The notes beneath the pieces were generated by a model, which made no database searches, was not told the DNA's origin, and worked only from the letters and a program-made list of their open reading frames with translations. A stretch of DNA of 64,000 bases from Druceiella hillmani (taxonomy: Eukaryota > Arthropoda > Insecta > Lepidoptera > Hepialidae), in assembly GCA_039881145.1 (NCBI GenBank), contig JAYKKI010000064.1, positions 3,488,501 to 3,552,500 on the forward strand, written 5' to 3'. The position numbers and the translations under genes are program-made. Below are positions 1 to 64,000 of this stretch, in pieces. Numbering within the stretch: position 1 is the stretch's first letter; every line of letters begins with the position of its first letter.

Positions 1-477
1 TTTTAAACTAAAATTTTAAGATAGCTTGCCCCATATTTTAAAATCATCTAAAACCTTTGCCAGTTTCATTTCCGTGTTTTATATAATTTGTCATTAACGT
101 CTATTTAATAAATTCAAAATTTCTAAGTACCTAAAATACCTAAGTACATAAAATTCGTCATCAACTCTTGAACTGTAATATGTTACATAAATTACCACAT
201 AAAAATATAAACTGGCTTATGATCAAATCATACTAAAGTTATTATTTGGCCGATATAAAATTATAACTCTGACCTAGACACACAAAACATGTTAAAACAA
301 AGTTGGTTTATCAGACATTTAAAAGACAGGAGTAATAAGTAGATTGGTAGTCAGTAAAAACAAAGATTGGTAGTCAGTAAAAACAGTTGACAAAATATAT
401 TTATGGCTTAGTAGAAAAGAAACGGGAGTTTCAGTACCTAAAAATAAACTGTTCGTCAAAAATCACAGAACTTAGGT
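1..477. other. AT-rich flank, no gene seen
   Basis: No exon with chitin-binding cysteine spacing and no other coding signal was seen on either strand. A short direct duplication (agattggtagtcagtaaaaa) lies around 342-386. By position this should be intron of the chitin-binding gene, whose next exon must lie left of the window. Confidence 0.5.
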
Positions 478-1475
478 GAGTTCTGTTAATATTTAATATT
501 CATCTGATATAGGCCCATGATCATCACTTGTTCAGAACTCTTAAACAATCGAGAACTGTTAATATTTAATATTCATCTGATATTGGCCCATGATCATCAC
601 TTGTTCAGAACTCTTAAATAATCGAGAACTGTTAATATTTAATATTCAACTGATATTGACCCATGATCATCACTTGTTCAGAACTCTTAAACAATCGAGA
701 ACTGTTAATATTTAATATTCATCTGATATTGGCCCATGATCATCACTTGTTCAGAACTCTTAAACAATCGAGAACTGTTAATATTTAATATTCATCTGAT
801 ATTGGCCCATGATCATTATTTGTTCAGAACTCTTAAACAATCGAGAACTGTTAATATTTAATATTCATCTGATATTGGCCCATGATCATCACTTGTTCAG
901 AACTCTTAAACAATCGAGAACTGTTAATATTTAATATTCGTCTGATATTGGCCCATGATCATCACTTGTTCAGAACTCTTAAATAATCGAGAACTTTTAA
1001 TATTTAATATTCATCTGATATTGGTCCATGATCATCACTTGTTCAGAACTCTTAAATAATCGAGAACTGTTAATATTTAATATTCATCTGATATTGACCC
1101 ATGATCATCACTTGTTCAGAACTCTTAAACAATCGAGAACTGTTAATATTTAATATTCATCTGATATTGGCCCATGATCATCACTTGTTCAGAACTCTTA
1201 AACAATCGAGAACTGTTAATATTTAATATTCATCTGATATTGACCCATGATCATCACTTGTTCAGAACTCTTAAACAATCGAGAACTGTTAATATTTAAT
1301 ATTCATCTGATATTGGCCCATGATCATCACTTGTTCAGAACTCTTAAATAATCGAGAACTTTTAATATTTAATATTCATCTGATATTGGTCCATGATCAT
1401 CACTTGTTCAGAACTCTTAAATAATCGAGAACTGTTAATATTTAATATTCATCTGATATTGCCCCATGATTATCA
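478..1475. repeat. 73-bp tandem satellite, about 13-14 copies
   Basis: The phrase 'gagaactgttaatatttaat' recurs every 73 bp (for example at 551, 624 and 697) up to about 1475. Copies differ by only a few substitutions, such as c/t in 'ttaaa(c/t)aatcg' and ggccc/gaccc/ggtcc. The near identity indicates recent or homogenised expansion. Each unit contains a TGATCA palindrome. It lies in the intron after the last visible exon of the chitin-binding gene. Confidence 0.95.
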
Positions 1476-1781
1476 CATGTTGCAACACTTAAACAATCAT
1501 TTACAGAAAAGAATGTTTACGGTATGAAAAATCTTCCAAGAAAACTTGTTATTGTCTCCCAAATGGCAGATCGATTCTGCAGAAAAATGGTGCATATTCA
1601 CGTATATATTGATTTTTTGTAACATTTAGATTTTAAAATATTTTTATGTGATAACAAGCAGGTGTTAAAGAATTTTGTAGCAAACCTAATAATAAGAAAT
1701 AATTTTCGAAACATTTATAAACAAATATTTACGAAAAAGCAAAGAAGGCAAAGTTTATGATTGGCTTAATCAAATCCTTAC

Positions 1782-2018
1782 CCCTGTAACTGGGTTGAAC
1801 TCGTCAGTTGGACTACAGCTTAGTTCGTTGACTATTCCCAAGAGGCACCAGATAAACAGTTGACAATCAGTGGGGTGAGGAACATTCCCTATGAACCCAG
1901 GCGGGCAGATCTCTACAGGCTCTTCTGTAGTGCTCTCTGTGGTAGTTGGATATTCTTCAGTACCGGTAGATGGTGGAGTGCCCATCGTACAACCGGAATT
2001 CGAAGGCAAATCACATTC
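1782..2018 (-). CDS. Chitin-binding (peritrophin-A/CBM14) protein, exon with domain 4 (exon D)
   Basis: This is an internal exon of a secreted chitin-binding protein transcribed right to left. It is 237 bp (79 codons) and phase 0 at both ends. The acceptor AG is at 2020-2019 and the donor GTAAGG starts at 1781. It opens with ECDLPSNSGC, which supplies Cys5 and Cys6 of the domain begun in the previous exon. A Thr/Glu-rich linker follows (PTTTESTTEE), then Cys1-Cys4 of a new CBM14 domain (IC...DC...FIWC...LSC). Cys5 and Cys6 of domain 4 must be in an exon beyond the left edge, so the gene is incomplete here. CBM14 domains bind chitin in peritrophic matrix and cuticle proteins. Whether this one is a peritrophin, a chitin-binding mucin or a cuticular protein analogous to peritrophins cannot be told from four domains. 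No catalytic (chitinase or deacetylase) domain is visible. Confidence 0.9.
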
Positions 2019-3603
2019 CTAAAGTAATTTTATTTTTATTAGAAAATTTATGTTATCTAAGGTAAAAATAATGTTTGACTTTGGTCTTGATATAAACAAT
2101 GTTGCTTTGCTTACTTTACTTGTTTTATTTTCTGTAGGTGTATATTTGAACCTAAGCATGAATTTAAAACAAATCAGCTCATAGTAAATTTATTTATAAT
2201 TAAAAAGCTATTATGAGCGTTTTTAAAACAAATTATTTTAAAATAGAGAACTATTTTCATATATTTCTTAATCTTAATACGAAAAATAAATTATCAAAAC
2301 TTTGCACGAACAATTAACGTCATATTTATTTAATTTTTGTTATATTTGAGTTAATTTATTCCTAAAATTCTTAAGCCAGGTTAACAACAATGATACAGCA
2401 ACATTCAGTTCTACCTTTTTACCAAAAGAGTACACAACCAGGACGTAAGGATATTTACTTCCAACTTCTTTACTCCACATATATTTATAAATAATTTCTC
2501 ACTCGAGGCCATCTTTTTTGAGTGATTTCTCAGGCTTTCCAGGTTTTCATGATATCTTATATTTCTAGCAAACAATATTAATGAGTACGTGCATAATATA
2601 AAGTATTTTCTTTCACATTTCCTCTATACGAATGGAGAAACTAAACTATCGCACAAAGATCAAAATATAATATTGGAAAAATTGTGACTAAAGAAAAGCA
2701 GTAACTGGTCCAAATATCATTTTACGCCATTTAAAAGTTCATTTTCATTAAGTGAACCGACATTCATATCTGACTTTATGACTCATTTACCTTTATAAAT
2801 TCTCGCCAACTTGACACTTAGTAGGTTTTCCTGCTTTAATATATTTCTGGTAAATTATATTAAGAGAACTTAGATTATATAGAATAATTGTTTTGAAATG
2901 ACTATGCGACTGGAAAAAAACAATATATCGAAACAAGGTCAGTATATAACATTGCAAAAAATTTTCCAAAGAAAAATGGTAACAAGCCCAAATTTTTGGC
3001 TTTTCAGAAATATAATTATTTTACCATCAGTTATTTTAAAAATTTTAATATATCCAACCAGTACAGCAAGTGACAACAAGGATAAAGTTATGATACTTAA
3101 TCAGAAAAAAACTAGCATCGTTATTTTATATGGTCATTATTACCTTTTCAGACATACCCCATTAAATATCTGGTCAATATTTTTATTAACTTTTACCTTA
3201 GTTTATATCAAAACATACAGACGATATATACTTTTCTGCCACAATTTCACATTTCTGCAAAGTATATTAATCCAATATTTTGGCATTTACTTCTTCAGCA
3301 TCCAAGGTCCATCATATTTCATTAACGTTACTAAAAATTATCTTTTCAAAGGATTTCTCCTCCATAAATAATTATTCAAAGGATTTCTCCTTGTTACGTA
3401 AAAGAATAAACTTATTCACCTAAATTACCTTCAAATTGGTTTTGCAGTCTTCACTAATACCAAGCAACACTTCCAGTATGTCAATTAACCAACGAGGACT
3501 TTCACACATTTTTTTAAAGTTTGCTCAATTACACATTTGTATCAATACTACGTACTTGTTACTTACATTTAGAGGAAGTAAAGTATTTATTCTGTATACT
3601 CAC
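2019..3603 (-). other. Intron 3 of the chitin-binding gene
   Basis: This interval lies between donor GTGAGT (starting at 3603) and acceptor AG (2020-2019). It is AT-rich. A 157-codon reading frame at 2898-3371 on the plus strand has no recognisable domain and its composition matches the surrounding non-coding DNA, so I do not call it a gene. Confidence 0.8.
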
Positions 3604-3906
3604 ACCCAAATCTGCATTGAAGTATTTGCCATCGCTACACTCGTTCAAAACTAGAACACCAGAAGTGCAGACGTAGAATAAGGAACAGTTCCATGCGTGT
3701 GGCTTCGTCTGAAATACCGATCCATCGACGAGGCATTCCGGATCCGGATCGGTTTCAGGTTCTTCAGGCTCCTCTGTCACAGCGGGTGGTGGCGCTTCGG
3801 TCGTTGTTGTTGTCGTTGTTGTAGTTGTCGTCGTTGTGGTAGTTGTTGTCGTAGTGCTAGTTGATGAAGTAATGGTGCAACCGGCTCTCTCCGGAAAGTC
3901 GCATGC
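3604..3906 (-). CDS. Chitin-binding (peritrophin-A/CBM14) protein, exon with Thr-rich linker and domain 3 (exon C)
   Basis: This internal exon is 303 bp (101 codons), phase 0 at both ends, with acceptor AG at 3908-3907 and a strong donor GTGAGT beginning at 3603. It begins ACDFPERAGC, giving Cys5 and Cys6 of domain 2. A run of almost uninterrupted threonines follows, encoded by mixed ACA/ACT/ACG/ACC codons, then an acidic Pro/Glu/Asp stretch (about residues 40-56). The third CBM14 domain follows (EC...NC...FYVC...NEC). The Thr run is a typical O-glycosylation, mucin-like linker, as seen in insect intestinal mucins and peritrophins, so secretion into the gut lumen or cuticle is a reasonable inference. 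Cys spacing (x15, x5, x9, then x12 and x7 across the splice) matches the family. The exon is clearly GC-richer than its flanks. Confidence 0.92.
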
Positions 3907-4581
3907 CTGTCATTATTTGTAAGCATACTTTTTAATTCAACGTTTTTAATTAAGTTAATGTTGACTTTATACATTTAATTATATATATGTTTATACACAC
4001 ACACACAGGCTAAATTTTTTCTTAAGATATTTTTTCATCGGACTGAGTTTTCCTTATTATTCTAAACGTAAAATATGTTTACTGAATTCGAAAAAACCCT
4101 ATCATTTTCGAGAAAACTCAACCTTCATATTCCAAAGAAAAAAATAAATTTTTGATCATAATATCACTTCAATACATTTATTAAATCGAATCCTACTTTA
4201 GCAAGAAAGAAAGTTTAAAACCTCAGTGAAAGCTATTTTCCAAAATTAAATACTATTAATGAGATCATCCATGATTTTAATTACACATTTTTATCCCTGT
4301 AGAGGAATATTGCAAGCAAACACACGTTAGGGTTATTAAAATATTGCAGTACTTATAATAAACTTAGCAGGTTAGTAAACACAAATACTATTTAATTTTT
4401 CACAATTAAATGGAACTACCTGATGCTTTACCATGACCTAGATTTCGTTGTATTACAACATCTTCAGGTGGGTAAATTGTACAGAACTTTACAAATATTT
4501 TAATAAAGTAAAATAAAATAAAAATAAAATTAAATAAAACTACGTGATGTAGTATTACTTCTACTTTCTTTAAATTCTTTA

Positions 4582-4622
4582 CCATGACCTAGGTTTCGTT
4601 GTATTACAATATCTTCAGGTGG
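4582..4622 (-). ncRNA. Hammerhead ribozyme core, type I, partly decayed
   Basis: On the minus strand the order is CCAC, CUGAAGA, a small stem-loop, GAAA, then CC-UA-GG closing on the cleavage triplet GUC. All catalytic core bases are present. Decay shows in stem II (AUUG opposite CAAC) and in the first stem-I pair, because AUGG rather than GUGG follows GUC. Confidence 0.6.
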
Positions 4623-4734
4623 CCTATTAGCAAAAAATTAATATATTTGGCGTTAATTTTGTAGAAATTCGTTATTCACAATTAAATGAAACTACGTGAT
4701 GTAGTATAGTAGCAAAGATATCTTTGCTAATAGC

Positions 4735-4775
4735 CCACCTGAAGATGTTGTAATACAACGAAACCTATGTCGTGG
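4735..4775 (+). ncRNA. Hammerhead ribozyme core, type I, stem III damaged
   Basis: CUGAAGA and CGAAA are intact, with stem II GUUG/CAAC and stem I CCAC/GUGG. An outer stem I is also possible: UCUUU just upstream pairs with AAAGA downstream. Stem III, already only three pairs in this family, reads ACC-UA-UGU and so loses one pair. Cleavage in isolation is doubtful. Confidence 0.55.
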
Positions 4776-4896
4776 TAAAGAACTTAAAGAAAGTAGAAAT
4801 AATACTACATCACGTAGTTTCATTTAATTGTGAACATCGTGAGTTTATATTATTTTCTCTCATAAATAAAATACTCGACACCTGTGAGAAGTTGCC

Positions 4897-4959
4897 ATAA
4901 AAATAATAATATTAGTTATAACAATAATTTTTCGTTATAACTAATATTATTATTTTTAT
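4897..4959. repeat. Perfect 26-bp inverted repeat, 11-nt loop
   Basis: Arms 4897-4922 and 4934-4959 are exactly complementary and the spacer is 4923-4933. Composition is purely AT-rich. It matches the snap-back palindromes seen elsewhere in the window and no coding or RNA family is apparent. Confidence 0.9.
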
Positions 4960-7527
4960 TAGTATAATAGTTATAACAAATCATTACAAACACAATATTA
5001 ATCATAAAGTTATATTTTTTATTTTTTTATGTATTACGTTCTTTGTGTATCACTTGAGTTCCACAGTTAAATACTAATTCCTTATAATTTAATCACTTGA
5101 AATGACAGATGGATGGTCCATTTGTCCTTCCATCTGTCACAATCTCAAAGTTTCTACAGCTTCCCAGATAATTGGTAATAATTAACGCGACAATAATTAG
5201 AGAAAATATGATGTTTAATACCTTATTTTTTAAAATTCTATCAACTCCAACCTAGGTTTAACGATAAAAAGAAGGGATAGTATGATGCCAGTTAGCACAA
5301 GATAACGGAGAAGACGATAAAAGATACGAGGGAATAGTTCTAACGGAGATAGATGATGTTGCTTTTGAATCGACCACCGACTTACGCCGGCAAAAGTTGG
5401 TAGTTGTCAGCCCTCAACTCGCCACATGCAAAAATCGTTCGTCGTATTTACCTCCCATACTTATGTGCATCGAATTTCATAATTAGATATTTAATATAAG
5501 AATTTAAAATGAAATATAGCTAAACATTAAACTTTTTAGAGATAGCCTCCACAGACTTCCACTTCCCCCGAGGCATTAGATGTGAAATTTGTTTACATAA
5601 TATCGATACGATTGGAAAAAAGAAATCACTATGCTGACCATGTAATAAAAAATATTATTACTCTTCCCCTCATTTTTAATGGACGATACAAAAGTTTGCC
5701 ATTTTTGAAGGAAGGAACTCAGAAAAATCTTTGGATCAGTGAGGGAGACCGATGACTGTACTAGCGGATGACGGTGTACTGACGGGATAAAAACAAATTC
5801 ATTCAGGTTCTGTAAGTAATTGCGTCTAAGATGGGCGGATTGTCTAGAAAGAATTTCTATCATGCCAGATCTTTGTTAATTTTGTAATGCTATTTTTAGA
5901 CTTTTGTATTATTCTAGATGTTTTCGACTCACATCCTTCCTGATTATCAAATACGAATCCAAGGTGCACAGGTTGGCTTATTTTCTTCAAATTTTGTTTG
6001 AATTAGGAAGTGTGTTTCCTATGTTGAGTATACAAAAATAGGATACTATCTTCAAAACTGGATCGTGTAAAAATCATTATTTCTTCGAAAGCGTGTAAAA
6101 ATAATTTATTTTTAGTTTAAATATACAAATCTTTCAAAAACACAAAGTCAAGCTAAAATATTACAGATTACTGTTCTTAACAGAAAACCGCTCGACTACA
6201 ATAAAAATGGTTAGAAAACAAATTCGGAACAATTTTAATTATCATATTATTTGCATAATATTTTTTTAAATATTTAATGTTTTCATTTTAATATTTTTTT
6301 AAATATTTGTAATAAAAATATTGTATTTTTATATAAACACTTCATGATACTCTTAATATTAAAATGAATCCAACGATAAAACGATCCTCATTTGTGAATC
6401 TATCTCCTCACTACAGATTTCACTTTTGGATATGGTTTCATTTAAAAAAAATCGTATGGTTTCACTAAAAAAAATCTGTTAAATAAAACTAGAACACGGA
6501 CTACTAGGATTTTGTACATATTTAGGTACTTATAGGCTACATAGTATTTCTATTTACAAATAATAATTTTTCACAAATGATACATATTTCCCATTTACAA
6601 ATGGTACATACCATTAGGAAATATGTAATATTGGCGCCCAGAAGGAGAGCTTGAAACAATCTGTTTGAGAAAGCCAGGATCCACTGAGGACTATCGAGCC
6701 ACTGGTAATGATGGTGGTACATATTTCAAGAATTTTAAGATCTACGACAATCTCTCAGGAAAACTGTTTCCTGTAAATTTCTGAACAGATATCACTAATG
6801 CTGGACAGATATTTCATGATTTTTGATTCACCATTTTCAGAAATTTATAGAAATGCTCTATTATTACATATATTTAAAAATAATATTCTAAATATGCCAT
6901 TTAAAATGATGAGGAAAATATTTGTATATTTCTCAGAACAAGCCCTTTAAATTAAACCCAAAATTATATATAAAATTTAAAAAAGTTTTCTGTACTTTCT
7001 TTAACTCCTCTTGAATTCTTACGTGAATATTTTTAAGCAAGTTTGCCATTACAATATATGTGACTTAATAAGATGTATTACAATACCACATTTGAAATTT
7101 TTACATCCCAATTTTTCCGAGAAAATCGACTGTGATGGTTTTGTTATGCAGTTTGAGGTATGAAACTCAAAAAATACAAAATAAAAACTTTGTCTTTATT
7201 AAAAAGGACTTCTGTTATATTATTTAAAATATTTTTTTAATAAAAAGCTATTTTTTGATGCAAGTAACGATCGAGTTTATTACAAACACCGCAGCTGATC
7301 ACAAAGTCGTATTTTTTTTTGTTTACGTCAATTCTTTCGTCACTTTTGTTTGACAATATAATCTTCGCATACAATTAATTATGGTTCAATATCTCATATG
7401 CATGTCTTTCAAATGTGTAATTTTTCTTTTATCAACAAGAAGACCTTCTATTTATCAAAATTCCACATACCACATGTCAGCAGTACATTATCTAAAACGC
7501 GCGAATACACGAAATAACCAATGTTTA

Positions 7528-8105
7528 TTTGGATTTATTTAGTACGTAAATTCGAATGAAATCGATTATATATGAATAGAACCGATACCCCAACAGTATA
7601 CACGGAATTAAAAATAATTTTTTCGAGTACATATGTAGCCTGTAAAACTTTTTTATATAAATATATTGAGTGTTAACTATTGAGATATGTGTGGATGAAT
7701 ATGCCTTATTACCGTTTCATATTTGGATTTATTTAGTACGTACATTCGGATGAAATAGATGATTTATGAATGGAACCGATACCTTCACAGTATACACGGA
7801 CTTTAAAAAGTATTTTTACGAGTATATATGTTGCCTGTAAATGTTTTTTATATAAATATGTTGAGTGTTAATTATTGAGATATGTGTGGATGAATATGCC
7901 TTATTACCGTTTCATATTTGGATTTATTTAGTACGTACATTCGGATGAAATAGATCAGTTATGAATAGAACCGATACCCCAACAGTATACACGGACTTAA
8001 AAAAGTATTTTACGTGTACATATGTTGCCTGTAAATTTTTTTTAAATAAATATATTAAGTGTTAACTTGATTGAGATATGTGTGGGTGAATATGTCTTAT
8101 TACTA
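7528..8105. repeat. About 194-bp tandem repeat, three copies
   Basis: Units start with 'tttggatttatttagtacgt' near 7528, 7722 and 7917. They share 'gaaccgatacc', 'acagtatacacgga' and 'gagatatgtgtgg'. The last unit runs into the dispersed repeat at 8050-8235, and the unit's end equals that repeat's start, so the array probably grew from one insertion of that element. Confidence 0.85.
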
Positions 8106-8235
8106 TTTTAAATTTCAAGTATCTACGTTAAGCAGTTTCTAAGGAAAAGGATGGGCTGATAAACAAGTTAGTGATCTCAGTAGGGTTCCGTTTTTTTTCT
8201 CTTTTGATTTATAAGGATCTAAAAAGGCATTGCGT
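8050..8235 (+). repeat. Dispersed 'gttccg' repeat, copy 1
   Basis: It contains the family's ordered landmarks: 'gagatatgtgtgg', 'ttattac', 'ttctaaggaaaa', 'agtgatctcagtagggttcc' and 'gttttttttctcttttga'. Related copies lie at 8820-8960, 16610-16740, 19080-19235, 19796-19950, 45505-45620, 47020-47190 and 57645-57790. Confidence 0.65.
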
Positions 8236-8322
8236 CTAAATTTGCCTAGATAATGATATATGCATATCGATAAGAATTGAATTTTATAAATACACGTTTT
8301 TATTTCCATTTCCTCATCCTAG

Positions 8323-8462
8323 AATCGTATCCATGAGTAATGAGAATCGTGACCTTCTTCACGGGAAACTTTTCTGGGTTGAGAAAAGTTCACCGGTCGT
8401 GCACAAGCCACTTCCCCGTGAACTTGTGCGCGACCGGTGGACTGAGCTGTATGAATTTACAG
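8323..8462 (+). other. Exon-like GC-rich block made of two abutting hairpins
   Basis: A pyrimidine tract and AG (8321-8322) precede this block and GTGAATAT (from 8463) follows, so it has the borders of an internal exon on the plus strand, opposite to the host gene. One frame is fully open (IVSMSNENRDLL... to ...WTELYEFTG). I do not recognise the peptide. Base composition is far GC-richer than the surrounding intron. The inside is highly structured. Arms 8367-8375/8382-8390 form a perfect 9-bp hairpin. Directly adjoining it, 8391-8407/8423-8439 form a 17-bp hairpin with one mismatch. 'ttcacggg' near 8359 is also complementary to 'cccgtgaa' in the second loop, allowing an alternative fold. It may be a nested-gene exon, a structured RNA or a transposon fragment. 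No neighbouring exon on the plus strand was found. Confidence 0.4.
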
Positions 8463-8819
8463 GTGAATATTTATTAGTTATAATTATTACAAAAATTTCT
8501 GAAACCAAATTTTTTGTATTTCGTTTTTATATGTTTTGTAGGAGCTCTTTTATTACGAGGTGATTTAAATTTTTAAATATGTATTTTTATTTTTACATCA
8601 AGGATCAACGGTGTTACGTTGTAAATGAATAGAGCAACAATTTTCAAATTATCTTAAGTGTTAATTAATGCATTTAAATATATGATTCATCGTTTTTTTT
8701 GGTCTTTACTTTGATCCGCTTTCTTTTACATCAGAAATTTAGAGCACTTTTTACAACATTTTTAACTCCTATAAAGAAATTTAATTTTTAAAAACAAATA
8801 AACAAAAAAATTATATTAA

Positions 8820-8960
8820 TTAGGATTCGGTATATCATTTTGTGTCCGTCTGTCGTCTCTCCCAGTTGATTTTCTCAGAGACTGTTTGACGTAGAAGCTT
8901 GCAAATATTAATCCGTATGTTAAGAAGTAGCTAACACTTTGAAATATTAATAAGGAAATT
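8820..8960 (-). repeat. Dispersed 'gttccg' repeat, copy 2
   Basis: Reverse-orientation copy with 'gtccgtctgtc', 'gattttctcagagact' and 'gacgtagaagcttgcaa', matching the centre of the family. The ends are decayed. Confidence 0.55.
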
Positions 8961-9536
8961 TAACAAGACACAACATTTGTATCCCATTTTTTTTAGTTCA
9001 TATATTTTATGTGTTCATAAATTTAAAGTGGCATATTCTCAAAGAAATACGCCAAAATCTAATAGAAAACAATATGTGGACTAGAGAATTATAGGAAAAC
9101 TATAGTAATTTTTAGGTCTTTTAATTATTAAGAAATTTTCAATATATTTATGCTTGTGAAAGATGCACTGGGTAATACATTGATACGGTAAAAAATAGTA
9201 ATGACGGTTATAATTAGGGTGATAGAAACGCTTTGTACATTTAAATGTTCAAACTTTTATATTTACCATAAGTATATACAGAGTACCTTTATAGTGAGAG
9301 GGTACTCTACATTCTTATGTAGAATTACAAAAAAAACAAGTTTAGAACTATAATAGAATTCGCCAATGTTGCAGGAAACTACAACTATGATATTAGATGC
9401 CAAAATTTTTGTTATATTCAAGATAATATAAATATGTGCCCGCAATAACCTACATAAATATATAAAATATTATAAGGATACAAACTGTTACCTGACAAGT
9501 ATCCGGAGTATGAGTTCAAATACGAGTTTTTTTGCA

Positions 9537-9581
9537 ACATAGGAAAATGCTGCACAATGGATGTGCAGCATTTTCCTATGT
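9537..9581. repeat. Perfect 20-bp inverted repeat, 5-nt loop
   Basis: Arms 9537-9556 and 9562-9581 are exactly complementary around the loop atgga. The stem has mixed base composition, including 'aatgctgcaca', so it is not a by-product of low complexity. It could fold as a pre-miRNA-sized stem but is shorter than usual (about 45 nt in all). Confidence 0.9.
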
Positions 9582-10105
9582 AGTGGATTGAATTGATAGT
9601 GGAATGAATTGATAGTGGATTGAAAACGTGCAGATAACCTTCGAAAAATAGAACTAATGAGCATGTATTGAACTATGTCAAATGATAACTTCGATAGGTT
9701 AACCAAACTTCACTTGCCACAGGATTTTAAGTGCCTGTCTTGAAAAAGACCGTACCTAAAAGCGAGATACATAAGCAATGGGGTCAAGAGATCCTTAGTA
9801 AAAGAAACCTGGCCTTTTCGTATTTTATTGTTCTCTCAATCAGCGTACCATAAATCAACTTTTACACATTAATAATATTGAGTCAACTTGTGTAAAAATA
9901 TTTGCTTGAATCAAGAAAAGTTCAGAGTAATAATAATTATTTCCAATCACCATTTTTTGTTTGAATTTTTCACATTATTACCTTTGTTTCGTCAGAATAA
10001 AAAAAATTTCGATTCAATCTTTTTTTCTATAATAAATTTCGTCATAATTTTATTCCTGAAATCGTAAAATTAATATAGATTCATTATTATAATTACGTTA
10101 CAATT

Positions 10106-10220
10106 CACAATTAAATGAAACTACGTGATGCAGTATTATTTCTACTATATTTAAGTTCTTTACGACGACCTAGGTTTCGTTGTATTACAACATCTTCAGG
10201 TGGGATATTAGCAAAGAATA
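10106..10220 (-). repeat. Hammerhead-bearing element, single arm
   Basis: One arm of the family, from 'cacaattaaatgaaactacg' to 'gggatattagcaaaga'. The second, head-to-head arm is absent. Confidence 0.8.
10163..10203 (-). ncRNA. Hammerhead ribozyme core, type I, weak stem I
   Basis: All conserved core bases are present on the minus strand (CUGAAGA, CGAAA, GUC), with stem II GUUG/CAAC and stem III ACC/GGU. The sequence after the cleavage site is GUCG rather than GUGG, so the inner stem I has only two consecutive pairs before a C-C mismatch. Confidence 0.65.
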
Positions 10221-10689
10221 ACTCTTAGGAACATCCAACAGCATTTATATGTTTCAAACACACTAGCGGAAGCCGGGTCTGTGTGGGTTTTCCCACTGCT
10301 TGTATTAGTGAGTTTATTGTAGGGGAGCGGTGTAGGTTTTATTATATTTCCGAGAGTTATACGATATACCAGTATTTTAGTGAGGATAATAAGTTCAATT
10401 GTTGTTATTATATGAGGTTATACAATACAAATGTTCCGATGTATGTAATAAAATTAAATGGAAGTTATTATCGGTAATATATTTATACAAAAGCAAGGGC
10501 ATCTGAAAGTTAGAACTAGGTTAAACCACTAATTCTACACATCTCCAGTTTTATTTATTCATATATTTATTTCTTTATTTATTTATATATTTATTTTTTT
10601 TATATTTTTCAATATAATTACGTTAATTACATTAGTGGTATTGATATATAGTATAAACAAAGTTAAAAAAATGGTTTTGAAGTCCCAAT

Positions 10690-10960
10690 GTTAATTCCAA
10701 TGTTAATTCAATGTTAATTCCCTATTAAAGCGGTACTAATACAAGTTTTTGTTTATGGAATCTTTAAGGAAAGTGAACCATCGCACTGGAAATAAAAAAC
10801 TAATGTGACATCCAATGTTAATTCCCTATTAAAGCGCTACTGATACAAGTTTTTGTTTATGGAATCTTTAAGGAAAGTGAACCATCGCACTGGGAATAAA
10901 AAACTAATGTGACATCCAATGTTAATTCCGTATTAAAGCGGTACTAACACAAGTTTTTAT
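10690..10960. repeat. 104-bp tandem repeat, about 2.6 copies
   Basis: 'attccctattaaagcg' recurs at steps of 104 bp (about 10717, 10821 and 10925), each followed by 'acaagttttt' and 'gaaccatcgcactgg'. The left edge has a short stutter of 'aatgttaattc'. Confidence 0.85.
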
Positions 10961-11753
10961 TTATGATTCGATATAATACGTTATAACAAATAATGACGAT
11001 ATTCAAAACGTGTCAAGAAGATAAGGATTTGATTGATATAATTACGATTGTCGAGTTATCGCTTCTACGCGCTAAATATTTCTTTTTTAATTTCAGTTTC
11101 GCTTAAATGTTTATCACAAATACACTAATCCTTTAATAGCTGGAATAATTGTATAGTACATTGTTGTTGTAATAGTATAAAATTCTTCCGGATGCTTAAT
11201 CACGGCATTAGATTTACTATATAATACAACAAGTAGATTGTGTGTCTCCATATCCAACTTCATCCATCATTATGACTCTTCTGTGGTGTAATGCATATAT
11301 GTTTTTAGCAATCAAAGAACCGAAAGCAAATATTAATTTTGTGGTTTTTGTGTGGTAGTGAATACTAACTTCTAAAATGTTCACTGGTATTGTGCCGCTG
11401 TCAGGGTTTGAGAAGTTGCAAAAATGTATTTAAGTCTTGTTGTGCGAATTCGTGATTATGTGTCCTGATTTTAAAGGTTCTACGCGCTAAAGTGCAAAAT
11501 CGTACAAAATCGTATGGTACTAAATCCACACTTTATGGTAAATTTTACAATCACTTGATATGTGTTTCTTTGAAATGGTTTATGATTCTTTAGGCTCTTT
11601 GTACCTTTGCCTTATCTTAGTTCAAAATCAAGTATTGAGCCTTAAAACTGCACGTTCTTTATGCATCTATAACTTGATGGAGACTTTCTTTAGTGCACCA
11701 AGCCGTTGTGATAGTCTTTTGTCAACCTGAAAAAATAATGGCCAGAGGGCCTT

Positions 11754-12170
11754 TTCTAATTAAGAACTGCCAAAATTTGCAATCTAACGGAACAAAATTG
11801 TTTCATTAAGTTATGATCCTCATCTTGATACAGCCACAACTTGCTTTGTGACTTTGTCGGATTACAGTAGCAATCAATCCAGGTTTCGCCTGATATGGTG
11901 ATTGAGTAAGTATAGCTTGTCTCTGTTATATCATGGACCATGGAATTTAGTACTCAGAACAAACAAAGCTTCGATACTTTGAAATAATCATATCAAATAT
12001 TATGAAATGCTGGTTCATTTAACCTAAGAGTCTCCTCGTACTGTTGATAAGGTTGTTTTCTCTATGTAATTTCTGCACAGCTTCCATGTTTTTATCTATA
12101 ACCTTTTCAAGAACTCTGCTCGATCTATAGAAGTGGCTATTGATACAAATGTGGAAGCGTCCTCCAGTTC
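11754..12170 (-). pseudogene. Mariner-like transposase relic (N-terminal to first catalytic block)
   Basis: This is a decayed piece of a Tc1/mariner-type cut-and-paste transposase read on the minus strand. Around 12070-12150 the translation gives VLEKVIDKNMEAVQKLHRE, resembling the second helix-turn-helix region of mariner DNA-binding domains. Around 11830-11900 it gives SGETWIDCYCNPTKSQSKLW, the first catalytic block, which is normally of the form GDE-[TS]-WI...Y.P.TK.QS..W. The first catalytic Asp is replaced (Gly where GDE is expected), and stops and shifts separate the two parts, so it cannot be active. The DD34D remainder is not clear downstream. It sits inside intron 2 in the same direction as the host gene. 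I recognise the family by motif, not by a full alignment. Confidence 0.65.
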
Positions 12171-12339
12171 GTAATTACAAAGTAGAAATTTAAAAATATT
12201 CCAAAAACTTATTCCTCAAAAGTATAAGTAAATACAGTAAAATAAAAATTTGTTGAAAACCGTCTTAACGTTAAAACTAGGGACAAAGATAAAGCGTATT
12301 ATTTTGCATATAATTCAGAAGTTAACATTCGAACATATT

Positions 12340-12965
12340 TAAATAGAAATTTTTGAGTGGGTGTGTAATAGAATTTCTTTTTAAATTAGTTTTAAATTCG
12401 TATAACAACAAATAAGTGCAGTAGAATCCCTTTTTAAATTCGTCTAAGGAAACAATACGTGTAATATAATTTCTGTTTAAATTAGTTTTAAATTCGTATA
12501 ACATCAAATAAGTGCAGTAGAATCCCTTTTTAAATTCGTCTAAGGAAAAATACGTGTAATAGAATTTCTTTTTAAATTAGTTTTAAATTCGTATAACAAC
12601 AAATAAGTGCAGTAGAATCCCTTTTTAAATTCGTCTAAGGAAAAATACGTGTAATAGAATTTCTTTTTAAATTAGTTTTAAATTCGTATAACAACAAATA
12701 AGTGCAGTAGAATCCCTTTTTAAATTTGTCTAAGGAAAAAATACGTGTAATAGAATTTCTTTTTAAATTAGTTTTAAATTCGTATAACATCAAATAAATG
12801 CAGTAGAGTCCCTTTTTAAATTCGTCTAAGGAAAAATACGTGTAATAGAATTTCTTTTTAAATTAGTTTTAAATTCGTATAACAACAAATAAGTGCAGTA
12901 GAATCCCTTTTTAAATTCGCCTAAGGAAAAACACGTGTAATAGAATTTCTTTTTAAATTCGTATT
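12340..12965. repeat. 95/96-bp satellite, about 6.5 copies
   Basis: 'gtgtaatagaatttcttttt' recurs at 12363, about 12459, 12554, 12649, 12745, 12840 and 12935. Each unit is itself two related halves of about 48 bp (gaatttctttttaaatt / gaatccctttttaaatt), so the array evolved by doubling. Confidence 0.9.
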
Positions 12966-13649
12966 TAAACAACTAAGTGTAATGGAAAGACTTTTTAAAT
13001 TTATATATAGGATTGGGATATTGAAAATTCATTTTTAATAATTGAAATTCTCTCAAACATTTTCAAATATTTAATATAATAAACATAGTGGAAAGTAGAG
13101 ACGGACCATTAAGGCCAGATGCCTTAACCATTATAGATACAGGAAAAGGGTTTTAGAAGACTGTCCATGAATTTTTAATATATTTCAACTGGCACTCTAA
13201 AGCAACTGAACAATTTTTATCGTTTCAAAATAAACTTCTAACAAGTGTAATTGTTTTAGATTTGAGAATATTTTGATTTAAAATCTTGCTAAAGCAATAA
13301 TCGAACCGAGTGCTTTTCACAACAAACAAAATAAATCTGTTCGAAATTTAAAGCTATATATTATTTTAAAATAATTAGACTGATAAATTTTATGTCTAGT
13401 GGTCAGTTTCTTTTTCCAATATTAGAATTATCAATTTTGTATTAAAATGTTCGATAAATATTTGTTTGCGAATACTGAGACTGTTAGTACTCTTATCTAA
13501 GTTGGTCCCTAAAAGGCTTATCATCCCTAGAAGAAACAGGATTGAATGGCATAGAAAAGAAGTTTTGTGAAAATTACTGTTTATCTTATTGACTTTCTCT
13601 TTTTTTAACATGATTTTATTAATTTCACTTGTATGGATTTATATATATA

Positions 13650-14400
13650 ATGTAGTAACAAAATCTTTCAATTAAATTTTCATTCACTTTGCGACGTTTG
13701 AATTATTTAAAAATGTCGAATATTGACCGCCTGATTGCACTTGATTTTTGCACACGTATGAAGAACCGATGACAATACAATAATTTTATAAAATAAAAAA
13801 TAATTTGTTTAGTCTTAAAAAAAAGATTAAAAAAAAATAACGGAATCTTTCAATTAAGTCTTTATGTACTTTCAGCCATCCGAATTATTTAAAATTTTGC
13901 ACACGTATCAAAAACCGATGGCAATACAATAATCTTTTAAAATAAAAAATGATTTGTTTAGTCTTAAAAAAAAGATTAAAAAAATATAACGGAATCTTTC
14001 AATTAAGTCTTTATGTACTTTCAGCCATCCGAATTATTTAAAATTTTGCACACGTATCAAAAACCGATGGCAATACAAGAATTTTAAAAAAAGATTAAAA
14101 AAATATAATGGAATCTTTCAATTCAGTTTTCATGTACACACGTATCAAAAACTGATGACAATACAACAATTAAATAAAATAAAAAGTATTTTTTTAGTCT
14201 TTAAAACAAGAAAATCTAAAAAAACAACGGAATCTTTCAGCTAAACTTTCATCCACTTCCAACTATCCGAATTATTTCAAATTTACCGCATGTATCAATA
14301 ACCGATACCAAAAAAATAATTTCATAAAATAAAAAAAAATTTGTTTAGTCCTAAAACAAAAAACACTAAAAAAATAATATTATAGCTTTAAACACTAAAA
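13650..14400. repeat. Degenerate tandem repeat, about 120-150 bp, five units
   Basis: 'ggaatctttcaatt' or a close variant recurs near 13659, 13842, 13990, 14110 and 14229. It is followed by 'ccgaattatttaaa', 'cacacgtatcaaaaaccgat' and 'caatacaa'. Unit length varies through A-rich indels, making this older than the neighbouring satellites. Confidence 0.75.
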
Positions 14401-14735
14401 ACACATTTTTATAGCAATATTACTAAAAAATAAAAAAATTATTTTTAAAAATAAAGATTTTGGTCCAAAGCGAAGGAATATCTCTGATAAAAAAAATTTA
14501 CTTTCATGTAAAAGAAACTCTACTTACATTTTCGTAATAAATTTAGCTTTAAAAATAGCTATCGATAAAAAAGTTTACGACAACTGATGTCAAGCATCTC
14601 ACACCTCTTTTTATAATCTTTGTATTTAAAGATTATTTTATATTTAGTGTTGCTTTAAAAGTGTTTTTTAAATTTTTTTTAGTCTTTAATTTTATTCAAA
14701 ATCTGTTAATTTAATAATCAAAATTGATATTTAAA

Positions 14736-14825
14736 AATTCAAACTACTCTAGTAAACAGAACAAAAAATTGTTTAAGTTTACTATACCAAACAATTTTTT
14801 TCTGTTTACTAGATTTGTTTGAATT
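14736..14825. repeat. Long imperfect inverted repeat
   Basis: The arms run from 'aattcaaac' leftmost to 'gtttgaatt' rightmost, with 'agtaaacag' and 'ctgtttact' in between and a loop near 14775-14788. A further copy of the right arm (accaaacaatattctttt, then ggtttgaatc) lies at about 14940-14985. This suggests a small terminal-inverted-repeat element with a partial duplicate. Confidence 0.65.
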
Positions 14826-15601
14826 TTTTGGTGTCACTGACTTTGCTATTTAGTTTGCACACTTATTATTTCATAAAAAACATTCAATTCAATTAAAATT
14901 TTATCTGAATCAGGTAAATGGGTTACGAAATAATTGACTACACCAAACAATATTCTTTTCTTTTCACTAGGTTGGTTTGAATCCTTCGAAATCTTTTTAT
15001 GAGAAAATTTCGCATAGTAGACGTTATTGTAAAGTTAAGTCAAAATATTCTCCACTAAATTAAATTAATTTAAAAATTAAGAATGAGAAAGAACTTTAAA
15101 AAAAATTACAAATAAAATAGGTAAATAAGATATTTGTACTCCTATTTACACAAAGGTTTTATTATCCGTTACGACATATTTTCATAGTGATGTTCGGTTC
15201 GTTGTTCCGAAAAATAAAAAGGAAGAAAAAACCAAATATTCTGAACAAATTTGTTCAATAAACTAACTTTTTTGTATTACTAATAAACTAAGTCCTATTC
15301 AGAATAATGTGACGAATAAAAATTATGAAAAAAATTTTTAGTCGACAAATTTAGAAAGATCAGCTAATCTCGTAAAGAATATTTCACTTCGAAAATTAAT
15401 TTTGTGATAGCATTTAAAGCGATATTTTTCTAAGAATAATAATATTTGATGTAATAAATGTATTGAAGTGATTTTATGACAAAAAATTGTTTTTTTTTAA
15501 TTACTAACTTTCTATAAAATTATTTCGGAAATGGTGGTTTTTTTCTCAAATTCACTCTTTCTACATGATGACACATAAAATAGCATAAAATTCTGACCTA
15601 C

Positions 15602-15823
15602 CCATTCTACAGGATTCCAATGCAAGATGCCACTACACGTTCTCTCAACCCTGTTTCCGTGGAGACACTGGTAGTACTTCTTGCAGTTTGTCGAGTGGGG
15701 AAAATACATGCGGATTGACCAGTTACTGGGACATTGCGGCGCCGAACGCCCATCAACAGATTGTTGTTCAGACTCCACATTTTCTTCTGTGGCGCAAACT
15801 GCTTCGATGATCAATTTGCAACT
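15602..15823 (-). CDS. Chitin-binding (peritrophin-A/CBM14) protein, exon with domain 2 (exon B)
   Basis: This exon is 222 bp (74 codons), phase 0 at both ends. The acceptor AG is at 15825-15824 (reading CTAG, whose TAG would be an in-frame stop if unspliced) and the donor GTAGGT begins at 15601. It starts SCKLIIEAVC, completing domain 1 with Cys5 and Cys6. A short polar linker (ATEENVESEQQSVDG) follows, then Cys1-Cys4 of domain 2 (QC...NC KKYYQC...RTC) with the aromatic pair YY typical of CBM14. The exon ends in HWNPVEW. Joining it to the exon at 3604-3906 gives W-AC with the expected 12 residues between Cys4 and Cys5, which strongly supports adjacency in the mRNA. Both this exon and its neighbours stand out from the intron by balanced base composition. 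Confidence 0.92.
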
Positions 15824-16429
15824 CTAGAAATATAACATAGTTATTAAATATATATTTAAAAACCACGCAATCTAATTTGACGCATTCATAAAAAAATTAC
15901 ACCATAATGTTTGCACTGTTACTGGATTGGAGAATTCGACGTTCACCAGATCTACAGCGCTGTTGACTACATAGCTGACTATGTGAGTCAGCTGGATCGA
16001 TTACCAATGAATACTCGACATCGTTGTAAACAATTTGTTTACTTATATATAAAGTATACTATTACCACAACTAGACCTAATCGATGACTATTCCTACTAT
16101 TCCGATGACTGTGCTTTGGTAGCGTCATGACCCCTGTTATATACTGCTATGTGATCCCTTTGTGCGGCCGCCAGTTACCACGCCAGAGGTTACCAACCCA
16201 CGGCTGTCCTATCATCGCATTGGTTATGGCGCCCGCCCGGAATAGTTTTGTATTTTACACTAGTGTTTTGCAATAACCCCTCAAGTAGTTTGTACGAAAG
16301 TCCTCATGAAGCACTACTCTGAAAACTCTTCTTTTTTGTTTTTACATCGCTTGAATTAATGGATTCATTATACTCCAAAAAATATTTTAAAATTTAGAAG
16401 TAAAATTTTGGTATTTTATGTCATTGCCG

Positions 16430-16590
16430 TGGTGTGTTGGTTTATTCACCTTTGACGGCGCGCCGCACCGCAGAGATCCGAGATCAATTCCCGGCCGCCT
16501 GTCTCACGGGACTGGTATTCTGGTAGGAGATTGCTCTCGTAGCAAATAAGTGTAAATTTTGTATGTTAAAGCAACTAAATAAAATAAATA
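16430..16590 (+). repeat. tRNA-like SINE segment, left arm
   Basis: GC-rich block with an A-box-like 'gtggtgtgttgg' and, about 45 nt on, a B-box-like 'gagatcaattcccgg', the spacing of a tRNA-derived pol III promoter. Its inverted copy lies at about 19265-19425. It is part of the palindromic element's arms, so it was probably captured before the arms formed. Confidence 0.45.
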
Positions 16591-19079
16591 ACTAAATATT
16601 TAGAGTTGCAAAAAACAAACAGAACCCTTATAAAATCCCTAACCTGCCCATTTGTCAAAGCCGTTTTTTTTCAGAAATCGCTTGACGTACAAATTTGAAA
16701 TTTTTCAGAGCAATAATGTGTATTAACCCACACATATCTTAAAAACCAACATCGTGTAACTAACATGGAAATTTTATAATTTTTTTTTGGGTTAGGGTAA
16801 ATTAAGTACAAGAAAAAAATTTATTTATTTCAAGAATAAAACATTTGACTAGTAAACCTAGGTCAAGTTCCAATCTGTCGGCCAGTCTTCGATATGTAGT
16901 GTGCGTATCAAATCACCGTGTATGTTTGAAACAATTGAGATAGAAGAAGGTAATGATCCTCGCATCGATAGGGTTAAAGAAAATAGACCAAACGTCTTGG
17001 GGTCGTAATTGGAAAATTGGTTTCTTCACCAATTTTCATTTATGAAAGAAAATAATTTTCGTTAACGACCAGATAGCCAAACGTTTTCAAATTTACCACA
17101 TTTTATTGTGGTTTTGCTTGATATACAATTGCATCGCTATCTAATTTAAGCAAATATTTTATTAAGAGTTATATTTTATCAGAACCAATAAAAAGCATCG
17201 TTTTATAGAAATACCTGTCACAATTACATTTTATTCACGGAATTGGAGATATTATTTATATTGATAATGGCTTATAATTTCCTGTTCTTAACTATTTGCG
17301 ATCAACTTTTATAATCTATAATCAGATAAACTTTAAAAAATCGTTTGTCGGGTGATGATTCAGTTTTTATGAATCAAGTTGCAATGAACCAATTTATTCT
17401 ATAAGGGGTTATGGATTGTTTCAACGTTTCTGGAAAAACATTAAATTACATTAGATCGGATTTGTTCTTAACTATTTTCGATGAACCTTTATAAGCTATA
17501 ATCACATAAACTGTAAAAAGTCGTTTGTCAGTTGATGATTCATCTTTTAGTGAATAAATTTTTAATGAATCAACTTATTCTATAAGGAGTTATGGAATTA
17601 TTTCAACGTTTCTGGAGAAACATCAAATTACGTTAATTCGGATTTGGTTCGATCATATTAATAAGTCTTAATCATCGATATGACAATAAATATTTCTTTG
17701 TTTGTCCCTTATGCATTCATAAAACATTCACCTATTTTCAATGAAACTTTTGTGAGTTGTAGTGGGCACACCCGGAAAGGTTTTCGAATTAGTATAACAA
17801 TTTTGCAATAGATGGCGCGGGAATTATTAATTAGATAGTTTAGCTGCAGTTTGTGGGTTTTCAGTTTAGGGGTGCGTACACTTGACAGAATTAAATTGAA
17901 TTAAATACAAATGGCAACATTTCAGTACATACGAGTGGCATTGCAATGCATGTTGGGTATTCAAACTAAATATATTTTAGCATTAAATTGAAAGCCAGGC
18001 GAATGAAGTCGCTGACAACAGCTAGTCATAAATATTATTTTTCCCGTATATTAATTTATAATTATTTTGATTATTATATATTATAAAAATAATTATTTAA
18101 ATCTTCGGCTCACATGACACAAAAATACATTTTAAACTTGACAATATCTACTATCTTATTTTTCTGAAAATACTCTTATTTAATGGCAGAAAGCTAATTT
18201 TGTGTTGTTGCTTTAGCTTCAGCTTTACCAACAAGCAACGAGGGGTGCCCACTACAACTCACAAAAGTTTCTTTGTAAACGGATGAATGTTATAAGGGAC
18301 AAACAAAGAAATATTTATTGTCATTTCGATGATTAAGACTTATTAATACGATCTAACCAAATTCGAGTTAACGTAATTTGATGTTTCCCCAGAAACGTTG
18401 AAATAACTCCATAACTCCTTATAGAATAAATTGATTCACTAAAAGATGAATCATGAACCGTCAAACGATTTTTTTACAGATTATCTGATTATAGTTTATG
18501 AAGGTTGATCGAAAATATTATTAATATAAATGATAGCCCTAATTCCGTGAATAAAATATTATTATGACAAGTATTTTTAAAAAACGATACTTTTTATTGG
18601 TTCTGATAAAATATGACCTTTAATAAAATATTTTCTCAAAATCAAAGCGAGCAATCGCGCATTCAGAGTTTCGTACCTCGTTTCAAGGAAAATAACTTTA
18701 TTTATTATGTCATACCTGATATGGGCTCAGGAATATATTAAAATTTATAACATCTGGAATGCCCGTTATAATTTTCCCACAACCCTTTATTTATACAGGC
18801 TTCTAAAAACTATGTTTTAATAATTGTTCGTTCAGTAGTTTGCAAAGTAGAGAACTTAGGATGGTACGTCTATTTTTGATATATTTTTTTGCATATTTTC
18901 CAGTGTATCTTTGAAAATGTACTACCTAAACTTATGAATATATATTTGACACTTTTAGTTTGAAAGGGTAGTTAACCCTTTCAAACGATATCACATACTA
19001 CATTTTATTTTTTTTCTGGTACTTAATTTGCCCTAACCCAAAAAAAAAAACAATAAAATTTCCATGTAACTATTTATAG

Positions 19080-19235
19080 ATGTTGCTTATTAAGATATGT
19101 GTGGGTTAATACACTTTATTGCTATGAAAAATTTTTAATTTGTACGTCGAGAGATTTCTGAAAAGAAAACGGCTTTGACAAATGGTCAAGTGAGTGATTT
19201 TATAAGAGTTCTGTTTTTTCTTTTGAGGCACGCAA
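19080..19235 (+). repeat. Dispersed 'gttccg' repeat, copy 4, in the palindrome arm
   Basis: 'gatatgtgtgggttaataca', 'gagatttctgaaaagaaaac', 'gagtgattttataagagttc' and 'ttttttcttttgaggca' follow in family order. The mirror copy (copy 3, minus strand) is at about 16610-16740. Confidence 0.7.
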
Positions 19236-19264
19236 TTCTAAATCTTTATTTTTTTATTTTATTT

Positions 19265-19425
19265 AGTTACTTTGACATACAACATTGACACTTATTTACT
19301 ACAAGCGCAATCTCCTACCAGAATACCAGTCCCGCGAGACAGGCGGCCGGAAATTGATCTCGAGTCGCTGCAGTGCGGCGGGTGAAAAAGATGAACAAAC
19401 CAACACACCACGGTGACAACATAAA
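19265..19425 (-). repeat. tRNA-like SINE segment, right arm
   Basis: Inverted counterpart of 16430-16590, with 'ccggaaattgatctcg' as the complement of the B box and 'ccaacacaccac' as the complement of the A box. Confidence 0.45.
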
Positions 19426-19602
19426 ATGTCAAAATTTTACTTCTAAAGTTTAAGATCATTTTTGGACTATAAAGAATCCATCAATTCACGTGATTTAATA
19501 ACAAAAGAGGAGAATTTTTAGAGAAGTGCTTCTTGAGGACTTTCTTACAAACTACTTGAGGGTTTATTACAAAACAGTGTAAAATACAATACTGTTCAAT
19601 AC

Positions 19603-19664
<62 letters not shown>
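19603..19664. repeat. (TA)n microsatellite
   Basis: An uninterrupted TA run that begins directly at the right end of the palindromic element. Confidence 0.98.
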
Positions 19665-19668
<4 letters not shown>

Positions 19669-19795
19669 TTTACCTACCGCATCCTAATAAAAAGACATTA
19701 CTTTGTATATTGTAGTTTGCCTTGAACTTATTATTATTTATATTACAACATAAATTTTCCTTTCTAAGATTTCTGAATAAATATTTTCAAGTGTT

Positions 19796-19950
19796 AGCTA
19801 TTGCAATATATTTGAGTTACTATGCTTTATTACTAAACCCAATTACACTTTCTATGTCAAGTGTTTTCTAAGAAAACGATTGCGACAGATACACATCAGT
19901 GATCTTATAAGGGTCCAATTTTGTTTCTGAGATACAGAGTTTGTATATGG
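19796..19950 (+). repeat. Dispersed 'gttccg' repeat, copy 5
   Basis: 'ttctaagaaaacgattgcg', 'cagtgatcttataagggtcc' and 'ttctgagatacagag' match the family. It lies just outside the palindromic element. Confidence 0.65.
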
Positions 19951-20479
19951 AAGATATTTAAAAAAAAATTGGTTTACAGTAAACTGTTTACAATATAAAT
20001 TACAATAAATAAACTGTTTTTGAAACGTTTCTTTCACCTGTTTATTTCTATGTCTGCCAGTTTCGCGTACAAAAACCGCCTCGTGCTAAAATATTCGACT
20101 AATCTAGATGGTGTTTTTTTTCAAATATTGAACAGCTTAGGGTCTAGAAATAAAATAAGACACGTATCATTTTGATATAACGTAAACACAAGACTTTATC
20201 TGTCTATTTGTTTGGGTACGAATAACACAGAAACTGAAACAGTGAAATAATTTTTTTTTAAGTTTATATAGATTCAGTGATGACAAATAATACAAAAAAT
20301 ATATATTTTTCAGTTTCCTAATTATGAAATCTCATGAATTTCTACTTTATTTACTAATAATAGGTAAAAATATTGAAAAATTAAAAAAATATATTTTTTA
20401 CTGTCTTTCAATAACCACTGTCGCTGTGTAAATAATAAATCTCATACTTTGGGAAAAATCTAATTGACTATAAACGACA

Positions 20480-21470
20480 TGAATGAGAACAATAAACATT
20501 TAAGAATTGTATTCACTAGAAACAATATCATTCATATTAACCATTGTCGCTTAAAACTTTATAAATAAGTTAGTTCATATAAGTCCTAAACCATGGAAAA
20601 ACGCTAATCGATTTATATACGAGATAAATGAGAACAATAAAATCCATAGAACCAAATTCACTAGAAATAACATTATTGAAGCTGAACATTGCCCATAAGA
20701 ACTTTATAAAAAAATCAATTTATACGAATTGTAAGCCACCGTATATTAGGCGAATTAAAACAATAAACACTGTGGAAGCAAAATCATTAGAAACAATATT
20801 GTTCAGAGTGATCATTATCGCTAAGGACCTTCTAACCAAAGCAGCTCATGCAAATCGTAAGCCAGAGATAAAAAGCTAATTTACTGGAAGAATGAGAACA
20901 ATAAACACAATTTCACCAAAGTTAGTAAAAAATATCCTTAAGGTTGACCACTATGTTTAAGAATTTTCTAAACAAAGCAGCTCATGCAAATCGTAAGCCA
21001 GAGATAAAAAGCTAATTTACTGGAAGAATGAGAACAATAAACACAATCTCACCAAAGTTAGTTTAAAAATGTCCTTAAGGTTGACCACTATCGTTAAGAA
21101 TTTTCTAAACAAAGCAGCTCATGCAAATCATAAGCCCCGGGCAAAAAGCTAATTTACTATGTATAAGAAGAATCAGAACAATAAATACTGTAGAACCGAA
21201 GTCATTAGAAATAATATCATTAGGATTGACCACTATCGATAATTTGTAAACGAAGTAGTCGTGTAAATCGTAGGCCATGGTCAAAAAGTTAATTGAATAT
21301 TACCAAAAGAATGAGAACAACTTACGCTATAGAACCAAAGTAAATAGAAACCATATTATTACAGTTAAAATTTGTCGCTAAGTGTATATAGAAAAGAATT
21401 CAGTGAATACAATACAATGAATGAAAATAATAAGCACTGTAGAAGCAAAGCTGCTAGAAATTATATCGTT
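20480..21470. repeat. Degenerate tandem repeat, about 110-150 bp, about eight units
   Basis: 'gagaacaataaac' or variants recur near 20484, 20629, 20756, 20891, 21027, 21178, 21313 and 21425. They come with 'ttgaccactatcg', 'gcagctcatgcaaatcgtaa' and 'aaaagctaattta'. The last unit ends within about 20 bp of the donor splice site of the first visible exon (21489). Apparent short reading frames here (such as 20628-20879) come from the repeat. Confidence 0.8.
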
Positions 21471-21489
21471 GAAAACATATTATACAAAC

Positions 21490-21714
21490 CTTGGTTTCAA
21501 CATCAAATAATTCGTTTGGAGGACAATAAAATGACTGCGGTACTCCATCGTGGCAGATATAGTACTTGGAACAGTCTTCAAGTGCCGGTACTACGAGGTT
21601 CTTCGATGTGGGATCTTCAGAACAGATGTCTCTATGAGTTGCTAGTACCGAAACGCCGAATGTTAGTACCAGTATTAGGTACGAGGGTTCTGAAAGAAAA
21701 TGAAATAAATTCAT
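21490..21714 (-). CDS. Chitin-binding (peritrophin-A/CBM14) protein, N-terminal exon with signal peptide and domain 1 (exon A)
   Basis: The frame begins at ATG 21714 (MNLFHFLSEP). A hydrophobic signal segment (SYLILVLTFGVSVLA) likely ends before THRD, and Cys1-Cys4 of the first CBM14 domain follow (IC...DC SKYYIC...FYC). The exon ends FDVETK, with donor GTTTGT from 21489, phase 0. Splicing to 15602-15823 gives FDVETK-SC, correct domain spacing. The start is uncertain. Just inside the frame, 'tttatttcattttctttcag' ends at 21690 and looks like a strong acceptor, and base composition becomes coding-like only after it. If that acceptor is used, the exon starts at 21689 in phase 1 and the initiator lies in a small upstream exon that I could not identify. 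The protein is predicted to be secreted and to bind chitin in gut lining or cuticle. Confidence 0.85.
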
Positions 21715-21850
21715 TTCAGTTATACTTGAAGAAAGAACTGGACCTGACTGGATTTCTTTCAAATACTTTAGTCATGTTGACAAAATATGGTTTTGGTTTA
21801 AACTAGGTTGAAGTCCAATTTACTACTTCAGATCGAAGATCATGAAATAT
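21715..21850 (-). promoter_or_regulatory. Possible promoter/5' leader of the chitin-binding gene
   Basis: If ATG 21714 is the true start, the leader contains an initiator-like CCAGTCAGG (near 21750) and, roughly 40 bp further upstream, CATATTTTG. Neither is a strong match, and if the acceptor at 21690 is used this is intron instead. Confidence 0.2.
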
Positions 21851-21886
21851 TTGGGCTCCTTCATTGAAATAAAATTTGAAGCAAAA

Positions 21887-22309
21887 CTAAGTCACCAAAA
21901 GTTCAGAAAAAGTTGGAATATGTACCACAATTATTAATGTTACTAATAGGTTAACAATAAGAGAGATGCCGTCTACATTCAAGGGTAGTAAGCTCATCCT
22001 CCATTCATCGGTAACAAAACAGAATATTTCCTTTTTTTCTCCAGAGCATGGAGTTGGGATTCTTTTGCAGCGTGAAAGCATAAAATATTTTTGCAAGAGA
22101 TCAACCTCGATAAGAACAATCGGAAAGATGAAAATGTTTTTCTTTGAGTTTTTGCCCGCGTCATAGCATAAGCATTTCCCGCCTAATGTTTCGCTGGCTT
22201 TTTGCTCTAAATGAAATTCATGAAGCAAGAACACTGGAAATAATCTTTGTAAAATTTCCAGCTTTTGTTTATTCTTTGCTCGTCGAAGTTCAGTTGCTAA
22301 CTGAACCAA
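21887..22309 (-). pseudogene. Possible mariner transposase N-terminal relic
   Basis: An unusually long open frame (140 codons) for this composition. Its early part reads VFLLHEFHLEQKASET... then CYDAG, which loosely resembles the start of mariner transposases (LLYEF.LG.KA.E..RNIC..YG.G). The rest matches nothing I know. It may also be a chance frame. Confidence 0.3.
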
Positions 22310-22599
22310 AAACCGAGTGCCGTATTTTATATACTATATCAAATATGTTCAGGAAGTCTACGTATTCTACAAATTACTGAAAAAAGTGAAGAGTTTGCCT
22401 ATTAAATTCACCGCACAGAATACTGTTCTTTTAACTTTTAACTATAATCTAATTAATGTAGAATTGAAATGTCTTTATGACAATATATTTCCTACTAACT
22501 TTCTTTCATATTTCAATATTTTAAACGAGAAAATTCTGCAGAGAGTTGGGAAAATCATTTTTCGATTACCCTATGTGGGTATATACATATACAGCATGT

Positions 22600-23600
22600 A
22601 ACAAAGAACGCGTCTATTAATCATAAAGATATTCTATGCATCAAATTGAGTAGAAAATGTCAGAAAACTACATAACAATTTTCAACTATTCCTGAAAATA
22701 TTTCTGATAAATTTTCAACTTGAAAGAAAAGAATTTTATCTTCTTACAGAAACATGCTTTAAATATATCCAGTTTAATAAATAGAATCACTGCATGAATA
22801 TGTATCATGTACGGAATTACTGCTAGTTTTTCGTTAATTTGTCTGATTATTTTCTTTCTTTATTTATTCTCTGTTATCAAAATAAAACACTAGTGATATT
22901 TATTACTCACTATCTACTATTAATACATGTGATTCTGTGAATGAAATTGAATTGAAAATATTAAGGGACTACATGAAACAAACGTTTCTGAAAAGAAAAA
23001 CTCACTGAAAAAATTTACTTTTGCGAAGCACGCTTCGTATATAGTAAGTTTTGTAAAGATAATCATCTGTACAAATAATGGGTACATTCTTTTTACACCT
23101 ATAGGTACACCAAAATTTACTATTTTTTTATTGATTTATCTAATTACATTTTTTTCATTTTACACCTATAGGTACACCAAAATTTACTATTTTTTTATTG
23201 ATTTATCTAATTACATTTTAATTACATTTTTTTCATTTTTATTCGTCTCCTATCGAAATAAAATATATAATATTACAGCGAGTTACAAAGAACGTGTCTC
23301 TTGTTCATATAAGTAATTCTGTGCACAAACTGAATATAAAATATCAAGAAACTATATGAAAATTCTCAACGTTGCTGAAAAAAAAATACTGAAATTATAT
23401 GTCATCAAAAATTTACATCTTTTTATAGAATTAGGCTTTAATTGTGCTTTGTTTAATGAACAGAATCACATGCGTGAATAATAGACACGACATTTTTCAC
23501 GCCATTTTTCACGCCGCAATCACTAATAATTGATGGGGTTATTTTCTTTTTTTTTTTATTAATCTTTTATAAAAATAAAATATTGTTGATAGTTACCAAT
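22600..23600. repeat. Degenerate tandem repeat of about 330-350 bp, three units
   Basis: The series 'gttacaaagaacg(c/t)gtctc', 'aaactacatgaaa', 'aatcac.tgcatgaat', 'cgttaattt' and 'tcaaaataaaacact' recurs with drift from about 22600, 22920 and 23275. Inside it, 23093-23158 is duplicated exactly in tandem (tttacacctataggtacacc). Confidence 0.6.
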
Positions 23601-23939
23601 ATTAATCTCTTAATTCTCATAGCTATTTGATAATTCTCGCTCTCAATATCTCAATGTTTTTTGTATGATAAACATTATTAAACTATCATAAATCAACATA
23701 AACTATTTTTATTACGATTAAATGACGTAAACACTTTTTATCAATATAGAAATGCAACTTCTTAAAGCGCGATGAGAGTAAAGTGTCAAAGTTGAATTTC
23801 GTGCAACGTAACATTTTCATGTAACATTTTCATGTAACGTTCGGAAAATAGGTATTTAGCTGAAAACCGAGAGAGATAGATGAACACGATAGAATAAGAC
23901 AAGAAGTGTACACATGCGCAAAACATACCAAAATTGCCC

Positions 23940-24280
23940 TCACTAGCTGTTCTCTACGTTAAGTGTGTCAAAAGTAAGCTGTCAAAATTTTGTCTATTTA
24001 TTTATCTATTTATGATGGATTTATTACTAATGTTGGCAAGTACTTCATTCATTACAATACTAATATACGTATTTAATTTATTTATAAATCCGCAATGAAC
24101 TCACAATTAATCCTAGAGAACAGCTAGTTCTCTACGTTGTCTGTCAAAAGTAAGCTGTCAAAATTTTGTCTATTTATTTATCTATTTATGTTTGATTTAT
24201 TACTAATTTTGGCAAGTACTTCATTCATTACAATACTAACATACGTATTTAATTTATTTATAAATCCGCAATGAACCCGC
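23940..24280. repeat. Tandem duplication of about 175 bp
   Basis: 'ctagctgttctctacgtt', 'gtcaaaagtaagctgtcaaa' and 'ggcaagtacttcattcatta' occur at about 23945 and again at 24123, nearly identical. Confidence 0.9.
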
Positions 24281-24395
24281 AATTGTAGTAGTATTTATAA
24301 TCCGTAATGAACCCGCAATTGTAGTAGTATTTATAATCCGCAATGAACCCGCAATTGTAGTAGTATTTATAATCCGCAATGAACCCGCAAAAGCA
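24262..24395. repeat. 35-bp tandem repeat, about four copies
   Basis: 'ccgcaatgaacccgcaattg' followed by 'tagtagtatttataat' recurs four times. It grew from the end of the preceding duplication. Confidence 0.9.
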
Positions 24396-27339
24396 ATATA
24401 TCTCTACTTCATTCAGTCGCATTAAGCCGTGTTCTGGTACTGTCTTTTTTGAATCATATTCTGTGACATATTAATTCAAAATTTCCATATGATGCATCTA
24501 TTTTCCACATTTCATGTTAGAAGTTCTAAATCTATAAAAACGGTAGAGGACGAAGAGACGGATCGATATAATAGAATTATAAGGCTTATTTCACTACGGG
24601 CTCCTAAAAATAAGGATATCCTATAAAAAATAAGGATATATATATTAGCAAAACAAAAAAATATGTTGAATTGACGAAAAATGTCAAAGAGCTATTTTTT
24701 GCAAGAGCTAGTAAGATAAAAAAGATTGTTAAAAATCTTTTAACTGCAAATTTCAAGTTTACGAAAAAAAAACTTAAAAAAAATGGAATTTAAATTTTAG
24801 CCGATTACGATCTTTATCCTAAAACAAAATTGACGGAAATGATTCATATTTTTCTTCAGCTGAAATAAAAGTAGAAATGAGTAGATCATAACTCCGCCCA
24901 ATACAAATAATTAAAATGTCAGGATTAAAAATGCGACGTGAAAATATAAACATATTATGATATTTTAAAAAAGGCACCTGTGAGAGTAGGCAATAATGTA
25001 ATAGCCAAAATTCACTTGCCTTATCTGAATAAAACTATGTAAAAATTTAATTTTTCCAAAAATATTTTCCATTGACTTCAAATTTTCAATATCAAATTCA
25101 GATTTTCAAAAATATATTCGTTTGACTTCAGATTACGCATGACAATAACCAAACTACGAGAGAAGTAACAATGACCTTCACGCGTAGCTATAATAAAAGT
25201 CTTTTGCTAATTAAATTCGCAAATATAATAGAGGAGAGATAATATTATTCGATTCAAAACTCAAATCATGGGTACAGACAGAACTCGTGGACCGGAACAT
25301 TTCTAGATGTAGAGTTTGTTAGTGAAATCCTATATCTTGAATATATGGAAAAGACCAAGTAGGTTCCGAGAAAGAGATTAGGTAAGGCATTTAGATAGCC
25401 AAAATCATAGTAAGGAAGACCAATGAAATGTGATAAGACAGTGCGTTTTACATATCCTCCGTCAGAAACTATATGGCAACTATTTTTTTTAATTGATAAT
25501 GGTTTGTGCAAATTTTTATGAAGATTTTATTAGATATACCAATTTGTAATGACATTTTATGATTTCTTTCTGAATTTGTAGTATTAAAATCTTATTATTA
25601 GTATTTCGTACAATCTATGAACTTCCACTTAGTATATCCTCTCTCTTTCCCTCTGCCGTTTTACCCCTTACTGTGTACTTAAAAATCCAAATTTAGGTCG
25701 CAAAAGAAGTTTCACTTCTATCCCGTGTACGAGCTCATTTTTTTATTTATTTCATTTGTGTCAATAACGATAAAGAAAATTAATTAAATTTAATACCATT
25801 ATAACACATAACGATGACACACCTCAACAATTGTACTCACTCATCACAAACACGTCACATTCTGTCAATTCAAAACTACACATGACGCATTCTTATACTT
25901 TTCAGTTAATGGCTGCTGCTCATTATTCTTAAATTTTTTTCAAGTTCTATATCTATCTGACCACTAATCCATTCGATGATAAAAGCATAATATGACTCGA
26001 GGAAATCACCTATACCAAACAGTAAAAAAAATATTTTTTTTTCCATAGTTTTCCATGCTATCAACCACCCAATTAAATACTAATAGTAATGCACTCCGGC
26101 TTTATGCTTCAAAGAGGCCCATCTGCCGCTCTACGTGTCACCGATGGCACAAAGGCCGTGTCACATCGCAGCGCGGAGCTAATTAAGGAACGTTTCTACT
26201 GAGCTAAATCAAAATTTTGAAAAAATCGCGGTGACTAAAATTGTTCCTTACATCGTAAGAAATGTTTTTTGTTGAAAATCTCTCTCTAAAACCAATGGTT
26301 ATAAGGAAATAAACAATCAAATCGTTTATAAAAATTAATTGTGCTGGTATTTTTCGATTCTGAATTTTATTTCTATCTGTACACAACATATAATATTCAA
26401 TGGCGAACAGCAATTTTTGAACATTTTTCACAAAAAAATGTCAAGCAAATTAAGAAAAAAATATTTAATATATCACTGAATTACACAACATACATATTCA
26501 GACAATATCCAAAGTAAACTTGAAACAGTTTTTTTTCCATTTCACAGTTTACTCCCAGAAATTAATGCCAGAATCAAAATTCACATTTTTATACTTCACA
26601 TCTATAATTGGATCACCATATATTGTATAGTTTCCAAGAAAATTGCATATGACAGCGTTAATTACGTTAGTGTTAAAGTTTGCCCATTTTGTCAAGGAAC
26701 GCGAAAAACGGATGTAAATGCAGTTTAGCACAATGATATCACTCTTTTGAAGAATGCACATAATTAAAAATGTATTGAGTAAAAATAATTTTCCCTCGGG
26801 GTTATAAATAAAAATCGATTGAAAAGTGCTCTTACTATGAAACGACATCTGTCAACTTACTAACAAACACTAAATTTATTTCCTCTCCACACAAGAGCCT
26901 CTTTAAATTTTTAGGTTTTCAGATTTGTTTTTTTATATAAATTCGTGTTTATATTTGCATACTCATTATTTAGTGTCCCTAAAATGGCTATTAAGTAAAA
27001 AAATTATAACAATATTGTGAGAAATATATTATGTGAAATATATTTAAAATTATTTTTATGTTATTACTAAACAATTGCAAAAGGAAATTATTTTTAGTAA
27101 ATACCTCGCTTTTAATGTATATTCTTTCATTTTATAACAAATTTATTGTGAAAATGGTGTTAAACTGCGAATTGATTAGAAACAAAACAATAATTTGCTT
27201 TATACTTTTTTTTTTTGGCAATATCTGTTTTATGTATAATTTAATTATTAGACTGTACTATAGGTATTCCTCTTGGCTTCCCATAAACTCTAAGTCATAA
27301 ACCTAAATTTTGATATTTTCCAGACCAATGCTGTAATAT
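24396..27339. other. Intergenic, mostly featureless
   Basis: AT-rich, with no recognised gene or element apart from the small GC-rich island at 26089-26202. A minus-strand frame at 25266-25511 with a hydrophobic stretch has no family I can name. Confidence 0.5.
26089..26202 (+). other. GC-rich island with a 37-codon frame
   Basis: ATG at 26089 opens a short frame (MHSGFMLQRGPSAALRV... to ...AELIKERFY, stop at 26200) in a block of much higher GC than its surroundings. No domain is recognised. It could be a small ORF, an exon fragment or part of a repeat. 'gtgtcac' occurs twice within it. Confidence 0.2.
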
Positions 27340-29560
27340 TATGGTATCATGTATACCTCACTGGGATGAATTCTATCATATTTGCCAAAGTGGGAAGACC
27401 TTTATAATTAATGGTTTCTCATCAAGCGAATACAAATCAAAGTCTGACGTACCACGAGATTCCCACCTCGGACTACACTTATTCGACACTTTTTATAAAC
27501 GACTTAAAAACAAAAAACATTTATATGCTAAATATTTTATGTTCTCAATTTTAAATTTACAAACGTATAAAAAATGATCTATATATTGCACAATAACAAA
27601 AAGATCTCATCATCCTGTAGGTATGATGTTCCAGGAAAAGAATATATACTTAAATCCTAATAAATTTGCCACAAGACTTCCAATTCGAATCACAAGTATT
27701 AGGCATTTTTATAAACGATGTAAGCAAGAAACTATTACACGCTAAACATCTGAAGTAAGCAGAATTTTTTTTAATTTACATATCCTTAGAAAACGGTCTG
27801 GATATTGCACAACAGCAAAAAGATCTCGTCATCCTTTCGACATGATGTTCCAGGGTTAAAATACACCTAAACCCTAATTAAGGCACTACAATAATCCCTT
27901 CTTGGACCACTATTAGTCAGCATTTTTATGAACGACTTAAGCAAGAAACTGTTACACGCTAAATATCTTAAGTACGCAGACATTTTTTTAATTTACAGAA
28001 TTTTATAGAACTACCTGGATATTGCACAACAGCAAAAAGATCTTGTCATCCTTTCAATATATGTTCCAGGGTTAAAATACACCTAAACTCTAATTAAGGC
28101 ACCACAAGGATCCCTCCTTGGACCACTATTAATCAACATTTTATGAAAGACTTAAGCAAGAAACTGTTACACGCTAAACGTCTTAAGTACGTAGACAATT
28201 TTTTAATTTACAGAATCTTAGAAAACTACTTGGATATTGCACAACAGCAAAAAGATCTCGTCATCCTTTCGATATATATTCCAGGGTTAAAATACACCTA
28301 AACCCTAATTAAGGCACCACAAGAATCCCTCCTTGGACCACTATTAGTCAGCATTTTTATAAACGACTTAAGCAAGAAACTGTTACACGCTAAACATCTT
28401 AAGTACGCAGACAATTTTTTAATTTACAGAATTTTAGAGAACTACCTGGATATTGCACAACAGCAAAAAGATCTTGTCATCCTTTCAATATATGTTCCAG
28501 GGTTAAAATACACCTAAACTCTAATTAAGGCACCACAATAATCCCTCCTTGGACCACTATTAGTCAGCATTTTTATGAACGACTTAGGCAAGAAACTGTT
28601 ACACGCTAAACATCTTAAGTACGCAGACAATTTTTTAATTTACAGAATTTTAGAGAACTACCTGGATATTGCACAACAGCAAAAAGATCTTATCATCCTT
28701 TCAATATAGGTTCCAGGGTTAAAATACACCTAAACTCTAATTAAGGCACCACAAGGATCCCTCCTTGGACCACTATTAGTCAACATTTTATGAAAGACTT
28801 AAGCAAGAAACTGTTACACGCTAAACGTCTTAAGTACGCAGACAATTTTTTAATTTACAGAATCTTAGAAAACTACTTGGATATTGCACAATAGCAAAAA
28901 GATCTCGTCATCCTTTCGATATATATTCCAGGGTTAAAATACACCTAAACCCTAATTAAGGCACCACAAGAATCCCTCCTTGGACCACTATTAGTCAGCA
29001 TTTTTATGAACGACTTAGTCAAGAAACTGTTACACCCTAAACATTTTAAATTCGCAGATATTTTTATAATTCACAAAATCATAGAAAACGATCCAGATAT
29101 TGCACAACAACAAAAAGATGTCGGCATCCTTTCAGTATAATGTTCCAGGGATAAATTACACCTAAATCCTAATTATGGTAGACAAGACTCCTACCTCGGT
29201 TCATTATTATCTGACATTTGTAAGACGACTTAAGCAGCAAACTGTTACACGTTAAACATCTTAAGTTCGCAGACAATTTTACAATTTACGAAATCATTAA
29301 AATGATTTGGATATTGCACAACAATAAAAGGATCTTTTTATTCTCTCGGTATAATGTTTCAGGGATAAATTACACCTAAACCCTAATTATGGTAGACAAG
29401 ACTCCCACCTCGGGCCACTATTGTCCGGCATTTTTAAGACGATTTAAGCAAGAAACTATAACACGTGAACGTGAAATATATTGAGTTCGCATGCAATTTT
29501 AAAATTTAAAAATCATAAAAAATAATGTGGATATTTTGAATAAATTTGAACTCTATAAAT
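27340..29560 (+). repeat. Satellite of about 216-bp units derived from a jockey-like reverse transcriptase
   Basis: 'gatattgcacaacagcaaaa' recurs at about 27586, 27804, 28021, 28236, 28452, 28668, 28882, 29099 and 29312 (213-218 bp steps). Translated on the plus strand, each unit reads APQGSLLGPLLV, then IFMNDLSKKLL, then LKYADNFLIYRIL and DIAQQQKDL. This is the conserved block B/C order of non-LTR reverse transcriptases (PQGS.LGP, INDL, YADD). The second catalytic Asp is Asn (YADN) and stops occur in every unit, so nothing is translated. The first, most diverged unit (27341-27577) keeps more flanking sequence (NGFSSSEY, then VPRDSHLGLHLF), again as in jockey-clade proteins. Units at 28021 and 28236 match those at 28668 and 28882 best, giving a trimeric higher-order repeat of about 647 bp. 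Confidence 0.85.
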
Positions 29561-31155
29561 ATATCAAAATATTGCAACAAGCCCGTCATATTTAATAATA
29601 TGTAGTAATATCATTTTTCTTAAAATCAAATAAATGTCCGTCCGTCTAAATAATACTATCGCATCTTACAAAGGAGTCAAGAAAGTACGAGCCATTTAAA
29701 CGATTAAACTATTTATGTAACAATACTAATGCCTAAAATACAAAAGTAATATTTTAAATATGGTTACAAATATTATAATTATTAATTAAATTAATAATAT
29801 TAATATTATTAATTAAATTTATATACCACCAAGAGAAAACATATATATTAAAATATTACCGTTGTACGTATGTGTCACCTATCCTGGACCTTCGTTTTAA
29901 TAGAAAACGAACGAATAATGTCACGAACAAAAAACTGATAAAGCCTACTTCTAAGCTACATTACATTAGAGCTGGTTTTAAATATAAAGTTAAACCAAAA
30001 CATATAAAGTTAGACCAACAAATATAAAGTTAGAAAGTATTACATAAAGGAAATTGAAGAAAATTGTGTTTCACCTCATATCCAATGAATTTTGCACATT
30101 AATACATTTTGCATAATTAATTCACTTAATGCATTTTCGACGCTCACTTTTTATATACTCACTGCATAAGTCGTCAGTTGGGATTATTTTGAAAAATAAT
30201 TAAATTTTTATTAATCAAATATTACGTATTTATCAATAATAATTTGTATAATTTTGAGGAAAAATAACTGATCTATAGATAAAAATGTGTATGTTTTATC
30301 AATCATAAAATTTATTGTTTTGAAAGATTGCGAAATAACATATGTATCGAACGTGATGTTCGAAGTAATAATATCTTGTTTTTCCTTAATTATTTTTTTA
30401 AAAACAAATACTTTTCTTTGCCTTGAAAAATTTTGTCTCAGAAATAAATTCAAATTTGTTTGGTTATGAAGCAAGCATATTTCATTGGCGAACATGAAAA
30501 CTTCAGATTAATAAACCACCAGACGTAGGTACATTTATTTTGTTTTAAAATAACAAGCATAAACTAATTTCAGCGCTATTGTCCATTTATTACCACACGT
30601 AATTTATTTACCAAAGTAAGGCATTTTTATACCTTACTTGGATCAAGAAATTACCCAAGGTGAATAAAATAATGCGTGCGAATCCGATAAAATAAAAGCA
30701 CATAGCGTTTTAACACAATATGACTGATGTATGAAATAATAAATGCATTATTATTTTACACGACAAAAAAATTCTGAATCTTCTTGAAAGTTTTGAAATT
30801 TTATAATGCAGCTTTAACGCATTGTTTCTTGTCTTCTTCACAAAGTATTTGCCCATTGGGCTCATCTTTTCTGCAGTTGAACATATACATTGATATTATT
30901 TCAACATGAAATGAAATCGATTGGAAAAATATTAAAACTAAATAAACTTTTTAAATTAATTAAAATTTAAGTGGCTTAAATTTTATTCTAATTTTTTTAT
31001 AATTTAATTTCTTATATTATATACACTAATTCATAATTCTGTAGTTTTGCATTTATCACGAACTTCTACAACACAATTTTTCAACTTTATACAAATATTA
31101 ACACTTATTCCGTTTTTCAGTAATTTCGATAAATTGGTAATGAAGTGAATATGTG

Positions 31156-31186
<31 letters not shown>

Positions 31187-32384
31187 CAAATAAAAACAAT
31201 TGTAAAACTGATGTAACAGTTTGTGTCAAAAATTGGCATTGTATTCAAAAGAAAAATGAACTTATATGCATATAATCAATAATGATTATATGCATATAAG
31301 TTCAATTATTACGATAAGTTAAAATCTAATTTCTTTAAACTTTTCACCACATAAGTATTTAAACATTGACTGCACTATATATCAATAAAAAACAATTGCG
31401 TATCCCACACTCTTAGAAGCGTATTTGAAGTGTGCTCTTGAATCGTAGAGAGCAGTGTGTTCAAATTTATAATTTAGCATAAATTATTATGCAAATGCTC
31501 TCCAATTATTTGATTTCTCATTATTATCATGATGTAGTTATAGAAAAGTAATTATTTATTGCAATTATAATGGAAAATAACAAGAATTATTTATTTACAA
31601 TTTTTGAGAAATTTTCCACTTTGTTCGGATAATTCTTTGAGGTCAAATTTTAATAAACGTGTAAATCGAGAACGTTTTACATTGTTTGTAATCTATCAGC
31701 TTAAAGTACCTTTTTTGCAAAATAAATTTTTTTTCTAGAAAGAATATCTGGCCACATTTTATAATTTCAAAAATATATATTTAAAAACAATTACATAAAA
31801 CTATACCCACCTTTCATCATAAAAAAAACTTTTTCTCAATTAGTTTACACAAATTATTCAACATGTAAATTAAAAAAAAAACCTTATTTTAAATTATAAC
31901 ATCGATAATGTAACTAAATAAAACAGTTAAACAGCCACAAATATTTTATAAATCTTCTTATTGGAAATATCGATTGATTTTTATCGAATATTAATTAATT
32001 CGCTGACCGTGACTGGGTATCTTCCGCGACAAGGTCCACAGTCAGTATCGACCCGTTCGATCACAAGTAAACATGTAGTAATCGGAAGACGATATCGTAA
32101 AACATTAAAAGATAATAGATCGGTCAGTTCGATGAAATGTTAATTATGATATTAGCGATAAGGATACGTGAGTAAGGAGCGATGAATTTCGACTGAAGAA
32201 GGAATGAGTTGAGAAAAAGAAGATAGGACAGACGTAATGACAGATGTAATTGTAATAGAAAATCTTATTTCACTATTTGACTTTTATTTTAAGTTTACTA
32301 TACAATACAAGCAGCGGAGCAATCTATTCAAGCGAAACATAATGATGAATTTTGAAAAATCGGGTGTGAGATATGAGGTTCTCA
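29561..32384. other. Intergenic, no gene recognised
   Basis: Very AT-rich. Contains a short (TA)n (31157-31186) and a perfect inverted repeat (31257-31304). Open frames at 30211-30495 and 30287-30469 overlap on opposite strands and look like chance. Confidence 0.5.
31257..31304. repeat. Perfect 22-bp inverted repeat, 4-nt loop
   Basis: Arms 31257-31278 and 31283-31304 are exact complements around ataa and each contains ATATGCATAT. Confidence 0.9.
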
Positions 32385-33110
32385 GATGAGTAGCAAATAG
32401 GCTACTGTTAGATATGTCGCATATTTGTTACTTTAAGATATGTCGCGGTCATGTCAATGAGAGTTAGATGTTACTCTAAGATATATCACAGAAATATTAC
32501 TATGGGATATGCTTCAGATATGTTACTATCACATGTGTGAGATATGGCTCAGATATGTTACTATCACATGTGTGAGATATGGCTCAGATATGTTACTATC
32601 ACATGTGTGAGATATGGCTCAGATATGTTACTATCACATGTGTGAGATATGGTTCAGATATGTTACTATCACATGTATGAGATATGGCTCAGATATGTTA
32701 CTATCACATGTGTGAGATATGGTTCACATATGTTACTATCACATGTGTGAGATATGGCTCAGATATGTTACTATCACATGTGTGAGATATGGTTCAGATA
32801 TGTTACTATCACATGTGTGAGATATGGCTCAGATATGTTACTATCACATGTGTGAGATATGCCGTAGATATGTTACGGCTCAGATATGTTACTATCACAT
32901 GTATGAGATATGGCTCAGATATGTTACTATCACATGTGTGAGATATGGTTCAGATATATTACTATCACATATGTAAGATATGGCTCAGATATGTTACTAT
33001 CACATGTGTGAGATATACCGCAGATATGTCACAATCGCAAATATGACAGTATCAGATATCTCGCAGATATATTTTGCTGACAAAAAATTTGCAGATACGT
33101 TACTTTCTAT
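32385..33110. repeat. 35-bp tandem array, about 15 regular copies with degenerate edges
   Basis: 'gatatggctcagatatgtta' followed by 'ctatcacatgtgtga' repeats every 35 bp from about 32500 to 33015. Each unit carries the palindrome CACATGTG, an E-box. Half-units (gatatgtcgcagatatgtt) extend on both sides, showing that the array began from a shorter motif. Confidence 0.95.
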
Positions 33111-33490
33111 TTTCGTAGCATTGCGTGTGTGCATCCATCTGTCTGCCTATCAAAGACTTCTAACTTCTAAACGAAATACGTTTACTCATAATAGGTAGCT
33201 TCTTTGCACACTAGAAATAGTATTTAAAATTACTAATTTAGAAATAACATTTGAATAACTAGAATAGTATTTTTAATGGTTTCTTTTATATGGTGGTAAG
33301 AGGGGGCTTTTTTTTGCTTTAGAATATGGTTTAAATGAATTTATAAAATGGAACATAAACATGTTGATGGATTTTATTTTTTATTGAAAAACAACGATTT
33401 GGCGGACCACGGAATTCGAGGTGTTTCTAAAAAAAACAATTAGAAATTATTACGTGGAAAACTATTATATAGTTCGTCTATTACAATTTG

Positions 33491-33542
<52 letters not shown>
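33491..33542. repeat. (TA)n microsatellite
   Basis: Uninterrupted TA run, immediately followed by the inverted repeat at 33552. Confidence 0.98.
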
Positions 33543-33548
<6 letters not shown>

Positions 33549-33551
33549 GTC

Positions 33552-33596
33552 GCTCTTACAATTTGTTTATTGCAAAAATAAACAAATTGTAAGAGC
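33552..33596. repeat. Perfect 20-bp inverted repeat, 5-nt loop
   Basis: Arms 33552-33571 and 33577-33596 are exact complements with loop gcaaa. A partial third copy of the arm (ttacaatttg) lies before the TA run at 33481. Confidence 0.9.
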
Positions 33597-33599
33597 TAA

Positions 33600-35490
33600 G
33601 CATAAAAAAGTTTTCAGAAATCAAACCAAAATATTTTTATATGTTGATACATGTAAAATATGAAGTAGGCAATATAACTCTAATGAAGAAAAAAATGTTA
33701 TCATTTGCAAACAGTCTAATAAAAACACGGATTACAGACAAATAAGGATATAAAATACATTTAAAATATTAAAAATATTAATAAAAATACTACATATTGG
33801 CCGAAATGGTCTTAAAAAATAAAAGAAATTTGTTTGGTTACCAAACACTTTGAACAATTATGTTTAATTTTCGCGGTTCAAAAGATGTAAAAGAAAATTC
33901 AGCAAGAAAAAAATTTCAACCTAATAAAAAAAAATGTAAATCACTACTTTTTCACTATTTATTTCTTAGGGGATAAAATATTTTTTTGTTTAAGATTTTT
34001 GGGAAAAGTTTTTGTTCTATCACAATTTTTGAGGGAGCCATCAGCTGTAAAATTTAAAATGACATTTTTTAAATTAATAACCTATAATTCCGTACAGAAG
34101 GTTAATAATGAGTTTGCCTAAAAACTTTTTCATCCCGAAAGAAACATTTTAACCCTTACCCAAATTTATGTTTTTCCCGAGATTTACAAAAATCGCAAGA
34201 TTTACCTGATTGCTAATGACATTTTAATGTTTTGGTTTTTTGAAATGAATGTCTTTAAATTTGCTTCCATAGTCAGAGGCAAATCAGAAATTTAATGATA
34301 ATAAAGTTGGGGCATACAGTTTGGCACTACAGCTACGTAACTGTCATCCATCTCCAAAATTTAATCACTCCACTCTTAGTTAAAAGATCAAAGAATTCTT
34401 TAGGTTGAGTGAGAACTGTGACGCATCGCGCACGGCGGAGGGGGGCATGCTGCCATTTGGGGTCGCTTTACCGCGTCACATTATTTCAGTTTAATATAAG
34501 TTTTGACTCGGAGAAACTGTGATGCTTGTTTGAGTTTAAATCGACAGCTCTCGTCAAGATTTATCGATTGCATGTGTAAAATATTAGCGTGAAATGGTTA
34601 TATTTAATATGTGTGGCAATAAAGTTAAAAATTAAGAAAACTTAATACAATGTCTGTCTATACTCGTAAAAAATTCAAATAAAAATTAAAATATGGAAAT
34701 CGTATACGGTTGGAAATAGCTCCTCAAGAGCAAGCCAGTGATACCCATAAAATAAAGTGGTACCTGGAACTTAAAAAATATTACCCGTTAACATAGACGT
34801 ATTCACGCAAAATATACGGCCGTGTCTCCGATGCTGCTGCACCCCGCTTTTTTTTACATTATAATATCATTTTCAAGCATGGATAATTACAAGTCACTAT
34901 GATTTTGTTTTATTATTCTCACACCGGTCAAGCTTTTCATTTGAATAAAAAAAATAAAGACACACTTGCAATATTCTAATCAATCCACCAAATTCTTTGA
35001 TCACATCGTTTTAAACGTAACTAGAAATATCTGTTCTATGACCAGTGGTCAGCGAGAAGCCACTCAAATTCAAAAACGATTAAGATATAATCTGAAATAC
35101 GTAATTATTATGAGCTACTAGTCAAAACATGGAACGGAAAGATAACATCATTGTGGCGAGTTAAATTCTTGTTATTATGTTGTGTTTGATAAGCAATGTC
35201 ATATGAGAAGGGAAAAAAAATAGTATAGTCATTAATTAGCTATGACGAACAATGGGGTACATTTGGGGGCAGTATTGATATGACAAAAGGTTCAGTGTAG
35301 TATGTAATTATTAGAGTAAGTTTAAGAGTTGTTCACACTTCGAATTATTTTCTTTCAACACGCATGAAGATATGAATATCAATGCAGTAGGAATGAAGAT
35401 ATATCGTCTATACTGGTAGTGACCAACTTGGTATGTTAAATAACTGAGTGCGAAAATTTAAGTAATGAAAAAACTTGATCATCTTATAAT
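33600..35490. other. Intergenic with one GC island
   Basis: No gene recognised. The segment 34421-34480 is GC-rich, bounded by TGTGACGC and GCGTCACA, which are reverse complements, and includes 'acggcggaggggggcatg'. Its nature is unknown. Confidence 0.4.
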
Positions 35491-35492
35491 GT

Positions 35493-35758
35493 CACAATTA
35501 AATGAAACTGCATGATGTAGTATTATTTTTACTCTTTTTTAGTTCTTTACCACGACCTAGGTTTTGTTGTATTACAAGATCTTCAGGTGGGATATTAGCA
35601 AAGATTCCAATCGGATCTTTGCACCTGAAGATGTTGTAATACAACGAAACCTAGGTCGTGGTAAAGAACTAAAAGAAAGTAGAAATAATACTACATCACG
35701 TAGTTTCATTTAATTGTCAATAATGAATTTCTACAAAATTAACGCCAAATATATTCAA
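35493..35758. repeat. Hammerhead-bearing element with two head-to-head arms
   Basis: The left arm (35493-35600) and right arm (35615-35758) are near mirror images meeting at 'agcaaagattcc...ggatctttgc'. The left core (35550-35590, minus) reads CAAAA where CGAAA is required, losing the catalytic G12. The right core is intact. Confidence 0.85.
35621..35661 (+). ncRNA. Hammerhead ribozyme, type I, intact core
   Basis: Self-cleaving RNA motif, predicted to cut after GUC at about 35656. In order: stem-I strand GCAC, CUGAAGA, U, GUUG-UAAUA-CAAC (stem II), GAAA, CC-UA-GG (three-pair stem III counting A-U), UC, and stem-I strand GUGG. Just outside, UCUUU (35616-35620) pairs with AAAGA (35663-35667), giving a nearly continuous outer stem I. 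Every universally conserved core base is present. Very short stem III is the form known from Penelope-like elements and other retroelements, which tend to work as dimers. Confidence 0.8.
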
Positions 35759-36289
35759 TCTTATAATGTAATTACAAAAGTGAAAACTTGACAAAGTGAA
35801 GAGTTAAATCTGATTTGGGAATCTTCAAAAAGATTAAACTTCCGTTAACATAGCCATTGTACGCTGAAAATCAAACTTCACTTAGACGAAACAAGAGGTG
35901 ACCAAAACTTCAGTTAATAGTATGCAATAAATAACATTAATCGTAAATGTTTCAGTAGAATACATTCCCTAAATCGTCTTCAACATATTATCCCACCAAG
36001 AACTAAAATTCACCTGTGTCAAACCCTCTTCTGCCTTTACTTGTCTATGAAGATGTATGCTATCTGAATCTTAGGGCTCGCTAAATCATAGAGGGTTGCT
36101 TAAATAAATAAGAATGACTTCGAAATTTGCGCATTTTCTACATAAGGCCACATGAGGCCATTTGCTCACGTTTGTGATCGCAGAACCGAGCGGAACTGAA
36201 TAGAAATTTGCCGCCGGTGCGGTTAGTACATTTTCTACCTTTTATATACCTCGCAGATGGGATAAGTAGAAACGATATATGATGGAAGA

Positions 36290-36400
36290 CAGGATATATA
36301 AGTCTAGATTCTCAGCCTCGCCTTAGTCTTCGACATGGTGCCTCCTTCTCTAAATATTCAGTCTCTGTTCATGTTGCCAAATTTTAGAATAATTTAAACT
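36290..36400 (+). promoter_or_regulatory. Promoter-like TATA/initiator segment
   Basis: 'atatataag' near 36293 is followed about 25-30 bp later by 'ctcagcctcg' and then by ATG at 36333 with only 20 codons before a stop (MVPPSLNIQ...). The layout resembles an insect core promoter with a short first exon, but no downstream coding exon was recognised. Confidence 0.2.
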
Positions 36401-37149
36401 TTAATATCCGGAATGCTCCTCCAATTCACGTATTCAAAGATCATTTAAACAAATGATTTTTTCTCCTGTCCCACATTTTTATCTACATCAATGTATTTTC
36501 ATTATTAACTCGTTTTTAATTATTTGTTTGTTAGTTTTTTATTTGTTATTTTAATTTATTTCTTTTTATTTATTTATTACCATTTATTTGTTATTATTTT
36601 AACAATATATCTGAAATTGCTTTTGCAATCTCTTATAGTTTTCCACAACATATAAAATATTTTTTCACTTAGTGCTCTAGTTTACTGGAAAAAGTTACTC
36701 CCGTAGCGATAAGTTCACGTTAGTATCTTATGTTTGTTTGTGTGAGTGTGTTTGTATGTGTGTGTATGTGTTTGTATTTGTGCGTGTACATGAAAGCCAA
36801 ATAAATAAAGACGAATTATAAATAAGATTATTATTTGCAAATGGGTTTCGGATAACCGAACGCGAATGAGGAGAAAAAGCCGTAACGCTGACTCCACGAA
36901 ATTGTTTGCTAAATTTAAGATTAATGTCTTTTTAATACTTTCTGTAAATTGTGTAGAAAATAATTATTTTTCATTACTTATATACCTTTGATGGAGTAGA
37001 GGGCTTCCGTGGTACTTTAACACATACATTGGTCAAGGGTTTTACACTTCATTTTACTCCATGTCCATACCCATGCTTTTAACTTCCGCCGATACAGGCT
37101 AGTGCCAGGTCTGTTACAGTTCTGTTTCAGAATATGAAAGAGACATTTT

Positions 37150-37590
37150 TGATAACATTAGTAGTGTGTATTAGGTGGAAACATAAGAATTTGAAGATAA
37201 GTAGTGTGTATTAGGTGGAAACATAAGAATTTGAAGATAATTGGTTAGCATTATTTATGCAAAATTACTTTTTTAAAAGTAGTGTGTATTAGGTGGAAAG
37301 ATAAGAATTTGAAGATAAGTAGTGTGTATTAGGTGGAAACATAAGAATTTGAAGATAAGTAGTGTGTATTAGGTGGAAACATAAGAATTTGAAGATAACT
37401 AGTGTGTATTAGGTGGAAACATAAGAATTTGAAGATAAGTAGTGTGTATTAGGTGGAAACATAAGAATTTGAAGATAAGTAGTGTGTATTAGGTGGAAAC
37501 ATAAGAATTTGAAGATAAGTAGTGTGTATTAGGTGGAAACATAAGAGTTTGAAGACAATTGGTTAGCATTATTTATACAAAATCACTTTT
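37150..37590. repeat. 40-bp tandem array, about nine copies, interrupted once
   Basis: 'gtagtgtgtattaggtggaa' followed by 'acataagaatttgaagataa' repeats every 40 bp. After the second copy, a spacer of about 38 bp (ggttagcattatttatgc, 37240-37278) intervenes. The same spacer sequence follows the last copy (37557-37592), so an array-plus-flank unit was duplicated. Confidence 0.92.
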
Positions 37591-37599
37591 TTAAATTGT

Positions 37600-39100
37600 T
37601 TTCTTGTCGATAAATTATTCTTCACAAGGAAAAAACGTCGCGTATATAAAAAAATGAAGATTAGATACAGAATGTTAATAAAATCTGTTCACCATTTAGC
37701 TGATCAAGCAATGGTTACACACGCATAAACATAATTTTTAATCTAAGGACTTTTTTCTCGATCAGTCACAAAACTGTTTGAATTTCTTTTACCATCTTCA
37801 TCCTTCGTTAGTCAAACCAAGTCCAAGTTTTTTTTTCTCTCAATCTTTCTAATAATATCACTTAGACCACCTCTCAAAGGAATCAAGTAACAAGTAACAG
37901 GTAATCATATTAATTAGAGTAACAGCCAGTAGTGTCACTTAAAATAATATTCATAGTTCTAAATCACTTAGAGCAATAGATAGGTATAATATCATGCAGG
38001 CTACTGCTCAAATGATCCGAGTAAATATTACCTGTTTGTTTTAAATTTAACTTTCTAAGTAATTTGTTATAACCAATTCAGCAAATATTTAGGAGTTTTA
38101 ATATTTCTAATTATAAAACATACCAATGACTGTCAAGGAACTAAGTAATCCACATTTATCATATTTTAAGTATAAGCTTTAATTTCTAGCCGACGATTGC
38201 AATTTAATTTTGTTTTTTGATAAAGAATTAAACTGAATTTTTTTCAATTATATCTGAAATGAGTTTATCCGTAACAGACTCGATAATATGACGGCATAAA
38301 GTTTTTTTCCAGTTTATTAACAATAAAGAAGAAAACTGCTCATCGATATATTTTTATATATAACGAATAATATGTTATTACTAACCAAGCTATTAAAAAA
38401 TATATAAAGTAAATATAATTATGAATGATTCCCATTAAGAAGCATATTTAAACATCTGAAAAATATTAGTACACATAGTAACAAGTGTGAAGTCAAAAAA
38501 TTATCAATCTTTTAAGTAGAAGTGGAACTTGCGTGCAACTAAATGTCACTTAACAAACAGTCAAAAATTGTTATTCTGCTTAATATTTCCTTCCATATAC
38601 GAAACAAATTATGAATCTTTTTCTTAACAAATATTTCGAATCCCACGAACAATTTATTGGATAGACAACTTTATTCCAAAGAAAAAAATCGCCAATCATA
38701 TGCCTCCTCATAATTTTTGAATATTTTAGCAATGTTGCCAAATACAGTGGCGACAACTTTGAAAAACTTTATAAACAATAAATTGAAAAATGGGATTGAA
38801 GATACCACGATGATACGGTTTCTAGCATTGGCGTAATACAATTCGCTTTTCACTCAGTGCCAGTGTATGCGATGCCATCCAAATTATCGAGGAGAGAACC
38901 AGATTATGTTTCATTATAAACTGCCGAAAACTGAAGAAATATTATCCGAAAAAGAAGAGGAGAAAATCTTTTTAGGTCATTATATGGATGTTTATGATTA
39001 CCACACTTGCGATTTATATCAACTAAGACTTGCTATATAAAGAAACCGTGCAGAAATTACAAAGAAGTGCTTAACTACTCGATACATAGTAATTACACAA
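37600..39100. other. Intergenic, nothing recognised
   Basis: AT-rich sequence without coding signal or clear repeat. Confidence 0.5.
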
Positions 39101-39900
39101 AGATATAGTGTACCTAGCATCAGTATAATTTTTGGTTTTGCATGTACGAAATTGCAAAAAGCTAGGCATTAAAATGACCATATAATATTAACGAAATACC
39201 ACTATGACACGGCGATACGCATTATGCCATGCCATAGTGGTGTTTCGTTAATATTGCTAACATTAGTTACGCAAATTTATTGTGTATCTAGCATCAGTAG
39301 AGTTTTTAGTGGTCTGCACGTACCAAGTGTTAAAATTAGTTATTAATATGACAATGTTTTACTGATACAGAACCCTCATTGCACAAAGCTCAACAAACAC
39401 TTCGGGGTCAAGTGTTTGTTAAGCGTTTTTTTATTATCACCGTTTTTTTTCGAAGATGTTACATCAATTATTTCATATACATCAAATGTTAGCAATATTA
39501 ACAGATGGTTAATGTTGCTAACATTTGTAATATTGCTAACATTGTTACAAATATAACACCACCATGGTACGACGATAAGTAGTAATTATGCAAAGTTATT
39601 GTGTACCTAGGCATCGATAGGGTTTTTAGTGGTTTGCACGTACCAAATGTTAAAGCTAGTTGTTAAAATTACAATGTTTTACTGATACAGAACACTCATT
39701 GCACGAAGCTCAATAAACACTTAGAAGTCAAGTGTTTGTTAAGCTTTTTTGGTGATAATCACCGTTTCTCAAAGGTGTTACGTCAATTATTCGGCACACG
39801 TTAAATATGAGCAGTATTGACGAAACGTCACTGTCGCACGAACGCTATCTTGCGATGGTAGCGAAAGATAACGAACTGACAAGTTTAGATATCGTATTGA
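39100..39900. repeat. Degenerate tandem repeat of about 320 bp with embedded hairpins
   Basis: 'gtgtacctagcatcagta', 'gcacgtaccaa.tgttaaa', 'caatgttttactgatacaga' and 'caagtgtttgttaagc' recur near 39109 (partial), 39278 and 39599. Inverted repeats inside it are 39184-39206/39233-39255 (23 bp, one mismatch), 39392-39402/39410-39420 (11 bp, perfect) and 39484-39502/39508-39526 (19 bp, one mismatch). Confidence 0.75.
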
Positions 39901-41513
39901 CGTAAGGAATGTTAGAAATCAACACTGGTTAAGTTAAAAGGATGTAACATATGATAATATAATGAACAATACCTACATAGTATACATACAATAGACATAA
40001 TGAACAATACCTTAGTAAATAATTAATATTTTTTTTGTCTCATGGATAGTTACACTATCAATACATACGAGATAGCAAAGTCCTTCGCAGCGCCGTTCTG
40101 TTTGTGTGTGTGCGATTTTCTTCGTGATTATTAAACGTTTTTTTAAATTTCCGTTAATCAGTAGACTAATTTAAAGAAAAAGTTTAGATGTAAAATTTAT
40201 TAACATTATATCAAAATTTCCCGACCTCTTGCAATGATTATTGATAAAGTCGGAAAAAAATGTTTGTTGGTGAGGTGGACATGATATTGACATAATATTT
40301 ACACTATAACTAGCAATGTTTTTGTTTCTCAAATAATTTCAAAATAAAGTCTGCTATTTCTCTATAGCATATGTATTGTATAAAATAAACGTTTACACTT
40401 AAAAAAATTCATACAATATTAAATTAAAATTTTTAAAGCTTATAGTGCAAATTTATCTAAATCCTTATCAAATAAAATTTTGTAGTGATTTTTCTCAACT
40501 TATATAGATCAAATTTGGTTTTTATTGTTATAAGTTAATACGATGTTTTTAAGTAAGCAAAATTGTAAGCGAGCTTTCACACGTTGACCAATATACTAGC
40601 ATAAACACGTGAAACCGGGACTTGATATTTTTTTTAATGTGGCAGAAACAATTTATATATATAGAATACATGGTATACATGGAATACACACTATAGAATA
40701 CATGATCAATTTCTTCATTTACTATTGTTATAGACTTACATTGTTAATAATAAACTTGGAATAGAAAGTTATACCCCGATAAAGAGAATATAGATAAAAA
40801 CACTAGTCATAAACTCATACAGCAAGCTCGTCATAACTTCATCTGTCAAACATTATTCCGACCTCGACTTAAGTTTAACCTTGATATATCCAAAAAAAAT
40901 TTGACATTTCGACAAGTACATACAAGAGCACATCAGTTTGTGCAAGTCGAGTGTGTTTATAAGTATTTTAAAGAAAACGATTTCGTATAATGCAATAGAA
41001 GCTATTGAGGAGAAGTGGTATTTCATTTCTTGCCTGAAGCTGTAGTAAAAACAATATTTATTCTAGACAATTTTTAAATAAAATAGAATCGTTATCGTTA
41101 GAATAATCTAAGAATAAACAACCTTGTTATTGATGTAATAGTTCATTTTAGTGTGAGTTGTGATATTTTCCCAAAATTTGTTGCAAACATTTTAAATTAA
41201 CCACTATTTGTCCATATTATCCTGATAACATTTTCTCATGCAGCTCTTGTTTTTTTTTCAGTATCCATTGCTCTTTTTGATAATTGGAACTAAACAACAA
41301 AAACAGAAAATTTTAACAAAAAGGGACACAAGTAAAAAAATAATATAAATATTAACGATGCTCTAAAGACGCCATGCGATATGACAGATGTAATTTGTAT
41401 TCACAATCATAGACACAACCTCATATTTTTACGTGTTGTTTATGAAATGCAATGACAATGTCGCATTCATTAAATAACTTCAGAATGTTATTCTGTTGTG
41501 TTAGAACGTTTAT
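39901..41513. other. Intergenic, nothing recognised
   Basis: AT-rich, with no coding or repeat signal beyond short A/T runs. Confidence 0.5.
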
Positions 41514-42540
41514 TAATAGTAATTAATTCCTTCGTTATACCAAATTTATGAATGGTGTAAGTATTTTTTACTAATTCCTTCGTTATACCAAATTTATGAA
41601 TGGTGTAAATATTTTTTACTAATGCCTTCGTTATACCAAATTTATGAATGGTGTAAGTATTTTTTACAAATTTATGAATGGTGTAAGTATTTTTTACTAA
41701 TTCCTTCGTTATACCCAATTTATGAATGGTGTAAGTATTTTTTACTAATTCCTTCGTTATACCAAATTTATGAATGGTGTAAGTATTTTTTACTAATGCC
41801 TTCGTTATACCAAATTTATGAATGGTGTAAGTATTTTTTACTAATGCCTTCGTTATACCAAATTTATGAATGGTGTAAGTATTTTTAACAAATTTATGAA
41901 TGGTGTAAGTATTTTTTACTAATTCCTTCGTTAAACCCAATTTATGAATGGTGTAAGTATTTTTTACTAATTCCTTCGTTATACCAAATTTATGAATGGT
42001 GTAAGTATTTTTTACTAATGCCTTCGTTATACCAAATTTATGAATGGTGTAAGTATTTTTTACTAATGCCTTCGTTATACCAAATTTATGAATGGTGTAA
42101 GTATTTTTTACAAATTTATGAATGGTGTAAGTATTTTTTACTAATTCCTTCGTTATACCAAATTTATGAATGGTGTAAGTATTTTTTACTAATGCCTTCG
42201 TTATACCAAATTTATGAATGGTGTAAGTATTTTTTACTAATGCCTTCGTTATACCAAATTTATGAATGATGTAAGTATTTTTTACAAATTTATGAATGGT
42301 GTAAGTATTTTTTACTAATTCCTTCGTTATACCAAATTTATGAATGGTGTAAGTATTTTTTACTAATGCCTTCGTTATACCAAATTTATGAATGGTGTAA
42401 GTATTTTTTACTAATGCCTTCGTTATACCAAATTTATGAATGGTGTAAGTATTTTTTACTAATGCCTTCGTTATACCAAATTTATGAATGGTGTAAGTAT
42501 TTTTTACAAATTTATGAATGGTGTAAGTATTTTTTACTAG
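41514..42540. repeat. 48-bp satellite with 30-bp short units, about 22 units
   Basis: The 48-bp unit 'ttcgttataccaaatttatg' plus 'aatggtgtaagtatttttta' alternates with a 30-bp deletion form. Order is not random: one 30-bp unit followed by three or four 48-bp units, with 'aatgcc' and 'aattcc' variants in fixed order, repeats about four times as a higher-order unit of 174-222 bp. Because both lengths are multiples of three and the unit lacks stops, a 367-codon frame (41488-42591, minus) and plus-strand frames remain open throughout. The translations are simple repeats (VKNTYTIHKFGITKAL on the minus strand). I regard the frames as a by-product. Confidence 0.93.
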
Positions 42541-44324
42541 TAACAGTATTAGTGTTTTTTTTAAGTAATTGCATAATGAATGAACGAACAATTAAAAACA
42601 TTTGGAACAAATGCACTTTTGGCAAAATAAATTTTTTATTTTTTTCTTTATTAAAAAAAAACTTGAATCTTTTTCTCGATCGACCGTTTATGCTTTGTTT
42701 TATAAAAAATTAATCTGACAAATAGTTTCTCACGCAATTATCGTTTTTGCAGAGAATCGGTTATTGACCTAATTCGCGTTTTTCATGTCTTTGTTTACTT
42801 ATTAAATATATGTAAAGAACAACGTACACAGTGTAAATTGAAGAAAAAGAGTGAAATTGTATGAAAAAGACATTCAACAGCCATTTGTAATAATTTTCGA
42901 TATATTTAACTTAATTAAACATGGCTTTCATAAGTAGTAAATACGCTGTTTGTTTTATATTCAGTCAGTCAGGACACACACAAAGTAGGGTGGCGTAGTT
43001 GGTGACATCTCTTGGATTTTTTTTTATGCAAGTTGACCGTATTAATTGAAACATTTTTTTTTACTGAAAAAGCCAGAGCTAGTCAAAGCTTTTGAGACCA
43101 GTTTTTTTTTATTGAAACTACAATTCGTTTATAAAATTGATTTCAAGCCACTTCTCTTGAACTACTCAGTATTTTGACGTCTAACAACTTTAAATGATTT
43201 CTTACTTTTAAGTTGTCTAATGACAATACATACGTTGACAAGTCTCTTTTGATGAAAGTTGGTAAATTCATCATCGTCATCTGGATATCGAGGTCATCAC
43301 GAATGTCGCTATTACAACGTACCGGGCGCATTCATAATATCATTAATCGAAATTAAAATGAAAAAAGGAAATGAGCATTTCAAAAAAGAAACCAGTTGAA
43401 AGAATTTCAGAAAAGAAACCAGGAAGAGGTTATTTAATGGTGATAGAAAATGAATGAGATGCTTTGTTTAATATTTTTCTAATAACTTTAAGTGAAATGT
43501 GTTTGTTTTTATATATGATCAAAATAATTAAATCAAAATACGATCCACCGGAGTGAAATTAATCCAATTTCTTTTTCTGTCTGTTCACAATTTTTTCAGA
43601 TTTTTCAAACTTACTATTGAAAAATTATTTCAAAATTACATGAAATAGCATGTCGCTTTGAAATCTAATATTTTCCAAATGGAACTTCCAAATGAAACGT
43701 GAAAACTGGAAAACTTCATTTTAAAAGACATTTCTAACGATTCTCCGCGCAATGGAACAAGTTACTTTTTTAATACCGATTTCTTAATAAAAAATAGGAA
43801 ATATGTTTCCTCCATTCAAATTAAAATCTTTATTTGAGAAGTTTCTTGCAAAATTTTATGTATTTATATCTAAAACTATAGAAACTACGAGTGTGTGACA
43901 GAAGGACACGCACGCGGATATAACGTCATTATAAGTATTCCATGCTTAGTACGGAAGCCTATAAAATGGCGAAAACTATGTTTTCCTGAAGTGCGCTTAT
44001 ATTTGCTACAAATTTTCACGTTTGTTTATCTATCAGAAAAATATATTTATAAAACAGCCTATATATATGCTCGTCTGTAATGAATAGTAAAACCCAACTT
44101 AAAATAAATTAAATCCTATCAAGCACGAGTAGAAATCCCATTATATGGTTTCCCTATATATTTGGACACAACATTGAAGAAGTTATAAATATTTAAAGGT
44201 ACCCAGTATTTTTATTAAACGATTTCCAAATATTAATTTTTCATAACGTAAATTTGACTGTATCCATAACAGGTGCCAAAACGTGACGCATGTTTAAAAA
44301 ATTATAACAATGCTGTTTTCTTTA
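42541..44324. other. Intergenic, nothing recognised
   Basis: A minus-strand frame at 43143-43331 is slightly less AT-rich than its surroundings but has no recognised domain. Nothing else stands out. Confidence 0.45.
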
Positions 44325-44712
44325 CAATTTTTGTTTGTTATTTTTGTGAGTAGTTTCCGAAATAGAGGAAGGGGTACCATGTTTGTAATTTTTGTGAGTA
44401 GTTTCCGAAATAGAGAGAGGGGTACCTTATTTGTAATTTTTGTGAGTAGTTTCCGAAATAGAGGAAGGGGTACCATATTTGTAATTTTAGTGAGTAGTTT
44501 CCGAAATAGAGGGAGTAGTACCTTATTTGTAATTTTTGTGAGTAGTTTCCGAAATAGAGGGAGGGGTACCTTATTTGTAATTTTTGTGAGTAGTTTCCGA
44601 AATAGAGAGAGGGGTACCTTATTTGTAATTTTTGTGAGTAGTTGCCGAAATTGAGGGAGGTGTAACATATTTTTATTTTTGTGAGTAGTTTCCGAAACAG
44701 AGGAAGGAGGGC
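44325..44712. repeat. 48-bp tandem array, about eight copies
   Basis: 'gtaatttttgtgagtagttt' then 'ccgaaatagaggaaggggta' repeats every 48 bp, each copy with a KpnI-like ggtacc or variant. The last copies (44640 onward) are diverged. Frames on both strands stay open for the same reason as in the 41.5-kb array. Confidence 0.93.
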
Positions 44713-45054
44713 ACTATATTTTCGCATAATTTTTGGGTTATCTTTTTAAATATGCAGTTTCAAAATATAAAAAATATTTTTGTATTCCTCATAACCGGTC
44801 CCTTGAAATAATATCAAACACGGCACATAAAATTTTAAAAAAATTAGAGAAACAATTTTATTTTTTTAAGAAACGACCCCCGAAGAAATAAAGCCCCTTT
44901 GACTAAACGAATAATTTTTTTTACTATACTACAGTCATGCAAAGTCAAATCTTTAAGTTATGCTATTTACATTTTGGACAATTATAGCATGTAGACAGAC
45001 ACTAAATTTTTACACTTAAACTATCCAAATAACTTTATTTTCACGATCATATAT

Positions 45055-45117
45055 GGTAATAGTAGTCATCGAGTTACGAGTGTACGAAACACTTGTAACT
45101 GGATGATGACTATTATC
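45055..45117. repeat. 29-bp imperfect inverted repeat, 5-nt loop
   Basis: Arms 45055-45083 and 45089-45117 with loop acgaa and about five mismatches. The stem includes 'agttacgagtgt' opposite 'acacttgtaact'. Confidence 0.85.
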
Positions 45118-45504
45118 AATTGTTTGCGTTTCTGTTTTGACATTATCCATTAACGTATCATCAATAATAAATATCAGGACAAATAATCAAAATGTATGTG
45201 TTTTCTTTGGAAATTTGAAATATACATATAAATATGGTTGGTTTGTTTGTTTGTATGAATGAAAGCAATTATTTTTCCAACGACCGTTTGTGTGTAACTT
45301 AGAATCTATTAATATTAGTATTGATCAAAGTGATGAGTTTCGTACAAAATTGTATGAATTTAATTAAAATGTATTCAGAATTTTGAAATGTATTCAGCAG
45401 ACAAAAAAAGGTACTATAATTTAGACTGTACAATACATTTAATAAATTATTTCTTTTATTCTGTACCTCAAAAGAAAAAAATGGAATACTTATAAAATCA
45501 TTCA

Positions 45505-45620
45505 CACTTCTGTCCTCTTGTCACAGTCGTTTTTCTCAGAAAGTTTTTGACGTAGAATCTTAAGATTTTACAAAGTATCGAAGCATATTAAATCGCACAT
45601 GTTTCAATGATCCACACTTA
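45505..45620 (-). repeat. Dispersed 'gttccg' repeat, copy 6
   Basis: 'cgtttttctcagaaagttt', 'tgacgtagaat' and 'gcacatgtttcaatga' match the centre of the family in reverse orientation. Confidence 0.55.
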
Positions 45621-45933
45621 AAAAAAATCGGACAAAATTTTTAAAAGAACCACTTAAACAATTGTTTTTTTTTAAATTTCCCACAGTATATTTTGGATAT
45701 CATTTGCAATGGTTAGTTATAAAAGTCGCACAAATATGTTTTTCTCATAATTTTAGATGGTATATCTTAAGAGATATACTGAAAAATAGACTAAAAAATT
45801 TGTTCAACACTCCTCCACCCTCTACTTTCATAAGTTCTGAAGCTAAAATTATGAAGAAAAACATAGTTTTGGAAGCTTACAAAAAGGTTGTAGGAAAAGT
45901 ATAGCGGTGATTGTAGTTTTTGAAGTATTTACG

Positions 45934-45935
<2 letters not shown>

Positions 45936-45998
<63 letters not shown>

Positions 45999-46001
45999 TT
46001 C
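45936..46001. repeat. (TA)n microsatellite
   Basis: TA run with one 'tg' interruption near 45987. Confidence 0.98.
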
Positions 46002-46084
46002 CTACTTATTAGATATTAAATATATGAAATTCATATTAGCAATGACTTTTGATAAATAAAGACTTACTTTTACTCCGAACAAGA

Positions 46085-46130
46085 CATTAAATCCTGAATG
46101 CGGGAATCAGACTCGCACTTGGTCATTTCT
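46085..46130 (-). repeat. Fragment of a 'gaccaagtgcgagtc' dispersed repeat
   Basis: On the minus strand it reads 'aaatgaccaagtgcgagtct' then 'gattcccgcattcagg'. This resembles both a B box and the left part of the dispersed repeat family that usually continues into gttccg. It is too short to classify firmly. Confidence 0.4.
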
Positions 46131-46454
46131 TATTAACCTACGATGAACAGTTTCAGAGGTGTAAGCACTCAAAATATGACATATTATCATTACATCATAC
46201 TGTGAAAATAACCTGCTTTTCATGCCGGAAGAAAATGTCTTTTCATGTTAATACTTAAAGCTTTATGTAAAATTAAATGACGATCATTATCTTATAATTA
46301 AAAAGAAAGCATTTCTTTTCTTTTTACGTTTACAAAGGAAACTCCATACGTATATTAAACGAAACAGCAAATATTCTTCCTAAATTTAGTTTTATTTTTA
46401 ATCCAATGGTAAACACTATGGCTAACGACTAAGATTGATAATCCAATAGTATTT

Positions 46455-46547
46455 CTATTACATCTGTCCGTCCATTTTTCGAAAGTAATTCCCATTAAAA
46501 GCTTAATAACCCAGCATAATCATTCAAATTAATATTTTAGCATAGAA

Positions 46548-46596
<49 letters not shown>

Positions 46597-46900
46597 TAAT
46601 TTCTTATTTCGTTTTGTGAGTTAATTAATGTTTGCTAAGTATTAATTCACTATGGTAGACCGCTACCACAGTACTTGCTTTTCTTACTTGATTTGTTGTA
46701 GTTGCTTGTAAGAGATGGCTCTTGGAGCAGTAAGGTTGCCACTGTATAATTAGTTATCTAAGCTTAACATAAACTTCCATAAAAATATAGCATATCCCAT
46801 TGTTAGAAAGGTATTCTAAAATGAAGTTTAATTATTGTAAATCCAGTTTATGCTTGAAGATGGCATGTAATATGACCCCTTCTCTAATTTTTTTAAAAAG
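46455..46900. repeat. Dispersed element with internal (TA)n, copy 1
   Basis: 'tctgtccgtcca', 'attcccattaaaagcttaat', 'aacccagcataatcatt', a (TA)n run (46551-46596), 'cgttttgtgagttaattaat', 'ctgtataattagttatctaa' and 'ccagtttatgcttgaagatg' occur in the same order as at 49245-49920. This copy lacks about 200 bp before the TA run. Confidence 0.85.
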
Positions 46901-47019
46901 CCATTAAAAATAACTTTCTCGAGCGATATCCTACATTAAATATTGAAATTAGAATAAATAATTTAGAAATTTAGAATTTACTGCCCTATAATTTCCATAT
47001 AAATATTTTCTTGTCTTGA

Positions 47020-47190
47020 AATATCTGGGTGTTAATATGCTTTATTATGATGCTAGATTTCAAGTTTCTACATTCAGTAGCTTCTGAGGAAACCAGATGT
47101 GACAGACAGACAGGTAGGCACGCAAGTGATCTTACAAGGATTCCATTTTTCCATTTGAGATACGGAACCTTGAAAACAAACCAATCATTG
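47020..47190 (+). repeat. Dispersed 'gttccg' repeat, copy 7
   Basis: One of the clearest copies: 'atatctgggtgttaatatgc', 'ttctgaggaaaccagatgtg', 'acagacagacaggtaggcac', 'gtgatcttacaaggattcc' and 'gagatacggaacctt'. The small reading frame across it is not a gene. Confidence 0.75.
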
Positions 47191-47959
47191 GTGACATTTG
47201 AAACACTATTTTCTGTGAATAGCTTTTGCTATTATATTAGTTAACGCTATTCTTAATTATTTTAATTAGTTATTTAATAAATTGGACGTTATTCAAGAAA
47301 CCCGTGCAATAAAAAAATCGTAGCAATATTATCTCACACAAGGGACGATTGAATACAAAATATAAAAAAGGACGATTAAGTTATAATACAGAAAATAATT
47401 GTAATTAAACGAATTCTAACTTAAATACCTAGCTTGTGTTCTGAAGCATATAACTTCCATGAAATTTGAAAAAGGTTCCTTCAAGTCGCTTCAGGACTTT
47501 TCCATCCCTTCACAGTATATTTTCCTCCCCGCATAATGATTCAGAATTTGGAGATGATCGAATACTTTACAAGTTTAAAACTATTAGTTAGCATCGATGT
47601 CTAGACGCTTAACATATTTAAGTTTTTGCCCATATATAAAAAAATGTGACGCATTTAATCTAATAGCTAATCATAATTTATGGATTATGAAAAACAATAA
47701 CAGAAATTCCTAAGATTAAACTGTTTAAACGTGAACTTATTTATTAAACTTCGCAATTAACCAGAGATAACTTCACTATGTGTCATAATCCGTCACATTA
47801 ATTAATTCTCAGTTGTACCCAATCATGTCAAATATGGTACTCTTCTTTTGTTAGACCTAACACGTATATTAAGTGATGATAATTTTTAAGCATTAATCAT
47901 TGTCATAATACATATATAGTTATTTCGTATTTTTGCTGAAATAACTAATGTTGTCTTTT

Positions 47960-48029
47960 ATTACGCAATCGACTCCATGATACACGGAACTACCTTTAAT
48001 AGCGTGTATCATGGAATCGATTGCGTAAT
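47960..48029. repeat. 27-bp inverted repeat, 16-nt loop
   Basis: Arms 47960-47986 and 48003-48029 ('acgcaatcgactccatgat' opposite 'atcatggaatcgattgcgt') differ at one position. Base composition is balanced. Confidence 0.9.
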
Positions 48030-48439
48030 AATATGAAATAAGTGTGCCTCACAAGTGACGTATGAATAAACCATTAAGTCAATCAAGCAGATTTCTTATT
48101 AATTTAGTGAAATTTTTATCCAGGAAATATGTTTTTATTTTAAAAGTATCTTGACTGGACTAAAAGCAATTTATGTTCTAGTTTTGTTTTTAAGCTTGCT
48201 TTCAAATTATGCTTGCTAAGCTTTAAAAGCTTTGTATTTCAGCTTCAAAAGCTTCCAGAACCCCAGTATTAAATTTCCGGTGTGTCTAGGATATATTTGG
48301 TAGAAACAAAAGGAGTGTTCAAAATTTTAACTGAATTTCGCCATTATCTAAGTGAAAACTTCAGTCAAATCGATGTATTTGTTTAACGAGACATTTTAAC
48401 AAGAAACATCTAAAAGATCTAACCGTATTATCAGCAGCA

Positions 48440-49283
48440 GCAGGAAGACGTCCACTACGGGCCACAGGTCTTCTCCGTTCTTTTTAGTTCTTACACTATT
48501 GTCGAGTGGTCCTGGTCATTGTGTCAAGTATGTTGCAGATAAGTGATGCGCAGGATACGACGGCATTCCTCTCTAACAGCTGTTGTCCGAGTGCAATCAT
48601 GTAGGAGAATGTCCAGAGTTACCCTGACCTAATCTATGCATCTCATCGACGCTGTCCCACGTGGTCTGGTACATTTCAATTTACCCTGTACCAACAGGCG
48701 CTCAATATTATCATTGCTATAGCACGACACATGACCAAAGAATTTCATTATGATTTTTTTAACAATATTGGATAAACGCTGCCTCGTATCCAGCTTTTCT
48801 TCTTGGAATATAATGCATTAGCACAGAACTCATACTCTAAGCAATCTTCTCCAACACCAAAATTTCCAGGGTGTCTATATTTCTCTTGCGCTTTCGCGTA
48901 GCATCCTTGAGTCTACGGCGTAGAGATGGAAAATGGAAAATACTATTTGTTAAACAAATCGGGTTTTTATTGATTTTATTGTTCTTCCATATCTTCCTTA
49001 ACATATCCCTAGCAGAATTTTGTAATCATCATAGGCCTTCTGATTTGGTTAGCCATTATTAGAAATGAAGGTCCCCAAATGATCGAATCATCTCACGATT
49101 TGCTGGCTGTGTAACTTCTGGCGAATTATAGTTAGCACGTTCAACAGTCATGGTGTCCGTCTTATTGAGATTAATTTTCAATCTGAAAACAAGGCTTTTT
49201 TTTGCATATGATGAATAAGATTTAATTTTTTTTAAATTCAAAGTTTTAAATCTGTCCGTCCAGTTATCGAAAGCCATTCCCAT
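48440..49283 (-). pseudogene. Decayed RTE-type non-LTR reverse transcriptase (C-terminal half)
   Basis: Read on the minus strand, three blocks appear in the right order. Near 49190-49060: RLKINLNKTDTMTV, then NSPEVTQPAN and a degenerate RSFGDLHF (normally ...YLG), the end of the palm/thumb region. Near 48920-48850: RKRNIDTLEILVLEKI, resembling the RHKIDALEMWCWRRML segment. Near 48780-48570: KFFGHVSCYSNDNIERLL, VQGKLKCTRPRGTASMR, then CTRTTAVREECRRI, the characteristic end of proteins annotated in insects as endonuclease-reverse transcriptase. An in-frame TAG follows MRCID and shifts separate the blocks, so it is dead. The catalytic YADD block and the endonuclease are missing: the copy is 5'-truncated, as usual for LINEs. 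Its 5' end abuts the dispersed element at 49245. Confidence 0.75.
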
Positions 49284-49562
49284 TAAAAGTTTAATAACCC
49301 AGCATAATCATTAGTATTAAGCTTTTATCATAGAAATGTACTCTGTTGATATTTTTTGACCCTTACCGTAAATGCTATTTGACTATGAATTCAATTGAAT
49401 ACAAATATATAGAGTGCGCTCTCACTGACTTTCTTTAAAAGTCGTCCTAAATTATAATACTTATCACAATAAGTAGATTCAAATCCTTTTTATAAGCCAT
49501 CCTTATCTCTTCCCTATACGTGTCACAGTTTTGTTATTTATATTGAATTTTATCTAATTCTG

Positions 49563-49625
<63 letters not shown>

Positions 49626-49920
49626 ATCCTTATTCCGTTTTGTGAGTTGATTAATCAGTCTACCACAGTACTCATATTTCTCACTTGATTCATCGTGGTT
49701 ACCTGTAAGAGGTGGCTCAATAAGGTTATTAGAGCAATAAGGTCGCTACTGTATAATTAGTTATCTAAGCTCACCGTTAACTTCCATTAAAATATAGTAC
49801 ACCCTATTGTGGGGGGTATTGTTATAAATGTATTTAAAAATGAAGTTTAATTTCTAGTGTTAAATCCAGTTTATGCTTGAAGACGGCGTGTAATATGACC
49901 CTCTTTTCCAATTTTTCAAC
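49245..49920. repeat. Dispersed element with internal (TA)n, copy 2
   Basis: Longer copy of the 46455-46900 element with the TA run at 49566-49622 in the same relative place, so the microsatellite is a native part of the element. It includes 'gagcaataaggtcgctactg', a phrase like the 3' ends of insect LINEs/SINEs (aataaggccgcc...). Confidence 0.85.
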
Positions 49921-52900
49921 TATTTGTTTGAAAAATAAGGAAAATTCTAAATACTAAAATCTGAAATGAAATTATTTTGATTAACTTACTGAAATAATTT
50001 AGAAAAATATAGACAATTTCTGAGCCCTATTTTATTCATGTTCCAACATTCCCTTAACCAGATTATTGTTTACAATTCTATTCACTATTATTCTCACTAT
50101 ATTAAAAAAAACTGTGACACAAATGACTAACAGAAAAATACACATAAAAGAGAACAAATATAGACGATATACGGAATTGCAAGAATCGTAACGAATTTCC
50201 TCTTCCCTATGCAAACTTGTCCAGCGTTCTTTTGCAACGTTTGTGGGCGTTATTTTGAAATTGGCGCACTGTCTGTGTGCCGATTTCTCGAAAATATTTA
50301 CCATAGCAAATTAAAATCACCAGCAATCATTTTTATGTTTGAAAGTCTATTAAATTTTATTATTCTTTCACAAACCTGAGAATTAATGCAGAAGTTATGA
50401 ACATTTTTCTTAGCCCGATACTGTTCATTTTAAATAAAACCGTACGGACTGCTTTAGTGGACGGGAATTTTGTCCGTACATAAATACATAGATACATACA
50501 TTTTTATATAAATTTAGTATGACCCATTTTTTTTATTTCCAGTATTCACGATTGGTAGAGTTACAACGACATGAGAGCAATCTCAATAGCACATTTCATT
50601 AGAGAAATTTTGCCAGTAATTTAAAAAGGAAAGCGGTAGAATGCTATCTCGTGCCGTCAACTTAAAATTGACTGTAATGTTTTTGGTAACTAATCTTATC
50701 GCTTTTAACAAATATTCGTGTCGACTGACTTCAGCTCTAATTAACAATACGTGGCAAAGTTATCGAATAGAGTTAAGAATAATGTTTCATATATTTTATT
50801 GGGAGAATCTTAAGGATTTCATTAAAGAACTTTTCTAACTCTTTAAAGGCATTTTCTGGCAAATATTTTATAAATTTGTTATTTTAAATAATACTTTTAA
50901 TTATAGAATTAAATACCTTTCACTGCAATTTCGTCTGCATGGAATTCCGAAACGTAAACTCGCTATCGTTTATTATACTCTTATATTACATACAAGATAA
51001 TTAGTTTCGTTCAAATCCTGTGCGGATCAACTTGGGCAGCCTCTCCCTCGTTCCCTGCCCATCATCAATTTGGCGGAGATTTTATTTAATTTTCTACTTA
51101 AACTTTTTATTGTCATAATTTCCAGCCCTTGTAACTTGTAATGAAATAAAAATGTATACGGTCTCAGAGTAATTATCTATAATTTATATAAAATTTATTA
51201 CACTATCTTCAGTTAAATCCGTTCATGTCAACAAAAGATGGACGTACAATCTGTGTTCTTTAACCTTGCATTCGTTTTAGTAACTGAATATATAAACGGA
51301 AAAAATATTTCAAAGGATTCATTAAAAACATTGGAAAATCACGGATAAGGTGGAAATTTGAAATCGCAGACTTTAATTTCTTTTAACCTTTATATAAACT
51401 ATCTGTATAGAAAAATATTTGTATTAATAATGTGGTACAATTTTCTAGACTATATGGAAAATTCATTGACTGGTTTCAATATTCCATGTATGAAGCAAAA
51501 TTGTAGTAAATCAAAAGTAGGATATTTTTTTCCGTTCAAAGAGGTATTTAGTTTAACTATACTCTAGCCCTATCGGCATTAGTAGAAATTTGGTTTAACC
51601 GCCAATAAAACCTCTCAAATTTTCAGTTTGAGGGTTTCATTAAATGTTACAGAAAGACGTAATTGAATCACACAAAAAAATACGCAAAAAAAATTGTCCG
51701 CGTATTTCGACTACGAAGAATCAACTTTATTCTTTATTTTAATGTGGTATATTCTCCACATAACTTTTTAAAAATGAAAATGTATGGCCAATAAAAAGCA
51801 TTTAGTTTAGAGAATTGTAGCTTCTATTAAAATAAATTTTAATAAAAAACGTGAATGAATACAAAAATACATCTGAAAACAAAACAAACCTCCGAAAATA
51901 TTTCCAAATCAAAGAAAACTTGTTACAATGAAATAAAATTGTATACGGTATCAGAGTAATTATCTATAATTTATGTAAAATTCATTACACTATTTTCAGT
52001 TAAATCCGTTCATGTTAACAAAAGATAAAAAACAATAGGCAGTTAAAATAAAAAAACAATAAGCAGTTAAAGTAACAACTTTCATGACATTTCAGTCGAA
52101 ACAAATCAATATTCTAAAGTTTGCTAATATGAGAAAAACTTTTAATTTTCTTAGAATTACTTCTCTCAGGATCAGCCTCTAAGAATAAGAATCAGTCAGT
52201 CCTCAGGTAACGATATTATTTCTGTCAATAATAACGCAACCTTTCACTCTTTCATTAAAATATTATTTTACTTAGAGACGCATAACAATTTGTTACTTAT
52301 ATATTTATTCTAAGATAATTGTAATAGTACATCAATACTACATCTTTAACGACGTAACAAAAGCACGTTTTTGCGCGCGTCTCAGTTCACTGTTGCTTTT
52401 TGTATGTTAGTGCGTTATATGTTTGCATATTTATGTGCTTGCGTTGTCTATGAGTTAATGCAACGTATAATTACACAAACACCGAATTATGACATTATGT
52501 AAGTGCCTTTATTTGTTGTGAGCATTCAAAGTTGAAACAGCACCATTCCAAAGCTATAAAGCTCCAATATCTTCGGCGTTTACTCAGGGAATTCAAAGTA
52601 AAGTAAATTAAAAAAAATGTACTGAGATTAGATATAACTGAAAAAAATGTATAGAGAAAGAATTTTTAAAATCGGTTCAAGGAAAGAAAATCTTAAAATG
52701 TAGCATTTCATGGTCGAGTTACGGTTTTGACAAATGTTAAAACCGTTAAACGGTAATGTACATTAATATAAAAACGTCACTAAACGTTAATATACGTTTT
52801 AAAACGTTAATATACGTGTCACTCATTGAGAGTCAATCAATATAATTATTTCTTTTAATATCATCTTTTTCAATGCACTGTTTTTAACTGTTGCATTGAT

Positions 52901-54576
52901 TCTCAAAACATTGTAATCCTTTTAATTCGCATTATGTTTTCCTCTAAACTAATAAACTCGTAATTTTGCTTGATAATCTAAAAGCGAATATGAGTAAAGC
53001 GGTATTAAAACTGTTTTACCTTTTAGATCAAAATGTGTCTCTTTTTGCATATGCAATTGTGTTAGTAGTGTACGCGGTATTATCACTAACGATGTAGTAA
53101 TCACTGTGTCCATTATTCGATTCGTAAGTAGTAATATGATATATGCGTGTGAAATTAGATTACAAAACCAAAAGTGCATCACTTTAGGAGAATAAGAAGA
53201 AAAAACTGAATAGAAAAATAATTTATCCTGACGTGCTATTCATGTTCCTGGCATATCCTATCAATGAGCTTGTAAAAATTGCAAACTGCCTATTTTTTGT
53301 AAACATACGAAGTTGTTAGAAGTATATCAGATAGCAAGTTTCTCAGTGTCTTTCTCCAGCAGAGTGTTACGAGCGGATTACAGCTAAACTCAAGCAAATT
53401 CTTAGAGGTAGGCTACTGCTAACTGTATGAAAATAAAGTTAATAGGAGGTTCGTTCAGTGAGGTAATAGATTTAGGAGTTAGATTTGGTTTGCGCCAAAC
53501 ATTTTGTGGATATGTGTCAGATGTACGTATTTCTTCGAATCATTTTTAGTACGGAGAAAGAAAGTAGTTAAAATATAGAGTATACGAAACTATACGAAAC
53601 CATCTAGAGTCTAATGATTGAATATATTTAAAAAATGTTCCTTCTATCTTGGACGATATGGTTACTTCCATTTTCTACCGCCTGCCAAGTCTCAACTCTT
53701 TACAGTGCATAAAAGGCCTTTCATATGTAAAATTAATTTTTTTGATTATCAAATGAAAATATTTTCAACCTAATTTCTTGAGAAGAGGAGTCGTGTTCTT
53801 CATGCATAACAAACTTCTAGTTGAAAGAATCTAAAATCTTCCCCGTACGAAACAATCTAAAGAAAGAAATGTTGAAAGAATCTAAAGTTGTTTATTGCTT
53901 CTACAAAACTGACGACAACGCAAACCCAAAGAGTTGTTTCTTACGAAGAATGAGAATCCTCTTCTCAACAAAACAGGCCACAAAGTGTTTTCATTCAACA
54001 CCCGAAAAATTAATTTCATAAGTAAAAAGCCTCTCGTAAGCTGCCAAAAAAAGAGACTTAGAAAATACAGAAGAAAATCAGCTGCGATTAGATCAAAGAT
54101 AAAAGTTCCAGGTTTTAAAAGAACATATTTGACTCATTCAGTCATCAGGTTCTATTTGATATCTTGTAGTTTTAAAATATTAAAGCTAGCTTCCTTCTCC
54201 TCACTAGCCATTCTTTGAAGAAACACTAAATTTTACCATTTATCTACAAAATTTCAGAAGACAATCAAATCTAACTCCCAAAGCTATATCACACTAACGG
54301 GCCGCTTACATTGTATTTGTACGCGAAAAAATTACACGATTAGCGTAACTCACCATTGAGCATTTGCTTAAATTCAGATGTAAGCCACTCGCAACACTTC
54401 ACTTAAGAAAAGCATTGAATCACGCTAAAATAACTCGTGATCTGCTAATCTGCTTCATGTCGCCCACAAATAACAGGCAACCCGCAATTTTAACCATATT
54501 CTTGATATTACAAGAGATAACACTTAACGTTTTTAATGAAATAAAAATGAAATCAATTAGCAACTTTGCAATTTAT
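49921..54576. other. Intergenic, sparse repeats
   Basis: The only clear structure is a direct repeat of about 100 bp: 51140-51242 and 51930-52028 ('gtatacgg.(c/t)tcagagtaa', 'ttaaatccgttcatgt'). The segment 52735-52810 has short 'aacgttaatatacgtt' reiterations. Frames around 53821-54218 are Lys/Arg-rich and change frame midway. They could be a decayed basic protein gene but match nothing I know. Confidence 0.45.
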
Positions 54577-55070
54577 TTATTGTTTTTCAAAATAGTCTCC
54601 GTGGCACTCTATGCATCATTTCATTCGATGGAACCATTGAGATAAGCAGTCTATCCACTCTTCCTTAGACGTCTCTTCCACGAATCTTTTCAAAGGCATT
54701 TTTATCTTTTCTTCAGCATCCTGGAATGGTATTCCTCTCAGTTTATCATTCTTGGTAATAATGAAAATTGCATGGTGTTAGTTTGGGTTCATATGGAGAA
54801 TAAACATTAATTTCTACACCTGATGTGGTCAAATATTCAGGCCTTCTTATGGTTGAATATACAAAGGTGTTGTCGTGATAAACAAGGAATATAATGCAAG
54901 GAATTTTTTCCAAAACAACAAGAAAATAATTGCAACTATACAAGCTTGCGGCAACTATTCTTTTGTTTTCCAGGACAATAGTTGCATAGTAACCCGTCCA
55001 TCTGAAGAACGAGGCAACCATATCTTTTCCAGCACTTTATCCTTTCTCCGCCTTTCTCCGGAAGGAAACG
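54577..55070 (-). pseudogene. Mariner-like transposase pseudogene (C-terminal catalytic part)
   Basis: Read on the minus strand from about 55070: SAGKDMVASFFRWTGYY, then ATIVLENKRIV, then FLVYHDN, then SPYEPKLTPCNF, then a frame change and IECHGDYFEKQ followed by a stop near 54577. This is the standard order for DD34D mariner transposases (SAGK.MASFF..TG, HHDN, PPYSPDLAP.DF, C...GEYFEK). The second catalytic Asp is present in YHDN. Exactly 34 residues separate it from the third catalytic position, which is Asn here. That substitution and the internal stops and shifts make it inactive. The N-terminal DNA-binding region and the first catalytic Asp are not evident upstream. I did not find convincing terminal inverted repeats. 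Confidence 0.85.
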
Positions 55071-56534
55071 GCCACTGCTCAAACTGCCTTTTATATAATA
55101 ACAAATTCATGTAAAGTACCTCAGTAGATTAGCAAATAGGTCAATTTTTTAAATTTCTGTCTATTTTTTAATAAAATTATTACAAATGACCAGTTTTAAG
55201 GACTTTCAGTTGTATCTTCGTATATGCCAGAATCATTAATAATTTGTCAGGATATATCAGTTTTACCATGAAATCTTTGTTGTTTATCATACCCATATGA
55301 TACTCGGCATAAAGGAACATGGAAAGTGACACAAAGAACACCTGTCTTACGTTACGGGAGATAGTACAATCAACAGTTTACACGTACTTATCATGTTATT
55401 ACCTACTCAAGTAACGGACACGGATTATCGCACCATGACTATCGTATCTCGTGCACTACTAACTCAAATGCATGTGAAAACACAAATACATTTCGTGTTT
55501 AAACAGTGAAACATATCTATAGGTATCAATCATGTCTGTTTGCTTATCATTTTTGGATCACCACGTTATCAAGCCGACGGTTCAAAGAAAAAACAAAATT
55601 ATAGTCCTTTAGGGGAAACACATTATGTGAATTAAATGGATTAGAACGTTTTGAGGGGTAAAGCAATTGTTGAAAACATTGCTGTGATAGCAATGAAGAT
55701 AAAAAATTTTGCATATTAACACTTGTAATGCTTGGCACGTATACTAATGTGCCCTGTGTTGGGTTAAGTGTACTTTAGGAAAAATACTAATAAAAACAAC
55801 ATACTAACAGTTGAAAAGGCCACTTACCATTGTTTTGACGAAAAAATAGATTTAAGAAGTGTTTTTATTTCTGATAAGCTACCGTGAAATATAAGTTTCA
55901 GATGCATGATGGGATCACTCAATTTTTTTTACCGATTTAACTTTTTACATTTTCTGTTTTTTTTGTTCAATATTTCATAGTTTATTGTTTTTTTTACTTT
56001 TATGTTGTTTGGTTAGAGAATATTCAGTATATATTATGTATAAAAATGAATATTTTGAATGAAACGGATATTTTTCTGCGCAAATTTGATTTTGCAACGA
56101 TATATTTTTTATATAGTTTTTTCAAATTAATATGCATTTTTATACAAAATATTATTATTGACTGTTATATAATATGTATAAAAATTGTACACTATGTAAA
56201 ATATTTTTTTTAATTTTATTTATATTTCTTTTGGAAAAAGAACAGTAAGTGGTATTTGCTTCTACTCAAACCAAAGTTTGATATGAAATTTAATTAAATA
56301 AAGAAAAATAGGGAAAAATTCATCATTGATCAAATACCCTTCTTTATTACTAACCAATGAAAATTTTATTAAAATCACCTAGCCGTCGTAAAGTTTTTTG
56401 CGAACATAGCAATACCTTTCAACCATATTATTATTGTTCATAAACGTGTCATATTACGATGCGACCAATGTCATGTGACCAGTGGTTGAATACAGCTAAC
56501 TACTAAACTAAAGCCACTAATATTTACGTAAAAG
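55071..56534. other. Intergenic, nothing recognised
   Basis: AT-rich. The minus-strand frame 55547-55738 has no recognisable feature. Confidence 0.5.
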
Positions 56535-56745
56535 TTCTGTTTGACCACTACAATATACAAGTCCTGTTCGACCACTGCAACATATAAGCCCTGTTTGAAA
56601 ACTACAATTTACAAAATTTAGTTGACCACTACACATTCAAGTCCTGTTTGATCACTATAATGTAAAGTGCTATCTGAATACTATAATATGCTAGTCCGGT
56701 TTAACCACTAAAACATACTTATAATTTTTAACCACTACATTATTT
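56535..56745. repeat. Degenerate minisatellite, about 31-36 bp, six to seven units
   Basis: 'ctgtttgaccactacaatat' then 'acaagtc' recurs with drift (gttcgaccactgcaac, gttgaccactacaca, gtttgatcactataat, gtttaaccactaaaac). Confidence 0.75.
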
Positions 56746-56956
56746 TTAGGTATGAAAACTGTAAAAATGTTGCGATCTGTGTAAAGTTCTTGTATGCATC
56801 ATTTCTGCACAACGTGGACACTTCAAGAAATCGAGAAGAAAAAGATAAAGACTTGGCCATGTGGTGCTGGATTCCGTACTAATGTCCCATACTCCTAAGT
56901 GAATAGCATCAAGCAGCTTCTACCGACCTTTGTACAATCTCTGATACTCAGATTAT

Positions 56957-57185
56957 TTGTCCATCCCTTACGGTGGAACTAGATCTCCAGCGGAACTAGT
57001 TGTCGTGCAGTGTGAATTTGAATGCTCTAGAGCACGCGAACTGCTATATGAAATCTGCTATCAGCGATCCCTACAGGAGTGCACAACAAATAGAGAGAGA
57101 TGGCGAAATCGTAAGACGAGTTACATCAGCCCCTTGCAGTATGATGAAGAAAAAAGTTCCGTTTTTCTCGAAAAAAAATTTAATG
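56957..57185 (+). other. GC-richer block ending in a consensus 5' splice site
   Basis: Two overlapping frames (starting 56957 and 57000) stay open through a block less AT-rich than its surroundings and end at ATG|GTAAGTAG (donor at 57186). One frame gives RSAQQIERDGEIVRRV... and MMKKKVPFFSKK, the other ECSRARELLYEICYQ. Neither is recognised, and no acceptor or next exon was established. It is a candidate exon only. Confidence 0.25.
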
Positions 57186-57644
57186 GTAAGTAGTATTTCT
57201 ATTAAACTACCTAAATATTAATACTATCTTTTACCGTATGAATTTACAAAGGCATGAAAATATAGTAAAATTGGCAAAAATTGACAACAAACTATAAGAT
57301 CTAGGGTGTTTGAAATAGTTTTTTTTCTTCTTCTAGCCAGATTTACCAATCGATAGAATTAAATTTTTGGTCCAGCTATTTTGGAAAAAAGAGGGCGTTT
57401 ATACGATTTTGCACATTTTGGTTCATATGATGATACGTCATTTAAAATTCTGAAAAAAATATTTTCATTGTATTGCATATAAAATGATTTCATTGTAACT
57501 TTTCCTTTAAAAATCGTACACGATTTGTAAGAATTCCCCCACACGATACATAAAATTGACAAAAAATTACTAATGGCTAATTTGTTCCCCGTAAAATTAC
57601 CATACAAATATTTTAAAGTGTGCTATTACAAAATATATAGGTTA

Positions 57645-57790
57645 ATATTATTTATTACTAAGCCCAATTTTATTTTTCCGCGTCCAACGATTTCTGAGAA
57701 AATTGGCTGAGAAAAATAGACAGAAATATGGACGGGCTTGTGAGCGATCTTATAAATGTTCTTTTTGTATGTTGCGCAAAATATTTTTCT
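57645..57790 (+). repeat. Dispersed 'gttccg' repeat, copy 8
   Basis: 'ttattactaagcccaatttt', 'cgatttctgagaaaattggc', 'gacagaaatatggacgggc' and 'gtgagcgatcttataaatgt' follow family order. Confidence 0.65.
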
Positions 57791-58219
57791 GGGATACCAG
57801 TTGATAAAAAAATTCAAATCAATCTAGTTACAAAGAATAGTGTCAATTAGACACATTACAAAAGAAATAGGGAATGTGTTGAAAATGAAAAAGTGAGAAA
57901 AACATTTTTTTCAAAAATATTGGTAAGAAAAATCTAAAAATAATCAATCGGTCATATTGATAATAAGGTCATCGTTAATAAAAAAATATAATAATAGTGA
58001 AACGTTGTTTGTTTGTTTCTTTGTTTATCCTTCTTTCACTCTCTCGACCCGATAAATTTCAATGAAAATTTATAAATTCATAATATTCAAATAATTATTA
58101 AATTTACTAAACAATCTAAATAAGCTTTAATTAATAATGAGAATAAATATACTGAAAATTTGTTGTAACCTATTAACTTTAAGTATTTAATAAATGGTAA
58201 AGTAATAATTTATGATTTA

Positions 58220-58330
58220 TTATGCAAATAAATATAAACTGAATTGGAAACGGTCTGGCAGATGATTGGCTTACAACAGAAAGCCAGCAGAAAAATAAAA
58301 TAGTGGACCACTCGTCTGTCAAATAAACAA
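58220..58330 (+). repeat. MITE end, related to 62652-63006
   Basis: 'acggtctggcagatgattgg', 'cagcagaaaaataaaatagt' and 'gaccactcgtctgtcaaata' match the right end of the complete element at 62.65-63.0 kb. The left end is missing. Confidence 0.75.
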
Positions 58331-58369
58331 TGTAAATATATGTTAAGTGAGCAACTTCACGATATCTTT

Positions 58370-58500
58370 CTCCTAAAGATTTTATGTTGCATAGTGAGCA
58401 ACTTCATTCCCTCAAATTTTGTCGCATTCATAAAATTTCACTTTGATCATTCTTTCATAACGCGCCTAAAGAAGTACAACTTCAAAAATTTATATAAATT
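58370..58500 (+). repeat. Dispersed 'cgcctaaagaagtataactt' repeat, copy 1
   Basis: 'cataacgcgcctaaagaagt' and 'acaacttcaaaaat' also occur inverted at about 62030-62130 and, in altered form, at 63125-63240 ('ccaaaggagtataacttcta', 'gcgggtacataagtacacgc'). Similar frames across copies (SFITRLKKYNFKN and FLITRLKKNNFKK) come from this shared DNA and not from a protein gene. Confidence 0.6.
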
Positions 58501-58663
58501 TTTCATATTAAAATATATGAAAAATATCGTAGTTATCTTAATTATTGATCGATTTATCACATCGTCTATAAAAATACTATTAACCCAAAGATTGTGCGTG
58601 CATGGCACTCACCTTGCACCGACTTCACTAACGCTTGTATATGTCTATACAGTGTTACAGTAA

Positions 58664-60860
58664 ACTAAACGCACAAAGGCCAACAAAAGATCAAATGGTA
58701 TTGGTCAGATAAATTGAAAAAATGAACTCGTTTTATTTAAATCTTCAGTCAGACAATTAGGAAATCTTACATTTTTATAAATGCTCTTTCTGCCTTCACA
58801 TTCTAGCCTTCAATCTAGTTTAAAGTACCCAGCTAGTATTAGGATGGCATACAAAATATCCTTTTGCCAGTAACAAGACACTTTATTCTTTATCAGTTAA
58901 TCGTAGCTTTGTACTTGATAATGCAATAGTAATTATAATGGAATTTTCTTGCATATAAAATTTAAGCCTTTTGCATCCAATTATCTATTTCGACGAAACT
59001 CTGTCGAATACATATTTGTCTTCTTTATCGAGGTGATGACGTTGGCATAAGTTGATGTTTCGACGTGAAAACTGGCTGAATCGATGCGGTTGCAATGTGC
59101 ATCATATCTATTTTGATCGATGATGGATCATAATATACAAGCAGAAAAGTTCGTTATGTTTGTTATGGACTAATTGGAGTATGAATCATTTATGCTACAT
59201 TCATAAATGTGGCTATAGCTATGGTTCATTCAATATCCATCTATTAGGTGTCTAAGTTACTAGTCAGTAGACGATATGTACTTGTAGATAAATTCGTTTT
59301 AAGGGTCTCGTATCTCAAAAGGAACGAAGAAAGGAGCATATATATATATATATTTATCAGAGCCATCTTTCTCAGAAATTGTGTGATATTGAAACTTAAA
59401 ATTTGGCAAAATAATAAATCGTGTTATCCAAGCCAATGTATTTCAATAGATACATGAAGTAAACAATTTCCGTTTAATTTCATATATGATGTGAAATATC
59501 ATTTTACAGAACAAGTTATACAAATTTCAAAACAATTTTTTTATAATTTTATGTAAACTAGTCCTTGAGATAATATTAGAAATATCACCATAATTATATA
59601 TTAAGAAAAAGACAACGTTACTATATGTTCACGTAAATGTTATCGGAACGCCATAACAAAGTTTCTACGTGTCATAGTTTTAAATAAATTAAAATAAATC
59701 ACGCCTATTAAAGATATACTGAGCCATTTATTAATATAATTAAAAATAACATTTTTTTATAAATAGTTTAATAGAGATACTGTACATTCTTAAATGTTTA
59801 TAAGTGCCGGAACGGAAATCATCATGGTACGAATAGAATTCGTACAACGATGATTCTGATAATATCACTTAATAGTTTTTTAATGTAGAAAATTTTTAAT
59901 GTAAAGGGTTTCCTCTATGGCATACAATTGTTTTCCTTAAGTCTGCAATCATAATTTAAATAAATTCAATTGGAAACCACTCAATTAATAAAACACTCTT
60001 AGTGGTTTTAGAATTAAGTCGTATATAATACGGAATCAGGGAAGAGAGAGAAAGAGAGAATATACTTCCATAAAAATATTTTCAAAAACTATTTAAGTAA
60101 CATTGTCTTTCTTATTGCCTAATACAATCATCGAAGGCGTACGAAAGAGATAAAAAGTATGAACTGAATATGCGTAAGCAGTTCTTTCTAACTTATTAAT
60201 TTATTTAAACCGTTGTTCCCAAAAAAATACATGATTTAAATTAATTAACTGCACTTGCAATAAACTACCTGTTAAGATTAATCTTTAAAACAATTATATA
60301 TATCACCTCCTCTTTTTCTTCTCAGTATCCCTCTCCAACTAGTAAAGGTTGACAGTCAGTTCTGGGTATTTCGTCTTGTCCTTGGTAAGGTGAAAGAGCC
60401 CAGCGGTACTCGTAATTCCCGTCCATTCTTAGATATTACATGACATTGACTTCCTTCTCCTGGCAATTTTTCCCATCATTATTAGTTGCAAGGGCTCATA
60501 TCCGTCATGCCTGGACACATCAGCTAGATATACAATATAGCGTTTTTTGATGGTTTGCAAAAGCTTGCTTTTCTGGTCAACCCGTCACAGAACTTCCTCA
60601 TTAGTGACATTTTGAGTTCAGGATGTAGATATCATTCATCTGTAGGCCCACATTTTTAATGTTTCTATACATTTCCTGAGATCTTTCTTATGACTTTTAC
60701 TTATCTACTTTCACTGAGAAATGATGTATCATCTATCAGTAAAAGTAAAAACACGTATCATCATATGCATCAAATCATTAATTTGAATGATTGAAATAAT
60801 GTTTACAATCAAATTATTGAAGCACTCAGTATTAAATAAGGGTTTCCTCCATGGCATACA
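58664..60860. other. Intergenic, few features
   Basis: Includes an imperfect inverted repeat (about 59815-59852). Also present is a segment 'gggtttcctctatggcatac' (59907) whose near copy lies at 60840 beside the candidate exon there. No gene recognised. Confidence 0.45.
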
Positions 60861-60864
60861 ATTT

Positions 60865-60998
60865 CTTCCTAACCCCCACAATCCCGATCCGTATAGGAAC
60901 TGGGAAAATCGTGATATTGTCGCTCCCGCGGCGATTAGAACGGCAGCACCAGTGCAGTACACGATCGCTTCAACGATCATCTGTAACGCGCGGTGCAT
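60865..60998 (-). other. Possible small membrane-protein exon
   Basis: A GC-rich block encodes MHRALQMIVEAIVY, then CTGAAVLIAAGATISRF, then SQFLYGSGLWGLG. This is a plausible start followed by one hydrophobic, membrane-spanning-like segment, with G/C-rich third codon positions unlike the neighbourhood. An in-frame TAA lies just upstream (about 61019), so this would be a first exon starting at ATG 60998. No clear donor is present, though GTTAGG at about 60877 is a weak one. The frame can also run on to 60729 (89 codons). I do not recognise the protein. The plus strand is open here too. Confidence 0.35.
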
Positions 60999-61527
60999 AT
61001 ACAGCCCAGAATCATTTTAATTTACAAACCAACTCTGCTACAATTATTAGCATAGTACATTTTCTTAGACCTATTTACAAAACGCCGCAACTCGAGAACG
61101 GATATTTACTAGTCGTAAATTAAGTAATACACACATAGAGTTTTCGTGTGTTAGTGCGTAACAAATATACAAGTCCATGCGACTTATCTTGAACACTTAC
61201 ATTATATCGTAACTAAAATGAAAACACTCGTTTTTTGTTTTTTTTTATAACCAGTTTTCTTTATTTTTTAAATTAAAATTACATCGATGTAATAATAACA
61301 ATATTACATTTCTTAGTCAGTATTTCTTGCCCTGTCTTTCAATCTAAGCCCATCATACTCCTCTTAGCTATCCTCTAGAATGTCTGCACTTATTGAATTA
61401 TTTCCTTAATTAATTGAACCTATATCTGCCAACCATATAATAGAGTAGATATAACGATTATGTCAAGTACCTTTTTTGAAATCCTCGTTTTGGACTATAA
61501 ATATGTGTTTTTATTGTCAATAAATAT

Positions 61528-61720
61528 TGAATATATTTGGTGTTATTTTGTAGAAATTCATTATTCACTATTAAATGAAAGTACGTGATGTAGCATTATT
61601 TCTGCTTTCTTTAAGTTAAGGTTGGCTGAAGACGTTGTAATACAACGAAACCTAGTTCATGGTAAAGAACAAAGAAAGTAGAAATATTACTACATCACGT
61701 AGTTGTATATCATTGTAATA
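61528..61720. repeat. Hammerhead-bearing element, internally deleted
   Basis: The left outer arm (61528-61620) joins directly to a right arm (61621-61720). The core at 61622-61662 (plus) keeps CUGAAGA and CGAAA but has GUUC in place of GGUC and no inner stem I, so it is probably inactive. Confidence 0.8.
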
Positions 61721-62019
61721 TTATCTACGCAGTTGTAATTCTTCTGTCTACTTCAGTGAGTTTGTTTTATAAACGAGATTTGCTATCCTAAGTACACAAT
61801 GTTTTGAAATTTTTAATCCTAATATTCTTTCTTTTGTGATAATTATGTATGTTTTGCTTGTTTTCATTTACAAACTGCATTTTCCTAATCAGAAAATATA
61901 AATCTTTGAGCCTTTAAAATTAATATTACACTAATTGATTACTTGAATTCATTACGTGAATATTTTCAATACTGTAAGGTTACATTAGCATTGATAGATT
62001 TAATGTAATTGTGTGGAAA

Positions 62020-62140
62020 TTAAATACTAACATTTTCACATTTAACTTTTAATGTGATCTTTTTAAAGTTATTTTTCTTTAGCCGCGTTATTAAAAAATG
62101 ATGAAAGCGAAACATTACGATGCGCGCGCACGATGCAACA
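62020..62140 (-). repeat. Dispersed 'cgcctaaagaagtataactt' repeat, copy 2
   Basis: Inverted relative of 58370-58500 ('aaagttatttttctttagcc', 'gcgttattaaaaaatgatga'). Confidence 0.5.
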
Positions 62141-62322
62141 AAAAATGTGCAAAATGATGCAACAAGAATCGACAGGATGAATTTTCTCACTACACATATA
62201 TTTTGCGTGTAGTGACTGATGCTATATTCGTGATAGTAATTGAAATCCATGTAATAAAAACATTTATTACTTATGTGAATATTCGTAATTGAAATAGTTC
62301 TTATAAGCTTTTTAAAATAAAT

Positions 62323-62597
62323 TTTACGTAATATAGTACTATTTCTACTTTCTTTAATTTCTTTACCACGACCTAGGTTTCGTTGTATTACAACATCTTC
62401 AGGTGGGCTATTAGCAAAGATTTATCATTGCTAATATGAAGAGACATCTTTGCTAATAGCTCACTTGAAGATGTTGAAATACAACGAAACCTAGGTCGCG
62501 GTAATGAACTTAAATAAAGTAGAAATAATACTACATCATGTAGTTTCATTTAATTGTGAATAATGAATTTCTACAAAATTAACACCAAATACATTCA
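62323..62597. repeat. Hammerhead-bearing element with two head-to-head arms
   Basis: The most complete copy: a left arm with an intact minus-strand core (62366-62406), a centre 'gctattagcaaagat...atctttgctaatagc', and a right arm with a plus-strand core (62461-62501). The right core reads UUGAAGA where CUGAAGA is required and so has lost catalytic C3. The right arm continues to 'aaatacattcaat'. Confidence 0.88.
62366..62406 (-). ncRNA. Hammerhead ribozyme, type I, intact core
   Basis: The best copy in the window. Minus-strand order: CCAC (stem I), CUGAAGA, U, GUUG-UAAUA-CAAC (stem II with 5-nt loop), GAAA, CC-UA-GG (minimal stem III), UC as the end of the GUC cleavage triplet, then GUGG (stem I, four perfect pairs). 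An outer stem I forms between UCUUU, nine bases upstream of CCAC, and AAAGA, one base downstream of GUGG. This leaves an asymmetric internal loop (GCUAAUAGC opposite U) facing the stem II loop, the arrangement that supports tertiary contacts in fast natural hammerheads. All universally conserved bases are present. Confidence 0.85.
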
Positions 62598-62651
62598 ATA
62601 ATAAATTACTATAAATTAAATTAATAAATTACTATAAATTTTTAGCATATA

Positions 62652-63006
62652 ATAATAATTTGACACATCATTGTCAACCATTTTATTTTTCTGCTGGTCT
62701 TCCATTCTAAGCCAGTCACATACCAAACCGTTTAATATACACGTGTTTTTAAATTGAATACTGAGTTATAATTTAAATTAATTTAATTAGTTTTAATAAA
62801 CAATAATAATTATTATAATTAATGATAATATTACATTAAATGATAAAGATTGTAATTCTAGATAAAATGATTAAATTTCTTATTATACTGTATGAGAAAA
62901 TAATGAGGTTGAAATGCGATAATTTGAAAACGGTCTGGCAGATGATTAGCTTACAATGCAAATCCAGCAGAAAAATAAAATAGTAGACCACTCATCTGTC
63001 AAATAA
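62652..63006. mobile_element. MITE-like element with imperfect terminal inverted repeats
   Basis: The left end 'ttgacacatcattgtcaac' then 'cattttatttttctgctgg' is mirrored at the right end ('ccagcagaaaaataaaatag' then 'tagaccactcatctgtcaaa'). Arms extend inward about 75 bp to 'accaaaccg' and 'cggtctgg'. The centre is AT-rich and non-coding. A solo right end lies at 58220-58330. Confidence 0.75.
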
Positions 63007-63124
63007 ATTTTAAAATTTAATTATTTGGTTAAGTTTAGATTTTACCAACTGTGTTTACAATCAAGCTTCAGTCCTTTTACTATTTTATTTCCATTCATTA
63101 TTTCCATGTTAAATAAAGTTATTC

Positions 63125-63240
63125 TTGTATTATGCCAAAGGAGTATAACTTCTAATGCGGGTACATAAGTACACGCACTTATGTTTTTCAAAAGTGATGT
63201 GAAGCGAAACAGGCAACGCAAATATTTGCACTGAATACAC
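63125..63240 (+). repeat. Dispersed 'cgcctaaagaagtataactt' repeat, copy 3
   Basis: 'gccaaaggagtataacttct' then 'aatgcgggtacataagtaca' continues the family past where copies 1 and 2 diverge. Confidence 0.45.
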
Positions 63241-63309
63241 TATATATTACAGGGATTTTCATCATTAATTACTTGCAATACAGTTTATCGGCAATTTTAA
63301 ATTATTTAC

Positions 63310-63425
63310 ATAGGGCCCTAGACCGCGCCTAACTAGGCTGCGGTTGGGCGGGTGGACTCGGTGTCACTCGCTGGGCCAAGCAAGGGTCTGGTTTTTTACC
63401 GCCCTTTTGCTGGCTGACGACTTTT
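63310..63425. other. Unassigned GC-rich island
   Basis: A sharply GC-rich stretch ('gaccgcgcctaactaggctg', 'cggttgggcgggtggactcg', 'ctgggccaagcaagggtctg') in AT-rich DNA. It lacks a tRNA-like fold that I can see and no protein is recognised in any frame. It may be part of a structured RNA, an exon or a retroelement. Confidence 0.3.
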
Positions 63426-63626
63426 CCAAACTGGGAGTTAAATCAATGTCAGCAGAAGGTCAAATACCCGTTATTTTTTCAGTAAATGTTCAAATAAAGT
63501 AGATATTTTTGAAAAATAAAAAAGTTTTACCAGGCTATAAATAAATTATAGAGAAGAAATCAATGGTCTTTATATTGTTTGTATAGCTATTTGTTTTGTA
63601 TGCAAATTGGAGTAAAAAATGCATTT

Positions 63627-63683
63627 GTGTAAAGTAATTAGTAAAATACTTTACACTAAAGTATTTTACTAAGTACTTTATAC
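63627..63683. repeat. 27-bp inverted repeat, 3-nt loop
   Basis: Arms 63627-63653 and 63657-63683 differ at two positions. The loop is only cac. Confidence 0.9.
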
Positions 63684-64000
63684 ATTTTGATGGAGGTAAT
63701 AATATAAAAATACCCTATTAAAAATACTGTTCATATCCCTCTAATAATTTTTATGTGACGCGTAAATACAATACAATATCCTATTCAACTTCCTAAAGTT
63801 ATGGAATAATATATGTGATATTTCGATACAATTTCAAAAACTTAAAAAATAATATTTGCATACGGATATTTACTCCAATCGAAGAATTGGTGTAGATCTA
63901 ATCTTTTAGTTTCCTCGACTCATTTATTTTATATAGATCTCAAACATATTTATTAATTTCCCTAAAAACTTTTTCCAGCGTTTATATAAAATCAAAAAGC

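Follow-up and report, generated by a model that had tools for sequence, protein, structure and literature searches.

What kind of element carries the hammerhead-like motif at positions 62366-62402 (-) of the window, by which we mean the whole 64-kb stretch of DNA analysed here? A sequence-only reading had answered that the motif marks separate short non-autonomous elements, processed by self-cleavage and perhaps mobilised by a Penelope-like partner. Its observation that the motif is repeated proved correct: fuzzy matching locates nine copies across the window, of which four are on the (+) strand and five on the (-) strand. A regular expression (CTGANGA, GAAA, a later U[ACU] and at least three stem II pairs, directly or with one base skipped) returned eight rows. 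Six are family motifs (+ 4739, 35625 and 61626; - 62402, 10199 and 4467), all of which match solely with one base skipped before stem II; the remaining two (- 54716 and - 9995) are AT-rich matches that are unrelated to the repeat family. Three of the nine copies are damaged, namely those starting at 62465 (+), 35586 (-) and 4618 (-).

The repeat unit itself appears to consist of the pseudo-LTR (pLTR) and the beginning of the ORF of a Penelope-like element (PLE) that is abundant and apparently young; four of the six elements in the window are head-to-head pairs of pLTR arms. The first of these dimers, at 62325-62600, has a (-) arm (62421-62325, arm positions 1-97) whose outer end is lost and a (+) arm (62446-62600, positions 1-155) with a tail. 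Its (-) motif (62366-62402) keeps every invariant core letter and has an extra U before stem II. The exact stretch named by the sequence-only reading, 62366-62406 (-), is what the Rfam type I model (RF00163) aligns in a short-stretch scan, at 14.6 bits against a cut-off of 34. In the partner arm the motif (62465-62501, +) has C3 changed to U. The dimer at 35492-35762 joins a short arm (outer end 114) to a long arm (157) and has a 12-bp target-site duplication, ATCTTATAATGT, with copies ending at 35492 and starting at 35758. Its (+) motif at 35625-35661 has intact core letters, as had been claimed for this copy and for that at 62366, and lies within the best Rfam hammerhead match of all, HH9 on 35611-35678 (18.2 bits, cut-off 52, in scans of shorter stretches); its (-) motif at 35550-35586 has G12 changed to A and an altered stem II. 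In the pair at 61520-61720 the (-) arm stops at position 62, and the (+) arm carries a motif (61626-61662) with C replacing the extra U. The composite dimer at 4528-4834 consists of a (-) arm (4634-4528), an extra (-) piece (4707-4633, positions 83-158) and a (+) arm (4720-4834), with motifs at 4618-4582 (-), where stem II is broken, and at 4739-4775 (+). Target duplications were looked for and not found at 62325-62600, 61520-61720 and 4528-4834.

The two other elements are not pairs. At 4392-4472 (-) there are pLTR pieces (arm positions 15-61 and 89-122) with a motif at 4467-4431. At 10103-10602 (-) lies a 5'-truncated PLE copy, in which about 355 bp of the PLE 3' region are followed by a pLTR that has no tail and contains the motif at 10163-10199 (-). 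This copy is 83% identical over 467 bp to the endonuclease remnant L032 described below, has TATAAA at -31, and is bounded by a 13-bp target-site duplication, TATAATTACGTTA, with copies ending at 10100 and starting at 10613.

Several other features share the window. Long and seemingly unrelated tandem arrays occupy 41524-42512 (48/222 bp units), 32506-33036 (35 bp units), 12363-12969 (95/191 bp units) and 483-1498 (73 bp units). A tandem array at 27703-29465 has about 8 copies of a 216-bp unit and a frame GSLLGPLLVSIFMNDL..KYADNFLIYR with stop codons; we take the frame to resemble a LINE-type reverse transcriptase fragment, and the array to be a satellite made of this reverse transcriptase piece. 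At 3559-3909 (-) the window encodes a threonine-rich linker and a chitin-binding Peritrophin-A domain (PF01607, E 2e-07), a domain that would suit a host of arthropod type.

The sequence-only reading had suggested a genome-wide search for the repeat consensus and for a linked Penelope-type reverse transcriptase, and both exist. In the genome (2.586 Gb, 181 contigs, about 30% G+C) there are 81,312 occurrences of the 37-mer motif when two or fewer mismatches are allowed, and 43,068 of the exact 26-mer core; the reversed controls gave 0 in each case, so that the abundance is far beyond chance. Among 100 listed exact motifs, 22 form 11 head-to-head pairs within 200 bp, one same-strand pair lies 121 bp apart and tail-to-tail pairs are absent; this tally, made by eye, needs both motifs to be exact and misses changed partners, hence it does not give a genome-wide dimer share.

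The linked reverse transcriptase belongs to an RVT_1/GIY-YIG family, and the Penelope connection is stronger than had been guessed, since the unit is apparently part of the PLE itself. A search of the genome with the GIY-YIG family gave two matches. L032 is a PLE-type endonuclease remnant, with GIY-YIG above cut-off, that the arm flanks on both sides, direct and with tail downstream (E 9e-57) and inverted upstream (E 1e-41); a target duplication was sought there and not found. The second match, L031 1489-1698 (-), has no flanking pLTR and may, we presume, be a cellular SLX1-type gene. A protein search with the L032 endonuclease produced one fragment, P0001, 50% identical to it, and this distant relative, used as query in turn, uncovered the PLE family: the 150 that were scored, out of 5645 candidates, all match, with open frames of 181-841 aa. 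Twenty GIY-YIG loci were fetched from these 150, and in every one of them the arm lies downstream of the endonuclease, at 96-100% identity in 19 and at 91% in one. We call the family young because the stretches that PLE loci share with L089 are about 94-99% identical. RVT_1 is above cut-off in both frames scanned, those of L089 and L099 (E 7e-14 and 1e-15), and GIY-YIG, with 21.3 and 19.3 bits, narrowly misses its cut-off of 22.6; in the L089 frame YVDD and then SIPYIGNVSLKLGKLL...KSGIYKLKCNDCNSVYIGQTGR (KSGIYKLKC..YIGQTGR) are visible.

The arrangement of these copies defines the unit further. Neighbours within 8 kb among the 150 PLE matches are head to head in 41 cases, tandem in five (3095-3121 bp apart) and tail to tail in none. 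In the tandem copy L106 the PLE 3' region is followed by the pLTR arm and then by an ATG at arm position 118 that opens the next ORF. Positions 1-117 of the unit are therefore leader, with the motif at 20-56, and the tail, to about position 158, corresponds to roughly the first 13 codons of the ORF. Of 26 PLE-linked arms, 24 have a TATAAA exactly at -31 relative to arm position 1, and of 66 arms from dimer loci none has it (both counts leave out arms with an inner end above 3); dimers lack it because the other arm begins at that place. A single ORF with reverse transcriptase and GIY-YIG endonuclease linked to the repeat, tandem pLTRs, inverted pLTRs with one tail and short target-site duplications are all features of PLE membership that were found here. 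In one cluster, at C117:5167147-5175695, a head-to-head pair is extended on its (+) side: after the (+) copy come another two in the same orientation, spaced at 3104 bp, and each of these two has an open frame of 810 aa.

Is the motif in this leader a hammerhead? The part of the earlier claim that concerns the core letters stands, and the outer stem I that it described is supported; it had not counted an extra base, and Rfam scores fall below cut-off. Between CUGAAGA and stem II all nine window copies have one additional base (U, once C). In an alignment of 77 arms, from which arms not covering positions 20-60 were left out, 75 have it (U in 74, C in one) and two have a gap, meaning that stem II does not close directly on A9/G12. 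Two placements of the extra U are conceivable, opposite C at 10.1-11.1 or paired to G12, which PMC6155905 names as the general base. A literature search on the 10.1-11.1 pair found no paper. The 43,068 exact copies of the motif carry the U, and the version that lacks the extra base occurs just 16 times; hence the U belongs to the amplified family and is not a product of decay.

The covariance-model search that the sequence-only reading had proposed, and whose failure it had itself counted against a hammerhead, gave no match above threshold in any scan. No hammerhead appeared among the 20 Rfam matches in the whole 64-kb window at E up to 10, or in a scan of the 241-base stretch 62320-62560; HH9 reached 15 bits, below cut-off, in two of 13 whole elements scanned, and the intact tandem junction of L106 had no hammerhead match at E up to 10. 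On dimers the highest-ranking Rfam matches came from models of miRNA precursors of plants and animals; none reached its cut-off, and we reject them as annotation because any long hairpin would give them. In five of nine folded stretches the lowest-energy fold pairs ACCU with AGGU in place of stem III, and single-arm folding gives no strong signal (z 0.05 to -2.5 in eight of nine stretches, -3.7 for 61600-61690). Among 17 whole elements, 16 fold to hairpins with energies between -126 and -206 kcal/mol, and the shortened one at 61520 reaches -54; such predicted folds would bury the motif. Across the arms, 55 stem changes disrupt a pair and 22 preserve it, and of two double changes one restores pairing; there is no covariation support for the stems in this alignment, which has little power since the copies are close and decaying. 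We do not claim membership of the type I hammerheads because direct closure of stem II and the gathering threshold both fail. The motif may still work like one, and the extra U together with the sub-threshold scores would argue for a weak or protein-dependent ribozyme.

This leads to one of the alternatives, which is compatible with the reading we favour: the motif might be an active self-cleaving ribozyme that serves the PLE life cycle, for instance in processing tandem transcripts, and tolerates the extra U. In its favour are the invariant core letters, intact in 60 of 77 arms, the slightly better conservation of core columns in the 77-arm alignment (mean identity 0.978, remaining columns 0.959), and the identity of the motif letters in most young PLE copies, the amplified family having the U. 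In a lizard PLE the hammerhead depends on the protein of the element for cleavage (PMC11167929). Against activity stand a best Rfam score that is far short of its cut-off, the unmatched L106 junction, the competing ACCU/AGGU pairing, and a balance of broken over kept pairs that is as in decaying copies. Taking both sides together, activity is a genuine possibility to which we give somewhat less than even weight.

Whatever the motif does, the dimers need an explanation. We searched the genome with the unit 62366-62560, took loci for the best 30 of 80 scored matches, whose alignment shows the inverted pair, and mapped a 160-nt arm sequence on 28 of them (L001, which is the window, and L010, the same element as L004, being duplicates). 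The sample is biased, having been drawn by similarity to one window dimer, and the arm probe, built from the same loci, ends at position 160, so that longer arms would be invisible. In the typical dimer one arm runs from position 1 to about 157 and the other from 1 to about 115. The 31 genomic dimers counted measure 281-326 bp (one 236), with centres of 11-57 nt; 26 combine long and short arms, three long and middle, one long and long, and one short and short. Target duplications of 9-15 bp, mostly 12, flank 21 of the 31 (0 of 300 random flank pairs) and were looked for and not found at the other ten; dimers with inner ends above 7 were left out of these counts and of the junction count.

A wider set, of 87 arms, was drawn from the 28 dimer-search loci, L032, the first 20 random stretches and the window itself. 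Of the outer ends 34 lie at 112-120 and 40 at 153-160 (74/87 in all). Inner ends lie at positions 1-7 in 74 of the 87, and 13 begin elsewhere; the 30 arms that the query had no part in selecting divide into 18 with a start at 1-7 and 12 with a start elsewhere. Of 33 junctions no two are alike (0 of 528 pairs similar). Arms of the same dimer share 39 variants, where shuffling gives a mean of 13.9 and a maximum of 24 in 2000, and they share 11 rare variants (shuffled mean 1.4, maximum 7), in a test of 35 pairs that left out dimers with inner ends above 45. The shared variants and the unlike junctions together suggest that every dimer arose independently, from a single source molecule or from molecules closely related to each other, although variant sharing could also reflect gene conversion. 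A random sample gave the repeat in four of 40 3-kb stretches: full dimers in L033 and L080, an arm with a 27-nt stub in L081, and an edge-cut element in L084. Target duplications there measure 13 bp at L080 and 12 bp with a mismatch at L033, and L081 has none; the centre of the L080 dimer is 4 nt.

Our preferred reading, held with a probability of nearly nine in ten, joins the PLE origin of the unit to a mechanism: the dimers would be by-products of reverse transcription that begins close to the 5' end of the PLE RNA, and the motif would ride along. The PLE RNA would start at position 1 of the arm, since the TATAAA at -31 in PLE copies makes the inner end of the arm the expected transcription start. 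We infer this start from the TATAAA spacing and the arm ends; dimers, by construction, cannot show a TATAAA at -31. The PLE protein would cut both target strands, and reverse transcription would set in at an internal position of the RNA, for which there are two choices some 42 nt apart. If the sites beside the RNA 5' end are used, each cDNA, running to the end of the RNA, will be merely 115-157 nt long. Two such cDNAs would then be joined head to head, whether both are copied from one RNA or the second arises when the first snaps back, and the product would be a promoterless palindrome, a dead end. The hammerhead-like motif would probably act, if at all, on tandem PLE transcripts, helped by the PLE protein.

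A lizard PLE offers a parallel. Its protein cuts and extends both strands, starting inside the RNA at two sites that bound the tail (PMC11167929), and by analogy the outer ends of our dimers seem to match those two internal start sites. Hammerhead mutants of the lizard element still insert, and cleavage needs the protein (PMC11167929). In our data no arm starts at the cleavage site, and insertion templates were therefore apparently uncut. An inner end at the site (52/53) occurs in 0 of 87 arms; the closest is in L025, where a match of 74% identity begins at 56. Of eight arms picked solely by sequence 3' of the site (eight of 39 other places, judged by eye), none starts at the site, one rearranged copy ends about 5 nt from it and one ends near position 23. 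Uncut templates would agree with the normal insertion of the lizard mutants.

Within this reading we favour priming at both start sites beside the RNA 5' end, followed by run-off and joining of the cDNAs. In its full form the proposal is that the pLTR-only dimers, thousands to tens of thousands of them, record two-sided internal priming, one strand at about 157 and the other at about 115 on the same RNA, both running to the 5' end; for this we would give a little under even odds. One finding sits awkwardly with it: the lizard PLE shows no start-site difference between strands (PMC11167929), yet a long arm with a short arm is the rule here. If two-sided priming is correct, the dimers form a large natural data set of PLE integration products, initiation beside the RNA 5' end is a main outcome of the PLE, the one-sided tail is explained, and a hammerhead with an unusual extra base has no part in making templates.

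A serious rival, which keeps the PLE origin and overlaps with our model, needs one priming and one template. The first cDNA, begun at the 157 site, would fold back at the RNA 5' end and copy itself to about 115. Self-priming has been proposed for rotifer PLEs, and PMC3846280 ascribes their head-to-head junctions to it. Snap-back would account for the private variants shared by arms of one dimer, for the 4-nt centre of L080, and for the several long PLE pairs with equal open-frame lengths (e.g. 399/399, 551/551, 602/602). Other long PLE pairs, however, have unequal frames; centres usually span 11-57 nt, often with extra arm pieces; and a second start site accounts for the end of the short arm near 115 more simply than a halt in copying would. 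For these reasons we regard snap-back as unlikely, if the most serious competitor for the origin of the dimers.

Far less probable is the possibility that the repeats are short non-autonomous retrozyme-like elements, self-cut to unit-length and possibly circular RNA that a PLE puts back into the genome. Such elements would be consistent with a hammerhead-like core that has stems I and II and with the co-occurrence of the repeats with PLEs, and metazoan retrozymes are described in such terms in PMC7229834. But arms run across the cleavage site instead of starting there, even when they are chosen by the sequence 3' of it; all junctions differ; the dimers lack TATAAA; Rfam stays below cut-off in every scan; and the units are inverted, not head to tail. 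The earlier claim of separate elements processed by self-cleavage is not supported, given the absent TATAAA, the unlike junctions and the places where the arms start. Least probable of all, at the very edge of what we would entertain, is a foldback or MITE-type DNA transposon with long terminal inverted repeats and a chance hammerhead-like motif: the long near-perfect inverted repeats, strong folding and very high copy number would suit one, but the repeat belongs to an RT/GIY-YIG element, the arms mostly differ by about 42 nt, target duplications vary in length, and longer PLE pieces take the same head-to-head form.

PLE hammerheads and inverted pLTRs are already known; what stands out here is the scale, the regular pairing of long with short arms and the promoterless class. 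The way PLEs insert and the origin of their head-to-head palindromes are unsettled, and further experiments have been called for (PMC11167929 and PMC3846280); the role of PLE hammerheads is called a mystery in PMC7761336. With an apparently young PLE that has long open frames, and with 81,312 near-copies of the motif, start sites, junction types and any ribozyme footprint become countable. There is also a warning: hammerhead-like repeats spotted by eye can be PLE by-products and not self-processing elements.

How does the family compare with known systems? HH9 (RF02275) is the best-scoring Rfam hammerhead model, on 35611-35678, but the score stays far from the gathering score of 52, and the extra helix II junction base is shown as an insertion. 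Metazoan retrozymes are likewise short type I hammerhead repeats in very many copies (up to 120,000 in axolotl, according to PMC7229834); as described there, they are tandem repeats whose RNA is cut at the ribozyme, whereas the units here are inverted, apparently uncut, promoterless and part of a PLE. Minimal type I PLE hammerheads resemble ours in their minimal stem III, their dispersal in thousands and their mapping to PLE pLTRs, as described in PMC7761336 and PMC6155905. Judged by these descriptions, they may differ from the family here in its extra base before stem II.

The closest relatives are the Penelope/Poseidon-type PLEs. They too have one ORF with RT and GIY-YIG, tandem and head-to-head arrangements, a pLTR that reaches into the ORF start, a tail of about 30-40 bp that one of the inverted pLTRs may carry, short target duplications and a hammerhead motif near the ORF start; for rotifer PLEs, PMC3846280 gives inverted pLTRs with a 31-bp tail on one, head-to-head palindromes and duplications of 8-10 bp. 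A limited literature search on non-autonomous PLEs with a pLTR found no report of pLTR-only dimers. In contrast to those elements, pLTR-only head-to-head pairs are common here (4/6 elements in the window, 2/3 uncut elements in the random sample), and the tail begins at about the ATG of the ORF. The cleavage site of the motif, accordingly placed in the leader, lies about 65 nt upstream of that ATG, whereas in the lizard PLE it lies 26 bp inside the ORF.
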